Of a stretch of DNA of 64,000 bases, positions 1 to 64,000 are shown piece by piece (within the stretch, counting starts at the first letter, position 1; each line of letters begins with the position of its first letter). The DNA lies in NCBI GenBank assembly GCA_017303975.1, contig JAFLBG010000009.1:1-64000 (forward strand), read 5' to 3'. The stretch is from Bacteroidota bacterium. GTDB lineage: Bacteria; Bacteroidota; Bacteroidia; JAFLBG01. Below the pieces are notes generated by a model. It saw only the letters and a program-made list of their open reading frames with translations, had not been told where the DNA came from and did no database searches. The position numbers were made by a program, and so were the translations under genes.

Positions 1-26
1 ACAATTCTTCTCATAATCTGTATTGT

Positions 27-353
27 TTAAATTTCGGTTATAAAAATAATTACTAATGCGCACATTACTCCCGTTAAAAAAGTCCCTATACTCATTTTGA
101 CCGTGCTTAAGAGTGATCGTTTAAAATCATTCCTAAAAAAATTGCTAAAAAACAGCAAGTTTACGATAAAACACGTAAGTAAAAAGACGGATACTAACAT
201 ACCTATTTTATTACTATTTGTTGTCAAAAACGTGTTAAAACTTTCATAGGTAAGAAAAACTGGTATTTTGAACAGTAAAATATCAAAAAAAACTATAAGG
301 GTGAAATTTAGTGTAAGGAATAACAATATCTGCTTTGTTGAAGGAATCATCAT
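27..353 (-). CDS. Small membrane protein, unknown function
   Basis: This 108-residue ORF is strongly hydrophobic, with about three predicted membrane segments (residues roughly 8-30, 50-70 and 85-106) and a basic loop (RNDFKRS) near residue 75. Two ATG codons in a row start the frame. I recognise no family. It lies inside the putative integrative element, on the same strand as the integrase but separated from it by the structured non-coding stretch. It could be a cargo gene of the element, for example part of a defence or regulatory module, but nothing in the sequence shows a function. Confidence 0.5.
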   Translation of the reverse strand: MMIPSTKQILLFLTLNFTLIVFFDILLFKIPVFLTYESFNTFLTTNSNKIGMLVSVFLLTCFIVNLLFFSNFFRNDFKRSLLSTVKMSIGTFLTGVMCALVIIFITEI

Positions 354-388
354 GGTTATATGTATTTAATTAATTGTATAAATTAAAT

Positions 389-552
389 GGGGTATGCGCC
401 TCTCCAGGTACATACCCCTCCATGATAAAATATGGTGGGTGCGTTACCTTACACATCCACTTAGTTAGAAGGTTCCGCGAGGACCCGATCCACCAGTAAA
501 ATGAGAAGGACGCGCCCATATTTGGGCGCTCCTCGTCATTTGCCGGTGGATC
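389..552. ncRNA. Candidate structured RNA or DNA-hairpin region (four stem-loops), strand unknown
   Basis: The 327-base gap between the membrane protein and the integrase contains consecutive inverted repeats. GGGGTATG (389-396) pairs with CATACCCC (411-418). GTGGGTG (435-441) pairs with CAC-AT-CCAC (452-460). GGTTC (471-475) pairs with GGACC (482-486) with one wobble. A long composite stem is closed by GATCCACC (488-495) and GGTGGATC (545-552), with AATGA/TCATT, AGGA/TCCT and GCGCCC/GGGCGC nested inside around the loop ATATTT (519-524). The stretch is much more GC-rich than its surroundings. It could be a regulatory RNA, a retron-like non-coding RNA (no reverse transcriptase is in view) or a DNA structure used by a mobile element. 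The remaining bases of the gap (553-680) show nothing else clear. Confidence 0.45.
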
Positions 553-680
553 TAAAAATTTCGCGGATTTTCTAATACCTAAGCAAGCAACAATGCGCTA
601 TAAATTATTTCATATAAAATTCTACATCATTTCTTTATTTTAATTCAAATTTACGAAACTTTCAGTACTTCTTAGCGGGA

Positions 681-1976
681 TTAAAAATTCATAACCGTTT
701 TTACGGCTTCTCCCACTTTTTGTTTGTTCATCCAATGCCTTTGATAATTAATAGTAGTTTGAATGTCCGAATGCCTGTAAATCAACTGCAATGTTTGAAT
801 TGGTATTTTATCTCCTGAGAGATTTCCGAAAGTATGCCGGGCAAGATGATTATTTAAACTTTTTTTAATCTTGGCTTCCTTAGCAAGTTCCTTCAACCAT
901 ATATTGTAAATTCTGATTGCATTTTTCAGTTTTATTTTAACATCCTTTGGATCATCTAAATTTGCTTTACTCATTTCAGGAAAGATATATCCTTTGTTTT
1001 CATCCTTATATTTTTCATAATACTTTAATATCCTTTTTGCCCTCTCAACGAGAGGAACCTCCACCGGTTTATTATTTTTGCCCATAACATAAGTTAAAGA
1101 ATCAGGATTAATTTGTTCCCATTTTGTTTTGAGAACATCACTAATCCTTGCTCCGCCCCAGCATAAAGATAAAATCCAGGAATTTTTAGCATGAATCCAT
1201 GTATCGGTTCTTTCTTTAAGTTTTGCTTTTTCCAATGCCACAACTTCATTTTCTTCTAATGCTATTTTTTGACTTTCGGGCATACGCATTTTGTAACCAC
1301 TTTTTCCGCTAAAGGGATAGTTTTCCCTTGTGATAGCCTTAGCCTCAATCGCTCTATTATAAACCGTTCTAATTACATTCATGTGATTAAAAATATTCCT
1401 TTCTGAGTGTCTGCCATCTACTTCTAAATAAATAGCAAGATTTCTAAGAAAAGAGGGAGTAATAGAGCTGAATTTAATATCCTGATTTACTATTTTTCTA
1501 AATATTGATTTTTCATTTTCCCTTTCTAAATTTGGAAATTGAACATTAAAATCTTTGTCATAAAAAAATGACCAAATATTTTTCCCTTTGCCATCTACGG
1601 AAGTAGCTTCATGGTGTTGATTTTTCTTAAATTGTTCTTCAACATAATCGCTGAAAAAGTCAAAGAATGTTTCTGAGCTTTTTACATCCTTTAAAATGTT
1701 TATAATCTTTTCCGGTGTTAAATCACTTTTCCCTGATTCATATTGAAGGATTAGATCAGCAGCAAGAGAATCCTTAGCCTTGATGGTATTATTAATTCTC
1801 TTATAATGTTCGTGGGTGCGGTTGACTAACTTATTGGCTGCATCCCACTGACTTTCTAAAACATTTTCAATAAAAACAAATTTATGCTTTCGATCAAAAG
1901 TTAAGCGCAGAGCAACAAATCTCGAACCGTCAGATAATTTCTTGCCTTTGAATAAAACGATTTTGGATGAGGCCAT
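681..1976 (-). CDS. Tyrosine-type site-specific integrase (Arm DNA-binding, SAM-like and catalytic domains)
   Basis: This 431-residue recombinase has the layout common in Bacteroidota integrative elements: an N-terminal Arm-type DNA-binding domain (about 1-75), a SAM-like core-binding domain (about 105-225) and a C-terminal catalytic domain. The catalytic set is complete: Arg in GGARISDVL (near 277), the beta-hairpin Lys in MGKNNKPVEVPL (near 300), HLARH (near 377), His in YRHSD (near 400) and the nucleophile Tyr in INYQRH (near 408). It should integrate and excise the element at the tRNA-Met fragment downstream. Its ATG lies 2 bases after the stop codon of the small Arm-domain ORF, so the two are probably translated together. 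The gene looks intact. Confidence 0.92.
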   Translation of the reverse strand: MASSKIVLFKGKKLSDGSRFVALRLTFDRKHKFVFIENVLESQWDAANKLVNRTHEHYKRINNTIKAKDSLAADLILQYESGKSDLTPEKIINILKDVKSSETFFDFFSDYVEEQFKKNQHHEATSVDGKGKNIWSFFYDKDFNVQFPNLERENEKSIFRKIVNQDIKFSSITPSFLRNLAIYLEVDGRHSERNIFNHMNVIRTVYNRAIEAKAITRENYPFSGKSGYKMRMPESQKIALEENEVVALEKAKLKERTDTWIHAKNSWILSLCWGGARISDVLKTKWEQINPDSLTYVMGKNNKPVEVPLVERAKRILKYYEKYKDENKGYIFPEMSKANLDDPKDVKIKLKNAIRIYNIWLKELAKEAKIKKSLNNHLARHTFGNLSGDKIPIQTLQLIYRHSDIQTTINYQRHWMNKQKVGEAVKTVMNF

Positions 1977-1978
1977 AT

Positions 1979-2230
1979 TTACAAGGGTTTAATAGGATTA
2001 TTTTCTTGTTGTAATTCATTCCATCTCTTTACTATCAATTTATTTATCAATGTATGCTGTGGATGATTGGGTAAAACTTTTGCTCTATCCGCATCCCAAT
2101 GAATCGAATTAATGCTTTTCTTTAGGAAAAAATACTTGACTTTTCTATCTTTCGTCACTTTAATTGCAAGGGGATGTGAACCATCCTTTAGTTTTTTGCT
2201 TTTATTCAGTATTACTTTAACAGATGCCAT
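1979..2230 (-). CDS. Stand-alone integrase Arm DNA-binding domain protein
   Basis: This 83-residue protein resembles only the N-terminal Arm domain of the adjacent integrase. Both start MAS-K, both carry K-KKL-DGS near residue 12 and W-DA near residue 46, and the spacing matches. It stops right after that domain, with no core-binding or catalytic part. It is the first gene of a two-gene unit, with its stop 2 bases before the integrase ATG. A possible role is to occupy arm-type sites and so modulate integration against excision, as small Xis-like proteins do. It could also be a leftover of a duplicated or truncated integrase. Function is inferred only from the domain match. Confidence 0.65.
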   Translation of the reverse strand: MASVKVILNKSKKLKDGSHPLAIKVTKDRKVKYFFLKKSINSIHWDADRAKVLPNHPQHTLINKLIVKRWNELQQENNPIKPL

Positions 2231-2252
2231 GATGTTTACTTTAAAAATGCTT

Positions 2253-2304
2253 CGGAAACAAATATACGATTATTGCGGAAACTGGTTTCCACATAGTTTC
2301 CACA
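2253..2304. promoter_or_regulatory. Cluster of GGAAAC/GTTTCC repeats upstream of the integrase genes, with a -7-like box
   Basis: Direct repeats CGGAAAC (2253-2259 and 2276-2282) are followed by direct repeats GTTTCCACA (2285-2293 and 2296-2304) that lie 11 bases apart, one helical turn. Read on the minus strand, TATATTTG (2266 to 2259) fits the Bacteroidota -7 consensus TAnnTTTG and lies 29 bases before the Arm-domain ATG. The cluster sits between the integrase genes and the tRNA fragment, where arm-type integrase sites or an autoregulatory operator would be expected. No good -33 TTTG was seen at the right spacing. Confidence 0.45.
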
Positions 2305-2428
2305 ATTTTACTTTTTTACCCGTTTTTAACCAGTTTAAACCAATATTGGAAAACCTTGACAATACTGGTAAAATGAAGATATATCAAGGGTTTGAAAAGA
2401 TTTAAACCTGTTAGCGTGGGCAATAATG

Positions 2429-2475
2429 TAGGGTTCATAACCCTGAGGTCACGGGTTCGAGTCCCGTCTCCGCTA
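2429..2475 (+). pseudogene. 3' part of a tRNA-Met gene (anticodon CAT), likely attR
   Basis: Anticodon stem-loop (TAGGG / TTCATAA / CCCTG, 2429-2445), variable loop (2446-2450), T-arm (ACGGG TTCGAGT CCCGT, 2451-2467), acceptor 3' strand CTCCGCT (2468-2474) and discriminator A (2475) are all in place, and no CCA is encoded. The D-arm is missing. The upstream AGCGTGG (2413-2419) could pair with most of the acceptor strand, but only 9 bases remain where the D-arm should be. Similarity starting at the anticodon stem is the usual result of integrase crossover in a tRNA gene. A functional tRNA is unlikely. Confidence 0.65.
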
Positions 2476-2581
2476 CTAAAACCGATACAATTGTGTCGGT
2501 TTTTTTTTGCGACTTGTTTACTGTTTACATATTATATTCGGATTTACATCATAAAATCTATATTGGGTACACTTCCAATAT
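2450..2581 (+). repeat. Direct repeat copy 1: tRNA T-arm/acceptor, terminator and GIY-YIG gene start
   Basis: 132 bases that recur at 2788-2918 with a single difference, one T fewer in the terminator T-run. The unit begins with CACGGG of the T-arm, contains the acceptor strand and terminator, and ends in codons for the GIY-YIG motif region. Beyond it the two copies diverge but still share a few bases (GCGATTGCT). Confidence 0.9.
2481..2508 (+). terminator. Rho-independent terminator of the tRNA locus (copy 1)
   Basis: ACCGATAC (2481-2488) pairs with GTGTCGGT (2493-2500, one G-U pair) and is followed by a run of T. It lies a few bases after the tRNA 3' end, as expected for a tRNA transcript. 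Confidence 0.8.
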
Positions 2582-2762
2582 GCAAGAGCGATTGCTTTCA
2601 CACAACCAATTAGCGACAAAAGGATATACCATAAAATTTAGGCCGTGGAGAATCATTCACACCGAAACATTTGATACAAAAGCTATTGCCATGAAAAGGG
2701 AAAAGGAGTTAAAATCTGCTCAAGGAAGAAAATTTGTTTGGAGCCTAATTAACAAAGAATAA
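2514..2762 (+). CDS. GIY-YIG domain endonuclease-like protein
   Basis: A small single-domain GIY-YIG protein (82 residues from a TTG start). The motif appears as TVYILYS followed by IYIGYTSN, with a downstream Arg in QERLLSHN and a Glu in REKELKSAQGRKF that would fit the usual catalytic Arg and Glu. Such proteins are frequent next to tRNA and rRNA genes in Bacteroidota, and their role is not established. There is no ATG: the TTG at 2514 gives the usual length, while a GTG at 2493 would start inside the tRNA terminator hairpin. The first part of the gene lies in the duplicated 132-base unit. A second, truncated copy follows. Confidence 0.7.
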   Translation: MFTVYILYSDLHHKIYIGYTSNMQERLLSHNQLATKGYTIKFRPWRIIHTETFDTKAIAMKREKELKSAQGRKFVWSLINKE

Positions 2763-2771
2763 GGATTCTTA

Positions 2772-2787
2772 TCCGCCAGATGGCGGA
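2772..2787. repeat. Short palindrome TCCGCCA-GA-TGGCGGA
   Basis: A 7-base perfect inverted repeat with a 2-base centre lies right after the GIY-YIG stop and immediately before the second tRNA-tail copy. It resembles REP-type palindromes and could mark the junction of the duplicated unit. Confidence 0.5.
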
Positions 2788-2918
2788 CACGGGTTCGAGT
2801 CCCGTCTCCGCTACTAAAACCGATACAATTGTGTCGGTTTTTTTTGCGACTTGTTTACTGTTTACATATTATATTCGGATTTACATCATAAAATCTATAT
2901 TGGGTACACTTCCAATAT
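2788..2918 (+). repeat. Direct repeat copy 2: tRNA T-arm/acceptor, terminator and GIY-YIG gene start
   Basis: 131 bases matching 2450-2581 except for one missing T. It contains only the T-arm and acceptor strand of the tRNA, not the anticodon arm, then a terminator (stem 2819-2826 / 2831-2838 plus T-run) and the start of a GIY-YIG gene. Confidence 0.9.
2819..2845 (+). terminator. Rho-independent terminator (copy 2)
   Basis: Same hairpin as at 2481-2508 (ACCGATAC / GTGTCGGT) with an 8-T run. It follows an orphan tRNA tail and probably has no transcript of its own to end. Confidence 0.55.
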
Positions 2919-2985
2919 TGAACAGCGATTGCTATCTATTGCACATTGTTTTAAAATTGCAATAAGCACAAGTTTCAATATTTGA
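2851..2985 (+). pseudogene. Truncated GIY-YIG gene (second copy)
   Basis: From a TTG at 2851 the frame encodes the same GIY-YIG start as the first copy (TVYILYS, IYIGYTSN) and continues with IEQRLLS in place of MQERLLS. It then runs out of the family and reads antisense into the 3' end of the AddB-like gene, stopping at 2985 after 44 residues. The catalytic Glu region is absent, so this is a remnant. Confidence 0.6.
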
Positions 2986-5694
2986 AGTCTGCGTAAAAGG
3001 CTTGTCAGGATTAGCAATTCTTCTCAAAAGTGTTGCAAGCTCTTGCTCAAAATCAGCTATGTCGGAATCTGTAATATCGTTATTCTTTTTTATGGTAAGA
3101 GGAAACCCGGTAGAATTAATATTGCGCAACGACATCAGCAATAATTGTTTATTGCTTCTAAACTCCTGATTGGTAATCCAACCATAAAAAAGCAACTGAA
3201 ATGTCTTGGCAGTATTGTCTTTTGTTAAGACTTCAGCTATCGAGTTGATAGTAACTTCTTTTTTTTCTACAACACCAGTTTTGTAATCAATAATTCTAAG
3301 CTGATTATTATACAAATCTATCCTATCGATTTTACCCTTCAGAATAAACGACTCGTTATCAAACTTAAACTCCCGTTTAAATTCTTTCTCCTGATGCAAC
3401 ACAGTAATAGAATTACTCTCCGTCAATTTACTTTCGCTCTGTAAAAATTTAGTGAAATACTGAAATATAACTCGATAAATAAGCAGGTTCGCACCTTCCT
3501 GAAATTGAGAAATATTATTCTTTAGTAAGATATTCTTTAGTTCTTGCTCATATAGCTTAACATCTATCTTATAATCCTCAGGAGCTAATTTTCGACCAAT
3601 TAAATCTTTATAGAAAAACTCCAACAAGCTATGCAGCGCAGTACCAAAAACATTCTGCTCAATAGACTCCGACACTTCTGTATTTTCCTTTATCCGTAAA
3701 ACATTAGTTAAATAAAACTTTAATTCGCATTCCAAAAAATTTATTAGAGCACTTGCCGAAATTCCGGTAGTAAGCAGTTGAGCTACCTTTGACTTAACAT
3801 CCTCCGTCTTTTCAATTTCTATTTTAGCAGCTTGCATGTTAGCGTTTGTAAATCCAACCGTGTATTCTGTTAATTCAATGGCGGGATTTATATCACACAG
3901 CTCATTCTGCAATTGGTATATGTATCTACTTTTTTCTTTACTTCCAAAAACATCCTTTACTAAACTATAGGTTAGGTAAACGGTTTTAGCGCGTTGCAAT
4001 AATCTATAAAAATGATAAGAGAAAATTGCATCTTTATCTTGATGTGTAGGTAAACCATACTCACATCTTATATCAAACGGAATAAACGAATTGAATGATT
4101 TTCCGGCAGGCACCACGCCTTCGTTTACCGATGTAATAATTACTGTTTCAAAATCAAGACAGCGTGTCTCCAACATCCCCATAACTTGCAGATTAGACGT
4201 TTGGTCTGACTTGTAAGGTATTTTTGCATTTGCAATTTTCAGATTTAGCACTAGCTTAAACAAGTCTAGTGAGAAATCTGTGGGATTAATTTTGTTGGAA
4301 ATGGTGTGAATTAACTCAAACAACAACTCTTTGTAATGAATAAAAATTACTTTCTCGTCAACACTTTTTGTTGGTATAATCTTGTGTTCTATTTGTTCAA
4401 ATAAAAACAAGAAAAAATGTTCGACATCACTACTCTTATTTATCGGATTAAATAAATGCCTTACCAGCTCTGCCTCTTTGGGAACAACATCCAACACAAA
4501 AGAAAGATTAACTTGTGTCAAGTTGGTTGAAATGATTTTGTTTTTTAGAATACTGCACGTTTCAGGTCCCATCAACTCTTCTAATAAAGGGTGTGAAAGA
4601 ATTTGAAGAAACGATTTATGGTAAAATAATTTTTCCTTTTCGTCTGAAAATAGTTTGTTTTGATGTAACTCAACCCACTGCATAACAAACTCCGAAATGC
4701 TTGAATTACCAATTGGATAGCCAATTGTTATGTAGTAGTTTTCGGTTAAGGTTTGTGTAAGAAGCAACGACTGCATTTCATCGGGCAAAATGATTGCGGT
4801 TGGAGCATCCTTATTTATTTTTGAGGAAACTATATCGTTAATAAGCTCTGCTTGTATTGAATTTCCGGGTGCTCCAATTACATGTATTTTTTTCTTTTGA
4901 GTCTTTAGTTGCTGCTCTTTTATTAACACTACAGCCGACTCATGCTTTCTATACTGTTTAATTAATGTGCGAATAAACTTCCCACCTTCGTGTAAAGTAT
5001 TATTCAAGTAATATTCATCCGCATCAAAAAAAAGCGTACACTTATTTTTTTTGAGTAGATATGTAATTATTTCCTCTTCACATTTATTAAACGCATTAAA
5101 GCCAACAAAGTAATACATGGAAAACTCTTGCGGTGAAAGGAGTTTATCTGCATTCTTAACCAAATATCTGTAAGCAAGTCCGGGATAGGCTTGTTTACTT
5201 TCAAGTAGCTCTTTGTTGGTAGCATTGTAAACACTATTTAAATTAGCCCAAAGTTGATCGAAATTTAACTGAATTTGAGATAAGGAAGTTGACTGTTTGT
5301 TCCACTGCTCTAGCTCTTTTATATATTTTATATCTGTAAATAGTTTTTTTGTGTCAACTAAAAAACTGTCTATTTCATTAAAATCATTTAGCAAATTTTG
5401 CCCCCAATGAATAAATTTCTTGAACTCTTCTTTGGGGTATTTTTTTTTAATCTCTTTGAATAAAACTACCAAATGATCAAGCGTATCAATTGGTTTTAGC
5501 GCAGTTGTTTCATATACAAAATCTTCTGAAGAATAGAATGTTGGACTCCAAATTACGTTGGCAATCTGTTGTACTAACTCCTGTTTAAATTTTAATGCAG
5601 AGCGTTTATTTGGAAAGATAAAGCAAGCTTTCTCGAGAGAAGCATCAGCCTCCACTACTTTTTGTGCAACTTTACTTAAAAAAGTTTCTTTCAT
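2932..5694 (-). CDS. PD-(D/E)XK nuclease family protein, AddB-like
   Basis: This 920-residue protein resembles the AddB subunit of AddAB-type recombination nucleases. The N-terminus has the degenerate helicase-like start (FPNKRSALKFK). The C-terminal nuclease domain shows GKIDRID (near 790) and IIDYKTG (near 800), the PD-(D/E)XK core. One Cys near 653 (NFLECELKFY) and three at the C-terminus (ETCAYCNFKTMC) form the iron-sulphur cluster set typical of AddB. It probably works in double-strand break processing. No AddA-like helicase is in the window, and the tRNA/integrase junction lies immediately downstream. The GIY-YIG remnant overlaps its last codons on the opposite strand. Confidence 0.85.
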   Translation of the reverse strand: MKETFLSKVAQKVVEADASLEKACFIFPNKRSALKFKQELVQQIANVIWSPTFYSSEDFVYETTALKPIDTLDHLVVLFKEIKKKYPKEEFKKFIHWGQNLLNDFNEIDSFLVDTKKLFTDIKYIKELEQWNKQSTSLSQIQLNFDQLWANLNSVYNATNKELLESKQAYPGLAYRYLVKNADKLLSPQEFSMYYFVGFNAFNKCEEEIITYLLKKNKCTLFFDADEYYLNNTLHEGGKFIRTLIKQYRKHESAVVLIKEQQLKTQKKKIHVIGAPGNSIQAELINDIVSSKINKDAPTAIILPDEMQSLLLTQTLTENYYITIGYPIGNSSISEFVMQWVELHQNKLFSDEKEKLFYHKSFLQILSHPLLEELMGPETCSILKNKIISTNLTQVNLSFVLDVVPKEAELVRHLFNPINKSSDVEHFFLFLFEQIEHKIIPTKSVDEKVIFIHYKELLFELIHTISNKINPTDFSLDLFKLVLNLKIANAKIPYKSDQTSNLQVMGMLETRCLDFETVIITSVNEGVVPAGKSFNSFIPFDIRCEYGLPTHQDKDAIFSYHFYRLLQRAKTVYLTYSLVKDVFGSKEKSRYIYQLQNELCDINPAIELTEYTVGFTNANMQAAKIEIEKTEDVKSKVAQLLTTGISASALINFLECELKFYLTNVLRIKENTEVSESIEQNVFGTALHSLLEFFYKDLIGRKLAPEDYKIDVKLYEQELKNILLKNNISQFQEGANLLIYRVIFQYFTKFLQSESKLTESNSITVLHQEKEFKREFKFDNESFILKGKIDRIDLYNNQLRIIDYKTGVVEKKEVTINSIAEVLTKDNTAKTFQLLFYGWITNQEFRSNKQLLLMSLRNINSTGFPLTIKKNNDITDSDIADFEQELATLLRRIANPDKPFTQTSNIETCAYCNFKTMCNR

Positions 5695-5734
5695 TTCGTA
5701 TTTGAGACTACAATAGAATTGTTCCGGACACTTT

Positions 5735-6460
5735 CTAAATAGAATTGTTCATTAAATCACTCATGGTAAAAACTCCTTTTTTTCCTCGAATCCATTCGGC
5801 AGCCAATACTGCGCCTAACGCAAAACCTGTTCTGTTGTGCGCAATATGCTTCAATTCAATAGCATCGATAGCCGAAGTATATTTTACAATATGAGTTCCG
5901 GGAGTTTCGCCCTCTCGTACTGAATTTATAAGCAATTCATTGGGGTTAGAAGTTGTTTCACCTTCCACCCACTTGTCTTTTCGGTGTATGTTTTTTAAAA
6001 TTTGTTCTGCGGTTGTAATGCCTGTACCACTAGGAGAATCTAGCTTATGGATGTGATGAATCTCTTCTATAGAAACATCATAAGCATCATACTTGTTCAT
6101 TAATTGAGCCAAGTATTCATTTACTTTAAAAAAAATATTTACTCCAATACTAAAATTAGTTGCATGAAAAAGTGATTGTTGTTTTGCATTGCATTTGTTT
6201 ACCACATTCTCAAAATCAGCATACCACCCTGTTGTTCCAACCACTATTGGTATCGATGCCTCAAAACATTTGTAAATGTTTTTAAGTACACTTTGTGGAG
6301 TTGAGAATTCAATGGCAACATCAACAGTCTTTAAGGCTTCGTTAGATAATGTTTCCGAATTGCTTTCATCAATTTTGAGCACTATTTCATGTTTCCTGGC
6401 AATTGCAAGTTGCTCGATGGTTTTACCCATTTTTCCATAACCCAATAATGCAATTTTCAT
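5735..6460 (-). CDS. dapB: 4-hydroxy-tetrahydrodipicolinate reductase
   Basis: DapB reduces 4-hydroxy-tetrahydrodipicolinate with NAD(P)H in the diaminopimelate/lysine pathway, in the cytoplasm. The 241-residue length fits the short Bacteroidota form. Visible are the nucleotide-binding start MKIALLGYGKMGK, the VVGTTGW loop, and the substrate-binding stretch EIHHIHKLDSPSGTG near 135-150. It lies 6 bases downstream of the DUF5683 gene, and the order parA-parB-DUF5683-dapB is commonly conserved in the phylum. Diaminopimelate is needed for the peptidoglycan made by the dcw cluster in the same window. Confidence 0.96.
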   Translation of the reverse strand: MKIALLGYGKMGKTIEQLAIARKHEIVLKIDESNSETLSNEALKTVDVAIEFSTPQSVLKNIYKCFEASIPIVVGTTGWYADFENVVNKCNAKQQSLFHATNFSIGVNIFFKVNEYLAQLMNKYDAYDVSIEEIHHIHKLDSPSGTGITTAEQILKNIHRKDKWVEGETTSNPNELLINSVREGETPGTHIVKYTSAIDAIELKHIAHNRTGFALGAVLAAEWIRGKKGVFTMSDLMNNSI

Positions 6461-6466
6461 TTTATT

Positions 6467-7033
6467 CTATTTGAAGTTTGCTGTTAATCTAAATCCGGGA
6501 GCCGGCAATTGATTGTACGATGTATAAATTGTTGTAGGCTGAATTCTCATCGAAAGATTATCACTCACGTCAAAACGCGCCAAGTGCGCATCTACACTAG
6601 CATCAACAATATTAAGCACATATACTACAACCAATCCAACTACAGATAAATCTCTATAACGATGGTAATATTCGTGCAACGATTTTAAGTTATCTGCACT
6701 ATATATTTTCTCATATTCATCTATCGTTTCCGGGTCGTTGTCTATGCGAGCCTTGTAGGCATCTCGGTAGTTTGCATATTTATTATTGGTAGTGTACAGT
6801 GCGTATCCAAGTCCGGCAAATGCACCATATACAATAGGCAATTTCCAATATTTTCTGTTGTAAATCTGCCCAAGCCCAGGCAGTGCAGCCGACAAGGCAG
6901 CAGCCTTTTTAGGAGCAATGTAGGTTCGTTCGTTCTTTTTTACTTTTGTTGTATCCTGCGCAAATCCTTTGTTTAAAAAAGAAAGTGCGAGAGTAAAAAA
7001 AACAATAACGTTGTAGTACAAAACTGATTTCAC
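6467..7033 (-). CDS. DUF5683 domain protein, secreted or membrane-associated
   Basis: This 188-residue protein has an N-terminal signal peptide ending in KGFAQ (about 26). It carries the DUF5683 hallmark LPGLGQIYNRKYWKLP near 50-67, followed by a hydrophobic stretch (IVYGAFAGLGYALY) and a second one (LSVVGLVVVYVLNIVDA). Function is unknown. It sits between parB (13 bases upstream) and dapB (6 bases downstream), the place where this family usually occurs in Bacteroidota. Confidence 0.85.
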   Translation of the reverse strand: MKSVLYYNVIVFFTLALSFLNKGFAQDTTKVKKNERTYIAPKKAAALSAALPGLGQIYNRKYWKLPIVYGAFAGLGYALYTTNNKYANYRDAYKARIDNDPETIDEYEKIYSADNLKSLHEYYHRYRDLSVVGLVVVYVLNIVDASVDAHLARFDVSDNLSMRIQPTTIYTSYNQLPAPGFRLTANFK

Positions 7034-7046
7034 GAATATTTTTTGC

Positions 7047-7958
7047 CTAAGCTGATAAATCTAACAAATCAAGAACCCTATTAAGCTCATCGTTGCTGGT
7101 AAAGTTTATTACAATCTTTCCTTTACCACTTACTTGGCGCTTAAAATCAACAGATGTTTTGAATAAACCTTCCAAGTTTGATTTAATCTCTTGTTCGGTT
7201 TGAGATAAAGGCAAAAACAATTTTTTGCTCGATTTTTTTACTGATTCGGGCTTTTTATTTTGCCAACGGCTAATGTCCTCTACCTCTCTAACACTCAATT
7301 CTTCAATTAAAATTCGATTGAAAATTTGCAATTGAGTTTCCTTATTTTCAATATTTACAAGGGCTTTAGCGTGGCCCATGGTAATTCGCTTATCTCGCAA
7401 TGCAGCTTGAATTTCAACCGGCAGCTTAAGTAAACGCAGGTAATTAGCTACCGTTGATCTGTCCTTAGAAACTTTTTCACTTAAGGCTTCTTGTGTTAGC
7501 TGACACTCTTCAAGTAAGCGCTTAAAGCTAATTGCAATTTCAACCGGGTTTAAATCGTGACGTTGAATATTTTCAACCAACGCCATTTCAAGCATAGATT
7601 GATCGTTAGCTATTCTCACATATGCCGGAATGGTTGTTTGACCCGCAATTTGAGATGCTTTAAAACGCCTTTCCCCCGAAATAAGCTGGTACTTATCGTA
7701 CCCCATTTTACGAACGGTAACGGGCTGAATAATGCCGTGTTGCTTTATTGATTCAACTAATTGCAATAGCGCTTCTTTTTCAAAATCTGTTCTAGGTTGA
7801 AATGGATTAGCCTCTATCTGACTTATCGAAAGCTCCGAAACGCCTTTATTTGCAGGAGTATTATCCACATCATATTTAGAAGTAATGTCTGTATTTACAT
7901 TTTCTAACAATGCACTTAATCCTTTTCCTAAAGCCTGTTTTTTATTGGTCGTACTCAT
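7047..7958 (-). CDS. parB: Chromosome-partitioning protein ParB
   Basis: ParB binds parS sites near the origin, spreads by CTP-dependent clamping, and works with ParA in chromosome segregation. The 303-residue protein shows the ParB/Srx box with GERRFKASQ (near 97), the helix-turn-helix TQEALSEKVSKDRSTVANYL (near 155-175) and a C-terminal dimerisation region. It starts with ATG, 164 bases after the end of parA. That gap contains a terminator-like hairpin, so parB may be partly uncoupled from parA. No consensus parS was seen in the window. Confidence 0.95.
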   Translation of the reverse strand: MSTTNKKQALGKGLSALLENVNTDITSKYDVDNTPANKGVSELSISQIEANPFQPRTDFEKEALLQLVESIKQHGIIQPVTVRKMGYDKYQLISGERRFKASQIAGQTTIPAYVRIANDQSMLEMALVENIQRHDLNPVEIAISFKRLLEECQLTQEALSEKVSKDRSTVANYLRLLKLPVEIQAALRDKRITMGHAKALVNIENKETQLQIFNRILIEELSVREVEDISRWQNKKPESVKKSSKKLFLPLSQTEQEIKSNLEGLFKTSVDFKRQVSGKGKIVINFTSNDELNRVLDLLDLSA

Positions 7959-8075
7959 TCTGTTTCCTTTTTGGTAAAAATACGGAATCTTTATTAAATG
8001 CTCTACAATGACCCCATTTAAATGGATTGTTTTTACAGCTTTCTCGTTAAGCTTTGTTAATTCCTATAAAACAAA

Positions 8076-8101
8076 AGCCCCATCCTATAAAGAATGGGGC
8101 T
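8076..8101 (-). terminator. Terminator-like hairpin after parA
   Basis: On the minus strand, AGCCCCAT (8101-8094) pairs with ATGGGGCT (8083-8076) around a 10-base loop, and the transcript then runs TTTGTTTT. It lies 22 bases beyond the parA stop and before parB, so it would end or attenuate transcription coming from parA. Confidence 0.7.
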
Positions 8102-8122
8102 CTGCATACTATTGCGACTTAA

Positions 8123-8938
8123 CTAATTTTCAGAACTTACGTTGATAATTTTTTCTGCTTCGGTCATTCTTGTCATTGCATTTTTTTGCAGTATTTCACG
8201 TGCTAAATTTAAGTAACTGATAGCCCCTTTGCTATTAGCATCGTGCATGATAATGGTTTCGCCAAAGCTTGGAGCCTCGCCTAATTTGGTATTTCGTTGA
8301 ATAATAGTATCAAACACCATTTGCTGGAAATGGGTTTTTACTTCTTCTACCACTTGGTTAGACAAACGTAAACGCACGTCATACATCGTTAATAATATCC
8401 CTTCAATTTCTAGTTCAGGGTTTAATCTTGTTTGAACAATTTTGATGGTATTTAGCAATTTGCCCAATCCTTCTAATGCAAAATACTCGCATTGTACCGG
8501 AATAAGAACCGAATCGGCACATGTAAGAGCATTTACTGTTACTAGCCCTAATGAAGGAGAACAGTCAATAATGATAAAATCGTACTCTTCTTTAACCTTC
8601 GCTAAAGCTGCACGCATCATCTTTTCTCTGTTTGGCATATTAATCAGTTCAATCTCTGCACCAACCAAATCAATATGTGCCGGCAAAATATTTAAATTGG
8701 GCGTATTTGTATTTAACACAACATCCTTAGGTTCTACGCCATCTATAATGCATTCGTAAATACTTGTTTTAATATTTCTTGGGTCAAAACCAACACCTGA
8801 TGTCGAGTTTGCTTGAGGGTCAGCATCAACCAACAGCGTCTTGTATTCCAAAACAGCTAGGCTAGCTGCTAGATTGATGGCCGTAGTTGTTTTTCCAACA
8901 CCACCTTTTTGATTTGCTATGGTTATTATTTTTCCCAT
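8123..8938 (-). CDS. parA: Chromosome-partitioning ATPase ParA (Soj)
   Basis: This 271-residue P-loop ATPase has the deviant Walker A motif KGGVGKTTTAIN at residues 10-21, Walker A' VDADPQANST near 39, and Walker B DFIIIDCSPSLG near 119. It binds DNA non-specifically as an ATP dimer and moves ParB-bound origins. It lies 23 bases downstream of the MBL-fold hydrolase gene, so the two may be cotranscribed. A terminator-like hairpin follows it. Confidence 0.95.
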   Translation of the reverse strand: MGKIITIANQKGGVGKTTTAINLAASLAVLEYKTLLVDADPQANSTSGVGFDPRNIKTSIYECIIDGVEPKDVVLNTNTPNLNILPAHIDLVGAEIELINMPNREKMMRAALAKVKEEYDFIIIDCSPSLGLVTVNALTCADSVLIPVQCEYFALEGLGKLLNTIKIVQTRLNPELEIEGILLTMYDVRLRLSNQVVEEVKTHFQQMVFDTIIQRNTKLGEAPSFGETIIMHDANSKGAISYLNLAREILQKNAMTRMTEAEKIINVSSEN

Positions 8939-8961
8939 TTATTTAGTTGTTACGAAAATTA

Positions 8962-9642
8962 TTAAATAGTAGTCGTTTGCCCAATGTCAAGTAACGTTAG
9001 GCTTTTGCCGGATCTAGCAAATTTAGCTATAGCCTCTGCTTTGTCAATTTTAATGTATCCAAATGTATCGTAATGCATTCCAATTACATTATTGCAATTT
9101 ATATACTCGGTAGCTATAATTGCGTTATCTATACCCATTGTAAAGTTGTCGCCAATAGGAAGAAATGCAAAATTCAATTTTCGGTACTCTCCAATAAGCT
9201 TCATGTCGTAGGATAGAGCAGTATCTCCGGCATAGTAAAAATTCCCTTGTTTAGATTCAATGATAAAACCCATTGGATTTCCTCCATAAGACCCATCCGG
9301 CAAGCTACTAGAGTGTTCTGCCGATACACATTTTACTTTCCCAAAATCAAACATCCACTTTCCTCCGGTATTCATAGGGTGTGTTTTGGAAACACCTTTT
9401 TTATTTAGCCATGCGATTATCTCCCAATTAGAAATTACAGTTGCGCCTGTTTGATTTGCAAGCATTACCGCATCTGCAATATGGTCTTCGTGACCATGCG
9501 AAATTAAAATATAATCTGCCTTAATAGATTTTACGTCTACATGTTTAGCTAGCTCGTTATGTGTTATGAAAGGATCAAACAACAAAATTGAACCATCAAT
9601 TTCAACTGTAAAGCACGAATGTCCAAAATATGTTATTTTCAT
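8962..9642 (-). CDS. Metal-dependent hydrolase, MBL fold (UPF0173 type)
   Basis: This 226-residue metallo-beta-lactamase-fold protein shows GHSCFTVE near residue 7, the metal-binding SHGHEDH near 49-55, EHSS near 109 and YAGDTA near 137. These fit the UPF0173 family of predicted metal-dependent hydrolases, whose physiological substrate is not known. On the minus strand a TATTTTTG box (9667-9660) lies 17 bases upstream of the ATG and fits the Bacteroidota -7 consensus, so transcription of this gene and parA may begin here. Confidence 0.88.
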   Translation of the reverse strand: MKITYFGHSCFTVEIDGSILLFDPFITHNELAKHVDVKSIKADYILISHGHEDHIADAVMLANQTGATVISNWEIIAWLNKKGVSKTHPMNTGGKWMFDFGKVKCVSAEHSSSLPDGSYGGNPMGFIIESKQGNFYYAGDTALSYDMKLIGEYRKLNFAFLPIGDNFTMGIDNAIIATEYINCNNVIGMHYDTFGYIKIDKAEAIAKFARSGKSLTLLDIGQTTTI

Positions 9643-9659
9643 TGTTTTGTAATTGGTCG

Positions 9660-9667
9660 CAAAAATA
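9660..9667 (-). promoter_or_regulatory. Candidate -7 box for the MBL hydrolase-parA unit
   Basis: TATTTTTG on the minus strand fits TAnnTTTG, 17 bases from the ATG. No clear -33 TTTG was found 19-21 bases upstream. Confidence 0.35.
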
Positions 9668-9762
9668 TTTTCTTTTTAGGCGAAATAAAAATAAGGTTAA
9701 TAAAATCGATATCTTGTTGATAAAAAGAACATTTTTGAACATTAAACTGTTAATTCAACTTA

Positions 9763-10284
9763 ATGATAACAATTTTCTCCGGAACAAACAGACCCGATAG
9801 CAACACAGCAAAGGTCGCTAGGCATTATGCCAATGTTTTAAGAAGCAAAAATAAAGTTGTAAAACTTTTTGAACTAACGAATTTACCAACTTCTATTGCG
9901 TTTACCGAAATGTTTGGTAAACGATCGCCCGACTTTGAAGCAATTATTTCCGAATATGTGCAACCTTCCTCTAAATTTATTTTCGTTTTCCCAGAATACA
10001 ACGGTAGCTTTCCCGGTATTTTAAAAACATTTATCGATGCTATTCACCCCGACTTTTACAAAAACAAAAAAGCAGCGCTCGTAGGCGTTGCATCCGGAAG
10101 GGGTGGAAATATAAGAGGAATTGAGCATTTTACAGGTGTGCTACACTACCTAAAAATGGATGTATATTACGACAAACTTCCCCTGTCAAAGATTAGAGAT
10201 GTAATAGATGTGAATGGAGTTATTGTGGACGAGATTTCACTCAACACAATAAACAACCAAATTGAAGGTTTTTTGAATTACTAA
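9763..10284 (+). CDS. NADPH-dependent FMN reductase family protein
   Basis: This 173-residue flavodoxin-fold protein has the FMN phosphate-binding loop SGTNRPDSNTAK at residues 6-17, the PEYNGSFPG motif near 80 and SGRGGNIRG near 110. It matches NAD(P)H-dependent FMN or quinone reductases of the YieF/azoreductase type. The physiological acceptor cannot be told from sequence. It is a single gene, divergent from the MBL hydrolase and followed by gdhA after 105 bases without an obvious terminator. Confidence 0.85.
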   Translation: MITIFSGTNRPDSNTAKVARHYANVLRSKNKVVKLFELTNLPTSIAFTEMFGKRSPDFEAIISEYVQPSSKFIFVFPEYNGSFPGILKTFIDAIHPDFYKNKKAALVGVASGRGGNIRGIEHFTGVLHYLKMDVYYDKLPLSKIRDVIDVNGVIVDEISLNTINNQIEGFLNY

Positions 10285-10389
10285 TAAAACCTACTTGTTT
10301 TTTCTTTGCCTATTTGTTTTTTTTTAACTTTAAAACTTTCTTAACAAAACTTTAACTAACTATTAGTAAGACGGAAATAATAAAAATTT

Positions 10390-11667
10390 ATGGAAACTAA
10401 AGAGATTGCTAAAAAAAATAACCCTTACGAAGATGTATTGAAACAGTTTAATAGCGCGGCTGATGCGATGAAACTTCATCCATCAGTAAGAGCTATTTTA
10501 GGAAAAACGGCAAATGAAATTGTTGTTAATTTCCCTGTTAAAATGGACGATGGGCGTATTGAAATGTTTAAGGGATATCGAGTGCAACACAACAATATTT
10601 TAGGTCCTTATAAAGGTGGATTGCGTTATCATTCAACTGTAGATATTGATGCTGCAAGAGCATTGGCTACATGGATGACATGGAAAACGGCAATTGCAGG
10701 AATTCCTTATGGTGGAGCAAAAGGCGGGGTACAATTAGACCCCACTAAAGTTTCTCATGGCGAATTAGAGCGTATTACAAGAGCTTTTACAGTTGCACTA
10801 GGCGATAATATTGGTCCGGAGTACGATATTCCTGCACCGGATGTAAATACAAATCCGCAAATTATGGCATGGATTGTTGATCAATATATGATGACTCGTC
10901 ATCCAAGAGAAAGACAAAACAGCTACCATGTAGTTACCGGAAAGCCAACACACGTAGGAGGATTGGCTGGTAGAGATAGAGCTACCGGACTAGGTGTTGT
11001 TACAAGTATTGAAGAATGGGCAAAAGACAATAACTTGAATTTAAAAGGCTCTACGTATATGGTTCAAGGATTTGGTAATGTGGGTTCATGGGCTGCCCAT
11101 TTTATGAAAGCACATGGGGCTAAATTACTAGCTGCAGAAGATGCAAGTGGGGTTATTTACAACGAAAAAGGTATTGATGCTGATGAATTAACTGCATATG
11201 TATTGAAAAACGGAGGTAAAGTTGCAGGATTCCCTAATACAACACTTATTACACATACCGAATTTTTGAGCTTAAAAGCAGATATTTTTATTCCCGCAGC
11301 TTTAGGTAATCAAATTACCGGAGAAACTGCTCCATTGTTGAATGTAAAACTAGTTGCAGAAGGCGCAAATGGCCCTACAAATCCAGAAGGAGATGCAGTT
11401 TTAAAAGCTAGAGGTATCGCAACAATTCCGGATATTTTATGTAATTCAGGCGGTGTAGTTGGCAGCTATTTTGAGTGGGTTCAAAACAAACAAGGTGAAA
11501 TTTGGGAGATTGAACGCGTAATACATGCTGTAAGAGCCAAAATGGTTGGTGCTTATGCTAAAGTAAAAGATGCTTCAAAACGCTACAATACAGGTTGGAG
11601 AGAAGCTGCTTATATAGTTGCTTTGGAAAGGCTTCAAACAGCGTATCAAGAAAGAGCGTTATTTTAA
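10390..11667 (+). CDS. gdhA: Glutamate dehydrogenase (Glu/Leu/Phe/Val dehydrogenase family)
   Basis: This 425-residue enzyme interconverts glutamate and 2-oxoglutarate plus ammonia using NAD(P). The N-terminal domain carries YKGGLRYH near 76, the catalytic-lysine stretch GGAKGGVQLDP near 114 and PAPDVNTNPQIMAW near 150. The C-terminal domain has the dinucleotide fold GFGNVGSWAA near 229 and the NSGGVVGSYFEW motif near 353. Length and motifs fit the hexameric catabolic type. The cofactor preference is not certain from sequence. Confidence 0.93.
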   Translation: METKEIAKKNNPYEDVLKQFNSAADAMKLHPSVRAILGKTANEIVVNFPVKMDDGRIEMFKGYRVQHNNILGPYKGGLRYHSTVDIDAARALATWMTWKTAIAGIPYGGAKGGVQLDPTKVSHGELERITRAFTVALGDNIGPEYDIPAPDVNTNPQIMAWIVDQYMMTRHPRERQNSYHVVTGKPTHVGGLAGRDRATGLGVVTSIEEWAKDNNLNLKGSTYMVQGFGNVGSWAAHFMKAHGAKLLAAEDASGVIYNEKGIDADELTAYVLKNGGKVAGFPNTTLITHTEFLSLKADIFIPAALGNQITGETAPLLNVKLVAEGANGPTNPEGDAVLKARGIATIPDILCNSGGVVGSYFEWVQNKQGEIWEIERVIHAVRAKMVGAYAKVKDASKRYNTGWREAAYIVALERLQTAYQERALF

Positions 11668-11668
11668 T

Positions 11669-11699
11669 TTTGTTAATTAAACTTTAAGTACTACATTTG
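11669..11699 (+). promoter_or_regulatory. Bacteroidota-type promoter for rpsT
   Basis: TTTG (11669-11672) is followed by a 19-base spacer and TACATTTG (11692-11699). This is a full match to the TTTG-N19-TAnnTTTG consensus of the primary sigma factor in Bacteroidota. It lies 31 bases before the rpsT ATG and begins within the end of gdhA's trailer. Confidence 0.8.
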
Positions 11700-11730
11700 C
11701 AGTCCTTAAATCAATAGAAAATATAGAGAA

Positions 11731-12000
11731 ATGGCAAATCACAAGTCAGCAATTAAGAGAATTAGAGCAAATGACGCTAAACGTTTAAGAAACCGTTATT
11801 ACGCTAAAACTACAAGAACTGCAATTAAAGCAGTAAAAACATCAAAAACAGCGAAAGAAGCGGAAGCTTTATTGCCTAAAGTTGCTTCTATGTTGGATAA
11901 ATTGGCTAAGAAAAACGTTATTCATAAGAATAAAGCAGCTAATTTAAAATCAAAGCTTACTAAATCAGTAAATGCTAAGAAAAAGACAAAGACAAAGTAA
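11731..12000 (+). CDS. rpsT: 30S ribosomal protein S20
   Basis: S20 binds 16S rRNA in the body of the small subunit early in assembly. The 89-residue protein begins [14 protein letters not shown], the S20 signature, and is rich in Lys, Arg and Ala throughout, ending in a lysine-rich tail. It is a single gene between a consensus promoter and a strong terminator. Confidence 0.97.
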
Positions 12001-12026
12001 TTATTACAAAATAAATAAGTATAAAA

Positions 12027-12060
12027 AAGCCTCATATTACAGTAATATGAGGCTTGTTTA
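12027..12060 (+). terminator. Rho-independent terminator of rpsT
   Basis: AAGCCTCATATTAC (12027-12040) and GTAATATGAGGCTT (12042-12055) form a near-perfect hairpin of 12-13 usable pairs. A short TTGTTTA stretch follows. Confidence 0.85.
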
Positions 12061-12068
12061 ATTAAACA

Positions 12069-12314
12069 ATGGCCGAATATCGTTTTCCACAATACCGAAA
12101 ATACTTAAATGGGAAGTCTTACTTTAAGATTATGTCCAACAAAGAATTTGAGGAGGTGCAGTTAATTGGTAATAAAAAAATTAAGCATTCCATTCAAGCA
12201 AAAATCCTTCCTGATTTCAATTACATAAATGATATGTTGCAATGTTTGGATGGGCATTGGGTAGAAATAGAAGAACAAGAATATTTTAGAATAACGGATT
12301 ATTTCCCCAGATAA
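12069..12314 (+). CDS. Small hypothetical protein
   Basis: This 81-residue protein begins MAEYRFPQYRKYLNGKSYFKI and ends in RITDYFPR. It is soluble by composition, with no signal peptide or membrane segment, and I recognise no named domain. It follows the rpsT terminator by 8 bases and precedes rlmF by 10 bases on the same strand, so it is probably cotranscribed with rlmF and the helicase gene. Confidence 0.7.
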   Translation: MAEYRFPQYRKYLNGKSYFKIMSNKEFEEVQLIGNKKIKHSIQAKILPDFNYINDMLQCLDGHWVEIEEQEYFRITDYFPR

Positions 12315-12324
12315 ATATAGTGTG

Positions 12325-13290
12325 ATGGAGAATAACAAAATAATTCCTCCCGAAAAAACAAATTTACATCCAAGAAACAAGCACCGTTTGGGGTATAATT
12401 TTTCGGAATTGGTTAAATCATATCCAAATCTGGCGACATTCGTTAAACACAATATATACGGCAATGAATCCATTGAATTTAGTAATTCCGAAGCGGTATT
12501 GGCATTAAACAAATCATTATTAGTTCACTTTTACAATACTGAATTTTGGGATATTCCTACGAATTATTTATGTCCCCCTATACCAAGCAGGGCGGATTAT
12601 ATTCACTATATAGCTGATTTGCTTGCTACATCTAATAACAATTCAATGCCAATCGGAGTGCAAATTTCCGTCTTAGATATTGGTGTTGGAGCTAATTGTA
12701 TTTATCCAATTATTGGCAGAAAGGAATATGGATGGAAATTTATTGCTTCTGATATCGACCAACAAGCACTTGACTATGCTGGAAATATTGTTCGAAAAAA
12801 TAGTTTATTAAACGGATTTGTAGAATTAAGGCTTCAAACAACAGCATTGCAAGTATTCAAAGGAGTTGTAAGGCCGTCTGACAAGTTTGATGTATCTATC
12901 TGCAATCCTCCTTTTCATGCATCCTTGGCAGAAGCGAAAGCAATGAACGAGTTGAAATGGAAAAAACTAGGCTTAAAAAATGGCTTAAAAAGCAACTTTA
13001 ATTTTGGTGGGAAAGCCAACGAGCTTTGTTACAAAGGAGGAGAAGCTGCATTCTTGCATACTATGATAGATGAAAGTGTTCTGTTTAAAGATTCGTGCTT
13101 TTGGTTTACGACACTAGTTTCAAAAAAAGAAAATTTAGAAAGCGTATATTATCTGCTGAAAAAACACAATGCAGTTGAAGTAAAAACAATACCCATGTCT
13201 CAAGGGCAAAAAAATAGCCGTATAGTGGCCTGGACATTCTTAAATACATCACAACAAAATGAATGGCGAACCAATCGGTGGAAAAGCTAA
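12325..13290 (+). CDS. rlmF: 23S rRNA (adenine(1618)-N6)-methyltransferase
   Basis: RlmF uses S-adenosylmethionine to methylate A1618 of 23S rRNA. The protein (321 residues) opens with the family signature LHPRNKHRLGYNF near 13. It has the SAM-binding motif DIGVGANCIYPIIG near 114-127 and the N6-methyltransferase catalytic motif ICNPPFHAS near 193. The ATG at 12325 is preferred; a GTG directly before it would add one residue. It is followed by the helicase gene after 19 bases. Confidence 0.93.
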   Translation: MENNKIIPPEKTNLHPRNKHRLGYNFSELVKSYPNLATFVKHNIYGNESIEFSNSEAVLALNKSLLVHFYNTEFWDIPTNYLCPPIPSRADYIHYIADLLATSNNNSMPIGVQISVLDIGVGANCIYPIIGRKEYGWKFIASDIDQQALDYAGNIVRKNSLLNGFVELRLQTTALQVFKGVVRPSDKFDVSICNPPFHASLAEAKAMNELKWKKLGLKNGLKSNFNFGGKANELCYKGGEAAFLHTMIDESVLFKDSCFWFTTLVSKKENLESVYYLLKKHNAVEVKTIPMSQGQKNSRIVAWTFLNTSQQNEWRTNRWKS

Positions 13291-13309
13291 TTTAGTATAC
13301 ACATAATAT

Positions 13310-15238
13310 ATGCAGCATTTAGAACGATTGCACGACCTTCGAAGATTATTAAAAATAGAACGAGACGAAGATTACGAGCAATACAAAAGTTTTTTCTCTA
13401 GAAATAACATTAACTACCGCAAAGAAAATGGGGTTACTTGGTATCCTATCGTTATATCGAATAATCAGATTGGACTTGGAGAGTATATATCCATTGACAT
13501 TGAAAGAACGTCCAATTTGAATGAGCCTCATAAATTTTCTGGAGGAAAAATGGCCGAATTATTTTCGAATGCGCATCAAGATGCATCTCCATTAATTGGA
13601 ACAGTTAAGGTTTTAGGGCCTAATAAGATTCGTTTGTCTTTAAACGTAGATGAATTGCCAGATTGGTGCGATGATGGAAAACTTGGAATAAATATTTTGT
13701 TTGATGAGGCAAGCTATAAAGAGATGGACATTGCACTGTCTAAGGCAATTGGTGCATCTAACAATCGTTTAGCGCATTTGAGAGATGTTATGTATAATGC
13801 AATAGCACCGGCATTCGAAAGAGAGGATAATTCCATTAATATTGACCGCCTTAATAAATCACAGAATGCTGCCGTTCGAAGAATATGTGCAGCTCAGGAT
13901 ATTGCAATCATTCATGGACCTCCTGGCACGGGAAAAACCACCACATTGGTGCAAGCAATTGTTCAAACTTTAAAAACGGAAAAGCAAGTATTGGTGTGCA
14001 GTGCCAGCAATACTGCGGTTGACTTACTTACAGAGAAACTGCATAGAGAAGGAGTAAATGTGCTTCGTTTAGGAAATCCAGCTCGCATTTCGGAAGAAGT
14101 ATTGATGAATACACTGGATGCAAAAATGGCAAAACACGACTCGTATAAAGATTTACGGCAGTATCGAAAAACAGCAGAGGAATATTTTAGAATGGCTGGC
14201 AAGTATAAACGTACATTTGGAAGAGAGGAGCGCCAGCAACGTCAACTTTTTTATAACGAAGCCAGAAAACTATTAGGCGATGCTCGATTGCTGGAAGACT
14301 ATATTTTAGATGATCAGTTTGCAAAAGCTCAAGTAATAGCCTGTACACCTGTAGTATCGGCTAATAAAATGATGCGCGATAGACATTTTACTACTCTATT
14401 TATAGATGAAGCCGCGCAAGCATTAGAACCTATGTGCTGGATACCGATTACACGGAGCAACAGAGTAATTTTTGCAGGCGATCATTTTCAGCTTCCTCCA
14501 ACTGTAAAGTCTAAAGTGGCTGAAGCAGAGGGTTTGAAAGAAACCTTGTTCGAGCATTGTATGGGAATAGAAAATATATCTGTAATGCTCGATACGCAAT
14601 ACCGAATGCACGAGCATATTATGAATTTTTCGAATCAAAAATTTTATGATAATAAACTCAAAGCACATGATTCAGTTAAATCTAATTTGTTAAGTTTTGA
14701 TACAAATGAATTATTGTTGAACACGGCTGTAACATTTATTGATACTGCCGGTTGTGGGTATGATGAAATCATCAACCCGGAAAGCTTGAGCATCACTAAT
14801 CCAGAGGAGGCACAAGTATTATTAAAGCACTTAAAATTGCTATTGGAGCAGTATGTGCAAAACAATAAAGAAGGAAGAATTATTAGTATTGGAATTATTT
14901 CTCCTTACAAAGAACAAGTACAATACTTAACAACAGAGATTAGCAAAGATGAAGAGTTGCAAAAATATAATTTCCCTATTGCTGTTAAAACTGTTGATGG
15001 ATTTCAAGGGCAAGAGCGGGATGTAATATATATAAGTCTTGTGCGGAGCAACGAATTAAAGGAGATTGGTTTTTTGAATGATATACGCAGGATGAATGTT
15101 GCCCTAACACGTGCCAAGAAAAAACTGGTAGTAATTGGAGATAGCGCAACACTTGCCAACAATAAATTCTACGGTGATTTCTTAGATTACATTGATTCTA
15201 TCAATAGCTACCAAACGGCTTGGGAGTATAAGGAATGA
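13310..15238 (+). CDS. Superfamily 1 DNA/RNA helicase (IGHMBP2/Upf1-like)
   Basis: This 642-residue helicase has Walker A GPPGTGKTTT near 204, motif Ia-like VCSASNTAVDLL, motif II DEAAQ near 366, GDHFQLPPTVKS (motif III), YRMHEHIMNF (motif IV region), TVDGFQGQERDVI (motif V) and NVALTRAKKKLVVIG (motif VI). This set is typical of SF1B Upf1/Dna2/SMUBP-2-like enzymes. The substrate in bacteria is not established. It ends 4 bases from the convergent peptidase gene, leaving no room for a terminator. Confidence 0.9.
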   Translation: MQHLERLHDLRRLLKIERDEDYEQYKSFFSRNNINYRKENGVTWYPIVISNNQIGLGEYISIDIERTSNLNEPHKFSGGKMAELFSNAHQDASPLIGTVKVLGPNKIRLSLNVDELPDWCDDGKLGINILFDEASYKEMDIALSKAIGASNNRLAHLRDVMYNAIAPAFEREDNSINIDRLNKSQNAAVRRICAAQDIAIIHGPPGTGKTTTLVQAIVQTLKTEKQVLVCSASNTAVDLLTEKLHREGVNVLRLGNPARISEEVLMNTLDAKMAKHDSYKDLRQYRKTAEEYFRMAGKYKRTFGREERQQRQLFYNEARKLLGDARLLEDYILDDQFAKAQVIACTPVVSANKMMRDRHFTTLFIDEAAQALEPMCWIPITRSNRVIFAGDHFQLPPTVKSKVAEAEGLKETLFEHCMGIENISVMLDTQYRMHEHIMNFSNQKFYDNKLKAHDSVKSNLLSFDTNELLLNTAVTFIDTAGCGYDEIINPESLSITNPEEAQVLLKHLKLLLEQYVQNNKEGRIISIGIISPYKEQVQYLTTEISKDEELQKYNFPIAVKTVDGFQGQERDVIYISLVRSNELKEIGFLNDIRRMNVALTRAKKKLVVIGDSATLANNKFYGDFLDYIDSINSYQTAWEYKE

Positions 15239-15242
15239 GTTG

Positions 15243-17159
15243 TTATTTAAGCGTTTCGTCTAGCCATTTATAGAACTCACGTTGCCATACCAATGCATCT
15301 TGTGCTGTACTTACCCAATGGTTTTGATCAGGTAAAAGCATAAATTTACTTTTAATTCCGCGCAACTGAGCTGCCATAAAGGCTTGCTGCCCCTGTTCAA
15401 TTGGAACTCTATAATCCTTTGCGCCTTGAATAATAAGTATTGGGGTATTCCATTTATCAACGTAACTGCTGGGTGAAAACTTATTAAATGTTTTTTGAGC
15501 TGCTAAATTTTGTGTATCCCAATATGGTCCTCCGTATTCCCAGTTCGAAAAAAACACTTCATCCGTTGTGCCGTACATACTTTTTAGATCGTAAATTCCG
15601 CAGTGAGAAATAAATGTTTTAAAACGATTGTTGTGCATGCCTGCAAGCATAAACACCGAGTAACCTCCGTAGCTAGCGCCCACACAACCTAACCTATCTT
15701 TATCAACAAATTTTTCTTTAGCTAAGGTATCAATTGCAGTTAGGTAATCTGCCATTGCTTGCCCTCCGTGATCTTTGCTTACTTGCTCATTCCATTCTGT
15801 CCCAAAGCCCGGCATTCCTCTGCGGCAGGGTGCTACAATAATATATCCATTTGCTGCCATTAGTTGAAAATTCCATCGAAAGGAATAAAACTGAGTAAGA
15901 CTTGATTGAGGACCACCTTGGCAATACAACAATGTTGGGTATTTTTTACTTGCATCAAAATTGGGTGGATAAATTACCCACACCAACATTTTTTTATTGT
16001 CGGTTGTTGTAACAAATCGCCTCTCTACCCTACTCATACTAAGTGATGCGTAAGTTTCATCATTAGCATGTGTAAGTTGTTTCATACTTCCGGTGGATAA
16101 ATCTACGGTGTATAATTCTGCGGCATGATTCATGTCTGTTCTCGAAACAATAAGTGTATTGCCGCTTTGCCCAATTATTCCATTGATATCAAAATCACCT
16201 TTGGTAATTTGTTTCATTACCGGCTTTACTTTTGATTTTCCGGGATACACAACAGAAAACAATTGCAATGTTCCGTTTATTGGTGCATTGAAAAAAATAA
16301 AATTACCATCATTGCTCCACTTATAACTCTCCACATAAATATCATCACGTTGCGCAGTAAGATTTAACATTGATTGACCTATCGTTACCATAATATCTTG
16401 CTTGTCCGCCTCATAACCATCCCGTTTCATAGTTAGCCAAGCCAAGTCGCCATTTGAATTAAAGGAGGGATTAATGTCGTAGCCAAGCATCGTACTCGTT
16501 AAATTTTTCGTTTGTTTTGTTTCTATCGAATAACTATACAAATCGGTGTTAGTGCTTACGGTATAATCCTTCCCGTACTTTTTCTTTGTACAATACACTA
16601 CCTCCTTTCCATTCGGATTCCAAACAAAATCTTCATCTCCACCAAAAGGTTTTTGGGGGCAGTCGTATGGCTCATCTTGCATAAGGTCTATTGGCAGAGG
16701 CTTTCCATTGTTATTACCATAACCTTCTATAAACACATGATCAAATTTTCCATCTTCATACGTATCCCAATGACGATAATTTAAATTGTCGTAAACATAT
16801 ACGTTCGACTTACTTAAGTCGGGATAATAATCAGCACCGGTTACGTTCTTTAGTTTTACTTCTTTACTCACGAGTAAATATTTTCCATCTGGAGATATTT
16901 TTTCATTTTTTAGTAATGAATCTACATTGCTTACTAATACTGGCGTTCCGCCAATTACAGGAATAGAATATTTTTTGCTCGAGCTTTTATTCTCCTCTAC
17001 ATTAGGTGTAGATACGGAATAAATAACATGCTTCCCATCTTTGCTAATCCCCAACCCACTTACTTTATTCAACTTCCAAAGCAGTTCGGGGGTCATTCTA
17101 TTTTGGGCAACTAGTGCACAAGAAAATGCAAGTAATAATGTAGTAAAAGATCTAATCAT
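15243..17159 (-). CDS. S9 family peptidase (prolyl oligopeptidase / acylaminoacyl-peptidase type), exported
   Basis: This 638-residue protein has an N-terminal signal peptide (MIRSFTTLLLAFSCALVAQ), a beta-propeller region (about 25-390) and a C-terminal alpha/beta-hydrolase domain. The catalytic triad is visible as Ser in GASYGGYS (near 498), Asp in GAKDYRVP (near 581) and His in DQNHWV (near 614). Such enzymes cleave short peptides, often dipeptides or acyl-peptides, in the periplasm. No T9SS tail is present. The convergent helicase gene ends 4 bases away. Confidence 0.9.
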   Translation of the reverse strand: MIRSFTTLLLAFSCALVAQNRMTPELLWKLNKVSGLGISKDGKHVIYSVSTPNVEENKSSSKKYSIPVIGGTPVLVSNVDSLLKNEKISPDGKYLLVSKEVKLKNVTGADYYPDLSKSNVYVYDNLNYRHWDTYEDGKFDHVFIEGYGNNNGKPLPIDLMQDEPYDCPQKPFGGDEDFVWNPNGKEVVYCTKKKYGKDYTVSTNTDLYSYSIETKQTKNLTSTMLGYDINPSFNSNGDLAWLTMKRDGYEADKQDIMVTIGQSMLNLTAQRDDIYVESYKWSNDGNFIFFNAPINGTLQLFSVVYPGKSKVKPVMKQITKGDFDINGIIGQSGNTLIVSRTDMNHAAELYTVDLSTGSMKQLTHANDETYASLSMSRVERRFVTTTDNKKMLVWVIYPPNFDASKKYPTLLYCQGGPQSSLTQFYSFRWNFQLMAANGYIIVAPCRRGMPGFGTEWNEQVSKDHGGQAMADYLTAIDTLAKEKFVDKDRLGCVGASYGGYSVFMLAGMHNNRFKTFISHCGIYDLKSMYGTTDEVFFSNWEYGGPYWDTQNLAAQKTFNKFSPSSYVDKWNTPILIIQGAKDYRVPIEQGQQAFMAAQLRGIKSKFMLLPDQNHWVSTAQDALVWQREFYKWLDETLK

Positions 17160-17461
17160 AATTTTAATATCAATATGATAAACTGTTCAAAAAATTAGTC
17201 GAATATAGAAAAATAAATAAATAAATGAATTTACAGGAGCCTCGAACTATAAGATATTACTAATTAAAGAATTTGAAGAATTTAAAATACTGGAAATATT
17301 AGATGTTTTGCGGCTAACTAAATGAAAAGGTTACAAGAGTAAGATCACTTTTTAGGAATAACAAAATGTCAGATAAAAGGCATCGTATGCTACACCAGAA
17401 CCAGATGTTTGATTTGACAATAGCATATAAATTCCATATTTTTAATATATAAAGCACCCCA
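17160..17461. promoter_or_regulatory. Divergent intergenic region with a candidate promoter for the T9SS adhesin gene
   Basis: About 300 bases of AT-rich DNA separate the peptidase and the adhesin gene. TTTG (17413-17416), a 20-base spacer and TATTTTTA (17437-17444, 7 of 8 to TAnnTTTG) lie 18 bases before the adhesin ATG. A short AAAT tandem repeat lies near 17210-17226. No ORF or stable structure was seen. Confidence 0.4.
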
Positions 17462-19321
17462 ATGATGAAATTTAAAAACTATTTATTTGCTTTAAACCAA
17501 AAAACAGTTTATGTACTTCTTTTTTTACTATTTGCTATACATTATTTATCGGCTCAATTGCCCAACCCTTTAGATTTTAATACTGCCACTAATACTACAA
17601 ACACTGGAGTTTTAGCACAAGGAAGTAATGATTTGCATTGGACTGTTTCCACAACAGGTATCAATGGAACATATGTTCCTGCAATTGTTTGGGGAAATGG
17701 GACATGGGGCGGCTCTAACTATCCAAACGCAACGTGGATAACCTCTCCGGGAGCTTGTACAGGAAACGATTTGTATTTTAAACTTACCATTACCTTGCCC
17801 GGAGTTGTTTGCGGACAACCAACTGTTAACCCCGGTGCTTATTGCCTATACCTTGATTACTATGCAGACGATTATTTAAAAGAAATTTTTATTAACGGAA
17901 TTTCGAGTTTTACAAATTCTACCTGTTGTAACTATTCGCCCGGTTCCGGGCTATCAGTAAACCTTTGCAATAATTGGGTTACAGGCGCCAATACACTTAT
18001 TGTTCATGTAGATGCTTCAACCGGATGTCCAACAGGGCTTTTTGTACAAGCAAGTACTTCTGGCACTAGTACCACTATGCCTTCTGTTTCGGCTACAGCA
18101 AGTTCATTTACTATTTGCGAAGGAAGCACAGTAACCCTATCGGCAAATGGGGCCAGCAATTATTCATGGACACCAACTAACTCATTAAATACACCAACAG
18201 ATTCTGTAACTATTGCTACACCGACTGTAAGTACTACGTATTATGTAATAACTACCAATAGTTATTCTTGCAAAGATACAGACACGGTAGCCATTGTTGT
18301 TCACCCAATGCCAATTGCAAATTTTTCGAGTGCAGCTCCTTATTGTGTTAATTCTGCTGTAACATTTACCAATACCACCAATGTAAATGGTGCAACTATC
18401 TCATCTTGGCAATGGGATGTAAATTCGGATGGATTGGTTGATTACAACACTCCCAACTGCTCTAATACATTTACTAGTAGCGGTGCAAAACTTGTTTCGT
18501 TTACAGTAACTTCAGACAAAGGTTGCAGGTCTGTTGATACAACAACGTTGTTTGTTAATCCGCTGCCGTTTTTTGATTTTACAACAAGCACAACAACAGG
18601 GTGTGTGCCATTGTGTGCTAATTTGTCTAACACATCTATCGCTGCTGTTTCCTACTTTTGGGAAGTCTCAAATGGAAGCTCCTCTGCTATTAGTAGCCCT
18701 CAACTATGTTTTAACACTAGCGGAATTATAGATATGTCTTTAACAGTAACTGATGCGAATGGTTGTTCAGATATGATTGTGAAAAATTCATTTATTCAAG
18801 TGAATCCTTCCCCTAATGCCGACTTTAATTTTAGCACATCGACTACAACTATTCTCAATCCTATTATTGATATTAAAGATAACTCGACCGGTGCAACAAC
18901 TTGGTTATACGATTTTGGTGATGGTCTTCAAAGCACCGAAAACTCTCCCACGCATATTTATGATGTAATGGATACTACAACTTTTTCAATTACCCAAATT
19001 GTTTCTAATTCAGTAGGTTGCTCCGATACTATTACTAAAACGCTACATATTGGACAAGGCTTTGCATTTTATATTCCAAATGCATTTACTCCAAATGGCG
19101 ATTTAAGCGATGATATCTTTACTCCACAAGGAATTGGCATTAGTAATTACGAACTTTTAATTTACAACCGTTGGGGAGTTTTAGTGTTTGAATCGAATGC
19201 GTTGAATACAGGCTGGGATGGCGATAAAGCTCCACAGGATGTGTATGTGTACAAAATTAAATGTGCAGACGTTTTCGGAAAATCCTATTTATATGTAGGA
19301 GCTGTAACGTTGATTCGATAA
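17462..19321 (+). CDS. Secreted adhesin-like protein with PKD repeats and gliding-motility-type C-terminal domain
   Basis: This 619-residue protein has an N-terminal signal peptide with a hydrophobic core around residues 16-30 (cleavage probably after LSAQ). An unassigned beta-rich N-terminal region with several Cys follows. An Ig-like unit (CEGSTVTLSANGASNYSW) near 220 is followed by about three PKD-like units (for example WLYDFGDGLQ near 480). The C-terminal domain starts at FYIPNAFTPNGD (near 538), includes YELLIYNRWGVLVFES, and ends in VGAVTLIR, the CHU_C/type B T9SS sorting signal. It is probably exported by the T9SS and held at the cell surface. Its ligand is unknown. Confidence 0.88.
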   Translation: MMKFKNYLFALNQKTVYVLLFLLFAIHYLSAQLPNPLDFNTATNTTNTGVLAQGSNDLHWTVSTTGINGTYVPAIVWGNGTWGGSNYPNATWITSPGACTGNDLYFKLTITLPGVVCGQPTVNPGAYCLYLDYYADDYLKEIFINGISSFTNSTCCNYSPGSGLSVNLCNNWVTGANTLIVHVDASTGCPTGLFVQASTSGTSTTMPSVSATASSFTICEGSTVTLSANGASNYSWTPTNSLNTPTDSVTIATPTVSTTYYVITTNSYSCKDTDTVAIVVHPMPIANFSSAAPYCVNSAVTFTNTTNVNGATISSWQWDVNSDGLVDYNTPNCSNTFTSSGAKLVSFTVTSDKGCRSVDTTTLFVNPLPFFDFTTSTTTGCVPLCANLSNTSIAAVSYFWEVSNGSSSAISSPQLCFNTSGIIDMSLTVTDANGCSDMIVKNSFIQVNPSPNADFNFSTSTTTILNPIIDIKDNSTGATTWLYDFGDGLQSTENSPTHIYDVMDTTTFSITQIVSNSVGCSDTITKTLHIGQGFAFYIPNAFTPNGDLSDDIFTPQGIGISNYELLIYNRWGVLVFESNALNTGWDGDKAPQDVYVYKIKCADVFGKSYLYVGAVTLIR

Positions 19322-19342
19322 TTCCAAAAATACACTTTGTAA

Positions 19343-20605
19343 TTATTTTGTTGCAGGAAGCAGCTTTCCTTTACATTCTCCAAATCCTACACGGATACCA
19401 TCTTTAGAGGCAAAACCTCTGATAATTATGGTGTCGTTGTCTTGTAAAAATTTTCGTTCGCTGCCATCTGCTAGTTTAATTGGTTTTGTGCCTTTCCAGG
19501 TTAGTTCCATTAACGAGCCATATGAGCCTTCCTCCGGACCGCTTATAGTTCCGGACGCCATTAAATCTCCTACATTTACATTACAGCCATTTACGGTATG
19601 ATGTGCCAATTGCTGCTCCATGGTCCAATACAAATATTTATAATTAGAAGTGCAAATTTTTTGAGGCGCTAAATTCGGGGCCTCTAAATACACTTCTAAA
19701 TTAATGTCAATATTCTTTTTACCGCTGTATTGCAAATAAGGCAAAACAGGAGGATCTTGCTTATAGCCATCTACTCTAAATGGCTCTAGTGCCTCTAGTG
19801 TTACTATCCAAGGAGACAAGGTAGATGCGAAATTCTTTCCAAGAAATGGTCCCAGAGGAACGTATTCCCACGATTGAATATCACGCGCACTCCAATCGTT
19901 AAACAAAAGCATTCCAAAAATATATTCATCTGCGGCTGCAGTTGTAATAGTATCTCCCAAAGACGTAGGCTTGCCAATAACAAAAGCCATTTCCAGCTCA
20001 ATGTCCATTTGATTGGATGCCGAAAACAAGGGAACCTCTGCATCAGCCGGTTTAACCTGTCCTTTAGGGCGATGGAAATTTGTGCCCGAAACAATTATAG
20101 ATGAACTTCTACCGTGATACCCAACCGGAATGTGTTTCCAATTTGGCAGAAGCGCATTTTTAGGATCACGAAACATACTTCCCATATTTGTAGCATGATC
20201 AATACTTGAATAAAAATCGGTATAGTCGCCCACCTTTATTGGCATTCGCATTTCTACTGAAGTCAATTCGCGAAACGCTTCTTTGCACGCAGCAGTATTC
20301 GATCGAAGTTCTTTATTGTCTAATGAAAAAAGCTCTATTAGTCTATTTCTTATTTTGTTTGTAGTAGGCTTACCCAGAGCAATAAAATCATTCAAATGGG
20401 CTTGCTTAAATAAGTTGCTATCATCAACAATTCCTTTAAAATAGTTATGTTTTGAAAGTGCGTATAAATCAACCAATGTGTTGCCAATTGCAGTGGCGGC
20501 ATGATGCTTAATCGTTGCTGTGCTAAATATTCCAAAAGGTATATTATACATAGAAAAGTCTGAATTTGAAGGAATTTCAATCCATGAGTTTAATTTGGCA
20601 ATCAT
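19343..20605 (-). CDS. fahA: Fumarylacetoacetase
   Basis: Fumarylacetoacetase hydrolyses fumarylacetoacetate to fumarate and acetoacetate, the last step of tyrosine/homogentisate breakdown. The 420-residue protein has the N-terminal SH3-like domain (NIPFGIFST near 21) and the catalytic domain with DFYSSIDHATNMG (near 127), GYHGRSSSI (near 160), ELEMAFVIGKP (near 200) and FNDWSARDIQSWE (near 233). These include the metal-binding Asp and Glu residues and the His near 133. No other tyrosine-degradation gene is in the window. It ends 21 bases from the convergent adhesin gene. Confidence 0.94.
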   Translation of the reverse strand: MIAKLNSWIEIPSNSDFSMYNIPFGIFSTATIKHHAATAIGNTLVDLYALSKHNYFKGIVDDSNLFKQAHLNDFIALGKPTTNKIRNRLIELFSLDNKELRSNTAACKEAFRELTSVEMRMPIKVGDYTDFYSSIDHATNMGSMFRDPKNALLPNWKHIPVGYHGRSSSIIVSGTNFHRPKGQVKPADAEVPLFSASNQMDIELEMAFVIGKPTSLGDTITTAAADEYIFGMLLFNDWSARDIQSWEYVPLGPFLGKNFASTLSPWIVTLEALEPFRVDGYKQDPPVLPYLQYSGKKNIDINLEVYLEAPNLAPQKICTSNYKYLYWTMEQQLAHHTVNGCNVNVGDLMASGTISGPEEGSYGSLMELTWKGTKPIKLADGSERKFLQDNDTIIIRGFASKDGIRVGFGECKGKLLPATK

Positions 20606-20736
20606 CGTTTTTACTTTTAAAGTTTAATAGCAGTTAAAGTTAGTTTAAAATAGTAAAATATGCGCACCTACTAATTATACTTAGTTAAGATTTAGTCTAC
20701 AACCTACAAAAAAGTTTTTTCCGTATCTTTAGCAGC

Positions 20737-21672
20737 ATGAATTCACAATCGAGAATATATATTGCCGGTCACAATGGAATGGTTGGCTCTGCTATTGTTC
20801 GCAAACTAAAAAAGGAAGGATATTCTAACTTAATTTACAAATCATCTAAAGAGTTGGATTTAAAAAACCAACTAGCCGTAACTACTTTTTTTGAAATCGA
20901 AAAGCCTGAGTATGTTTTTTTTGCTGCCGCTAGAGTAGGCGGTATTGTTGCAAACAACACCTACAGAGCAGAATTCATATACGACAACTTATTAATGGAA
21001 TGCAATGTTATTCATGCTGCATACAAGAACAACGTAAAAAAATTATTATTCCTGGGCTCCTCCTGCATTTACCCCAAACTAGCACCACAGCCGCTTAAAG
21101 AAGAATACTTACTTACCGGATTGTTAGAGCATACCAACGAACCTTACGCTATAGCAAAAATTGCAGGCATCAAATTATGCGATGCCTATAGAAGTCAGTA
21201 CAGATGTAATTTTATTTCTGCCATGCCAACAAATTTGTATGGACCCAACGATAATTACAATTTAAACACATCACACGTACTACCTGCATTACTTAGAAAA
21301 TTTCATACAGCAAAAGAAAACAATTTGGAGTCGGTTGAAATATGGGGAACCGGCACACCTATGCGTGAGTTTTTGCATGTAGATGATTTAGCAGATGCTT
21401 GTTATTTTTTAATGCAGCACTACAACGATGCGGGGCTTGTAAACGTAGGTGTTGGCACAGATATTACAATTAAAGATTTGGCATTGCTAATTAAAAAAAT
21501 TGTGGGCTATACCGGCAATTTAACATTTGACAAAACGAAACCGGATGGTACACCTCGCAAACTAATGGATGTGAGCAAGCTAAGCAACATGGGATGGAAA
21601 GCTAACATATCGTTAGAGCAAGGAATTTCTGCGGTATATACAAGTGCTTTGCAAGAAAAAATACTAGCTTAG
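20737..21672 (+). CDS. fcl: GDP-L-fucose synthase
   Basis: This 311-residue short-chain dehydrogenase/reductase converts GDP-4-keto-6-deoxymannose to GDP-L-fucose by epimerisation and reduction. It has the NADP-binding [14 protein letters not shown] at residues 11-24, the LGSSCIYPK motif near 109, YAIAKIAG carrying the catalytic Tyr and Lys near 139, and the family stretch [15 protein letters not shown] near 207. The GDP-mannose dehydratase partner (gmd) is not in the window. It heads a co-directional set with two barrel proteins and a WecA-type transferase. TATCTTTA (20724-20731) is a near -7 box just before the ATG. Confidence 0.93.
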
Positions 21673-21676
21673 CGAG

Positions 21677-23323
21677 ATGAAAAATCGGAGTGTTTTATGT
21701 TGTGTTTTTTTCCTAACAACTATACTCAGTTCGATTTGTAAATTGAATGCACAGAATGCAGCTCTGCCAATAAATCTAACTAAGAATACACAATTATTAG
21801 TTCACGAACTAAACCCTGGATTAAACACCAATCGCTTTTTGTATCCTTTTGAATTGGATAGCTCTGTTAAAATTTTTACTACTCTAAAACCCTTTATTGG
21901 AACCTTATTTGATATTCCTAGATTTAAAAAGAAAAATTTTATAGTGCGGAAAATATTCAAAGAAAATTTAATTATCATACAAGATTCTGCAACAAAATTT
22001 AACTTAACTATCGACCCTGTTTTCAATTTCCAATTTGGTAGAGATTTATCTGACTCTCTGGGCACTAATCTATACACCAATACAAGAGGCGTTATAGTAA
22101 GAGGAAATGTTGGCGCTAAATTTTCTTTCGAATCTTCGTTTTATGAAAGCCAATCTACATTTCCAAATTACCTAAAACAATTTGCCAATACCTATAAAGT
22201 AGTGCCGGGACAAGGACGTTGGAAAAACTTTAAACTAACCGGTTATGATTATGCATTTTCATCTGGTATTATAAATTTTTCTCCTACTCCTACTTTGCAT
22301 TTTCAAGTTGGAAATGGGAAACTATTTATTGGCGATGGATACAGAAGTTTATTTTTATCAGACAATGCGTTTAATTATCCATATCTGCGTATAAGCAAGC
22401 AGTTCAAGATAATTCAATACACCGCCATATACGCACAACTAATGAATTTCAGTTTTGGGAATGTACAAACCCCTGCAAATACAGAACCTCTTTTTCAAAA
22501 AAAGGCAGCCAGCTTTCAATTCCTAGATATTGCTATTACTAAGTTTTGGAACGTTGGACTATTCCAAAGTTTACTATGGGAGGCTGCAGATAAAAACAAT
22601 AAGCAAAATTTACATCTTACATATCTCAATCCAATTCCCTTAACCAATCCGTTACTTTTTGGACTTAATAGTACCAACAATACTTCTATTGGATTTTCTA
22701 CAAAAATAAAATTAGCTAAGCAGGTTGTTATATATGGCCAGTATTATATTGATGCACTACCCGAAAACAATTTTAAAACATCCATTAACAACAAAACCGG
22801 TTACCAAGCCGGTGCGTATTGGCTGAATGCTTTATCGCTAAAGAATCTGACATTTCAACTTGAATACAACAGCGTGCGCCCTTATACCTACTCGCACAAA
22901 AAAACAGAACAAAGCTACACACACTATAACCAGCCATTGGCGCATCCACTGCAAAGCAATTTCACTGAACTGGTAGCTTTAGCTTCTTACAATTACAAGC
23001 GATGGGGCATTAGCATAAAATATAACTATATACAGATAGGTCGCGATTCAATTGGCAGAAACTATGGCAATTCTATATTTGCATCAAACAATGACGCCTA
23101 TTATGGTGTAAATTCTACCAGTAATGAATTATTGCAAGGTATAAAAACATCCGTTTCTATTGTTGATGTAAAAGCCCACTTTATTTTAAAAGCTCCAACA
23201 GGAGCAAAACTATTTATGGGGTACTTTGTACGTAACGAAACAAGCACAACATCTAGTTTATATACGAAATATTTTTATGTTGGATTTAAAACGAATATGT
23301 GTAATTTTTATTCGGATTTTTAA
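21677..23323 (+). CDS. Outer-membrane beta-barrel protein, RemB/Wzi-like (copy 1)
   Basis: This 548-residue protein has a signal peptide (hydrophobic stretch at about residues 7-21) and a beta-strand-rich body ending in an aromatic C-terminus (NFYSDF), as expected for an outer-membrane barrel. The stretch GDGYRSLFLSDNAFNYP near 218 resembles the motif of RemB gliding proteins and Wzi-type capsule assembly proteins. It is a paralogue of the gene at 24462, and both carry the sequences GDGYRSLFLSD and RPYTYSHKK / RPYTYTHGS. It begins 4 bases after fcl. Role in polysaccharide export or in gliding is inferred. Confidence 0.7.
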   Translation: MKNRSVLCCVFFLTTILSSICKLNAQNAALPINLTKNTQLLVHELNPGLNTNRFLYPFELDSSVKIFTTLKPFIGTLFDIPRFKKKNFIVRKIFKENLIIIQDSATKFNLTIDPVFNFQFGRDLSDSLGTNLYTNTRGVIVRGNVGAKFSFESSFYESQSTFPNYLKQFANTYKVVPGQGRWKNFKLTGYDYAFSSGIINFSPTPTLHFQVGNGKLFIGDGYRSLFLSDNAFNYPYLRISKQFKIIQYTAIYAQLMNFSFGNVQTPANTEPLFQKKAASFQFLDIAITKFWNVGLFQSLLWEAADKNNKQNLHLTYLNPIPLTNPLLFGLNSTNNTSIGFSTKIKLAKQVVIYGQYYIDALPENNFKTSINNKTGYQAGAYWLNALSLKNLTFQLEYNSVRPYTYSHKKTEQSYTHYNQPLAHPLQSNFTELVALASYNYKRWGISIKYNYIQIGRDSIGRNYGNSIFASNNDAYYGVNSTSNELLQGIKTSVSIVDVKAHFILKAPTGAKLFMGYFVRNETSTTSSLYTKYFYVGFKTNMCNFYSDF

Positions 23324-23371
23324 ATTTAGCATACACATTTTTCATACATTTAGTTAACTCAAAATAGAGTA

Positions 23372-24469
23372 ATGGAAAAATTACCATTGGTATTTCTTAC
23401 ATCTTTCTTTGTTGTGCTTTTAGCCAATCCTGCATTGATAAAAGTAGCACTCCTAAAACGCTTGTTTGACGAACCGGGAGATGAACGAAAAATTCACACT
23501 CGTAGAATTCCTACAATTGGTGGGATTATGTTGTTTGGCGGCACTATATTTACCTATGCATTGTGGTATCCAATACCCACAACTACTGATTTTCAAGTAA
23601 TCTTAGAGGCCTTTAACAACTTAAAGTATTTAGTAGCTACAACCATTATTCTGTTTTTTGTAGGAATAAAAGACGATATCATCGGAACAGCCCCCGTAAA
23701 AAAATTAGTTGCTCATATTATTGTTGGCATGATTCTAGTATTAATGGCAGATGTTAGAATCACTAGTATGGACGGAATTTTCGGAGTATATACACTTCCT
23801 TACTGGGCAAGTATTTTCCTTTCTATGTTTACATATATCGTAGTAGTAAATGCATTTAATTTAATTGACGGTGTTGATGGGCTTGCAGGTGGCGTAGGAT
23901 TTATAGCATCTGTTTTATTTGGCTGTTGGTTTATTATTGTTGGCGATTCCGAATTGGCAACACTTTCCTTTGCTTTGGGAGGTTCGTTGTTGGCATTTTT
24001 AATTTTTAATTTTCAGCCCGCCAAGCTATTCATGGGCGATTCCGGTTCGCTTACAATAGGACTTATATTATGTGTGCTTGCCATACGAGTAATTGAATAC
24101 GACCCAACCGTAGTAGAAAAAACTATTTTACGTCATGTATCGCAACCCGTTTTTGCAATGGCAGTTTTAGTATATCCATTGATAGATACACTCCGTATTT
24201 TTATTTATCGTTCACTTAAAGGTCTTTCTCCTTTTTCTGCAGATAAAAACCATATTCACCATAAACTGATAGGCCTTGGATTAAAGCATAAAGGAACTGT
24301 TATTATAATTTATGTATTTAATATTGTTGTAGTAGGCGCTGCTATTGTTTCCGGATTGTTGCAACCTACATTCTCCTTTTTACTTGTATTTTTTGTAGCT
24401 GCTGCTGCCACCCAAATACCTTTTTTAATTGCCCAAAGAAAATCTATAACTAAAAAAGCGGATGCGTAA
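23372..24469 (+). CDS. Undecaprenyl-phosphate glycosyl-1-phosphate transferase, WecA/MraY family
   Basis: This 365-residue multi-spanning membrane enzyme (about ten segments) belongs to the family that loads a sugar-1-phosphate onto undecaprenyl phosphate to start polysaccharide synthesis. Key motifs are RKIHTRRIPTIGGI near 39, FFVGIKDDIIGT near 102, NAFNLIDGVDGLAGG near 160, and FMGDSGSLTIG near 222, plus the His-rich loop KNHIHHKL near 291. It is distinct from the true MraY at 43015. Its position between two RemB/Wzi-like genes and after fcl suggests surface polysaccharide synthesis. The sugar is probably GlcNAc-1-P but this is inferred. Confidence 0.9.
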   Translation: MEKLPLVFLTSFFVVLLANPALIKVALLKRLFDEPGDERKIHTRRIPTIGGIMLFGGTIFTYALWYPIPTTTDFQVILEAFNNLKYLVATTIILFFVGIKDDIIGTAPVKKLVAHIIVGMILVLMADVRITSMDGIFGVYTLPYWASIFLSMFTYIVVVNAFNLIDGVDGLAGGVGFIASVLFGCWFIIVGDSELATLSFALGGSLLAFLIFNFQPAKLFMGDSGSLTIGLILCVLAIRVIEYDPTVVEKTILRHVSQPVFAMAVLVYPLIDTLRIFIYRSLKGLSPFSADKNHIHHKLIGLGLKHKGTVIIIYVFNIVVVGAAIVSGLLQPTFSFLLVFFVAAAATQIPFLIAQRKSITKKADA

Positions 24470-25976
24470 TTTTTTAGTAGTATTTATTTTTTTTATTACA
24501 CTATTAACTAGTTTTCACTTAGGTGGGCAAATAAACTATACTACTTCCAAAGCACATTTTCTTGACAAACAACAAGCTGGCTTCCTTTTGAAAAAACACC
24601 ACTCTTTTTTTAGAGATGTTAATAACACAACCTCTTTAAATGGAGCAGAAATAGCAACTTTAGACTCAAGTAATTTTTCAAACAAAAAAATTAGTATAAA
24701 TCCTGTTTTAACCTCTAGAAATTGGTACAATGCAACGAGCGCTTCCTTCTCATCGCATAATCTGCTAGGTGTTTCAGCAAAATCATCTCTTTTTAAAAAC
24801 AAGCTTTCTATTTCAACAGCGCTGTATGGCGGAAAATCGTCTTTCCCAAACTATATAGATTCTTTGGTTCGACCACAAACCATACTTCCCAATTATACAA
24901 TAGGATATGGGAAAAACAATAATTATTCTTTTCAGGATTATTTATTTGCAATATCGTATTCGCCCAGCTCTATTTTCAATTTTGAAATTGGACGAGGAAA
25001 ACATTTTATGGGAGATGGCTATCGTTCTTTGTTTCTAAGTGATTACAGTTCTCCATACAACTATGGTAAAATAACAGCTGAGGTTGCTAATTTAAAATAC
25101 CAGGTGCTCTATTCATGGTTGAAAGACGCTTCTATGTATGATGGATCAAGAAAGTCGCTACAAAACAAATACGCTACTTTTCACACGTTAAATTGGAATG
25201 TATGCCGCAAGTTTTCTGTTAGTTTATTTGAGTCTATAATTTGGCAAGGAACAGACAGCAATAGACACAGAGGTTTTGATGTAAATTATTTAAACCCCGT
25301 TCTATTTTTTAGACCCACAGAATATTCGTTAGGCTCTTCGGATAATGCTTTTATAGGAGCCGCATTTAAAGCAACACCTTTAAAAAATCAAGTTTTGTAT
25401 GGTCAGTTAGTACTCGATGAATTTTTGCTAAGCGCCTACAGAGAGCGAAATGGATGGTGGGGAAACAAATACGGAATACAATTAGGATTTAAATCGTATG
25501 ATTTATTTACGCTTAAAAATTTATTCTTTACCACCGAAGTTAATACAGTAAGACCATATACTTATACACATGGCAGCGTACAACAAAATTATTCGCATCT
25601 AGGAATGGCTCTCGCTCACCCTATGGGGGCTAACTTCATAGAAAGTGTAACATTTTTATCGTATAAAATAAACAAACTGCAATTTATGGCTCAAGCTATA
25701 GCAGCAAAGTACGGAAAGGATTTGCCAACAATAAATTACGGAAAAAATATTTTTTTATCGTACACCACGCGCAGAGCAGACTTTGGGAATGTGTTGTTAC
25801 AAGGAGTACAGACTAATTTCTACTATTTATCCCTTTCAAGTTCTTATCTGGTATTGCCAAAGCAAAATATTTCTATACAACTAGGAGCTGCTTATAGACA
25901 AGAAGGAGCAACTAAAAACCTGTTTGCTACGTTTTCTTTATTTACCCCTTTATTCAATTTTTACGAAGATCAATAA
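24462..25976 (+). CDS. Outer-membrane beta-barrel protein, RemB/Wzi-like (copy 2)
   Basis: This 504-residue protein overlaps the transferase gene by 8 bases (ATGCGTAA), so the two are translationally coupled. It has a signal peptide (about 1-22) and a strand-rich barrel. It shares GRGKHFMGDGYRSLFLSD (near 173) and RPYTYTHGS (near 365) with the paralogue at 21677, plus the following HLGMALAHPMGANFIE stretch, which matches HYNQPLAHPLQSNFTE there. The C-terminus ends FYEDQ. It stops 5 bases before the convergent DUF4412 gene. Confidence 0.7.
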   Translation: MRNFLVVFIFFITLLTSFHLGGQINYTTSKAHFLDKQQAGFLLKKHHSFFRDVNNTTSLNGAEIATLDSSNFSNKKISINPVLTSRNWYNATSASFSSHNLLGVSAKSSLFKNKLSISTALYGGKSSFPNYIDSLVRPQTILPNYTIGYGKNNNYSFQDYLFAISYSPSSIFNFEIGRGKHFMGDGYRSLFLSDYSSPYNYGKITAEVANLKYQVLYSWLKDASMYDGSRKSLQNKYATFHTLNWNVCRKFSVSLFESIIWQGTDSNRHRGFDVNYLNPVLFFRPTEYSLGSSDNAFIGAAFKATPLKNQVLYGQLVLDEFLLSAYRERNGWWGNKYGIQLGFKSYDLFTLKNLFFTTEVNTVRPYTYTHGSVQQNYSHLGMALAHPMGANFIESVTFLSYKINKLQFMAQAIAAKYGKDLPTINYGKNIFLSYTTRRADFGNVLLQGVQTNFYYLSLSSSYLVLPKQNISIQLGAAYRQEGATKNLFATFSLFTPLFNFYEDQ

Positions 25977-25981
25977 TCGTC

Positions 25982-26665
25982 TTATCGCCCTCCGCCCATA
26001 TCTTGCATCATTTGTTTTGATAGGTCTTCCAAAGCAATTTCCTTATAGCCTTCCGGAATTTTGAATAAATTATCATCTACGGCATCTTTAGAAATTTTTG
26101 TAGCCGCAAGGGTTATATTCATTCCGGTAGCAGCATCCGAAATTGTATATTCCAACGGAAAGCCTTTCAAACCTTTAAATTGGGCTTGGTAACCTACATT
26201 GTAAGGTATTTTATCTGTATAATAAACGATAGAAGAAAAACTCTTTCCACTCTGTGCATCCGTAAATGTTACTTCTGCTTTCTTACAGTTATATCCAATA
26301 ATCTCTTTGGTTTCATTAAGTTCCTTTACTTTTACATCCGGCTTTTCCTTGTCCTTTTTAATTTCTTCCGGAGGAATTATAACATTGTATTTGCTACCCA
26401 TCATATCCATTAACATACTTACCTTTTGAGTTTTGTTATTCGTAATAATAATAGATTTAGCCATAGCTGTATTATTCTCTACACGAGACATATCTCCTTT
26501 GGTGCTTATTTTCATTTCTGAATTTTTCAACATTTCTTTTGCTTCCGCAGGCATGTCTTTCATTCCAAAATCCATTTTGTAAGTAATGGTACCATTAAAC
26601 TGTGCAAATACATTACCACCAATTATTAATGCCAATGCTACTAAATTCAATACTATTTTTTTCAT
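25982..26665 (-). CDS. DUF4412 domain protein, exported
   Basis: This 227-residue protein has a signal peptide (MKKIVLNLVALALIIGGNVFAQ) and the arrangement of DUF4412 proteins, with FNGTITYKMDF at the start of the mature part, a central MLMDMMGSKY stretch and NCKKAEVTFTDA near 130. It is probably periplasmic or lipid-exposed. The family's function is unknown. A run of charged residues (KKDKEKPDVK) interrupts the strands near 105. Confidence 0.8.
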   Translation of the reverse strand: MKKIVLNLVALALIIGGNVFAQFNGTITYKMDFGMKDMPAEAKEMLKNSEMKISTKGDMSRVENNTAMAKSIIITNNKTQKVSMLMDMMGSKYNVIIPPEEIKKDKEKPDVKVKELNETKEIIGYNCKKAEVTFTDAQSGKSFSSIVYYTDKIPYNVGYQAQFKGLKGFPLEYTISDAATGMNITLAATKISKDAVDDNLFKIPEGYKEIALEDLSKQMMQDMGGGR

Positions 26666-26744
26666 CTTTTTATATGGTTTAATTGCATTTAAAAGTACAA
26701 CTTATTCAGAATAATATTATCTAACCACATAAGCTATTAATTAT

Positions 26745-26752
26745 TAAATTTG
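26745..26752 (+). promoter_or_regulatory. Candidate -7 box directly before ctaB
   Basis: TAAATTTG fits TAnnTTTG exactly and lies 6 bases before the GTG at 26759. If used, the transcript would be leaderless or nearly so and the TTG at 26750 could not be the start. No matching -33 box was seen. Confidence 0.35.
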
Positions 26753-26758
26753 CTACTT

Positions 26759-27664
26759 GTGAATGAACAAGAGACATACGTTGTAAAAAGTAAGGAAGTA
26801 CTAAACCCTACGAAACTTACCGACTATATACAGTTTTGTAAACTTAGGCTATCAACATTGGTAGTATTCTCGGCTGTTATTTCTTATTTCACAGTAAACG
26901 AAGCTGCCACAGATTGGAATAGAGTAATCACATTAATTATAGGAGGTTTTTTAGTTACATGTTCGTCTAATGGTTTTAACCAAATTATAGAGAGAGATGT
27001 AGATAAATTAATGACTCGAACAATGAACCGCCCTTTGCCACAAGGTCGTATGAGTGTAGCCGAAGCCCTCGTATTGGCATGTGTAATGGGTGTACTAGGA
27101 ATTTTTATACTCACGTATTTTATCAATCCACTTTCCGGAATACTAGGCTTATCTGCCCTTATTAGTTATGCAGCTATTTATACACCTTTAAAACGAGTAA
27201 CGCCATTTGCCGTATTTATAGGCGCTTTCCCGGGTGCAATACCACCTTTTTTGGGAAGTGTTGCTGCTACTGACGGTTTTGGAACCATAACGTTTAGTGC
27301 GGGAGTTTTATTTGCTATTCAGTTTTTGTGGCAATTTCCTCATTTTTGGGCTATAGCCTGGGTAATGCACGATGATTACAAAAAGGGAGGGTTTCACTTA
27401 CTACCCTCTTTAGCCGGAAGAGACAAAAGCAGCGCATTTCAAAATTTAGTATATACACTGTGCTTAATTCCGGTGAGCTTAAGCCCCATTTTATTTGGCA
27501 TGTGCGGAACAATTGGCGGAATTATAATACTTATTGCCGGAATTTTATTTTGCTACCAGTCATATATACTGTATAAAGAATGTACCATTAAAGCTGCACA
27601 GCAATTGATGTTTGGTTCATTTATTTATTTACCCGTTGTTCAATTAGCAATATTAATTGGTTAA
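26759..27664 (+). CDS. ctaB: Heme O synthase (protoheme IX farnesyltransferase)
   Basis: CtaB/CyoE attaches a farnesyl group to heme B to make heme O for terminal oxidases. The protein (about 301 residues) is an integral membrane prenyltransferase of the UbiA family with about eight to nine segments. It carries the metal-binding signature in NQIIERDVDKLMTRTMNRP near 72-90 and YTPLKR near 140. There is no ATG at the start. GTG at 26759 is chosen because of the -7 box just upstream; TTG at 26750 is the alternative. It is followed after 3 bases by cytochrome oxidase subunit III, supporting the role in oxidase assembly. Confidence 0.92.
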   Translation: MNEQETYVVKSKEVLNPTKLTDYIQFCKLRLSTLVVFSAVISYFTVNEAATDWNRVITLIIGGFLVTCSSNGFNQIIERDVDKLMTRTMNRPLPQGRMSVAEALVLACVMGVLGIFILTYFINPLSGILGLSALISYAAIYTPLKRVTPFAVFIGAFPGAIPPFLGSVAATDGFGTITFSAGVLFAIQFLWQFPHFWAIAWVMHDDYKKGGFHLLPSLAGRDKSSAFQNLVYTLCLIPVSLSPILFGMCGTIGGIIILIAGILFCYQSYILYKECTIKAAQQLMFGSFIYLPVVQLAILIG

Positions 27665-27667
27665 GAT

Positions 27668-28264
27668 ATGGAAACACATATAGAAAAGGGATACACTTCA
27701 GACGAACAAAAACAAATAAATGAAAAAGCAAAAAAAATGCTCGTGTGGTTGGGCATTGCCGGAATCATTATGGTTTTTGCGGGTTTAACAAGTGCTTATA
27801 TTGTGCGTAAGGGCAATGGAGCCTGGTTAATAATTAGTATGCCTGCCATGTTTTATTTGAGCACTGCAATTATCTTGTTTAGCAGTTTAACAATGAATTG
27901 GGCCCTATCCAGCATAAAAAATAATAACACAACTAAACTCAAATCTGCCATACTAACTACGCTTGTTCTAGGGTTGTTATTTGGCGTATTTCAATTCTTA
28001 GCTTGGGGAGAATTGATTGACAACAATATATTTTTTACAGGAAAATCGAGCAATGCGGCAGGTTCATTTTTATATGTTTTATCAGGGTTACATTTGGCAC
28101 ATATTGCAGCTGGGATATTGGTTCTACTCATTATATACTATAATGCTGCAAGAGGCAAATATTCTTCCGAAAACTATTTAGGAGTAAAATTAGGTGCTAT
28201 TTATTGGCACTTCTTAGATGCACTTTGGGTGTATTTATTTCTCTTTTTTACCTTCTTTAAGTAA
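27668..28264 (+). CDS. Cytochrome c oxidase (heme-copper oxidase) subunit III
   Basis: This 198-residue membrane protein has five predicted segments and the family features LTSAYIVRK near 41, FQFLAWGEL near 112, LSGLHLAHIAAGI near 137 and GAIYWHFLDALWVYLFLFF at the C-terminus. Subunit III supports the proton-pumping oxidase in the inner membrane. It is the short, five-helix type. Subunits I, II and a second subunit III, often nearby in Bacteroidota, are absent here, and a large adhesin gene follows. Confidence 0.9.
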   Translation: METHIEKGYTSDEQKQINEKAKKMLVWLGIAGIIMVFAGLTSAYIVRKGNGAWLIISMPAMFYLSTAIILFSSLTMNWALSSIKNNNTTKLKSAILTTLVLGLLFGVFQFLAWGELIDNNIFFTGKSSNAAGSFLYVLSGLHLAHIAAGILVLLIIYYNAARGKYSSENYLGVKLGAIYWHFLDALWVYLFLFFTFFK

Positions 28265-28308
28265 TTCCAACGTATAGTATCAAAACATAACAATTGCGTG
28301 TTTTTTGT

Positions 28309-28339
28309 TTTGAAAAAAGTTCTAAAACGTTTAATTTAT
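28309..28339 (+). promoter_or_regulatory. Candidate promoter for the GEVED/CHU_C adhesin gene
   Basis: TTTG (28309-28312), a 19-base spacer and TAATTTAT (28332-28339, 6 of 8 to TAnnTTTG) lie just before the ATG at 28344. The leader would be extremely short, so this call is weak. Confidence 0.3.
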
Positions 28340-28343
28340 CTAT

Positions 28344-31300
28344 ATGATAAAAAAACTGCTTGTTTTTCTTTTTTCATTTTTGTCATTCTTTTCATGGGCA
28401 CAGTATTGTACCCCAATTGTATCTTCTAACAATTTAGTTCCAGTTGGAGACTCCATAGGCATTGTAAATTTTCAGCTAGGTAGCATCAACAATTCCTCTC
28501 CCGCTAAAATGGGGTATGAAAATTACAGCCATTTATCTACCAAGTTAAAGAAAGGAGGAACCTACACATTGAGTGTTACCGTGCCTTCCGTAAATGGACA
28601 AGAAATAATGGCGTGGATAGACTACGATCAAAACCAGATTATTAATTCGTTTAGCAATGACTTTGTTGGCTATGACTTTGGAAACCCTTACACTCCGCAG
28701 CCTATTACCTTTAAAGTACCCTATACAGCTAAAACTGGAACTACCAAACTGAGAGTTGCCAGTAATGAAGATTTTTTTTCGCTTTTATTCTCCGATGTGT
28801 GTAACGACATAATTAATGGCGATGTAGAAGATTATACTGTTGACTTAGAAGATTCAATATATATAGAGGCTTTTCAATACAGAGGCACCTGCGTGCATCC
28901 TGGGACTGCTGACCAAACAATACTTAGAATAGCAGTTTATTCAACAGACACATTAAATACGAATACGGCAACATCTTTTGTATTAAATACTAATGGCTCT
29001 ACCAATGCTACGAATGACATTTTATCTGCTAATCTATGGTACACAGGCACCTCAGAGCAATTTCAATGCGCGAGCAAAACCCTATTTGGAACTTCATTAG
29101 CTCCAAGTGGAATGTTTGTTATCAATGGCAATCAACCATTAGCAAAAGCGGGAGTAGTCAATTATTTTTGGCTTACCTACGATATTTCTGCTAATGCCAC
29201 ACTAGGAAATAAAATAGATGCAGAATGTTTAAATGGAATGATTGGTGGAAACCTTTTGCCTTGTGAAAATCCATCGCCTAATGGAAATAGGCCTGTTTCT
29301 AAAAAAAGCAACTACACTTTTCCTCAAGCTAATTATTGGAATTATGGGGTTAATGAACAAGGAATCGATTTTAACTGTGATCCTCCATGCAGTTTCAATA
29401 ATTTAAACTCGTCTCATCAAGCATTTGCAGGTAGTTCATCCATCTCAGACAAAAATGGGAATATGCTCTTCTATACTGACGGAAGTTATGTTTTCGACAA
29501 ATGTCATAACGAAATGCCTGGTGGGCTAATTACAAATAGCCAACTTAGTAACAGTGGAAAATCTCCGGCTATTATCATCCCTAACCCTGGAAATCCCCAC
29601 AAATACTATATATTTCAGAACCCAAACACCTTTACCTATAGTTATTTTTTGTACTCAGAAGTTGACCTTTCATTAAACGGAGGGCTTGGCAGCATCACTA
29701 ACAAACTTGCTGTTTTAGACAGTACAGTCTCAGAACATGCAATGGCTGCAATTAATCATTGTAATGGTAAAGATTTCTGGATTGTAATTAAAGATTTTAA
29801 CGCCCAAACATTTAAAAGTTATTTAATCACCGCAAATGGTATTTCAAACCCAGTTTTATCTTCATTAAATTGGGGAATGGATAATGAGTGGGATGGTGTG
29901 GTCGGAAATACCATAGCCCGAACATCATTAAAAATTTCACCTAACGGAAAAAAAATTGCTTTTGGCGCTGATATTAAATATACCCCCAATCAAAATTTTG
30001 GATCGAAATTAGTATTATTCGACTTTGATAATTCCACTGGAATTGTTTCGAATCCAAATGTTTTAAATAATTCTATAATCCTTAGTGATATTACCTTCTC
30101 TAACAATAGCAGTGTCTTATATGCTGCAAATACTTTTTGGGGAACTACTTTATATCAATACAATCTTTGTTTGTCAACTTACCCATCAAATACTTTTAAT
30201 ACAAGCATGTATTTATATAGAATGCAGAACTCTCCTAACGGGAAAATATATTTCAACAGAGCAGACACTTCAGTATATTTTCCTGTAATAAACAACCCAA
30301 ATCAATTCGGATTAGTTGGCAACTTTATTCCTAAATCTACATTATTTAGCGCTGAAAGTACCATTGATTTTGCATCTTTAACACGCCCCTTCAACGAAAG
30401 CTATTTCAATACGGCTATTTTTACTGCTACCAATACAGGCTTTACTTCAACAACTGTTTGTTTTGGAGACACCACTTCTTTTACCGATACCTCATCTGTA
30501 TTTCCAGGCTGTTCTCCCCAAACTCGTTCCTATTATTGGGATTTCGGAGACCCTGCTTCAGGAGCTGCCAACAATTCATTTCTGCAACATCCTAAACACA
30601 AATTTTCTGCATCAGGTATTTTTACCGTAACACAATATTTACAAGAGGGCTGCCAATACGATACCATAGTAAAAACAATAACTGTACATGCACTGCCAAA
30701 TGTATCTATACTAGGCAACGACAGCATTTGTGCTGGAAAAAACTTAACACTAACTGCATCGGGGGGCACCGATTTTCTTTGGAGTAACGGAAATACTACT
30801 AATAATATCTCAATATCTCCAACCAGTAATACAAACTACTCCGTTACAATTACAGATAACAACAATTGCTCAGACACAAGCAGTATTTCAATTACAGTTA
30901 TTAATAACCCAACTGCAAGTATCACTTCTCCTACTACATCCATTTGTAGCGGCACAAGTATTTCTCTTACTGCATCTGGAGGCACTTTATATAATTGGAG
31001 TAACGGAATTACCACTGCGCAGCAATCAAATAGTCCATTAACAAATACAGTGTATACTGTTACTGTAAGTAATGGATTTTGCAGCGATACAGCAAGTATC
31101 AGTATTTCTGTTGCACCGAGTCCAACGGTTTCTATTTCCGGGAATACATCTATTTGCTCTGGCGAAAACACAACACTGTCGGCATCTAGCAATGGTAGCT
31201 ATTTGTGGAGCAATGGATCTATCAGTTCAACAATTACAGTATCCCCTATTTCCTCTACTACATTTAGCCTAGTTGCTGCATTAGGCAATTGCTATGATAC

Positions 31301-32048
31301 AGCGAACGTTTCCATTACAGTTAATCAAACTCCCATCCTATCAGCAACGGGAGATGTTATCTGCACAGGCGAACAGGCTGTTATCTCTGCTTCGGGGGCA
31401 AACTCATATAGTTGGAGTAATAACAATACTTCCGACAGCCAAACTATTTCGCCTACTTCCACTAGCAGTTATACTGTTATAGGCAGTAATGGAAATTGCA
31501 AAGACACTTCCGTTGTAATTATTACTGTTAATCAATTACCAACATTAACGGCATCGAATGATACCACAATTAATGAAGGAGAGACTGTACAATTAGCAGC
31601 AGCAGGAGGAGTAATATACACGTGGAGTCCGAATGAAAATATTACGTGTATCAGTTGCCCTAATCCACAAGTGAATCCAACACAATCAATTACCTATTTT
31701 GTAGAAGCACAAAATGCTTTTGGGTGCAAATCAATAGAATCAATACTTATAACGGTAAATCAATTGGAAAGCTCTTTGTATATACCAAATGCTTTTTCTC
31801 CAAATGGTGATGGCAGCAATGAAATATTCATGCCGCTTTTTAATCCAAACGAGTTTACGAATTACGAACTATTTATTTACAACAGCTGGGGACAATTGTT
31901 GTTTGAAACAACCAATAAAAGTCTTGGGTGGGATGGCACTTACAAAAACAAACCTTTACGAACAGATGTTTATACCTATGTTTTAAGAATTACTGATAAG
32001 GATGGGATAAAACGAAAATTTCTTGGAAATATTAGCTTATTAAAATAG
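28344..32048 (+). CDS. Large secreted T9SS protein with GEVED domain, Ig-like repeats and CHU_C-type sorting domain
   Basis: This 1234-residue protein starts with a signal peptide ending at SWAQ (about 19). Then come a GEVED-like domain (ending GDVEDYTV near 168) and a sortilin-like propeller module (about 329-690, opening ANYWNYG and containing MLFYTDGSYVFDKCHNEMPGG). A PKD domain (YYWDFGDPASG, about 695-782) and five Ig-like repeats of the SICSG-LTASGG-W-N type (about 783-1138) follow. It ends in the gliding-motility C-terminal domain (YIPNAFSPNGDGSNEIF to GNISLLK). The propeller module and C-terminus match those of the protein at 49972. It is probably a surface adhesin exported by T9SS; the ligand is unknown. 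Confidence 0.88.
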   Translation: MIKKLLVFLFSFLSFFSWAQYCTPIVSSNNLVPVGDSIGIVNFQLGSINNSSPAKMGYENYSHLSTKLKKGGTYTLSVTVPSVNGQEIMAWIDYDQNQIINSFSNDFVGYDFGNPYTPQPITFKVPYTAKTGTTKLRVASNEDFFSLLFSDVCNDIINGDVEDYTVDLEDSIYIEAFQYRGTCVHPGTADQTILRIAVYSTDTLNTNTATSFVLNTNGSTNATNDILSANLWYTGTSEQFQCASKTLFGTSLAPSGMFVINGNQPLAKAGVVNYFWLTYDISANATLGNKIDAECLNGMIGGNLLPCENPSPNGNRPVSKKSNYTFPQANYWNYGVNEQGIDFNCDPPCSFNNLNSSHQAFAGSSSISDKNGNMLFYTDGSYVFDKCHNEMPGGLITNSQLSNSGKSPAIIIPNPGNPHKYYIFQNPNTFTYSYFLYSEVDLSLNGGLGSITNKLAVLDSTVSEHAMAAINHCNGKDFWIVIKDFNAQTFKSYLITANGISNPVLSSLNWGMDNEWDGVVGNTIARTSLKISPNGKKIAFGADIKYTPNQNFGSKLVLFDFDNSTGIVSNPNVLNNSIILSDITFSNNSSVLYAANTFWGTTLYQYNLCLSTYPSNTFNTSMYLYRMQNSPNGKIYFNRADTSVYFPVINNPNQFGLVGNFIPKSTLFSAESTIDFASLTRPFNESYFNTAIFTATNTGFTSTTVCFGDTTSFTDTSSVFPGCSPQTRSYYWDFGDPASGAANNSFLQHPKHKFSASGIFTVTQYLQEGCQYDTIVKTITVHALPNVSILGNDSICAGKNLTLTASGGTDFLWSNGNTTNNISISPTSNTNYSVTITDNNNCSDTSSISITVINNPTASITSPTTSICSGTSISLTASGGTLYNWSNGITTAQQSNSPLTNTVYTVTVSNGFCSDTASISISVAPSPTVSISGNTSICSGENTTLSASSNGSYLWSNGSISSTITVSPISSTTFSLVAALGNCYDTANVSITVNQTPILSATGDVICTGEQAVISASGANSYSWSNNNTSDSQTISPTSTSSYTVIGSNGNCKDTSVVIITVNQLPTLTASNDTTINEGETVQLAAAGGVIYTWSPNENITCISCPNPQVNPTQSITYFVEAQNAFGCKSIESILITVNQLESSLYIPNAFSPNGDGSNEIFMPLFNPNEFTNYELFIYNSWGQLLFETTNKSLGWDGTYKNKPLRTDVYTYVLRITDKDGIKRKFLGNISLLK

Positions 32049-32148
32049 GCAGTTCCTTTTTCACAACACTTTACTTACAAAAACAAAAAGATAATTGGCT
32101 ATTTTCAATCATTAACCGTAAATTAAGATTAAATAATTTTCAGTTAAA

Positions 32149-32343
32149 ATGAAAAGTAGGCGTTTTTTTTTACAACAGTTTTCTTTGGGCTTATTTTTTG
32201 CACTTTTCAAATTTTCTTTATCAGAAAATAGTACAGACTATGGAATTGCACCATCTCAACCAATAAACAACAATGCTTTTCTTATCCTTGAGGACGGGAC
32301 TGCTCTATTAAGTATTTCGGAAGATGAAGATTCTTTGGTATAA
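32149..32343 (+). CDS. Small exported-protein candidate with Tat-like N-terminus
   Basis: This 64-residue ORF begins MKSRRFFLQQ, which fits the twin-arginine pattern S-R-R-x-F-L, followed by a hydrophobic stretch (FSLGLFFALFKFSL) and a short acidic tail (ISEDEDSLV). No family is recognised. It lies 100 bases after the large adhesin and 69 bases before the tail-fibre-like gene, on the same strand. It may be a real small secreted peptide or a chance ORF. Confidence 0.4.
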   Translation: MKSRRFFLQQFSLGLFFALFKFSLSENSTDYGIAPSQPINNNAFLILEDGTALLSISEDEDSLV

Positions 32344-32412
32344 ACAACTACATATAAAATGATATGCAGTGCTAGAATTATTAAAAAAATTAAGAACTAT
32401 ACTAATAAACAC

Positions 32413-32937
32413 ATGAAACATCTACAAAAATTTGGACTAGTGGTATTGTTTATTTATTCAACTACTTTACTTTCTCAGGTGCCTCAATCCTTCAAATATC
32501 AATCGGTAGCTCGTGATATAACTGGAAATATAATCGCTAATCAACCTATTAGCTTTAGAATTAGTATTCTAAAATCAAGCATTTCCGGCACCGCAGTATA
32601 TACAGAAACACACACTATTAGCACAAACGCTTTTGGTATTGCAAATTTTGAAATTGGAAAAGGCAGTGTAAGCATAGGTAGTTTTTCTGGAATAAATTGG
32701 CATAACGATACCTATTTTATACAGACCGAAATGGATGCTTTAGGAGGTAGCAACTATACACTTATGGGCACTTCTCAATTACTGTCTGTTCCCTACGCAT
32801 TGCACGCTGCAACTGCAGATAGTACAATAAAAGGTGGTCAAAACTTAAAAGTGGTTGGAGATACTCTCTTTATTTCTAAAGGGAATTGGGTAATACTTCC
32901 AAAATCAACAAATTCATTCTTAATAATTGATGAATAA
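32413..32937 (+). CDS. Secreted protein with tail-fibre-like N-terminal domain
   Basis: The ATG at 32413 gives a 174-residue protein with a signal peptide (KFGLVVLFIYSTTLLSQ). Upstream in-frame codons from 32359 would add an unlikely N-terminal extension. The mature start VPQSFKYQSVARDITGN, the middle ISILKSS-GTAVYTETH, and LLSVPYALHAATA match a domain found at the N-terminus of many Bacteroidota tail-fibre/collagen-like T9SS proteins. Here it is short and ends without the usual repeat region or sorting tail. Its stop overlaps the start of the next gene by 8 bases. Confidence 0.65.
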   Translation: MKHLQKFGLVVLFIYSTTLLSQVPQSFKYQSVARDITGNIIANQPISFRISILKSSISGTAVYTETHTISTNAFGIANFEIGKGSVSIGSFSGINWHNDTYFIQTEMDALGGSNYTLMGTSQLLSVPYALHAATADSTIKGGQNLKVVGDTLFISKGNWVILPKSTNSFLIIDE

Positions 32938-33412
32938 ATTACTGTTATACTGTTTTATATTTTCAATTTACCTTTTGTTTCCTGTATCAAAAGCTCAGGA
33001 GGTTATTGCTCCATTGGGTAATTTTTATCAAAACACACAAGGTTCAATATCTATAACAATAGGAGAAGTAGTTAGTGAAACTGTTTCATCCGCAACACAT
33101 GTTTTTACTCAAGGATTTAATCAACCATCCACCCTCTTTTCATCAGTGGTTAATAATTCATTAGACAATAAAATTGCATGGGTGTTTCCTGTTCCATGCG
33201 CTAACAGCCTTACAATTCAACTGTCCGAGAACAACAAATCGCCACTTAATTGCACTATATACAGCCCTTATGGACAAATTATAAATTCAATTTATTTAGA
33301 CAATTTATATACCATGGTAAACACCACTTCTTTTTCCAATGGTATATACCATCTTGTTATTACTGACGACTTGGGTAATAAACTAAGCACACTACGAGTA
33401 TTAAAACAATAA
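32930..33412 (+). CDS. Small secreted protein with type A T9SS sorting domain
   Basis: This 160-residue protein (ATG at 32930; TTG one codon earlier is less likely) overlaps the preceding stop as ATGAATAA. It has a signal peptide ending PVSKAQ (about 23), a short N-terminal region (SISITIGEVVSETV near 40) of a type frequent in T9SS cargo, and a C-terminal type A sorting domain starting WVFPVPCANSLTIQL near 85 and ending GIYHLVITDD-LSTLRVLKQ. It is probably surface-located or secreted. The function is unknown. Confidence 0.75.
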   Translation: MNKLLLYCFIFSIYLLFPVSKAQEVIAPLGNFYQNTQGSISITIGEVVSETVSSATHVFTQGFNQPSTLFSSVVNNSLDNKIAWVFPVPCANSLTIQLSENNKSPLNCTIYSPYGQIINSIYLDNLYTMVNTTSFSNGIYHLVITDDLGNKLSTLRVLKQ

Positions 33413-33420
33413 GATAGATT

Positions 33421-34713
33421 ATGCCGGATAAGAAATTAGAACAATTAAATGCAGCTGTAAATGTAAAGACTACCGACTTATTATACGGCACCCAGTTTGA
33501 CCCAAATACAAACAGTCATAAAAGTCGAAAATTTAGTGTAGATCAAGTTAGAGGCAATACCCCATTTGTTAATGTTATTGATATGGGCGCCAAAGGCGAT
33601 GGGACAACAGATGACACAGCTACATTTCAAGCTGCTATTGATATAGGCAAACCTGTTTATGTACCACAAAGTATCGCATTTTATAAAATAAATTCGCCAC
33701 TGCAAGTAAAGAGAGACGATGTATTTATTTTTGGAGATGGAATTTACTTGTCGGATATTCGCTACTATGGGGCAAGCGGTTCTTTATTATTCAATCCAAA
33801 CTATCAAACAATTGGTTACCAACGCTTCCATATAGAAAAGCTTAGACTTTGGAGTGGATTAGGAGGTTCTACAAATCCCATTGTAGATTTAAGATGTTTA
33901 AAATACTCCACCGTACGCAATTGTTGGATACATGGCAATAACTCTAATTGGGTGGGCACGTGTGTTAGAATGGCTGGGCACAACAACGGAGGAAACAATT
34001 GGATAGACGGAACTTATAATTTAATAGAAGGAAACCATTTTCAATTATGTGGTATAGGTGTAGATATTCAAGAAGATGCAAATAGTAGTATTACCATGCG
34101 TAATAGGTCTCAACCTAGCGCACTGCCAGGTGTTGGCTATCGATATGGTTCTTCTTTTTTAGGCTACCCAAATCACATTACAAGTATTGATGACAGCTGC
34201 GAATTTCCTGGCAAAGTAAAAACAGGATTTGAAATTAATAGCAACGCCACAAATATTATGATTATTCACCCACGTTGTGAATCAATGCTATATGGGATAC
34301 GCAGCACTGATAGCTCCGCAAGAGCTACCGTTATTGGAGGATATTACAGCGGCTCCGAAATTACGAATGGACTCCCTAATAATGTTGTTAATGATGGTGG
34401 AGTACTAAACGATTATTCCGGATCTCACAACTCTGCAACATGTAAATTACAAGTTTCTTTTGACGGAACTGGAACGGGACCAGCATTGGCAATAGACCGA
34501 GGAATGAATGTATCTGGTATTACTAAAAATGCAACCGGAGATTATACTATTTCGTTTACAGGAACACTTCCAAGCAATCCAATAATTAACGGATTGGCAC
34601 AAAATGCTGGACTACAAATAAAATCTACCACAACAAGTTCCATCACTCTGTTAACAGTAAACTCAGCAGGAACACCCACTGATTCTAGTCGCATTACAAT
34701 ACAAGTAAACTAA
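33421..34713 (+). CDS. Tail-spike-like right-handed beta-helix protein (Pectate_lyase_3 type)
   Basis: This 430-residue protein has no signal peptide. The N-terminal 45 residues (MPDKKLEQLNAAVNVKTTDL, then KSRKFSVDQVRG) look like the start of phage tail-fibre or tail-spike proteins. The beta-helix domain begins VNVIDMGAKGDGTTDDTATF near 50 and continues to about 350. The C-terminal part (about 360-430) resembles a small capping or sandwich domain. Such proteins bind or cleave polysaccharides. It begins 8 bases after the T9SS gene. No other phage structural genes are near, so it may be a domesticated spike. A catalytic set cannot be assigned. Confidence 0.7.
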   Translation: MPDKKLEQLNAAVNVKTTDLLYGTQFDPNTNSHKSRKFSVDQVRGNTPFVNVIDMGAKGDGTTDDTATFQAAIDIGKPVYVPQSIAFYKINSPLQVKRDDVFIFGDGIYLSDIRYYGASGSLLFNPNYQTIGYQRFHIEKLRLWSGLGGSTNPIVDLRCLKYSTVRNCWIHGNNSNWVGTCVRMAGHNNGGNNWIDGTYNLIEGNHFQLCGIGVDIQEDANSSITMRNRSQPSALPGVGYRYGSSFLGYPNHITSIDDSCEFPGKVKTGFEINSNATNIMIIHPRCESMLYGIRSTDSSARATVIGGYYSGSEITNGLPNNVVNDGGVLNDYSGSHNSATCKLQVSFDGTGTGPALAIDRGMNVSGITKNATGDYTISFTGTLPSNPIINGLAQNAGLQIKSTTTSSITLLTVNSAGTPTDSSRITIQVN

Positions 34714-34730
34714 AAAATAGTTTTAATAAA

Positions 34731-35120
34731 ATGGCTAAATCAAAACAAAATTCTATTCATCAGACATACAAAATAAATGCATCTCCAACTAAAGTATTTA
34801 ATGCACTTACTAATGCTAAAACAATTGAAATGTGGAGTGGCTCTGAAGCTATTATGGATGCTAAAACAGGCACTAAATTCAAATTATGGGGAGGAGATAT
34901 GTTTGGAGAAAATGTGGAAGTAGTAAAAAACAAAAAACTGGTTCAACAGTGGAATACAAAACAGTTTGAATCAAAAGTTACGTTTACCCTTACCCCTAAA
35001 GGCAAACAAACACAAGTTGATTTAGTACACGAAAACATTCCGGAAAAACACATAAAAGACTACGCACAAGGCTGGAAAGACTATTACCTAGGCGCAATCC
35101 AAAGCATGTTTGAGGGCTAA
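34731..35120 (+). CDS. SRPBCC (AHSA1-like) domain protein
   Basis: This 129-residue protein has the START/Bet v1-like fold signature of the AHSA1 family, with YKINASPTKVFNALTNAKTI near 14, the WSGSEAIMDAKTGTKFKLWGG stretch, and a C-terminal helix YAQGWKDYYLGAIQSMF. These proteins bind hydrophobic ligands or act as cofactors for Hsp90, and no substrate is evident. It ends 19 bases from the convergent ftsA gene. Confidence 0.85.
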   Translation: MAKSKQNSIHQTYKINASPTKVFNALTNAKTIEMWSGSEAIMDAKTGTKFKLWGGDMFGENVEVVKNKKLVQQWNTKQFESKVTFTLTPKGKQTQVDLVHENIPEKHIKDYAQGWKDYYLGAIQSMFEG

Positions 35121-35139
35121 GGACTATCCTTGCAACTCC

Positions 35140-36459
35140 TTACTTTTGTTGATCCACATCCTCATCAAACCACTGTTTTCCTTTGGCAAATATTTTTTCA
35201 AAAAAGTTACCTTTTGTCTTTTGCGAATGAGATGTAATACTAGGCGCATTTTCTTCGGTATTAGTGGTTGATAATGGATTGTTTAACGTGTTCTTAGTTT
35301 TAGACCGTTCTAATGCTTCCAAGCCTTTCATTACCAATCCCACGCCCGTTGCAAACATTGGGCTTCCCACATTCTCACCACCTTTTGCTAAATGCTCTGT
35401 AGGATATCCAACACGGGTATCCATACCTGTTATATATTCAATTAATTGTGTAATGTGCTTTAATTGCGAACCTCCACCTGTAACAACAATACCGGCAATT
35501 AATCTTTTCTCAAATCCGGAATTCTTTATTTCATAATATACATGCTCCACAGTTTCTTCTATTCGCGCTTGTATAATATGGGCTAGATTTTTTAACGAAA
35601 TTTCTTTATGTGGTCTACCACGCAAGCCAGGAATAGAAACAATTTCATTCTCTTGATTCTCACTTGCCAATGCCGAACCAAATTTAATTTTAAGTAATTC
35701 TGCTTGACTCTTAATAATTGTACATCCTTCTTTAATATCTTCTGTAATAATATTTCCACCAAAAGGAATTACTGCTGTATGTCTAATTATTCCATCCTGA
35801 AAAATTGCAACATCTGTTGTACCACCGCCAATATCAACCAATACAACACCGGCCTCTTTTTCTTCGGGACTCAATACTGCATCAGCAGATGCAAGTGGCT
35901 CTAATGTTAAATCAGCAACTTCTAAACCTGCTTTGTTTACACATTTATAAATATTTTTTGCAGCAGCTACTTGACCTGTTATAATGTGGAAATTAGCCTC
36001 TAGCCTGATTCCCGCCATACCAATGGGATTCTTAATGCCTTGTTCATTATCTACGATGTATTCCTGCGGAAGCACATGTATAATCTCTTCTCCCGGCAAC
36101 ATCACTAGTTTATACATATCATCAATCAGCGCATCAATATCAGATTGGCCAATTTCTTCATCTACTGTATGACGAATTTTAACACCTCTGTGCTGTAAAC
36201 TTTTTATGTGTTGACCTGCAATACCAACATTTACAACCTTTATATTAACTCCAGATTTTGCTTCAGCCTCTGCAACTGCTGTTCGAATAGATTGAACAGT
36301 TTGGTCAATATTTAACACCACGCCCCTTGAAACACCCAACGAATCAGACTTTCCAATGCCTAGAATTTCAATTTTGCCATGCTCGTTTCTGCGGCCTACA
36401 ATTACGGCTATTTTAGTTGTACCAATATCTAGTCCAACTACTATGTCTGATGTTTCCAT
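35140..36459 (-). CDS. ftsA: Cell division protein FtsA
   Basis: FtsA is the actin-like membrane anchor of the Z ring. The 439-residue protein has the ATP-binding VVGLDIGTTKIAVIVG at residues 7-22, the 1C-domain region near 85-165, VLVDIGGGTTDVAIF near 209, and TGGGSQLKHI near 331. A C-terminal amphipathic segment (NFFEKIFAKGKQWFDE, about 415-430) fits membrane targeting. It is the last gene of the dcw cluster. ftsZ, which normally follows it, is absent: the next gene is convergent and 19 bases away. Confidence 0.96.
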   Translation of the reverse strand: METSDIVVGLDIGTTKIAVIVGRRNEHGKIEILGIGKSDSLGVSRGVVLNIDQTVQSIRTAVAEAEAKSGVNIKVVNVGIAGQHIKSLQHRGVKIRHTVDEEIGQSDIDALIDDMYKLVMLPGEEIIHVLPQEYIVDNEQGIKNPIGMAGIRLEANFHIITGQVAAAKNIYKCVNKAGLEVADLTLEPLASADAVLSPEEKEAGVVLVDIGGGTTDVAIFQDGIIRHTAVIPFGGNIITEDIKEGCTIIKSQAELLKIKFGSALASENQENEIVSIPGLRGRPHKEISLKNLAHIIQARIEETVEHVYYEIKNSGFEKRLIAGIVVTGGGSQLKHITQLIEYITGMDTRVGYPTEHLAKGGENVGSPMFATGVGLVMKGLEALERSKTKNTLNNPLSTTNTEENAPSITSHSQKTKGNFFEKIFAKGKQWFDEDVDQQK

Positions 36460-36483
36460 ATCTCTGTATTTTTCTTTTACTAA

Positions 36484-37287
36484 TTAGTATCTCTTTGTGC
36501 AAACCAGTTGTCCCTTGTACTTAACATTTATAACAGCGTAATTATTCCACCACCCTGTTTTATTCAAGCCTTCCAGGTAAAAAAGCTTTAGTTTTGTAAA
36601 CTTCTCTTCCACATCACTGCCATCTCCAAATACAATAATATGATTTCCTACAATAGGAATTAACTCTATTTCATTTTCTTCATTAACAAACAATTGTTGA
36701 ATTTGTGAGTTCCAAAAACTATTTTTTGATAAATATTCTGCTATAGCATAAATATCGTCCAATTTTGAATAATATTTTGCAAAATCATTTTTCAAAATAT
36801 CTTCTACGGAATAAAGGTATCTTTTGTTGTATGGTTCATAGATAGAGCCATTTGCAATTAATACGCGCGCTGCATATTTTTCGGAAATAGGCATTAAACG
36901 CCCTTTGTTATCTAAATAATAATTCTCGCCATTGGCATTGTATATGCGTACAACAGGCTTTCGCTGTTTTATATGAACTTGCAAAATATTTCGACCGTCA
37001 ATGTATACTTGAGCTTCATCTATAGCAGGATGAACTTGCAATACATGTTCTAGCTTTGCAATATCAACTGTTTTTATAAGCTGATTTACTATTGAATCTC
37101 CTTTATCTTTAAAATATGCTTTAATATCGGGCGATTCGACAAAAAACAAATCTTCGTTATCTATATTTACAATAATATCCTTGCACTTCAACTTGTTTTG
37201 CTCCTTATCTACGAAACCTAAGCTAACAAAGAAGCCTACAATAAGAATTACAAGGAATGTTATTTTAAGTATTCTTTTTATCATCAA
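36484..37287 (-). CDS. ftsQ: Cell division protein FtsQ/DivIB
   Basis: This 267-residue bitopic protein has one N-terminal membrane segment (ILKITFLVILIVGFFVSLGF, about 5-24) and a periplasmic part with a POTRA-like region (about 35-115, including VHPAIDEAQVYIDGRNILQV) and a C-terminal beta domain. FtsQ links FtsL and FtsB to the divisome. Its order between murC and ftsA, 24 bases before ftsA, supports the call over sequence similarity alone, which is weak in this family. Two consecutive ATG codons start the frame. Confidence 0.85.
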   Translation of the reverse strand: MMIKRILKITFLVILIVGFFVSLGFVDKEQNKLKCKDIIVNIDNEDLFFVESPDIKAYFKDKGDSIVNQLIKTVDIAKLEHVLQVHPAIDEAQVYIDGRNILQVHIKQRKPVVRIYNANGENYYLDNKGRLMPISEKYAARVLIANGSIYEPYNKRYLYSVEDILKNDFAKYYSKLDDIYAIAEYLSKNSFWNSQIQQLFVNEENEIELIPIVGNHIIVFGDGSDVEEKFTKLKLFYLEGLNKTGWWNNYAVINVKYKGQLVCTKRY

Positions 37288-37344
37288 TTTTCTTTTCTAA
37301 ACTCTTATTTCTTACTGCTTTACTATTTCTTCTTGTATATCCCG

Positions 37345-38763
37345 TTACGACCCACTTCTACTTTCCAACATCTCTCGTATTGGTGCTACCAAGGTATCAA
37401 TATCTCCAGCCCCAATAGTTAAAAGCACTTCAGGCTTTGATATTCTCAATATATCAATTAGATTATTTTTCGAAACAATACTTTTCTCTTTACAATTTAT
37501 CTTACTCAGGAGCCAATCTGATGTTACGCCCTCCATAGGCTGCTCGCGCGCAGGATATATATCCAACAAAACTACTTCATCTAGTAGTGACAAGCTTTCC
37601 GCAAAACCATCCACAAAATCTCTAGTTCTTGAATACAAGTGCGGTTGAAATATTCCGGTTATTTGTTTAGTCGGAAAAATACTTTTCACCGATTTGACAA
37701 ACGCATTTATTTCTTCCGGGTGATGCGCATAATCGTCAATATAAGTAACCTCTTCGCTTTCGAATTGCACATCAAATCTGCGTTTTACTCCTTTAAATGA
37801 TTGTAACCCTTTGCGAATATCAGCTTCGGAAATTTTTAAAAGATGCGCAACTGCAATTGCAACTAAACTATTCTCTACATTATGAAACCCCGGTATTCCA
37901 AGTGTAATATCTTTAATGACTCCGTTAGGTGTTTTTACAGAGTACGTGTGGTATATGCCTGTAATTGCAGAATTAACAAGAGTAACATCAGCTTTCCCTG
38001 ACATTCCATACGTAATTACTTTCTGATTAGAATCTGTAAAAAAATGTTTTAACTTTTCGTTTACGATAACTACCCCGTCCTTATTAGTTTGCGAAACAAA
38101 TTGCAAATATGAATTTACCATATTCTGCTCCGTTCCATAAATATCCAAATGATCGGGATCCATGGAAGTAATTACAGAAATCTGAGGAAATAAAGTAAGG
38201 AATGATTTATCATATTCATCAGCCTCTACAACCATATACGGTTTCTGTAATGGAGATGTAACGTATTCGTTAGGAAACAAAATATTGGTATTGTAATTCT
38301 TGGTAATGCCTCCTAAAAATGCGGCACAGTCCAAGTTAGCACTCTTCATCAAATGTGTAACTATTGACGAGGTTGTTGTTTTCCCATGCGTTCCGGCCAC
38401 AGCAATCGTGTTAAATTGTTCAGCAATTATCCCTAACGCTTTTGCTCTTTTGATAATGTTAACTCCCTTATTTTTTAGGTACACGTATTCGCTGTGGTCG
38501 GTTGGCACTGCGGGGGTATGAACGATTAATAGTTTGCTTAAATCTGCTAATTCTTGAAATTTCATAGGAAGCAATTGAATGTCCTCCATGTAATGAATAG
38601 AAACACCTTCATTTTCTAGTTCTTGAGTTAAAGGTGTTTGTGTTTTATCATATCCGGCAACTTCCTTCCCCATTCGTTTAAAATATCTGGCAAGCGCGCT
38701 CATCCCTATCCCTCCAATACCCAGGAAATAAACTGACTCAATATTTTTAAATTCTATATTCAT
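37345..38763 (-). CDS. murC: UDP-N-acetylmuramate--L-alanine ligase
   Basis: MurC adds L-alanine to UDP-MurNAc in peptidoglycan precursor synthesis in the cytoplasm. The 472-residue ligase has the N-terminal dinucleotide-like fold FLGIGGIGMSALARY near 13, the ATP-binding AGTHGKTTTSSIV near 118, the central-domain DEYDKSFL near 180 and DDYAHHPEEI near 341. The murG gene upstream overlaps it by 4 bases (ATGA), showing translational coupling. Confidence 0.96.
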   Translation of the reverse strand: MNIEFKNIESVYFLGIGGIGMSALARYFKRMGKEVAGYDKTQTPLTQELENEGVSIHYMEDIQLLPMKFQELADLSKLLIVHTPAVPTDHSEYVYLKNKGVNIIKRAKALGIIAEQFNTIAVAGTHGKTTTSSIVTHLMKSANLDCAAFLGGITKNYNTNILFPNEYVTSPLQKPYMVVEADEYDKSFLTLFPQISVITSMDPDHLDIYGTEQNMVNSYLQFVSQTNKDGVVIVNEKLKHFFTDSNQKVITYGMSGKADVTLVNSAITGIYHTYSVKTPNGVIKDITLGIPGFHNVENSLVAIAVAHLLKISEADIRKGLQSFKGVKRRFDVQFESEEVTYIDDYAHHPEEINAFVKSVKSIFPTKQITGIFQPHLYSRTRDFVDGFAESLSLLDEVVLLDIYPAREQPMEGVTSDWLLSKINCKEKSIVSKNNLIDILRISKPEVLLTIGAGDIDTLVAPIREMLESRSGS

Positions 38764-39866
38764 CGGGCATTTACTAATTGTAAAACCTCCTCTACAATAA
38801 TTTTTGTTGCTTGAGGAAGCGCCATTTTCCTAATATTTCCTTTTAACTCACTTTGCAGTTGTTCATTCTTACAAAGCTCAACGACCCTATTTACAAGCAC
38901 TGTAGAAGCATCTGCATCTTTTACTAAAACAGCAGCATTTTTATCTACCAATGTCTTAGCATTCTTTGTTTGATGATCTTCTGCTACATTTGGTGATGGA
39001 ACTAGAATAATAGGCTTTCCAACAACACATAGTTCGGAAATGCTGCTGGCACCAGCTCTAGAGATGATTACATCAGCAACTGCATAAGCCAAATCCATTC
39101 TGCCAATAAAATCAAATGCGTGACAATTTGAAGAATCATTCGTAGCAATAGTTTCTTTTGCCTTACTTATAAATGTTTTTCCTGTTTGCCAAACAAGCTG
39201 AAAACCTTCCTTTTCAATAACAGAGAGGCCTCTTGCAATGCTTTCATTTATTGTACGAGCACCTAAACTACCACCTATCACTAGAATTGTTTTTTTTGAT
39301 TCCTGCAAATTAAAGAATTGAATACCTTCCTTTTTTTTATCTTCAATTGCTGTAATATCTTGCCTTATAGGGTTTCCTGTTAATTTGATTTTCTCTTTTG
39401 GGAAAAAGCGCTCCATATCTTCATACGCCACACAAATTTTATTTACCGTCTTTGCTAAAATTTTATTCGTAATTCCAGGGTATGAATTTTGCTCTTGAAT
39501 TAATGTAGGAATTCCTTTCTTTGACGCTGCTCGCAACATAGGACCACTTGCATATCCTCCAGTACCAATAACTACATCGGGTTTAAAATCAGCAATTATT
39601 TTCCGTGCTTTCCACAAACTGCTAATTACTTTAAAAGGAAAAGACAAATTATCTAACGTAAGCTTGCGTTGCAAACCACTAATCCACAATCCAATTATTT
39701 TATATCCTGCAGTAGGCACTTTCTCCATTTCCATTCGCCCTTCTGCTCCTACAAATAAAATATCCACATTGCTATGTACCAACTTTAATTGATTTGCAAT
39801 AGCAACAGCCGGAAATATATGACCTCCGGTACCTCCTCCACTAATAATGACTTTAAGCGGTTTCAA
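38760..39866 (-). CDS. murG: UDP-GlcNAc--undecaprenyl-PP-MurNAc-pentapeptide GlcNAc transferase
   Basis: MurG makes lipid II from lipid I on the inner face of the membrane. The 368-residue GT-B enzyme has the N-terminal glycine motif ISGGGTGGHIFPAVAIA at residues 8-24, GTGGYASGP near 100, VIGGSLGARTINE near 197 and the donor-binding DVIISRAGASSISEL near 266. The start overlaps the end of ftsW by 14 bases. Confidence 0.96.
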   Translation of the reverse strand: MKPLKVIISGGGTGGHIFPAVAIANQLKLVHSNVDILFVGAEGRMEMEKVPTAGYKIIGLWISGLQRKLTLDNLSFPFKVISSLWKARKIIADFKPDVVIGTGGYASGPMLRAASKKGIPTLIQEQNSYPGITNKILAKTVNKICVAYEDMERFFPKEKIKLTGNPIRQDITAIEDKKKEGIQFFNLQESKKTILVIGGSLGARTINESIARGLSVIEKEGFQLVWQTGKTFISKAKETIATNDSSNCHAFDFIGRMDLAYAVADVIISRAGASSISELCVVGKPIILVPSPNVAEDHQTKNAKTLVDKNAAVLVKDADASTVLVNRVVELCKNEQLQSELKGNIRKMALPQATKIIVEEVLQLVNAR

Positions 39867-41007
39867 GAGTTTCTGTTTTTGGGGGTTCAGGATCTAAATC
39901 TCTACTAATACTTAGTATAATACCAAATGCAATGCTTGTAAACCAAATGGAGGTCCCTCCCATACTTACCAATGGTAAGGGCTGACCAGTAACGGGAAAT
40001 AAATTAACAGCAACTGCCATATTTATCATAGCTTGAAAAACCAATAAAAAACAACAACCTATAGCCAACAGACTACCAAAGGTTTTCTGGCATTTGCCCG
40101 CTATATTTATTGCTCGATACAACAAAATAAGATAGAGCAAAACAATTACAAGAGCCAAGCCCAAGCCATACTCTTCAATAATTATTGCAAAAATAAAATC
40201 GGAATACGGATGCGGTAAAAAATTACGTTGCGTACTTTTTCCAGGTCCTTTCCCAACCACACCGCCTGTAGCAATGGCTATCTTAGCTTGTTCTACTTGA
40301 TAATTACCTTCACTGTCGTTTTTCGAAAAATTCTCAATACGGGCTTTCCATGTAGCTACGCGATTATTAATATTGGGGAAAGCAAAAATGATTAGAATGA
40401 ATATAGAAAATGCCATCACGGCTGACAATAGAAGGATTCCCAAATGCTTAAAGCTTACTCTTCCAATAAAAAGCAGGACCATACAGGTTGTAAATAATAC
40501 GGCTGATGTAGAAAAATTAGCAGGAAGTATTAATCCACAAATTGCAACAATAGGAATTACAATGGGTAAAAATGTCTTTTTGAAATCTTTGATTTCATTT
40601 TGCTTGAGTGCTAGCATTCTTGCTACATATGCAATTAGAGCAAGCTTTGCAAAGTCTGATGTTTGAAAAGTCAATCCCGTTCCAGGTACCTCAAGCCATC
40701 TACTAGCTTCATTTAAATTAGCTCCTTTTAGCAGAGTAAATAACAATAGCGGTGCGGCAACAAATAATGCCAACTGAGACAACCTTGAATAGTATGTGTA
40801 TTTAATTGTATGTGTGAGATACATTAAGAAAATTCCCATCCCAATAATTAAGGAATGTTTTATTAAGTAATAGCTTGTATCTCCCGATTTGTATTTATAC
40901 GCTAACGTTACGATAGAGCTGTAAACAACCAACACAGAAATTATAGATAATAGTAAAACTATTGTCCAAATTACTTTATCTCCTTTTAGGTATGAAAACA
41001 GATTCAT
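39853..41007 (-). CDS. ftsW: SEDS peptidoglycan polymerase FtsW
   Basis: This 384-residue SEDS-family protein has about ten membrane segments and shows SRWLEVPGTGLTFQTSDFAK near 110, GKGPGKSTQRNFLPHPYSDF near 252, and the C-terminal LPLVSMGGTS near 345. FtsW polymerises septal glycan with the class B PBP encoded at 45741. It overlaps murG by 14 bases and follows the orphan MurD C-domain gene after 55 bases. Confidence 0.95.
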   Translation of the reverse strand: MNLFSYLKGDKVIWTIVLLLSIISVLVVYSSIVTLAYKYKSGDTSYYLIKHSLIIGMGIFLMYLTHTIKYTYYSRLSQLALFVAAPLLLFTLLKGANLNEASRWLEVPGTGLTFQTSDFAKLALIAYVARMLALKQNEIKDFKKTFLPIVIPIVAICGLILPANFSTSAVLFTTCMVLLFIGRVSFKHLGILLLSAVMAFSIFILIIFAFPNINNRVATWKARIENFSKNDSEGNYQVEQAKIAIATGGVVGKGPGKSTQRNFLPHPYSDFIFAIIIEEYGLGLALVIVLLYLILLYRAINIAGKCQKTFGSLLAIGCCFLLVFQAMINMAVAVNLFPVTGQPLPLVSMGGTSIWFTSIAFGIILSISRDLDPEPPKTETLETA

Positions 41008-41062
41008 GTTGGTAGTAAATATTAAAACTTGAACGCATAATGCGCTTGGTTAAAAGCGGCAA

Positions 41063-41575
41063 TTAGCCTCTTAGCTGAGCCACAGCCTTTTTAAATTCAT
41101 CACCCCGTTCTCTATAACTCTCAAAAGCCTTTGCATGACATGCCGGAGAAAACAATACTACATCATCTTCTTTGGCATACCAATACGCAACTCTAACAGC
41201 TTCTTCAACAGTGAGCGCAGTAACAAAAAGCTTCGATCCTGTTTTGTAATTTTTTACAATATTTTCTTCCTCAACACCTAAATAAATAATTGCTTTAATT
41301 TTTTGTTGATTTTCCTTTAATAGTTTAGCGTAATCAGTTCCTTTATCTGCACCACCAATTATCAATAAAGACTTCGCACTTATTAATTCTAACGAACTTA
41401 TTGTAATATCTACACTAAGCGACTTGGAATCATTTATATAAGTAACACCTTTTACCTGGGCTACCATTTCCATGTTGTGCTCATCAACATTATTTACGAC
41501 ATTTTGCCGTAATTTTAGTAATGGATTGGTGGTTTGTTGAGAGACTTGATTGGGTTGGGTATTTTTTTGTTCCAT
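41063..41575 (-). CDS. Stand-alone MurD C-terminal-domain paralogue
   Basis: The ATG at 41575 gives 170 residues, starting 22 bases after the murD stop. An in-frame extension to 41671 would overlap murD and matches nothing. After a Gln/Asn-rich lead of about 40 residues, the protein aligns with the last third of the adjacent MurD: VKGVTYINDSKSLSVD against VHGINFINDSKATNVN, IGGADKGTDYAKL against VGGVDKGNDYAEL, and FSPACHAKAFESYRERGDEF against LSPACASFDLFENFEDRG. The ATP-binding and central domains are missing, so it cannot be a full ligase. It retains the glutamate-ligase C-domain motifs and an intact frame, suggesting a kept function, perhaps regulation of or assembly with MurD. That role is inference. 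Confidence 0.8.
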   Translation of the reverse strand: MEQKNTQPNQVSQQTTNPLLKLRQNVVNNVDEHNMEMVAQVKGVTYINDSKSLSVDITISSLELISAKSLLIIGGADKGTDYAKLLKENQQKIKAIIYLGVEEENIVKNYKTGSKLFVTALTVEEAVRVAYWYAKEDDVVLFSPACHAKAFESYRERGDEFKKAVAQLRG

Positions 41576-41597
41576 TTGCTTAGTGTTAGGGTAATAA

Positions 41598-42947
41598 CTA
41601 AAGAGAGCGAACTGCTTGTTTAAATTGTCTTCCTCTATCTTCAAAATTTTCAAATAGATCGAAACTTGCACATGCTGGAGAAAGAAGAACTACATCACCT
41701 TTCTTACCTAGTCTGTAACCTTGAGCCACAGCCTCTTTTGCACTTCCAGCTTCAACCAATACAGGAACAATAGAAGAAAATGCTTTGATAATTTTTTTAT
41801 TATCAGTTCCTAAGCAAATGATTGCTTTCACTTTTTCTTTTACTAACTCTTTTAGTTCAGCGTAGTCATTTCCTTTATCAACTCCTCCAACAATCCAAAC
41901 TACCGGCTGTTGCATACTTTCTAATGCATACCAAGCAGAATTTACGTTTGTTGCCTTTGAATCGTTGATAAAATTAATACCATGCACTGTTGCTACAAAT
42001 TCTAGTCGATGTTCTACATTTTGAAAATCAGATAAGCTTTCGCGAATATCTTCTTTTCTAACATTCACTACATTAGATGCAACAGCTGCTGCCATTGAGT
42101 TGTAAAGATTGTGTCTGCCTTGTAAGGCTAGTTCTTGAATTGACATGTTTAATTGGTTTGTTGTTTGGTTTGTATTTAGGATTAATTGGGTCTCTTGTAA
42201 ATAAGCTCCATTTTCTACTTTCTGCTTTATAGAAAATGGGTAGTTAGTGGAATGCAATTCTCGCTTTTGAATTTCGTTTGCAATAATTGGATCATCGGCA
42301 CAATAAATAAATGCATCTGCACTTGTTTGATTCTGCGTTATTCTAAATTTTGCATTTACATAATTTTGCAACTGATATTCATATCTATCTAAATGATCGG
42401 GTGTGATATTTAAAAGGATTGCTACATCAGCTTTAAAATCATACATTCCATCTAATTGAAAACTACTTAACTCTAGTACATAGTAATCGTAGTTGTTTTC
42501 TGCTACTTGCAGAGCAAAGCTTTTACCCACATTTCCTGCCAAACCAACATTGTATCCGGCTTTTTTAAGAATGTGATAGGTAAGCATGGTTGTTGTCGTT
42601 TTACCATTGCTTCCTGTAATACATATTTTTTTTGCGTTTGTGTAACGTCCCGCAAATTCAATTTCTGATATAACCGGAATTCCTTTGTTTTTGGCCTCTT
42701 TAATGACAGGTGCCTTATCAGGAATTCCCGGGCTTTTTACAATTTCATTAGCAGCTAGTATTTTATCTACTGAATGGATTTCCTCTTCAAAGGCAATTCC
42801 TTTTTCTTGCAACTGCTGCTTATATTTTTCTTTTATTTTATTCTTGTCAGAAACAAAAACAGAAAATCCTTTAGATGCTGCTAATATAGCTGCACCCACA
42901 CCACTTTCAGCGGCTCCAAGAATTACTATTTTTTTATTTTCTGACAT
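41598..42947 (-). CDS. murD: UDP-N-acetylmuramoyl-L-alanine--D-glutamate ligase
   Basis: MurD adds D-glutamate to UDP-MurNAc-L-Ala. The 449-residue ligase has VILGAAESGVGAAILA near 8, the ATP loop ITGSNGKTTTTML near 108, LNITPDHLDRY near 184, the C-domain FINDSKATNVNSAW near 321 and LSPACASFDLFENFEDRG near 423. It is a full-length enzyme, unlike the downstream partial paralogue. A 67-base gap with a palindrome separates it from mraY. Confidence 0.96.
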   Translation of the reverse strand: MSENKKIVILGAAESGVGAAILAASKGFSVFVSDKNKIKEKYKQQLQEKGIAFEEEIHSVDKILAANEIVKSPGIPDKAPVIKEAKNKGIPVISEIEFAGRYTNAKKICITGSNGKTTTTMLTYHILKKAGYNVGLAGNVGKSFALQVAENNYDYYVLELSSFQLDGMYDFKADVAILLNITPDHLDRYEYQLQNYVNAKFRITQNQTSADAFIYCADDPIIANEIQKRELHSTNYPFSIKQKVENGAYLQETQLILNTNQTTNQLNMSIQELALQGRHNLYNSMAAAVASNVVNVRKEDIRESLSDFQNVEHRLEFVATVHGINFINDSKATNVNSAWYALESMQQPVVWIVGGVDKGNDYAELKELVKEKVKAIICLGTDNKKIIKAFSSIVPVLVEAGSAKEAVAQGYRLGKKGDVVLLSPACASFDLFENFEDRGRQFKQAVRSL

Positions 42948-42981
42948 TCTTTATTATTAGTTCTTTATAAATTAATCTATG

Positions 42982-43002
42982 TTAGTGTATTAAATACACT
43001 AA
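42982..43002. repeat. Intergenic palindrome between mraY and murD
   Basis: TTAGTGTAT (42982-42990) and ATACACTAA (42994-43002) form a perfect 9-base inverted repeat around TAA. A related shorter palindrome, TAGTGTA / TACACTA, lies between rsmH and ftsL at 48255-48273. Confidence 0.6.
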
Positions 43003-43014
43003 GTCAATACACTT

Positions 43015-44271
43015 CTAACGAAGTTTTAAGGTTACGATTGTTAATACCGCCAACATTACTCCTATAATTAAAAATCGTGCTACTATTTTTGATTCATGTA
43101 CACCCAGTTTTTGGTAATGATGGTGCAATGGCGACATCTTAAATATTCTACGTCCTTCGCCATACTTATTCTTTGTGTATTTGAAATAACTTACCTGAAT
43201 CATAACAGATAAATTTTCCACTAAAAAAATTCCACATAAAATGGGGATAAGCAATTCCTTACGAATGGCGATTGCAAATACTGCAATGATTCCACCCAAT
43301 GCTAAACTGCCCGTATCTCCCATAAATACTTGCGCAGGAAAAGAGTTGTACCATAAAAAGCCAACGCATGCTCCAACAAAGGCACTCATAAATATTACAA
43401 GCTCTCCGGTATGAGGTATGTACATGATGTTCAAATAATCCGCAAACACCGTATTACCCGACACATATGCCAGAATTCCAAGTGTTACACCAATGATGGC
43501 AGAAGTTCCGGATGCTAAGCCATCTATTCCATCTGTAATATTAGCGCCATTCGATACCGCAGTAACAATTAATATTACAATAGGAATAAAAATCAACCAC
43601 GCCCATTTCTTATAATTTGAACCTAAAAAAGAAAGCACATTTGCATAGTCAAACTCATTATTTTTTACAAATGGAATGGTTGTTTTCATTGATTTAGTGG
43701 CCTCTTCAGCATACACCGGAATTTCCAGGTTTTTCTTTTTTGTAAAATCCTCATCAATCGTGTAAGAGCCTTGACCACTACTTTTTACCTTTTCTTTAAT
43801 TACCACATCCCTGTGAAAGAAAATTACAACACCTACTATAAGTCCAATTCCTATCTGACCTAGAATTTTAAATTTTCCTGCTAAGCCTTTCTTATCTTTT
43901 TTAAATACTTTTATATAATCGTCCAAAAAGCCAATAGAACCAAGCCACACAGTAGATACCAACATTAAGATGATATATATATTATGAAGCTTTGCAAATA
44001 GCAATGTGGGAATTACTATGGCAGCCAAAATCATTAATCCTCCCATTGTTGGAGTACCTTGCTTCTGAACTTGCCCTTGTAAGCCCAAATCTCGAATGGT
44101 TTCGCCAACTTGCTTGTTTTGCAAAAATGTGATAATGCGCTTACCCAATACCATTGATATTAATAGAGATACAATCAATGCCATCGCTGCGCGAAATGAG
44201 ATATACTGAAATACACCTGCTCCGGGCAAATCGTAGTGTTGGTCTAAAAATTTGAATAAATAATAAAACAT
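43015..44271 (-). CDS. mraY: Phospho-N-acetylmuramoyl-pentapeptide transferase
   Basis: MraY moves phospho-MurNAc-pentapeptide to undecaprenyl phosphate, giving lipid I at the inner membrane. The 418-residue protein has about ten membrane segments with [13 protein letters not shown] near 70, [20 protein letters not shown] near 113, [15 protein letters not shown] near 240, [12 protein letters not shown] near 318 and [12 protein letters not shown] near 380. A charged insertion of about 60 residues (near 160-220) is usual in the Bacteroidota form. Its start codon touches the murE stop. Confidence 0.96.
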
Positions 44272-45734
44272 TATTTAGTTAGTGATTTAAAATTTTCTGT
44301 TAGTACTTGTATGTCATCAAAAGGATGCTTTACTCCTTTTATTTCTTGGTATTTTTCATGCCCCTTACCTGCTACTAAAATGATATCTCCCGGTTTAGCC
44401 AGCATACATGCCGTTTTTATGGCTTCTTTTCTATCTACTATGGTTAATACATTTTTAGTAAACTCTGCGGTTACACCTTTTTTCATCTCCTCAATAATTG
44501 CTTCAGGCTCCTCTGAACGTGGATTATCTGATGTTATAATAATCTTATTACTTCCTTTACAGGCAATAGCAGCCATAATCGGACGCTTTTGTGCATCCCT
44601 ATCTCCTCCACACCCTACAAGGGTTATAACCTGTTCGTTTCCTGTTCGTATATCTTTTATTGTATTCAACACATTTTGCAACGCATCCGGAGTATGTGCA
44701 TAATCAACAATTCCAATCACACCTGATTCAGACCGTACATACTGAAACCTTCCATCAACAGGATTCAAATTACTTAGTGTAGTTAATACATTAACCTTGT
44801 CTTGCTTAAGTAAAATTGCAGTAGCATATACACAGAGTAAATTAGAAGCATTAAAACTTCCAATTAACTTTGTCCACACTTCGGTTCCATCAATATTTAA
44901 TTGTAATCCCGTAAACTGATTCTCTATTACTTTTGCTTTAAAATCGGCCAACGCTCGAATTGAAAAATACTTCTTGATTGCCTTTGTGTTTTGCAGCATA
45001 ACAGATGCATGCGAATCGTCCTTATTAACTAGCGCAAACGCACTGCTATCCAACAAATCAAAAAACTTTTTCTTTGCCTTAATATACTCGTCAAATGTTT
45101 TATGATAATCAAGGTGATCGTGTGTAATATTTGTAAATAAAGCTCCTGCAAATTCGAGTCCTACAATTCTATTTTGAGCAGTTGCATGCGAGCTAACTTC
45201 CATAAAGCAATGTGTACAACCCTTTTCAACCATCTTACGCAACAATTGGTTTATTGCAATTGCATCTGGCGTAGTGTGAGTGGAAGGAATTATATCATTG
45301 TGAATTTGATTCTTGACAGTAGACAGCAATCCTACATGAAATCCGAGTTCTTTAAACAATTGAAACAACAAAGTAGCAACTGTTGTTTTTCCGTTTGTCC
45401 CTGTAACGCCTACTAACTTTAGTTGTTGAGAAGGATTATCATAATAATTTGAAGCAATGTAGCCAAGTGCAAAACTACTATCCTTCACTTTAATGTACGT
45501 TACCGTTTCGTTTATTTGCTCCGGCAATTCTTCGCAAACTATTGCTATTGCTCCTTTTTGTATAGTATCATTTATAAATTTATGTCCATCAACACTTACA
45601 CCTTTTGTGGCAATAAACAAGCTACCTCGTTCTGCAAGTCTAGAATCAAAACAAATAGATGATATGGCTAAATTGGTAGAGCCTACTACATCTATAATTC
45701 CTGCTTTATATAATATGTCTTTTAAAAGTTTCAT
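44271..45734 (-). CDS. murE: UDP-N-acetylmuramoyl-L-alanyl-D-glutamate--2,6-diaminopimelate ligase
   Basis: MurE adds the third stem-peptide residue. The 487-residue ligase has the N-terminal substrate loop [17 protein letters not shown] near 26, the ATP loop [16 protein letters not shown] near 108, [13 protein letters not shown] near 203 and [10 protein letters not shown] near 342. The stretch [10 protein letters not shown] near 404 matches the DNPR motif that marks meso-diaminopimelate specificity, which agrees with dapB being present. It starts 6 bases after the transpeptidase gene. Confidence 0.96.
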
Positions 45735-45740
45735 ACTTAG

Positions 45741-47873
45741 TTAGGATAGTTCTAGTTCTACTAAAATTCCTTTATTAATTTTTTTTCCGATTTCGATTGA
45801 TTGTTTTACAATTACACCCTTACCCTTTAATCTCACGTGCATCCCTCTATTTTCAAGCAAATACACAACGTCTTTCGCCATCATTCCGGTTAGATTAGGC
45901 ATTACTCCTCTTTTCAAATCTTTTGTAACAACATTAGATGTAAACTCTTTAATGGTAGAATCCCTTAGAACCGGAGCCACCCAATCTCCTTGTGCAAGAG
46001 CTGTTCGTGTTTTACACTTCAATACAGAATAAATAGAATCAATATCTTTTCTGTTTCCACTTTTAGTAAAAGGAGTATTGATGGTTAAAAATTTCTGATT
46101 GTCATTTACAGATTGGTGAATATCAAAACTGGTGGAATAGACCTTGTCGGCTATTTCGCGAAAGATTGGACCAGCCACAACGTTTCCATAATACACATTA
46201 TTAGATGGCGCATTCACCACCACAATGCAAGAATACTTTGGATTTTCAGCCGGAAAATAACCTACAAAAGATGCTTGGTATGTAACGCCACCTGTTTTAT
46301 TTTTTCCATAACCACCTTCTCGCTTTGCAATTTGAGCAGTTCCTGTTTTTCCGGCAATTCGATAAGACGCTGCTTTTAGATTTTTTGCTGTTCCGTTTGA
46401 AACCACGCCTTCCATCATCCTGCGTGCTTGTTCTATTGTAGATTTAGAAGCTACGGATGGATTTATAATGTCTCTTTCAAATTTTTTAATGGATTGTCCT
46501 TCTTTCAAAATTTCTTTTACAAATTGCGGACGAACCATTATTCCATTATTTGCAAACGCATTGTAGAATGCCAAAATATGCAATGGCGTAAGCATCAATT
46601 CATACCCCCGAGACATGGATGGCAATGTAGTACCGTACCAATCTTTATCAGACGTGTTCTTAATCCTAGGCATTGCCTCTCCAGGAATCGAAATTTTGAG
46701 CGGAGCTGTCAAGCCCATTGTTCCTAGTCTGTCGATAAACTTTTGCGGATTTTTTGCGTAGTACTTAAACGCAATCTTTGCTACACCTACGTTTGAGCTT
46801 TGCTCGAAAATTTCTTTTACAGAAACTCTGCTCTTTTCAGGATGGTGCGAATCTTTAATTTCAAGATCATAGAATTTGGCTGAGCCATTTCCAATATCAA
46901 TGGTATCGGTTATATCTATATAACCATCCTCCATTGCAGCTGCAAGTGTTGCAAGCTTAAATGTAGAACCCGGCTCAGTAGCAGCGCCTATAGCGTAATT
47001 AAAACTTTCGGTGTATTTTCCGCTGTCTTGGCGTGTAAGATTTGCAATGGCTCTAATTTCTCCGGTAGCTACCTCCATCAATACAACACATCCATATCCG
47101 GCATTTTGTTTTAATAATTGGGCATGTAGCGCATTCTCTGCTACATCTTGTATATTAATATCTATGGTGGTAATAATATCACAACCGTCTTCCGGCTCTA
47201 CCTCATTCGTATTATTGATAGGCATCCATACACCACCTGCAATTTTTTGCATCAACCGCTGACCGCTAATTCCTTGCAAATAATTATTAAATGCACCTTC
47301 TATCCCAATTGGTTTTGCATCTATTCTATCGTAGCCAATTGTTCTTGCTGCAAGATATTTGAATGGCCGCTCACGCTTATTTGTTTGCACATAAAGCAGA
47401 CCGCCTTTATACCTGCCCAATTTAAATAGAGGAAATTTTTTCAGCTGTTGCAATTCTTTATAGGAAACATCTTTCTTTAATAGTACATATCTGTCTTTCT
47501 GTTTTCTTGCACCAACTAGCAAACGATAGTATTCTTTAGACGTTCTGTCTTTAAATAAATTGGATAAACAAAGTGCGAGTGAATCAACTTTCGATTTAAA
47601 TAATTCATCGCTCAGATAATCGGTATTCACATCCATCCCCACTTCATAGTAAGGGAGTGATGTAGCCAACATGCTACCATCTACATCAAAAATATTTCCT
47701 CTCACGGCATCAATCTTTTTGTAGGCAGTGGTAAGACTTTGCGCTTTCTCTTTCCAATATTCGCCTTCTTTAAATTGGATGATGCAAACTTTGGTTATAA
47801 TAGCAATAGCAAATATGCTAATGCTTATATAAATAAGGTATATCCTCCAAAGTATGTCTTTTCTATCTTCCAA
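45741..47873 (-). CDS. ftsI: Class B penicillin-binding protein (division transpeptidase FtsI) with PASTA domain
   Basis: This 710-residue septal transpeptidase has one N-terminal membrane segment (about 11-30), a dimerisation domain and a penicillin-binding domain. The active-site motifs are Ser-x-x-Lys in EPGSTFKLA (near 298), SSNVG (near 357) and KTGTAQ (near 504). A single PASTA domain (about 655-710, opening MPNLTGMMAKDVVYLL) closes the protein. It cross-links peptidoglycan made by FtsW. It directly abuts the FtsL-like gene upstream. Confidence 0.94.
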   Translation of the reverse strand: MEDRKDILWRIYLIYISISIFAIAIITKVCIIQFKEGEYWKEKAQSLTTAYKKIDAVRGNIFDVDGSMLATSLPYYEVGMDVNTDYLSDELFKSKVDSLALCLSNLFKDRTSKEYYRLLVGARKQKDRYVLLKKDVSYKELQQLKKFPLFKLGRYKGGLLYVQTNKRERPFKYLAARTIGYDRIDAKPIGIEGAFNNYLQGISGQRLMQKIAGGVWMPINNTNEVEPEDGCDIITTIDINIQDVAENALHAQLLKQNAGYGCVVLMEVATGEIRAIANLTRQDSGKYTESFNYAIGAATEPGSTFKLATLAAAMEDGYIDITDTIDIGNGSAKFYDLEIKDSHHPEKSRVSVKEIFEQSSNVGVAKIAFKYYAKNPQKFIDRLGTMGLTAPLKISIPGEAMPRIKNTSDKDWYGTTLPSMSRGYELMLTPLHILAFYNAFANNGIMVRPQFVKEILKEGQSIKKFERDIINPSVASKSTIEQARRMMEGVVSNGTAKNLKAASYRIAGKTGTAQIAKREGGYGKNKTGGVTYQASFVGYFPAENPKYSCIVVVNAPSNNVYYGNVVAGPIFREIADKVYSTSFDIHQSVNDNQKFLTINTPFTKSGNRKDIDSIYSVLKCKTRTALAQGDWVAPVLRDSTIKEFTSNVVTKDLKRGVMPNLTGMMAKDVVYLLENRGMHVRLKGKGVIVKQSIEIGKKINKGILVELELS

Positions 47874-48251
47874 CTAGTTTATTGTATTAATCGTTTTGTC
47901 TTTTATCGTAATTTTTTTGGGAGGCACTACCGACTCCTTCAATCCCATTCCCTCTACCGCTTTTGCTATTTCAGATTGATTTGAAATAGATACTACTTCT
48001 GATTTTGTAGTAATGTATTCCGACTTCAACTCCTTTATTTCATTTGCAACCTTATTCAAGTCTCTTATTTTTTGTTCAGTATAGTATCCGTTTGTGATGT
48101 AACCAAGCGCTATAAGTGCAATAAACAATACGTATGGCAACTGTTTTAATGTATTCTCCTTCGTTAAAAAACTACCACTGAATACAGAAACCAAACCCGA
48201 TACTAATAAAGGGCGTTTGGTTCTTTTCTGTGTAGTTACTTCTTTTTCCAT
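47874..48251 (-). CDS. ftsL: FtsL-like cell division protein
   Basis: The ATG at 48251 gives 125 residues; an ORF extension to 48290 overlaps rsmH and is unlikely. There is a basic cytoplasmic start (KEVTTQKRTKRP), one membrane segment (LPYVLFIALIALGYITNGYY, about 37-56) and a periplasmic coiled-coil region (IRDLNKVANEIKELKSEYIT). This layout, plus the position between rsmH and ftsI, identifies the FtsL family, which is poorly conserved in sequence. FtsL bridges FtsQ/FtsB and the FtsW/FtsI synthase. Confidence 0.8.
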   Translation of the reverse strand: MEKEVTTQKRTKRPLLVSGLVSVFSGSFLTKENTLKQLPYVLFIALIALGYITNGYYTEQKIRDLNKVANEIKELKSEYITTKSEVVSISNQSEIAKAVEGMGLKESVVPPKKITIKDKTINTIN

Positions 48252-48254
48252 ACT

Positions 48255-48273
48255 TAGTGTAAAAAATACACTA
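48255..48273. repeat. Short palindrome between rsmH and ftsL
   Basis: TAGTGTA (48255-48261) and TACACTA (48267-48273) are inverted around five A. The arms match the centre of the palindrome at 42982-43002. Confidence 0.5.
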
Positions 48274-49164
48274 TCTTTTTTTTGCAGCACGAAGCTTGGC
48301 GCTCCGAGCTCTGTTGTTTTTACTAATTTCTTCTTCTGTTGGTATTATTGGCTTTCGAGTTATTACCTCAAATGGAGACAAATCATTCCCATACAAATCC
48401 TTTTCTGCCTCTCCTTCAAACTTCCCCGAACGCATAAAGTCTTTAACTAATCTATCTTCTAAAGAATGGTAAGAAATTACCACCAATCTCCCTCCAGGTC
48501 TCAATACCTGCTGTGCCTGCATCAAAAATTCTTTTAATGCATTTATTTCATCATTTATTTCGATTCGTAGTGCTTGAAATATTTTAGCTAAAAATTGATT
48601 TTCTTTATGTGGTGGAATTACACTGGAAATGGCCGATTTTAAATCGTTTGTGGTTCGAATTTCCGAAACAGCTCTTTTTTGAACAATCATTTTCGCTATT
48701 CGATAAGCCCCATCAACTTCTCCGTACATTCTAAAAAGTTTGGTCAACTTATTTTCATCATACTCATTCAATATTCGTTGAGCACTTAACGGATTATCCG
48801 CATCCATCCGCATATCTAAAACATCATCAAATCGTATGGAAAAGCCTCTTTTAGCCTCATCAAATTGATGGGAAGAAACCCCTAAATCAGCTAGTATGCC
48901 ATCTACCGGAAGAAAATTCAGATACCTTAAAAAATTTTTGAGGTACCTAAAGTTCTGTCTAACAAAAACCAACTGATTGGTCTCTAACACATTTTTAGTT
49001 GCGTCTAAATCTTGGTCGAATCCAATTAACTTTCCTTTATCCAAGTGTGTCAAAATTTCTTTTGCATGTCCGCCACCTCCATAGGTAGCATCCACATAAA
49101 TTCCATCTTTTTGCAAATTCAACGCATCTACTACATCATGTAAAAGAACGGGGATGTGATACAT
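48271..49164 (-). CDS. rsmH: 16S rRNA (cytosine(1402)-N4)-methyltransferase
   Basis: RsmH (MraW) methylates C1402 of 16S rRNA in the decoding centre. The 297-residue enzyme starts MYHIPVLLHDVVDAL and has the SAM motif VDATYGGGGHAKEIL near 24, ADLGVSSHQFDEAKRGFSIR near 91, and the C-terminal VISYHSLEDRLVKDF and NNRARSAKLRAAK stretches. It overlaps the mraZ stop by one base (TAATG), so the two are coupled. Confidence 0.96.
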   Translation of the reverse strand: MYHIPVLLHDVVDALNLQKDGIYVDATYGGGGHAKEILTHLDKGKLIGFDQDLDATKNVLETNQLVFVRQNFRYLKNFLRYLNFLPVDGILADLGVSSHQFDEAKRGFSIRFDDVLDMRMDADNPLSAQRILNEYDENKLTKLFRMYGEVDGAYRIAKMIVQKRAVSEIRTTNDLKSAISSVIPPHKENQFLAKIFQALRIEINDEINALKEFLMQAQQVLRPGGRLVVISYHSLEDRLVKDFMRSGKFEGEAEKDLYGNDLSPFEVITRKPIIPTEEEISKNNRARSAKLRAAKKR

Positions 49165-49634
49165 TATTCTAACTCTTTATCGGTTGAAGACTTATTCCCC
49201 ATAACCTCTTCAGCCAAGGATGCAAAATCTTGAGTATCATCCTTCATGGTTCTTTCGTACTCTTCTTTTGCCCATATTTCAATTCTGTTTGCATAGGCAA
49301 AAAGAATTACTTCATTTTTCATTTCCGCGTACTCGGTCAATCTTTTTGGCAACAAAAATCTATTGATGTTATCCAACTCCACTTCCGTTGCTCCATTCAT
49401 AAACTTTCGTACAAAGTCTCTATTCTTCTTCACGTACAAATTCAACTTATTTACCTCCGCACTAATTATCTGCCATTCGTTAAACGGATAAAGAACCAAG
49501 TGCTTCTCGAAACCACGATTTACCACAAACTTTTCTTGCGCTTCTGGAGAAATCTGTTTTTTCAAACCCGCAGGAAGCACCACTCTGCCCTTTGCATCTA
49601 CTTTACATACATATTCTCCAATGAAGTTTGCCAT
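49164..49634 (-). CDS. mraZ: Transcriptional regulator MraZ
   Basis: MraZ is a double AbrB-like (SpoVT-like) DNA-binding protein that controls its own dcw operon. The ATG at 49634 gives 156 residues starting MANFIGEYVCKVDAKGRVVLP, the family start, with the second repeat at FLLPKRLTEYAEM near 93. An ORF extension to 49685 would run through the operator and is rejected. Three MraZ-box repeats lie 37-63 bases upstream. The C-terminal tail (FASLAEEVMGNKSSTDKELE) is acidic. Confidence 0.94.
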   Translation of the reverse strand: MANFIGEYVCKVDAKGRVVLPAGLKKQISPEAQEKFVVNRGFEKHLVLYPFNEWQIISAEVNKLNLYVKKNRDFVRKFMNGATEVELDNINRFLLPKRLTEYAEMKNEVILFAYANRIEIWAKEEYERTMKDDTQDFASLAEEVMGNKSSTDKELE

Positions 49635-49971
49635 ATTTTCTAGTGACTTTACGAAAATAGAAAAAATATTCCCACATTTTACCACTTCATACCACTTTGT
49701 TGAAAACTTTTTTAAACAACTGATTTTTAATAGCTTTTTTGAATGAAATTAAATGTGATGTGTATTTAATTTATACTTGCAAACGCTTAAAAAGACTAGA
49801 ATTTTCATTTTTCACATTTAAAAGGTAAAAAGTGGGAAAGTTGAAAGCGAGTCAATTCATAAGAGCAAAAAAAACAGGCTTCAAAACCAAAGAATTAGCA
49901 AAAGTTTGGTATTGCTTTTTGTCGATTAAACAGGTATATTTAAGAGGATTGTAAATATTGTATTATAGAGC
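49635..49971. promoter_or_regulatory. Divergent intergenic region between mraZ and the SprB-repeat gene
   Basis: This 337-base AT-rich region holds the MraZ boxes (49671-49697), a possible minus-strand -7 box TATTTTCG (49659-49652) for mraZ, and for the rightward gene ATTG (49911-49914), a 20-base spacer and TATATTTA (49935-49942), 7 of 8 to TAnnTTTG. A 40-codon ORF opened by GTG at 49832 was seen but is not supported. Nothing else is evident. Confidence 0.4.
49671..49697 (-). promoter_or_regulatory. MraZ-box operator (three repeats) of the dcw operon
   Basis: Read on the minus strand, AAGTGGT (49697-49691), AAGTGGT (49687-49681) and ATGTGGG (49677-49671) repeat every 10 bases with 3-base spacers. 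This fits the AAGTGG[T/G]-N3 repeats described for MraZ in Mycoplasma, and the GTGGG-type repeats in other bacteria. The array lies just upstream of mraZ, so autoregulation of the cluster is expected. Confidence 0.8.
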
Positions 49972-52900
49972 GTGTATAGTAGGCTTAAAAAAGGTATTAT
50001 TTTTTTTCTTTTTGTCATTTTTGCCTTATCAGGCAGCGGGTTGCTCCATGCCCAAAAGGAAGCTAATTTTTGGTATTTTGGACAAAAGCAAAATGGACTA
50101 GATTTTACCAGCTTCCCACCGTCTGTAATTTCAAACGGGAAGCATGGTGCGCCTCCGTCTCCGCAGGTAGTAGATAATATAGCAAGCATTAGTAATGCCC
50201 AAGGTAATTTATTGTTCTATACCGATGGTATAACCGTTTGGGATAAGAGTCACAACCAAATGCCCAATGGGACAGGACTCTTAGGGTGCAACGGAAGTAC
50301 GTGTGTGAATTTGACTCAGCAAGTTTTAATTCTTAAAAAACCCGGTCCAAATACTATTTACTATATATTTTACATACATCAAGCTGCAGGCCCACCCACG
50401 AGTCTGTCTCTTTACTATTCTGAGGTGGATATGGCTGCAACAGTAAATGGGGGCTTAGGGGATGTTGTTGCCACATCTAAAAACACATTGGTTTATTCGG
50501 GTACCACTCAAAAGCTTGCCGCAGTAAAACACGCTAACTGTCAAGACATTTGGGTTGTTTCCCACGAAGCAGCAACTTCATCATCAAACACAAACAAATA
50601 CAGAAGTTATCTTTTAACATCCTCCGGACTTAACTTAATTCCTACCATTAGCCCTGTAGGCACTACATTTACAGCCACCAACCCTTATGCTGCCGGCCAA
50701 TTAAAAATTTCCCCAACCGGCTTCAAACTTGCTCTTGCAGGTAAGCAAAACGTAGGCTCATTAGTTGATTTGTGTGATTTTAATCCTGCAACAGGTGCGG
50801 TTACCAATGCGCAAACTATACCTGTACCAGGTGCTTTCGGGGTAGAATTTTCTCCGAACGGAAAATACTTGTACGCAGCAGGTTTAGGCACAGGCGCTAG
50901 CAAAAATATATTTCAAGTGGATGTTTGTGCAACTACACCTACTTTAACCATAGTCGGCACGAGTGCGGATAATGTTGGATCCCTCCAATTGGGTCCGGAC
51001 AAAAAAATATATGTATGTAGGGTTAACACCAAAAACATAGGTGTAATTAATCAACCAAACAGTGCCGGTGTTGCTTGTAACTATGTGGACAATGGAGTTA
51101 CAGGGCTTACCGTTAATTTGTATCAAGGATTAACGAGCTTTATAGCTAGTTATTTTAAGGATACTGTTCCGAGATACACTTACACAACAAACTGCTTAAA
51201 CTATTCATTTACATCTCCACCTTCTTCTTGTGCCTATAAAATAACTAGCTATAATTGGAATTTTGGAGATCCTGCTTCTGGGCTAAACAACACATCCGTA
51301 TCGGCAAATCCCACACACACCTTTACTATTCCGGGCAATTACACGGTAAAACTAATTCTAAATGGATGTGCAGATACACTATCGCAAATTATTAATGTTA
51401 CAGCATGTCCACTAATTCCAACTATTACAGCTACTAATCCAATCTGTCCTGGAGCTTGTAGTGTGGTGTCCGCTTCCGTTACAGGTGGCTCCCCACCTTA
51501 TACATACAACTGGTCTCCTAATATTGGCTCAGGAGTCGGCCCTTACAATGTTTGCCCTACAGTCACAACAGTATATACAGTTAGTGTAAGCGATGCCGCT
51601 TTAACTTCTACAGTTACCTCTTTTACTGTAACCGTACATCCTCAAACCGTTGCAAATTTAACAACCTCAACTATTACATGCAGTGGCTTTCCCAATGGCT
51701 CTATAACGGCAACTCCCGGTGTTGGCCCAGGACCTTACTCATATACATGGCAGCCAAGTGGTGCTACAACAGCTGCTATAAGTGGGTTAGGTGCAAATAC
51801 GTATACAGTTACAATAAAAGATGCGAATAATTGTACAACAAAAACGACCGCTACAATTACAGCACCACCTCCTTTAACTTTAAATACCAACATATCTGCA
51901 ACGGTGAGCTGCTTTAATGGAAGCAATGGTTCTATTGCAGCGGTTGCCTCAGGAGGAGTTGGAAGCTACACCTACGTTTGGTCAACCGGACAATCTACAA
52001 TTACAGCATCTACATTAAATGTTCATTCAAATTTAAGTGCCGGAACTTTTAGTGTTACAGTAACCGATGGAAATGGTTGTAGCTCAACAAAAGTGCGTAC
52101 AATTACGCAACCTTCAACAGCGCTATCTTTAAGTCTAACAGTAAACAATCATGTTTCCTGTGCAGGTGGAAGTAATGGAGCTGCAACAGCAAGTGCCTCC
52201 GGTGGTACAGGGGCATATACATTTACTTGGAGCAATGCAAGTAATACTGCATCAGCAACCGGATTGTCGGCTGCAATTTATTCTGCTACCGTTAGAGATG
52301 CGAATGGGTGCTCTGTAACTGGCACTATAAGCATTACAGAGCCGCCAGCTTCAATAAGTGCTTCAGCAAATGTTGTAAGCAATGTATCTTGTTTTAACGG
52401 ATCTAATGGCTCTGCAACTGCTGTACCTGCCGGTGGTGTCGGCTCATATACATACAGTTGGTCTAATGCTGCAACAAGCGCAACTGTTACTACACTAAAT
52501 GCAAGTACTCATACCGTAACTATTACCGATTCCAACGGATGCGCTGCATCAGCCACTGTGGCTGTTTCGCAGCCTTCGCTTGCTGTAGTAGCAACAACAT
52601 CTTTAACAAGCAATGTGCTTTGCTTTGGAGGAAATACAGGAAGTGGAAGTGCTGCTGCCTCCGGAGGTACAGGACCATACACTTTCGTCTGGTCTAATTC
52701 AACTAGCGGAAGTACCGCAAATAGCCTGTTAGCAAATACATACACCGTAACGGTTACCGATGCTAACAATTGTTCCGATACGGAAACGTTGGTTATTACC
52801 CAGCCTGCTCAAGCGCTAACAACTAGTGCGATACAAACTCAAAGCGTAGGCTGTGTAGGAGGGAGTAATGGTATTGCAACCGCTAATGCAGTTGGTGGAA

Positions 52901-55689
52901 CCGGTGGCTACACGTATTTATGGTCAAACAATGCAACAACTTCTGCAATTGCAACTATTGCCGCAGGAAATTATACGGTAACTATTTCTGATGCGAATGG
53001 ATGTACACAAAGTAGTACCGTAAACATAGGCCAACCTTCCAGCGTAGTAACGGCCAACGCAAACATAAACAACCATGTTGCCTGTTTAAACGGAGCAAAC
53101 GGAAGTGTTACTGCAATAGGCTCTGGAGGCTCATCTCCTTATTCTTACTCTTGGAAAAACACAGGTATTACAACCGCTACAGCAACAGGTTTAGGCGCAC
53201 AAACCTATACTGTTGACATAACAGACAATAACGGATGCCCTGCATCTACTACAGTTACACTAACACAACCAGCTACTGCTCTTAGTGCCACTACAACAGT
53301 TATTAATAATGTTTCTTGCTTCAACGGAAATAACGGTTCTGCTTCGGTTAATGCTTCCGGTGGAATTGGCGGATATACCTATTCTTGGTTAAATCCGGTG
53401 AACTCTACTCTCACTACTGTAAATAATTTGAGTGCAAACACCTATACAATTTCTGTAACAGATGCTAATAATTGTATGATACATGCGTTTGTTACAATTA
53501 CTCAACCTGCAGTAACAGTAAGCAGTACAGTTACAGTTACTCAAAATGTAAATTGTTTTAATGGCACAGATGGTGCAGCTACAGTAAACGCTTCCGGTGG
53601 TAGCACTCCTTATACGTATTCTTGGACAAATGGATCTACGAGCACTTCGGTAAATTCATTACCCGCAACTAATTATACTGTTACAGTAACTGACGCAAGT
53701 GGTTGTAGTAGTGCAAATACATTTACCATAACGCAACCTCCTGCATTATCTCATTCTATTACGACTCAAACAAATGTGTCTTGTTTTGGTGGATCTAATG
53801 GAAGTGTCACAATAATTGGAACAGGTGGCAACTCGGGATATCAATATAGTTGGTCAACTTCGGCAACAGGAACAACCATTACAGGTAATACTGCAGGAGT
53901 TTATAATTTTACAATTGAAGATGCGAATGCATGTACCTACACAAACTCTGTTGCTATAACAGAACCTGCCACTGCCTTAACAGCAAGTATTGCAGCCAAT
54001 AATCAAGTGTCGTGTTTTGCCGGCAACAATGGACAAGCTACTATCAATGCATCTGGAGGAACTGCGAATTACACGTACTTGTGGTCTGCAAATAATCAGA
54101 GCACACAAATTGGAAATAACTTACCTGCAGGTATTCATAGTGCTACTGTAAACGATGCCAATGGCTGTACTGCAACGGCTACGGTTCAAATAACAGAACC
54201 TTCTCAAGCACTTAGTGTATCTTTAGTTGAAAACGGAAGCATTTCTTGTTTCAATGGAACCAACGGAAGCATTACTGCTACTGGAAATGGAGGAACTACA
54301 AATTACACATTTTCATGGACGGGGTTAACACAAACAACAAATACAATAACAAACATTGGTGCAGGAACCTATATTGTAACTATCACAGATGCTAACCTGT
54401 GTACAGTTGTAGATAGTATCTCTATAACACAACCCGTTGCCATAAGCATAAGTGCAACTTCTGCTTATGGAATTTGTCAGGGAAATAATGCAAACCTTAC
54501 TGCTTCGGCTACAGGTGGTTCTGGAGTAATTTCATTTACATGGTCAGACAACCAAACAGGACCTTCTGTTTTTGTGTCTCCATCTGCCACAACTATATAT
54601 AACGTTACAGCTACCGATGCAAATAATTGTAGCACAACAGCTACAATAAATGTAAATGTAAGCACACCGCTATCAATTACAGTTAATACAACCTCTACCA
54701 CAATTTGCGATGGAACATCTGCGACATTAAGTGCTAGTGCAAGTGGCGGTCTAGGCAACAATTACACATTTACATGGAATCCCGGAAGTACTAACACCGC
54801 TGCAATTACAGTATCTCCAAGCACCAATACCAATTACACACTTTCTGTATCCAATGCTTGTGGGACAAAAGACACCAACATAACTATAACCGTAAATCCA
54901 TTGCCCGTTGTTAGCTTTACTGCAAATGATCCCGATGGATGCCCTACTCATTGTGTTCTATTTACAAATACAACCCCAAATACAGGTGGCGTTACTTGGT
55001 ATTTTGGCGATGGCAGCACTTCTGATACCACACCTACAACTACACACTGCTACGTAAACAGCGGAGTATATTCGATAACACTGATTGTGAATGATGTTAA
55101 TGGTTGCATAAATTCAAAAACAGAAACAAACTATATTGTTATTTATCCTGAAGCTCAAGCTGACTTTACAGCAACCCCCCAAACAACAAGTATTGCTGCA
55201 CCTACAGTTGAATTTACAGATTTATCAATTGGCGCCAATTCTTGGTATTGGAGCTTTGGAACTGCGCTTGACGACACTTCTATTGTTCAGAATCCTACAT
55301 TCAGTTTTTATGACCCAGGTACATACGATGTAATGCTCGTAGTTGGCAACCAATACGGTTGCAAGCCAGATACAATAACACATACGATTAAGGTAATAGA
55401 AGATTATATAATGTATATTCCCAACTCTTTTTCACCCAATGGTGATAATAAAAACGACACCTTTATTCCCATTGGAATGGGTATAAACATTGACACGTAT
55501 GAGTTGCTAATTTTCGACCGCTGGGGAAATTTGCTATTTGAAAGTAGAGATATAAATATTGGCTGGGACGGAAAAGCGAATGGAGGAGGGACTATTGCAC
55601 AAATAGATACCTATGTGTGGAAAATAAAATTAAAAGATACTGTTGGAAACAAACACTCCTTTGTTGGACACGTTAATATACTCCGTTAA
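49972..55689 (+). CDS. Giant SprB-repeat cell-surface protein with CHU_C-type T9SS sorting domain
   Basis: This 1905-residue protein starts at a GTG with a signal peptide (KKGIIFFLFVIFALSGSGLLHAQ). Residues about 29-400 form the same sortilin-like propeller module as in the protein at 28344 (ANFWYFG, LLFYTDGITVWDKSHNQMPNG). A PKD domain follows (about 401-478, YNWNFGDPASG) and an Ig-like unit. Twelve SprB-type repeats of about 70-80 residues (about 563-1490; consensus SCFNG-NGSATA-ASGG, Y-YSWSN, TVTDANGC, ITQPA) are next. Two Ig-like and two PKD units and the C-terminal sorting domain (YIPNSFSPNGDNKND to GHVNILR) end it. SprB of Flavobacterium is the mobile gliding adhesin, so a motility or adhesion role is likely but not shown. 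Confidence 0.9.
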   Translation: MYSRLKKGIIFFLFVIFALSGSGLLHAQKEANFWYFGQKQNGLDFTSFPPSVISNGKHGAPPSPQVVDNIASISNAQGNLLFYTDGITVWDKSHNQMPNGTGLLGCNGSTCVNLTQQVLILKKPGPNTIYYIFYIHQAAGPPTSLSLYYSEVDMAATVNGGLGDVVATSKNTLVYSGTTQKLAAVKHANCQDIWVVSHEAATSSSNTNKYRSYLLTSSGLNLIPTISPVGTTFTATNPYAAGQLKISPTGFKLALAGKQNVGSLVDLCDFNPATGAVTNAQTIPVPGAFGVEFSPNGKYLYAAGLGTGASKNIFQVDVCATTPTLTIVGTSADNVGSLQLGPDKKIYVCRVNTKNIGVINQPNSAGVACNYVDNGVTGLTVNLYQGLTSFIASYFKDTVPRYTYTTNCLNYSFTSPPSSCAYKITSYNWNFGDPASGLNNTSVSANPTHTFTIPGNYTVKLILNGCADTLSQIINVTACPLIPTITATNPICPGACSVVSASVTGGSPPYTYNWSPNIGSGVGPYNVCPTVTTVYTVSVSDAALTSTVTSFTVTVHPQTVANLTTSTITCSGFPNGSITATPGVGPGPYSYTWQPSGATTAAISGLGANTYTVTIKDANNCTTKTTATITAPPPLTLNTNISATVSCFNGSNGSIAAVASGGVGSYTYVWSTGQSTITASTLNVHSNLSAGTFSVTVTDGNGCSSTKVRTITQPSTALSLSLTVNNHVSCAGGSNGAATASASGGTGAYTFTWSNASNTASATGLSAAIYSATVRDANGCSVTGTISITEPPASISASANVVSNVSCFNGSNGSATAVPAGGVGSYTYSWSNAATSATVTTLNASTHTVTITDSNGCAASATVAVSQPSLAVVATTSLTSNVLCFGGNTGSGSAAASGGTGPYTFVWSNSTSGSTANSLLANTYTVTVTDANNCSDTETLVITQPAQALTTSAIQTQSVGCVGGSNGIATANAVGGTGGYTYLWSNNATTSAIATIAAGNYTVTISDANGCTQSSTVNIGQPSSVVTANANINNHVACLNGANGSVTAIGSGGSSPYSYSWKNTGITTATATGLGAQTYTVDITDNNGCPASTTVTLTQPATALSATTTVINNVSCFNGNNGSASVNASGGIGGYTYSWLNPVNSTLTTVNNLSANTYTISVTDANNCMIHAFVTITQPAVTVSSTVTVTQNVNCFNGTDGAATVNASGGSTPYTYSWTNGSTSTSVNSLPATNYTVTVTDASGCSSANTFTITQPPALSHSITTQTNVSCFGGSNGSVTIIGTGGNSGYQYSWSTSATGTTITGNTAGVYNFTIEDANACTYTNSVAITEPATALTASIAANNQVSCFAGNNGQATINASGGTANYTYLWSANNQSTQIGNNLPAGIHSATVNDANGCTATATVQITEPSQALSVSLVENGSISCFNGTNGSITATGNGGTTNYTFSWTGLTQTTNTITNIGAGTYIVTITDANLCTVVDSISITQPVAISISATSAYGICQGNNANLTASATGGSGVISFTWSDNQTGPSVFVSPSATTIYNVTATDANNCSTTATINVNVSTPLSITVNTTSTTICDGTSATLSASASGGLGNNYTFTWNPGSTNTAAITVSPSTNTNYTLSVSNACGTKDTNITITVNPLPVVSFTANDPDGCPTHCVLFTNTTPNTGGVTWYFGDGSTSDTTPTTTHCYVNSGVYSITLIVNDVNGCINSKTETNYIVIYPEAQADFTATPQTTSIAAPTVEFTDLSIGANSWYWSFGTALDDTSIVQNPTFSFYDPGTYDVMLVVGNQYGCKPDTITHTIKVIEDYIMYIPNSFSPNGDNKNDTFIPIGMGINIDTYELLIFDRWGNLLFESRDINIGWDGKANGGGTIAQIDTYVWKIKLKDTVGNKHSFVGHVNILR

Positions 55690-55754
55690 TATTCTGCATA
55701 TTCAAAAAAAATCAAATTAATATTTTTATTTTGAGTGCATTATTTTAAATTTTT

Positions 55755-56615
55755 ATGGAACTGCAAAAAAAATTTGTTGACGTAGAAGAGTTACTGAAAA
55801 GTAAAAATCCAAAACTATATAAATCACTTCCTAGGTTTGTTATAAACTACATTAAGAAAACCATTCATGAAGATGAGGTAAATCTATTCATGGAAAAACA
55901 TAAAGATAAATTTGGACATGAATTTGTCCATGAAATCATAAAGTATATTGGTATTTCTGTTGAATTCGAAGGCACGGAAAACATTCCGACTACAGGATGT
56001 GTAATACTTGCAAGCAATCATCCACTTGGCGGACTTGATGCAGTAGCAACGATGGATATTGTAGGGAATATTAGAAAGGATTTTAAGTTTTTGGTAAACG
56101 ATGTTTTAATGGCTTTAAAAAACTTAGCTCCCGTTTTTATTCCGGTAAATAAGTATGCTAAAAATTCTCCTGACAAATTAGAAGAGATAGAACGCACCAT
56201 TTTTAGTTCGAACGAACTTTTATTAATATGTCCTGCAGGACTAGTGTCTAGAAGGCAACAAAACAAAATAATACAAGACCTTGATTGGAAAAAAACATTT
56301 ATTACTTGGTCGAGGAAACATAAAAAGGATGTTATTCCTGTTTATGTTCACGCACATAATTCTAGTTTTTTTTACAATTTAGCTTACTGGAGAAAAAAAA
56401 TGGGAATTAAGGCTAATATCGAACAGTTTTATTTACCTGATGAGTTATTTAAACAACGTGGAAAAAAAATAAAAATTACATTCGGCAAGCCGATTCCTTT
56501 CCAAATTTTTGACGAATCGAAAACAGAGCAGGAATGGGCAACGCTTGTAAAAAAACATGTTTATGCGTTGCATACCAACAATACCAATGAATTAATTAAC
56601 AACATAGGAATATAA
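55755..56615 (+). CDS. Lysophospholipid / acyl-transferase family protein (PlsC-like), possible aminolipid O-acyltransferase
   Basis: This 286-residue membrane-associated acyltransferase carries the catalytic ASNHPLGGLD motif near 93 (HxxxxxD), LVNDVLMALKNLAPVFIPV near 115, and ICPAGLVSRR near 157 in place of the usual FPEGTR. It is followed by a GNAT-type N-acyltransferase gene after 3 bases. This pairing is found for glycine-lipid synthesis (GlsA/GlsB) in Bacteroides and for ornithine lipids (OlsA/OlsB), so O-acylation of an N-acyl amino acid is proposed. A role in phosphatidic acid synthesis is the alternative. Confidence 0.75.
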   Translation: MELQKKFVDVEELLKSKNPKLYKSLPRFVINYIKKTIHEDEVNLFMEKHKDKFGHEFVHEIIKYIGISVEFEGTENIPTTGCVILASNHPLGGLDAVATMDIVGNIRKDFKFLVNDVLMALKNLAPVFIPVNKYAKNSPDKLEEIERTIFSSNELLLICPAGLVSRRQQNKIIQDLDWKKTFITWSRKHKKDVIPVYVHAHNSSFFYNLAYWRKKMGIKANIEQFYLPDELFKQRGKKIKITFGKPIPFQIFDESKTEQEWATLVKKHVYALHTNNTNELINNIGI

Positions 56616-56618
56616 ATC

Positions 56619-57557
56619 ATGCAAAATATTATTGCACCTATCGAAAAAAAATTACTCGAGGCAGAACTTAGCAAGGAAAGGTTTATTAGGCATACCAATA
56701 ATGGTAATAATGATATTTATATTGTTAACTACCATAATGCACCCAACGTATTAAAGGAAATTGGACGATTACGAGAAGTATCGTTCCGACAGGCTGGTGG
56801 AGGTACCGGCAAAGAACTAGACTTAGACGATTTTGACACATCTGCAAAACCCTACCAACAGCTAATTGTATGGAATCCGGAAGAAAAGGAAATTGTAGGC
56901 GGATATCGCTATATAAAATGTGGAGAAGCTGAAATAAAAAACAATATTATTCAACTTGCAACAACTGAAATATTTACATTTTCCGAAAACTTCATAAAAA
57001 ACTACATGCCCTACACCATTGAGCTTGGAAGGTCATTCGTGCAACCAAAATTTCAACCAAGTGCTGAAAATAGAAAAGGATTATTTTCTCTAGATAATTT
57101 ATGGGACGGCTTAGGAGCTTTGGTTATTGACAATCCTGAAATAAACTATTTTTTCGGTAAAGTTACCATGTATACCGACTTCAACATTGAAGCAAGAGAT
57201 TTAATTTTAACTTTCATGAAAACATTTTTTCCGGATAAGGAAAGATTAGTGATTCCATTAAATGAGCTTCAAATAAAAAATGACTTAACGGAATTTATAC
57301 ATACCATTAAGCCTCTCCCATACAAGGAAGCTCATCATATTTTAAATAAAAAAGTTAGAGCACTAGGAGAAAATATCCCTCCACTAGTTAACGCGTATAT
57401 GAATTTATCTGCCACCATGAAAACTTTTGGGACATGTGTAAATAATCATTTTGGAGGCGTGGAAGAAACTGGAATAATGGTTACAATTGCCGACATTTAC
57501 GAATCTAAAAAAGAAAGACACGTTACATCTTATAAAAATCCTAAAAATGGTAGTTAA
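56619..57557 (+). CDS. GNAT-type N-acyltransferase, OlsB/GlsB-like
   Basis: This 312-residue protein belongs to the acyltransferase group that transfers a fatty acyl chain from acyl-ACP to an amino acid. It shows LREVSFRQAGGGTGKELDLD near 50 and YQQLIVWNPEEKEIVGGYRY near 77, then ELGRSFVQP near 132 and LFSLDNLWDGLGALVIDNP, as in OlsB, the N-terminal half of OlsF, and GlsB. With the preceding PlsC-like gene it would make a two-chain glycine or ornithine lipid, which are common in Bacteroidota. The head group cannot be told. It overlaps engB by 11 bases. Confidence 0.75.
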   Translation: MQNIIAPIEKKLLEAELSKERFIRHTNNGNNDIYIVNYHNAPNVLKEIGRLREVSFRQAGGGTGKELDLDDFDTSAKPYQQLIVWNPEEKEIVGGYRYIKCGEAEIKNNIIQLATTEIFTFSENFIKNYMPYTIELGRSFVQPKFQPSAENRKGLFSLDNLWDGLGALVIDNPEINYFFGKVTMYTDFNIEARDLILTFMKTFFPDKERLVIPLNELQIKNDLTEFIHTIKPLPYKEAHHILNKKVRALGENIPPLVNAYMNLSATMKTFGTCVNNHFGGVEETGIMVTIADIYESKKERHVTSYKNPKNGS

Positions 57558-58158
57558 AGAAATAAAGTTTGTAATGAGCAGTCCTTCGGTTGACAAATGC
57601 CCAAAGGAACATTTTCCGGAATACGTGTTTATTGGACGTTCGAATGTTGGGAAGTCATCGTTATTAAATGCTATGGCAAATAATAAAAGTCTGGCATTTG
57701 TATCTTCTAAACCCGGAAAAACAATATTAATAAATCATTTTATTGTAAATAATTCTTTTTACTTAGTGGATTTGCCGGGTTACGGCTACGCAAAGGCATC
57801 AAAACTGCAACAACAAGAAATTACAACATTACTTGCCGATTTTTTTTCGAAAAGAAAAAGTATTAGTTGCGTATTTGTATTAATAGATGCCCGATTGCCA
57901 TTACAACAAATAGATAGAGAGTTTTTACTTTGGTTAGGAGAAAAAGAAGTTCCTATTGTTATACTCCTTACAAAAACAGACAAGCTTGGACAACAAGACA
58001 GAATAAAAAACAGAAAAAACATAGAGAACGCTCTGCTTGCCTTTTGGAGTGATTTACCAATTATAATCGAAACCTCTGCCGAGAAAAAAATTGGCATTGG
58101 AGAGATTTTTAAAACTATAGAAAGTGCCAATAAAAACTACTTTAGTGAGCAAGAGTAG
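57547..58158 (+). CDS. engB: Ribosome-biogenesis GTP-binding protein EngB (YsxC)
   Basis: EngB is a small GTPase needed for 50S assembly. The ATG at 57547 gives 203 residues; an ORF extension to 57487 lies within the previous gene. Motifs are G1 GRSNVGKSSLL near 32, KPGKT (G2 region) near 57, G3 VDLPGYGYAKAS near 76, G4 TKTD near 143 and G5 SAEKK near 177. Its start overlaps the acyltransferase gene, so translation may be coupled. It ends 2 bases from the convergent aminotransferase. Confidence 0.95.
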   Translation: MVVKEIKFVMSSPSVDKCPKEHFPEYVFIGRSNVGKSSLLNAMANNKSLAFVSSKPGKTILINHFIVNNSFYLVDLPGYGYAKASKLQQQEITTLLADFFSKRKSISCVFVLIDARLPLQQIDREFLLWLGEKEVPIVILLTKTDKLGQQDRIKNRKNIENALLAFWSDLPIIIETSAEKKIGIGEIFKTIESANKNYFSEQE

Positions 58159-58160
58159 AT

Positions 58161-59027
58161 TTATACACCTTGTGCTTTTATAGCTGCTGCATTTAATTTA
58201 TCTACTAACGTCTTTGACATTGTATTAAAGTATCGCTTGGCTTTGTATGACGAAATCCAACGTATTCCATTTACAGCATCTGTTAAAAAAACTTCATCGG
58301 CATTTAGCATTACATTAAATGCCAATCCTATTTCGTAAACAGCAATTCTATTTTCTTTTGCAATTTCCAGTATCACATTTCTCATCACACCATTAATACA
58401 TCCCTCCTCTATTGGCGGGGTATAGAGCACACCATTTTTTACAGCAAAAATATTTGAACTGGTAGCTTCAATAATATTCCCTTTGTCATTTATAATAATA
58501 GAATCGTCTAGCTCGTTTTTAATTTTATTAATGCCCGCCATTACGTATAACGCAGCACTTCCAATTTTATATGGAGATAGTATATTCTTAGATTTTTTTA
58601 AATCGTTATAAATATCTACCAAAAGCCCTTTCGGATTTAACACAAAACAATCATCTTCTAATGCATCTACTTCAATCAAATACTCAATTGTATTGGTGGT
58701 TGGTGTATATGTTCCATCTCCACTTCTAAAAACGGTTAATCTAACACGTGCATCAGCTGGTATATTGTTTTTTTCAATCAATCTAAGTATGTAACCAAGC
58801 ACTAGTTCCTCCGTAAAATTAGCAGTGGGTTGCATAAACAAAACAGCCATTGCCTTTTGCAGGCGCTGCCAATGTTTTTTAAAAAAAGGAATTTGCTTTT
58901 GAGTAAATCTCATCGATTCAAACACAGAATCTCCATATCTAAATGCTCTGTTAGAAGAATAAAGTATTGGAGCATCACTCTCATGAATTTCTCCATTCAA
59001 ACAAATGTATTTTTCTGATGTATCCAT
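58161..59027 (-). CDS. Class IV aminotransferase / aminodeoxychorismate lyase-like
   Basis: This 288-residue PLP enzyme of fold type IV has SSNRAFRYGDSVFESMRF near 24, the PLP-lysine stretch PYKIGSAALYVMAG near 152, IIEATSSNIFAVKNG near 180 and TPPIEEGCINGVMRNVIL near 198. It could be aminodeoxychorismate lyase (PabC) or a branched-chain or D-amino-acid aminotransferase. A PabA/TrpG-type gene at 61423 in the same orientation slightly favours the folate role, but no pabB is in the window and three genes intervene. Confidence 0.75.
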   Translation of the reverse strand: MDTSEKYICLNGEIHESDAPILYSSNRAFRYGDSVFESMRFTQKQIPFFKKHWQRLQKAMAVLFMQPTANFTEELVLGYILRLIEKNNIPADARVRLTVFRSGDGTYTPTTNTIEYLIEVDALEDDCFVLNPKGLLVDIYNDLKKSKNILSPYKIGSAALYVMAGINKIKNELDDSIIINDKGNIIEATSSNIFAVKNGVLYTPPIEEGCINGVMRNVILEIAKENRIAVYEIGLAFNVMLNADEVFLTDAVNGIRWISSYKAKRYFNTMSKTLVDKLNAAAIKAQGV

Positions 59028-59084
59028 TTAGCAGTTTGAATATACTGATTTTAAAGAAGTATAGAAAAACATAGCAAGTAGTTG

Positions 59085-59705
59085 CTAGAACAATTGTTTT
59101 GTTTGGTACACAAAACTCAAAAAAAGTGAGGGCTTTAAAAGCAGTGTATATACAAAGCCAAAAACGGCTCCCCAAAAATGAGCATCATGCCCTATATTGT
59201 CAGTGCCTTTTTTAGACATGTACCAAGAATAAACTAGATATAGCAATCCAAATACAACTGCCGGAATAGGAAAAGGTAAAAACAAAAAAATTATTTTTTG
59301 TGTAGGGTCAATAAGTATGCACGAAAAAACAACTGCCGATACCGCCCCGGATGCACCAACAGAACTGTAGTACGAATTGTGTTTGTTTTTTTCAAAGCTG
59401 GGCAGTGCCGAAACCAATATGGCTAAAAGATACAAAAACACATAATACATACTAGCTTTAGGAAGTTCGAAAACTGCAGGAAAATAAACAGTTTCTAATG
59501 TTTGTCCAAAAGAATACAACACCAACATATTCATGATGAGATGCATCCAATCGGCATGAATAAAAGCATGTGTAAGAAAACGATATACTTGCTTTTGTTC
59601 GTTAATAACAAACGGATTGAATAAATATTTTGAAAATATTGCCCTATCTTGAAAAGCAAGTATCGATGCCAGAATTGTAATACCAATAATGATGTAGGTA
59701 ATCAT
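59085..59705 (-). CDS. Rhomboid family intramembrane serine protease
   Basis: This 206-residue membrane protein has six predicted segments and the rhomboid features HAFIHADWMHLIMNMLVL near 46-62, the catalytic Ser in VGASGAVSA (Ser119) and the catalytic His in GHDAHFWGAVFG (His176). It should cut membrane-spanning substrates within the bilayer. It is 3 bases downstream of the TPR/PD40 gene, and a shared role is possible but not shown. Confidence 0.9.
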   Translation of the reverse strand: MITYIIIGITILASILAFQDRAIFSKYLFNPFVINEQKQVYRFLTHAFIHADWMHLIMNMLVLYSFGQTLETVYFPAVFELPKASMYYVFLYLLAILVSALPSFEKNKHNSYYSSVGASGAVSAVVFSCILIDPTQKIIFLFLPFPIPAVVFGLLYLVYSWYMSKKGTDNIGHDAHFWGAVFGFVYTLLLKPSLFLSFVYQTKQLF

Positions 59706-59708
59706 TTG

Positions 59709-61304
59709 CTAATTACCATTTGATTGTGTGGTTGTAGCAGCCCCATCAACAGGCAAATAAAAATCTTTATTAATCTCTGAGTCTTGAATAATTTTGACAG
59801 GAATATCCACTGTATATTTATCTGTTACAAATCCTTCGTGACTTACCTCAATATCATAATTTCCAGGAGGTACAATAATAATGTACCTTCCATTTATAGG
59901 ATTTGCTTGATAAAGTCCATACAAATCTTTTTTAGAATTATCAACCACTTTGATATTAATTTTCTTGTAGGAAAAAGGCTTGTTAACATTGGCTTCCTTA
60001 GGATTTACAATGCCTTTTATTACTACGTAATTATGTTCTACTTCGTTAAAAGTAACACGATAAATATCCAAATCTCCTTGTCCTCCGGAGCGTAACGCTG
60101 AAATATAGCCATAGCGACCGTTAGAAGAAATTCTAAAATTCATGTTGTCATAAGGCGTATTAATTGGGTATCCTAAATTTTTTAGATTAACCCAGCGTTG
60201 TGATTTTTCATCCCAAGTAGATTTAAAAATATCATAACCACCCATGCTAGTATGCCCATTAGAACTGAAGTATAACGTTTTGCCATCCGGTGAAATATTC
60301 GGAAAATCTTCGTTGGCAGCAGAATTAATAGGTTCTCCTAAATTTTGTGGAACACCCCATTCTCCTGTTGGTAATTTTTTGGTAACGTAAATATCTGTTC
60401 CGCCTTTTCCTCCTGACCTATCGCTTGCAAAATATAAAATATCGCCCTCGTTATTAATACTGGCAGCTATTTCGTGATGGCTTGTGTTTACCTGCCCATC
60501 TAGCTTTACGGGGTCTGAATACTTTTTAGCAGAATCAATATGCATGGCATAAATATTGCTTTTCCCTTTAAAGTCATCATGGTATATCAATAAAATAGAG
60601 CCATCCGGAGACATTCCCACAACTTCCTCTTCTCCATCCGGAACATCAAAGTTTTTACTAATATTTTCTGACTTAGAAAAAAAACCACTTTTTATTTCGG
60701 AACGATACGCAGATGGAGGATAATTACCATCTGGCTTTATAAATGAGCCAGCATCCGGTCGAAGTGAATTATAAATGATAAAAGCTTCATCACTCGAAAC
60801 AAATGGATAATAATCTGCATACGATGAATTAATATTTCTACCTAAGTTTTGAAAAGTAACATTTACCGGAAACTTAATTACCTCTTTTGAGTTAAAGCAA
60901 TATTGTATTTGCTTTTCTACGTCTTTTAAATTTTCGCTTGTGCCTTTTCCTACATCTTTAAACCGGTTGTAGGCCCTAGAAGCATCATCAAAACGATATG
61001 CATAATGATAGGCTCGCCCTAATAAATATAGAGCATTGTTGTCAAAGTGTTCGCGCTTGGTTACATTTTCTAAATAGGGAATTGCTTTTACTTTATTTAC
61101 GTTTGAGTTTAAATAACAAACGCCTATTCTATAATTATATTCTTCACTCTTTGGGTCGTCTTTAAACAACTTCAAATAATCCGTAAGTGCAGATTCATAG
61201 TCTCCGTTCTTAAATTTTAAATCTGCCTCCTTTGAGCTTATCTCCTTTTGAGCAAAAAGAATTTGAGAATACAAAACAACTAATACTAGTAATGCCTTTT
61301 TCAT
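59709..61304 (-). CDS. TPR and PD40 beta-propeller protein, PorE-like without OmpA domain
   Basis: The ATG at 61304 gives 531 residues with a signal peptide (KKALLVLVVLYSQILFAQ). TPR-like helices (about 20-130, with FKNGDYESALTDYLKLFKD) are followed by a PD40/WD40-like propeller (about 160-410, repeating PDGSI, SDRSGGKGGTDIYV, SPDGKTLYFSSNG and SALRSGGQGDLDIY). A carboxypeptidase-regulatory-like domain (about 425-515) ends it. The order resembles PorE/PorW-associated T9SS periplasmic proteins and OmpA-family proteins, but no OmpA-like C-terminal domain is present. It is probably a periplasmic or outer-membrane scaffold. Confidence 0.8.
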   Translation of the reverse strand: MKKALLVLVVLYSQILFAQKEISSKEADLKFKNGDYESALTDYLKLFKDDPKSEEYNYRIGVCYLNSNVNKVKAIPYLENVTKREHFDNNALYLLGRAYHYAYRFDDASRAYNRFKDVGKGTSENLKDVEKQIQYCFNSKEVIKFPVNVTFQNLGRNINSSYADYYPFVSSDEAFIIYNSLRPDAGSFIKPDGNYPPSAYRSEIKSGFFSKSENISKNFDVPDGEEEVVGMSPDGSILLIYHDDFKGKSNIYAMHIDSAKKYSDPVKLDGQVNTSHHEIAASINNEGDILYFASDRSGGKGGTDIYVTKKLPTGEWGVPQNLGEPINSAANEDFPNISPDGKTLYFSSNGHTSMGGYDIFKSTWDEKSQRWVNLKNLGYPINTPYDNMNFRISSNGRYGYISALRSGGQGDLDIYRVTFNEVEHNYVVIKGIVNPKEANVNKPFSYKKINIKVVDNSKKDLYGLYQANPINGRYIIIVPPGNYDIEVSHEGFVTDKYTVDIPVKIIQDSEINKDFYLPVDGAATTTQSNGN

Positions 61305-61422
61305 TATACAATTCATTTAAACTTGTTAAAAATTAATTCAATAGCGCTTTCCGTGATATTGTGTAAACAGAAAAAAATATTGAATTTATTTTAACAACAT
61401 CATTTACTTAAGATAATATAAA

Positions 61423-61989
61423 TTAAAGATTCATCCAATTTTTTATTAGCTGCTCTCCATACTCCGACAATATTGATTCGGGATGGTATTGTACTCCGTA
61501 ACACTGAAAATGCTTATGCTTAATAGCCATTGGATTTCCATTCTCATCCGCAGCTAGCAACTCAAGCGATTCGGGAAGTCCCTTTTTTATACCCCAAGAA
61601 TGATACCTTCCTACCAAAAAGGAGTCGGGAATATTCTTAAATAGATTATTGCTATTTAACACATTCATTTTAGTTGCTACTCCGTGAAAAACAGTTGGTA
61701 AATTTATTAAAGAAGCTCCAAAAACCTCTCCAATTGCTTGATGCCCGAGACAAACACCTAAAATTTTTTTGGAGGGTGAAAATTTTTCAATCGCAAGTTT
61801 TGAAACACCTGCGTCTTGGGGTAATCCAGGTCCGGGAGAAATTATAATATGGGAATACGTGCTTAGTTTGTCAACTTCAACTTCATCATTCCTATATACA
61901 TCCACATTTTGCAGTGTAACTTTCTCGAGTAAATGCACTAAATTATATGTGAATGAATCGTAATTATCTATAACAACCAACTGGTTCAT
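61423..61989 (-). CDS. pabA: Anthranilate/aminodeoxychorismate synthase component II (glutamine amidotransferase)
   Basis: This 188-residue class I glutamine amidotransferase supplies ammonia for chorismate amination. It has DNYDSFTYNLVHLLEK near 8, SPGPGLPQDAG near 50, the nucleophile Cys in LGVCLGHQAIGEV near 78, and the His-Glu pair in GVQYHPESILSEYG near 168. It may serve folate (PabA), tryptophan (TrpG) or both. pabA is used because a PabC-like gene lies nearby, but the partner synthase is not in the window. It abuts the KdsC-like gene. Confidence 0.85.
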   Translation of the reverse strand: MNQLVVIDNYDSFTYNLVHLLEKVTLQNVDVYRNDEVEVDKLSTYSHIIISPGPGLPQDAGVSKLAIEKFSPSKKILGVCLGHQAIGEVFGASLINLPTVFHGVATKMNVLNSNNLFKNIPDSFLVGRYHSWGIKKGLPESLELLAADENGNPMAIKHKHFQCYGVQYHPESILSEYGEQLIKNWMNL

Positions 61990-62667
61990 CTATGTATATC
62001 TATGCAAGTAGGTGTCAATAAATTCTCTCACGCAAGCATTTCCACCATTCCGCTCTAAAACAACATGAGCTAATGTTTTTATTTCTTTTGCCGCATCTGC
62101 CGGACAAGCAGCAAATCCAACCTTTTTAAACAACTCAACATCATTCAAATCATCGCCTATATATGCTACATTAGTCCAACTGAGTTTTAGCTTTCTAAGC
62201 CATTTTTCAATAACAGGTACCTTTGGTTCTGTTCCAACATAACAATTTTGAATACCTAATAACTTAGCTCTTTTTGTTATAAGATTTTTATTAATCCCGT
62301 TACTGGCTAACCCTACTTGGAATCCTTTTTTAGTAAGTGCCTTAATCTGCAAGCCATCCTTGGTATTAAATTTTTTAAACTCATCTCCACTTTCGGTGTA
62401 ATACATTCCGCCATCGGTTAAAACTCCATCAACATCTACTATTAAAATTTTAATAGTAGGCTTTGGAGTAGTCTTATTCTGCAGATTATCCTTTAGCAGA
62501 GTATTATAGTCAATCTTAAAAAAAGCTGCAATCGAAATTAAATCAGCTATTTGTGTAACAGAATTTACAGAGCTTGCTTTAAGTCCAATTTTTCTTTTTA
62601 ATACAGCAAAATCAATTTTTTTTTGCGCTAATAAATGTCCGATATTTGCACTTAAGTTAGTATTCAT
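61990..62667 (-). CDS. HAD phosphatase, KdsC-like, with HTH-like N-terminal extension
   Basis: The C-terminal 155 residues match KDO-8-phosphate phosphatase and related HAD family proteins: IVDVDGVLTDGGMYY at 76-90 with the nucleophile Asp78, then FNTKDGLQIKALTKKG, LASNGINKN, GTEPKVPVIEKW and YIGDDLNDVELFK. KdsC makes KDO for lipopolysaccharide. The first 62 residues (NIGHLLAQKKIDFAVLKRK through ADLISIAAFFKIDYNTLLK) resemble an XRE-type helix-turn-helix, which ordinary KdsC proteins (about 170-180 residues) lack. The substrate could also be another sugar phosphate. The gene ends just before pabA. Confidence 0.78.
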   Translation of the reverse strand: MNTNLSANIGHLLAQKKIDFAVLKRKIGLKASSVNSVTQIADLISIAAFFKIDYNTLLKDNLQNKTTPKPTIKILIVDVDGVLTDGGMYYTESGDEFKKFNTKDGLQIKALTKKGFQVGLASNGINKNLITKRAKLLGIQNCYVGTEPKVPVIEKWLRKLKLSWTNVAYIGDDLNDVELFKKVGFAACPADAAKEIKTLAHVVLERNGGNACVREFIDTYLHRYT

Positions 62668-62765
62668 ATGTGAGTAAAAATAGAGTATTTGTATGATATT
62701 ACCATGTTAGATTTTAGGCAAACAATAGCTAGTACAAATTGTTAATTGAAAATAAAACCAAAAGC

Positions 62766-63869
62766 ATGAAAAAAATTACACTCTTAAGCCTTTTACTTTT
62801 AAGTACATTCATACATTCTCAAACTTCTTTAAAATCATTCCAACATACTTCGGGTACTCGAAAATACTTTATTCACCTTCCTGCAAATTACAACACAAGT
62901 ACACAATATCCGTTATTATTGGTTTTACATGGACTAACGGATAGTATTCAAAGCCACATGCCATATACCGGCTTTAACGGAATTGCGGATCAAGAAAATT
63001 TCATTGTTGTTTATCCTCAAGCATTGGTTGGCAGTAGTGGCACATGCTGGAATGCAGGCGCTCCGCTTATTTCGCCCAATGCAGACGATGTAGATTTTCT
63101 TACTGATTTAATTGATACCATTACTAAAAACCACAGTGTGAATAAAGCTCGTGTGTATATGACCGGTTTTTCAATGGGAGGTTTTATGACACAGCGAATG
63201 GCAAAAGAAGTATCTAATAAAATAGCTGCGGTTGCAACCTTTGCATCTACTCAATTTTTTGCATTTCTAAATACAAATCCTACTCGCCCTATACCCATAT
63301 CCATGGGACATGGACTAACAGATATTGTTGTAAACCCTGCCGGGAATTTTGTGTTGGCATATACATCGCTAAATAATTCTTGGAATGACTGGAAAAGCTC
63401 AAACTCTTGTATTGGGTCAGAAATTATTGACACATTGCCGGATTTGGCAAATGATGGTGCTCGTGTTATTCGCTCTCGGCTATTGAATTGTAACGCTGGG
63501 GTACAAATGCAAATGCTTAAAATTACAAATGTTGGACATGAATATTTGTTAAAACCTGCCTATGATATATCGTATCCATGGGAAGCATGGAATTTTGTAA
63601 AAAATTATACGCACCCATATGCGGGAATGGATGATATTGAGGTAAACAATTTATTTGATTTTTATCCAAATCCATCAAACGATTTTATTTTTATTGATAA
63701 GAACTCTTCTGTGGAAGCTAAATCATATTCTATTTATACAATTGATGGAACGAAGGTTACAAGCACTACTACTTCACCCATAAACGTTAGTAATCTGCCC
63801 AAAGGATTTTATACGCTAGTGGTGGAAAGTAGCAAAGGTCTAACTTTAAAAAAGTTGGTAGTAAATTAA
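62766..63869 (+). CDS. Secreted alpha/beta-hydrolase (polyhydroxybutyrate depolymerase / feruloyl-esterase type) with T9SS type A tail
   Basis: The ATG at 62766 gives 367 residues with a signal peptide (KKITLLSLLLLSTFIHSQ). The esterase domain (about 30-280) shows LLLVLHGLTDSIQ near 53, WNAGAP near 96, the nucleophile Ser in MTGFSMGGFMTQRMA near 135 and a His in NVGHEYLL. It resembles LpqC/PHB-depolymerase-type esterases. The last about 75 residues (FDFYPNPSNDFIFID to LTLKKLVVN) are a type A sorting domain, so it is exported by T9SS. The substrate is not known. Confidence 0.88.
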   Translation: MKKITLLSLLLLSTFIHSQTSLKSFQHTSGTRKYFIHLPANYNTSTQYPLLLVLHGLTDSIQSHMPYTGFNGIADQENFIVVYPQALVGSSGTCWNAGAPLISPNADDVDFLTDLIDTITKNHSVNKARVYMTGFSMGGFMTQRMAKEVSNKIAAVATFASTQFFAFLNTNPTRPIPISMGHGLTDIVVNPAGNFVLAYTSLNNSWNDWKSSNSCIGSEIIDTLPDLANDGARVIRSRLLNCNAGVQMQMLKITNVGHEYLLKPAYDISYPWEAWNFVKNYTHPYAGMDDIEVNNLFDFYPNPSNDFIFIDKNSSVEAKSYSIYTIDGTKVTSTTTSPINVSNLPKGFYTLVVESSKGLTLKKLVVN

Positions 63870-63883
63870 GAGGACTAAAAAAT

Positions 63884-64000
63884 TTATTGATTTTTACTCA
63901 ACACAAAATTTTTATCCATCTCCGGCTGAAAGGAACCCATATCAAATACAACAACGGCATCTGCCAAAGTTTTATATCCTGCAGCTTCTACAGTAATGGC
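63884..64000 (-). CDS. 3' end of an unidentified gene (partial)
   Basis: The minus-strand frame is open from the window edge to a TAA at 63884-63886 (38 codons), reading ITVEAAGYKTLADAVVVFD and ending FVLSKNQ. I recognise no family. It could be a small beta-rich domain, perhaps the C-terminus of a larger secreted protein, but too little is present to say. Confidence 0.5.
   Translation of the reverse strand, partial: AITVEAAGYKTLADAVVVFDMGSFQPEMDKNFVLSKNQ

Follow-up and report, generated by a model that had tools for sequence, protein, structure and literature searches.

A conserved stand-alone MurD C-terminal domain gene between murD and ftsW in the dcw operon of Bacteroidia

We analysed a stretch of 64,000 nucleotides from a Bacteroidota bacterium of the class Bacteroidia (assembly GCA_017303975.1, contig JAFLBG010000009.1, positions 1 to 64,000), hereafter the window, which carries a dcw gene cluster. 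On the minus strand this cluster encoded murE, mraY, murD, a small additional gene, ftsW, murG, murC, and ftsQ-like and ftsA-like genes, in this order, with the names of murE, murC, ftsQ and ftsA based on a by-eye reading of the sequences. Profile searches identified mraY (43015..44271; TIGR00445), a complete murD of 449 aa (41598..42947; TIGR01087, 414.9 bits) and murG (38760..39866; TIGR01133). The ftsW gene (39853..41007) was assigned to the FtsW/RodA family, its best NCBIfam match (TIGR02614, 278.8 bits) being below the cut-off of 337.5. The small gene, here called the orphan, occupied positions 41063..41575 of the same strand and was separated by 22 bp (41576..41597) from the stop of murD and by 55 bp from ftsW, which begins at 41007. 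Because a gap of 22 bp is too small for a separate promoter, we infer a same-operon layout, and the gaps between murD, the orphan and ftsW are compatible with one transcript. The ftsA-like gene (35140-36459) closed the cluster, and ftsZ did not adjoin it, being encoded on another contig (G000:C6:6424-7386). Just past the mraZ-like gene at which the dcw cluster starts, in divergent orientation, the window encoded a repeat-rich protein of 1905 aa (49972-55689), whose T9SS type B sorting domain (TIGR04131) supports the assignment to Bacteroidia.

The orphan reading frame ran from an ATG at 41575 to a stop at 41063 without internal stops and encoded 170 aa, identified by BLASTP and HMMs as a stand-alone paralogue of the MurD C-terminal domain. 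Residues 32-168 (41072..41482, minus strand) aligned with residues 312-449 of the adjacent MurD (42% identity, E 4e-33, BLASTP), and the protein scored 36.6 bits against the Pfam domain Mur_ligase_C (PF02875), above the curated cut-off of 28.4. The murD model TIGR01087 covered it at model positions 304-440 only, i.e. over its last third, with 106.7 bits, which is below the equivalog cut-off of 211.95 bits and places the orphan outside the MurD enzymes. Neither Mur_ligase_M nor the N-terminal or central Mur domain of MurD was detected in the orphan by Pfam and NCBIfam HMM search, and it showed no P-loop or UDP-binding domain. An initial annotation of this locus had described an intact frame that aligns with the last third of MurD only and lacks the ATP-binding and central domains; all of this held, and the search of the 170 residues against Mur ligase models that it had proposed returned the C-terminal domain alone.

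An AlphaFold2 model computed from an alignment of 29 orthologues (mean pLDDT 79.8) had a core of mostly good confidence and, next to it, a disordered tail. This N-terminal tail (residues 1-31; 41483..41575, minus strand) contained a single short helix at residues 18-27, with pLDDT <50 for residues 1-15 and 20-29; in the alignment with better-kept orthologues it matches the stretch where the central domain of MurD ends. The top solved structures found by Foldseek were all MurD C-domains (E 1.8e-11, TM 0.74 of query), and the core is predicted to adopt the Mur ligase C-domain fold, specifically that of MurD. A sequencing or assembly error within a duplicated full-length murD had been named as a possible trivial source of the gene. 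Such an artefact, or a split second murD, could be ruled out: the murD of the window is complete, the two copies differ at more than half of their aligned residues, and the same arrangement recurred in more than 60 genomes.

We searched 296 genomes of the class Bacteroidia with an orphan profile and checked genomes with multiple hits place by place. The orphan was found in 64 of them, including the window genome, spread over 19 of the roughly 73 family codes; 89 genomes representing other classes of the same phylum were all without it (0/89). In nearly every carrier it followed murD immediately on the 3' side, and at readable loci the next gene was ftsW; the window copy shares this position, 3' of murD and 5' of ftsW. 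The gene is therefore not missing from all relatives, an outcome that the initial annotation had considered. Nearly all sampled members of families f9, f10, f12 and f37 carried it, and in genera g21 and g41 it was present in some species and missing in others. As there are species without it in the same genus as carriers, the gene is dispensable in some lineages. At the gap between murD and ftsW of the orphan-free same-genus relatives G063, G080 and G100 no decayed orphan remnants were seen, the gap being short or filled by unrelated sequence. The nearest orthologues of the window orphan were about 43% identical to it, and the copy of one genome (G270) was weakly recognisable. Second hits in G005, G063, G085, G091, G130, G156, G159 and G227 were weak matches to other frames, e.g. 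Mur ligases, and those in G220 and G296 came from a murD split across contigs; none of these were counted. A single-protein search of named genomes yielded nothing but ordinary MurDs from other phyla. One genome (G291) carried a tandem pair of stand-alone MurD C-domain genes between murD and ftsW (L152:1933-3041).

In a C-domain tree of 131 rows including outgroups, 56 orphans and 6 distant copies formed one clade (support 95/92), with the window orphan inside this clade and outside the full-length MurDs; in a smaller tree the orphan clade had a support of 69/86. The clade was nested within the MurD tree of the class, and the grouping of orphans largely tracked families. The window orphan grouped with copies of f21, f41, f44 and f37, and the window MurD broadly did likewise. 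An AU test that placed the orphan and the MurD of family f12 in one clade was borderline (p 0.049). These trees point to a single old duplication that predated the divergence of many families of the class and was followed by mainly vertical descent with many losses; its exact depth is uncertain, and the trees contain long branches. Both trees ruled out a recent local duplication. The earlier suggestion that the gene was kept in the dcw operon after a partial duplication thus fits the data, with the amendment that this duplication was ancient and not local.

Pairwise dN/dS ratios (Nei-Gojobori) were computed as a measure of selection, with many pairs, among them those of the window copy itself, saturated at synonymous sites, so that all figures derive from relatives. 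Usable pairs from six families gave omega values between 0.011 and 0.29, which indicates purifying selection and contradicts the neutral evolution that had been weighed as a counter-argument. Values were 0.02-0.05 in f10, 0.03-0.04 in f4 and 0.20-0.29 in f9, and the usable pair nearest to the clade of the window (G020/G293) gave 0.14. The lowest values were found in f12, with 0.011-0.022 for the orphan and roughly tenfold higher values (0.11-0.15) for the MurD C-domain in the same pairs. Over 60 genomes f12 contributed 1.5% of the total change of the orphan versus 17-19% of that of MurD, and judged by these rates the orphan of f12 is far more constrained than the neighbouring MurD. This family thus shows reversed roles, with a fast-evolving MurD and a nearly frozen orphan (L055, L061, L062, L133-L137), and its MurD C-domains branch outside the other MurDs of the class. 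The orphan is accordingly a conserved, intact gene of single origin within a dcw operon of the order mraY-murD-X-ftsW-murG. That it represents a neutral relic of the duplication would fit its faster evolution compared to MurD in most families, its clean losses in g21 and g41 and its faint trace in G270, but more than 60 intact orthologues in 19 families, omega far below 1 and one shared ancient origin make this the least credible explanation.

The conservation of individual residues was compared between 29 orphans and 35 full-length MurDs, with numbering according to mature E. coli MurD. His301, Glu304, Asn316, Pro411 and Gly426 were present in 29/29 orphans, the pair Ser410-Pro411 in 28-29/29, Ser318, Phe419, Arg425 and Phe429 in 27/29, and Ser415 in 25/29. 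Less often kept were Thr321 (22/29), Arg302 (19/29), Lys319 (18/29) and in particular Lys348 (4/29); in full-length MurDs all scored residues were present in 34-35/35. Most orphans further showed TWYSLE versus TWYALE in MurD (Ser for Ala in 20/29) and a VLFSP-type motif versus VLLSP (Phe for Leu in 18/29). The window orphan kept Lys348 and carried Asn in place of Arg302, Leu in place of Thr321 and Ala in place of Ser415, with one residue deleted from its SPACASFDLF loop, and thus does not retain the set of D-Glu and ATP contacts of MurD. Arg302 has a role in ATP contact in the MurD family. In MurD the carboxylates of D-Glu mimics are held by Lys348, Thr321, Ser415 and Phe422 (PMC3527612). By alignment, catalytic and substrate contacts are drifting in the orphans and residues of the fold are fixed. 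The INDSK and SPAC...RG motifs that were initially noted are indeed present in the window copy, but with the changes listed above, and the binding of the incoming amino acid attributed to Mur ligase C-domains could not be transferred to a protein in which the residues binding D-Glu and ATP are largely lost.

Clues to a partner came from gene order, rate covariation and structure modelling, three lines which are suggestive only. In G041 murD ended one block of genes, and the orphan and ftsW were found together on another contig. In G263 the order was murE-mraY-orphan-ftsW-murG with murD absent from the operon, and neither a canonical MurD nor a glutamate racemase was detected in this genome. 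The only MurD-like ligase found in G263 was a protein of 876 aa in which a MurL-like epimerase is fused to MurD (L162:3264-5894) and the MurL part matched NF041275 below its cut-off (E 1e-76). By eye the fusion had Glu in place of Asp182 and Arg in place of Lys348, the two changes that are described for MurD2 (PMC8788868), and it looks like the L-Glu route via MurL and MurD2 present as one protein in Bacteroidota. The orphan of G263 was strongly diverged, possibly owing to relaxed constraint following the loss of MurD.

Rate covariation was computed on a fixed tree for a set of 26 genomes, 34 others and all 60. Partial rho between the orphan and MurG was 0.44 (n=26), 0.42 (n=34 others) and 0.49 (all 60), and that between the orphan and MraY was 0.45 in the set of 34; on the whole MurG was the protein with which the orphan covaried most. 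Covariation between the orphan and MurD was near zero or negative, compared to 0.33-0.38 for the front part of MurD and its own C-domain as a within-protein control. Without f9 and f12 the orphan reached 0.30 with MurG and 0.31 with the MurD C-domain, so that much of the contrast stems from these two families. An AlphaFold2 model of MurD and orphan, joined by a hypothetical stop read-through for tethering only, had a pTM of 0.62 and no confident docking of the orphan on MurD, a result equally compatible with docking and with its absence.

We consider it about an even chance that the orphan, a conserved, stand-alone and non-catalytic paralogue of the MurD C-domain, acts on the machinery for lipid II synthesis as an adaptor or a regulator and is more probably tied to MurG or FtsW than to MurD. 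The C-domain of MurD would have been freed as a gene of its own, and its product would bind proteins at the cytoplasmic side of the operon-encoded machinery, where it could organise assembly or tune the handover of precursors. MurG binds MurD, MurE and MurF and is a proposed scaffold (PMC6420597). As Mur ligases are known to gather on MurG, at a surface that a free C-domain might share, docking on MurG or FtsW would be likelier than on MurD. Against this reading, murD adjoins the orphan in almost all genomes; the drop of the MurG covariation without f9 and f12, the divergence of the G263 orphan and the lack of the gene in some species of carrier genera also count against it. A farther-reaching version is possible but less likely: the orphan would be an undescribed accessory subunit for making peptidoglycan precursors throughout the class, would dock on MurG (or FtsW) rather than on MurD, and could so outlive canonical MurD in lineages that change over to MurL and MurD2.

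A regulatory or structural role, as initially suggested, is in line with these data; MurD as the partner is less clear. As a decoy C-domain, the orphan might compete for the central domain of MurD and so set its activity. It is derived from MurD and encoded directly behind it in nearly all carriers, and the C-domain of MurD switches between an open and a closed position (PMC3527612), a movement that a free copy might disturb. Regulation of MurD by a protein is also known elsewhere, namely MigC in Acinetobacter (PMC12208494), and the covariation with the MurD C-domain that appears once f9 and f12 are removed points the same way. The partnership is weakened by the lack of overall rate covariation, the tethered model with no confident docking, and the position of the orphan beside ftsW where murD has moved out of the operon (G041) or canonical MurD is gone (G263), and we regard it as possible but rather unlikely.

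More doubtful is a role as sensor of small ligands, in which the old substrate face would bind a cell-wall metabolite or nucleotide and signal to the membrane enzymes. This face is partly kept (Asn316, Ser318, Ser410-Pro411, Ser415, Arg425-Gly426), and f12, in which the protein hardly changes, retains nearly the whole site, but Lys348 is lost in 25/29 orphans, the loop around Ser415 is variable and shortened in the window copy, and the retained residues may be structural. A catalytic C-domain acting in trans, which completes or replaces that of MurD, could draw on the f12 orphan, which retains NDSKATN, HRLE and the DK from the Lys348 motif and is more conserved than the MurD C-domain. Every full MurD examined retains its own catalytic C-domain residues, however, and several of these are lost in most orphans, including that of the window; the lost contacts together with the missing ATP-binding domain make it very unlikely that the orphan takes part in catalysis, be it in cis or in trans.

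The favoured adaptor or regulator would differ from known systems in several respects. The Mur enzymes of the operon are three-domain ligases that end in Mur_ligase_C, but this domain stands alone in the orphan, which shares the fold of the MurD C-terminal domain without the N-terminal and ATP-binding domains and with most key contacts changed. MurD2 of the L-Glu route (PMC8788868) is, like the orphan, a MurD paralogue altered at Lys348, but it is a full-length active ligase, whereas a catalytic core is missing from the orphan; of the two, only the G263 fusion belongs to that system. Work on MurE-MurF fusions and the MurG scaffold (PMC6420597, PMC4929429) describes cytoplasmic Mur enzymes organised around MurG, the role proposed here, but deals with catalytic enzymes or fusions and not with a free Mur ligase C-domain. 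MigC sets an example of a protein that regulates MurD by binding it, but is a COG0523 GTPase unrelated to the orphan and acts on residues of the middle region of MurD (PMC12208494). The family-model search gave no specific model for the orphan, and a literature search for murD truncations, duplications or paralogues in Bacteroidota, with subscription journals outside its scope, returned nothing relevant. Having lost parts needed for catalysis and yet being kept by selection, the orphan probably represents a so far undescribed accessory factor in the synthesis of cell-wall precursors.

Few bacterial operons have been studied as well as the dcw cluster, and a considerable fraction of one class carries within it a conserved non-catalytic Mur ligase domain, a peptidoglycan ligase domain turned independent protein. 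For the question of how the cytoplasmic Mur enzymes are arranged and linked to the membrane steps, the orphan offers a single deletable gene. Further, more diverged stand-alone MurD C-domain copies were encoded outside the dcw cluster in family f4, G045 and G041 (L079-L082 and L157 in G045, G049, G086, G003 and G118; L083 in G041). Most of these were without the SPAC...RG motif, and in G045 and f4 the extra copy adjoined an aldehyde-dehydrogenase-like gene on the opposite strand.
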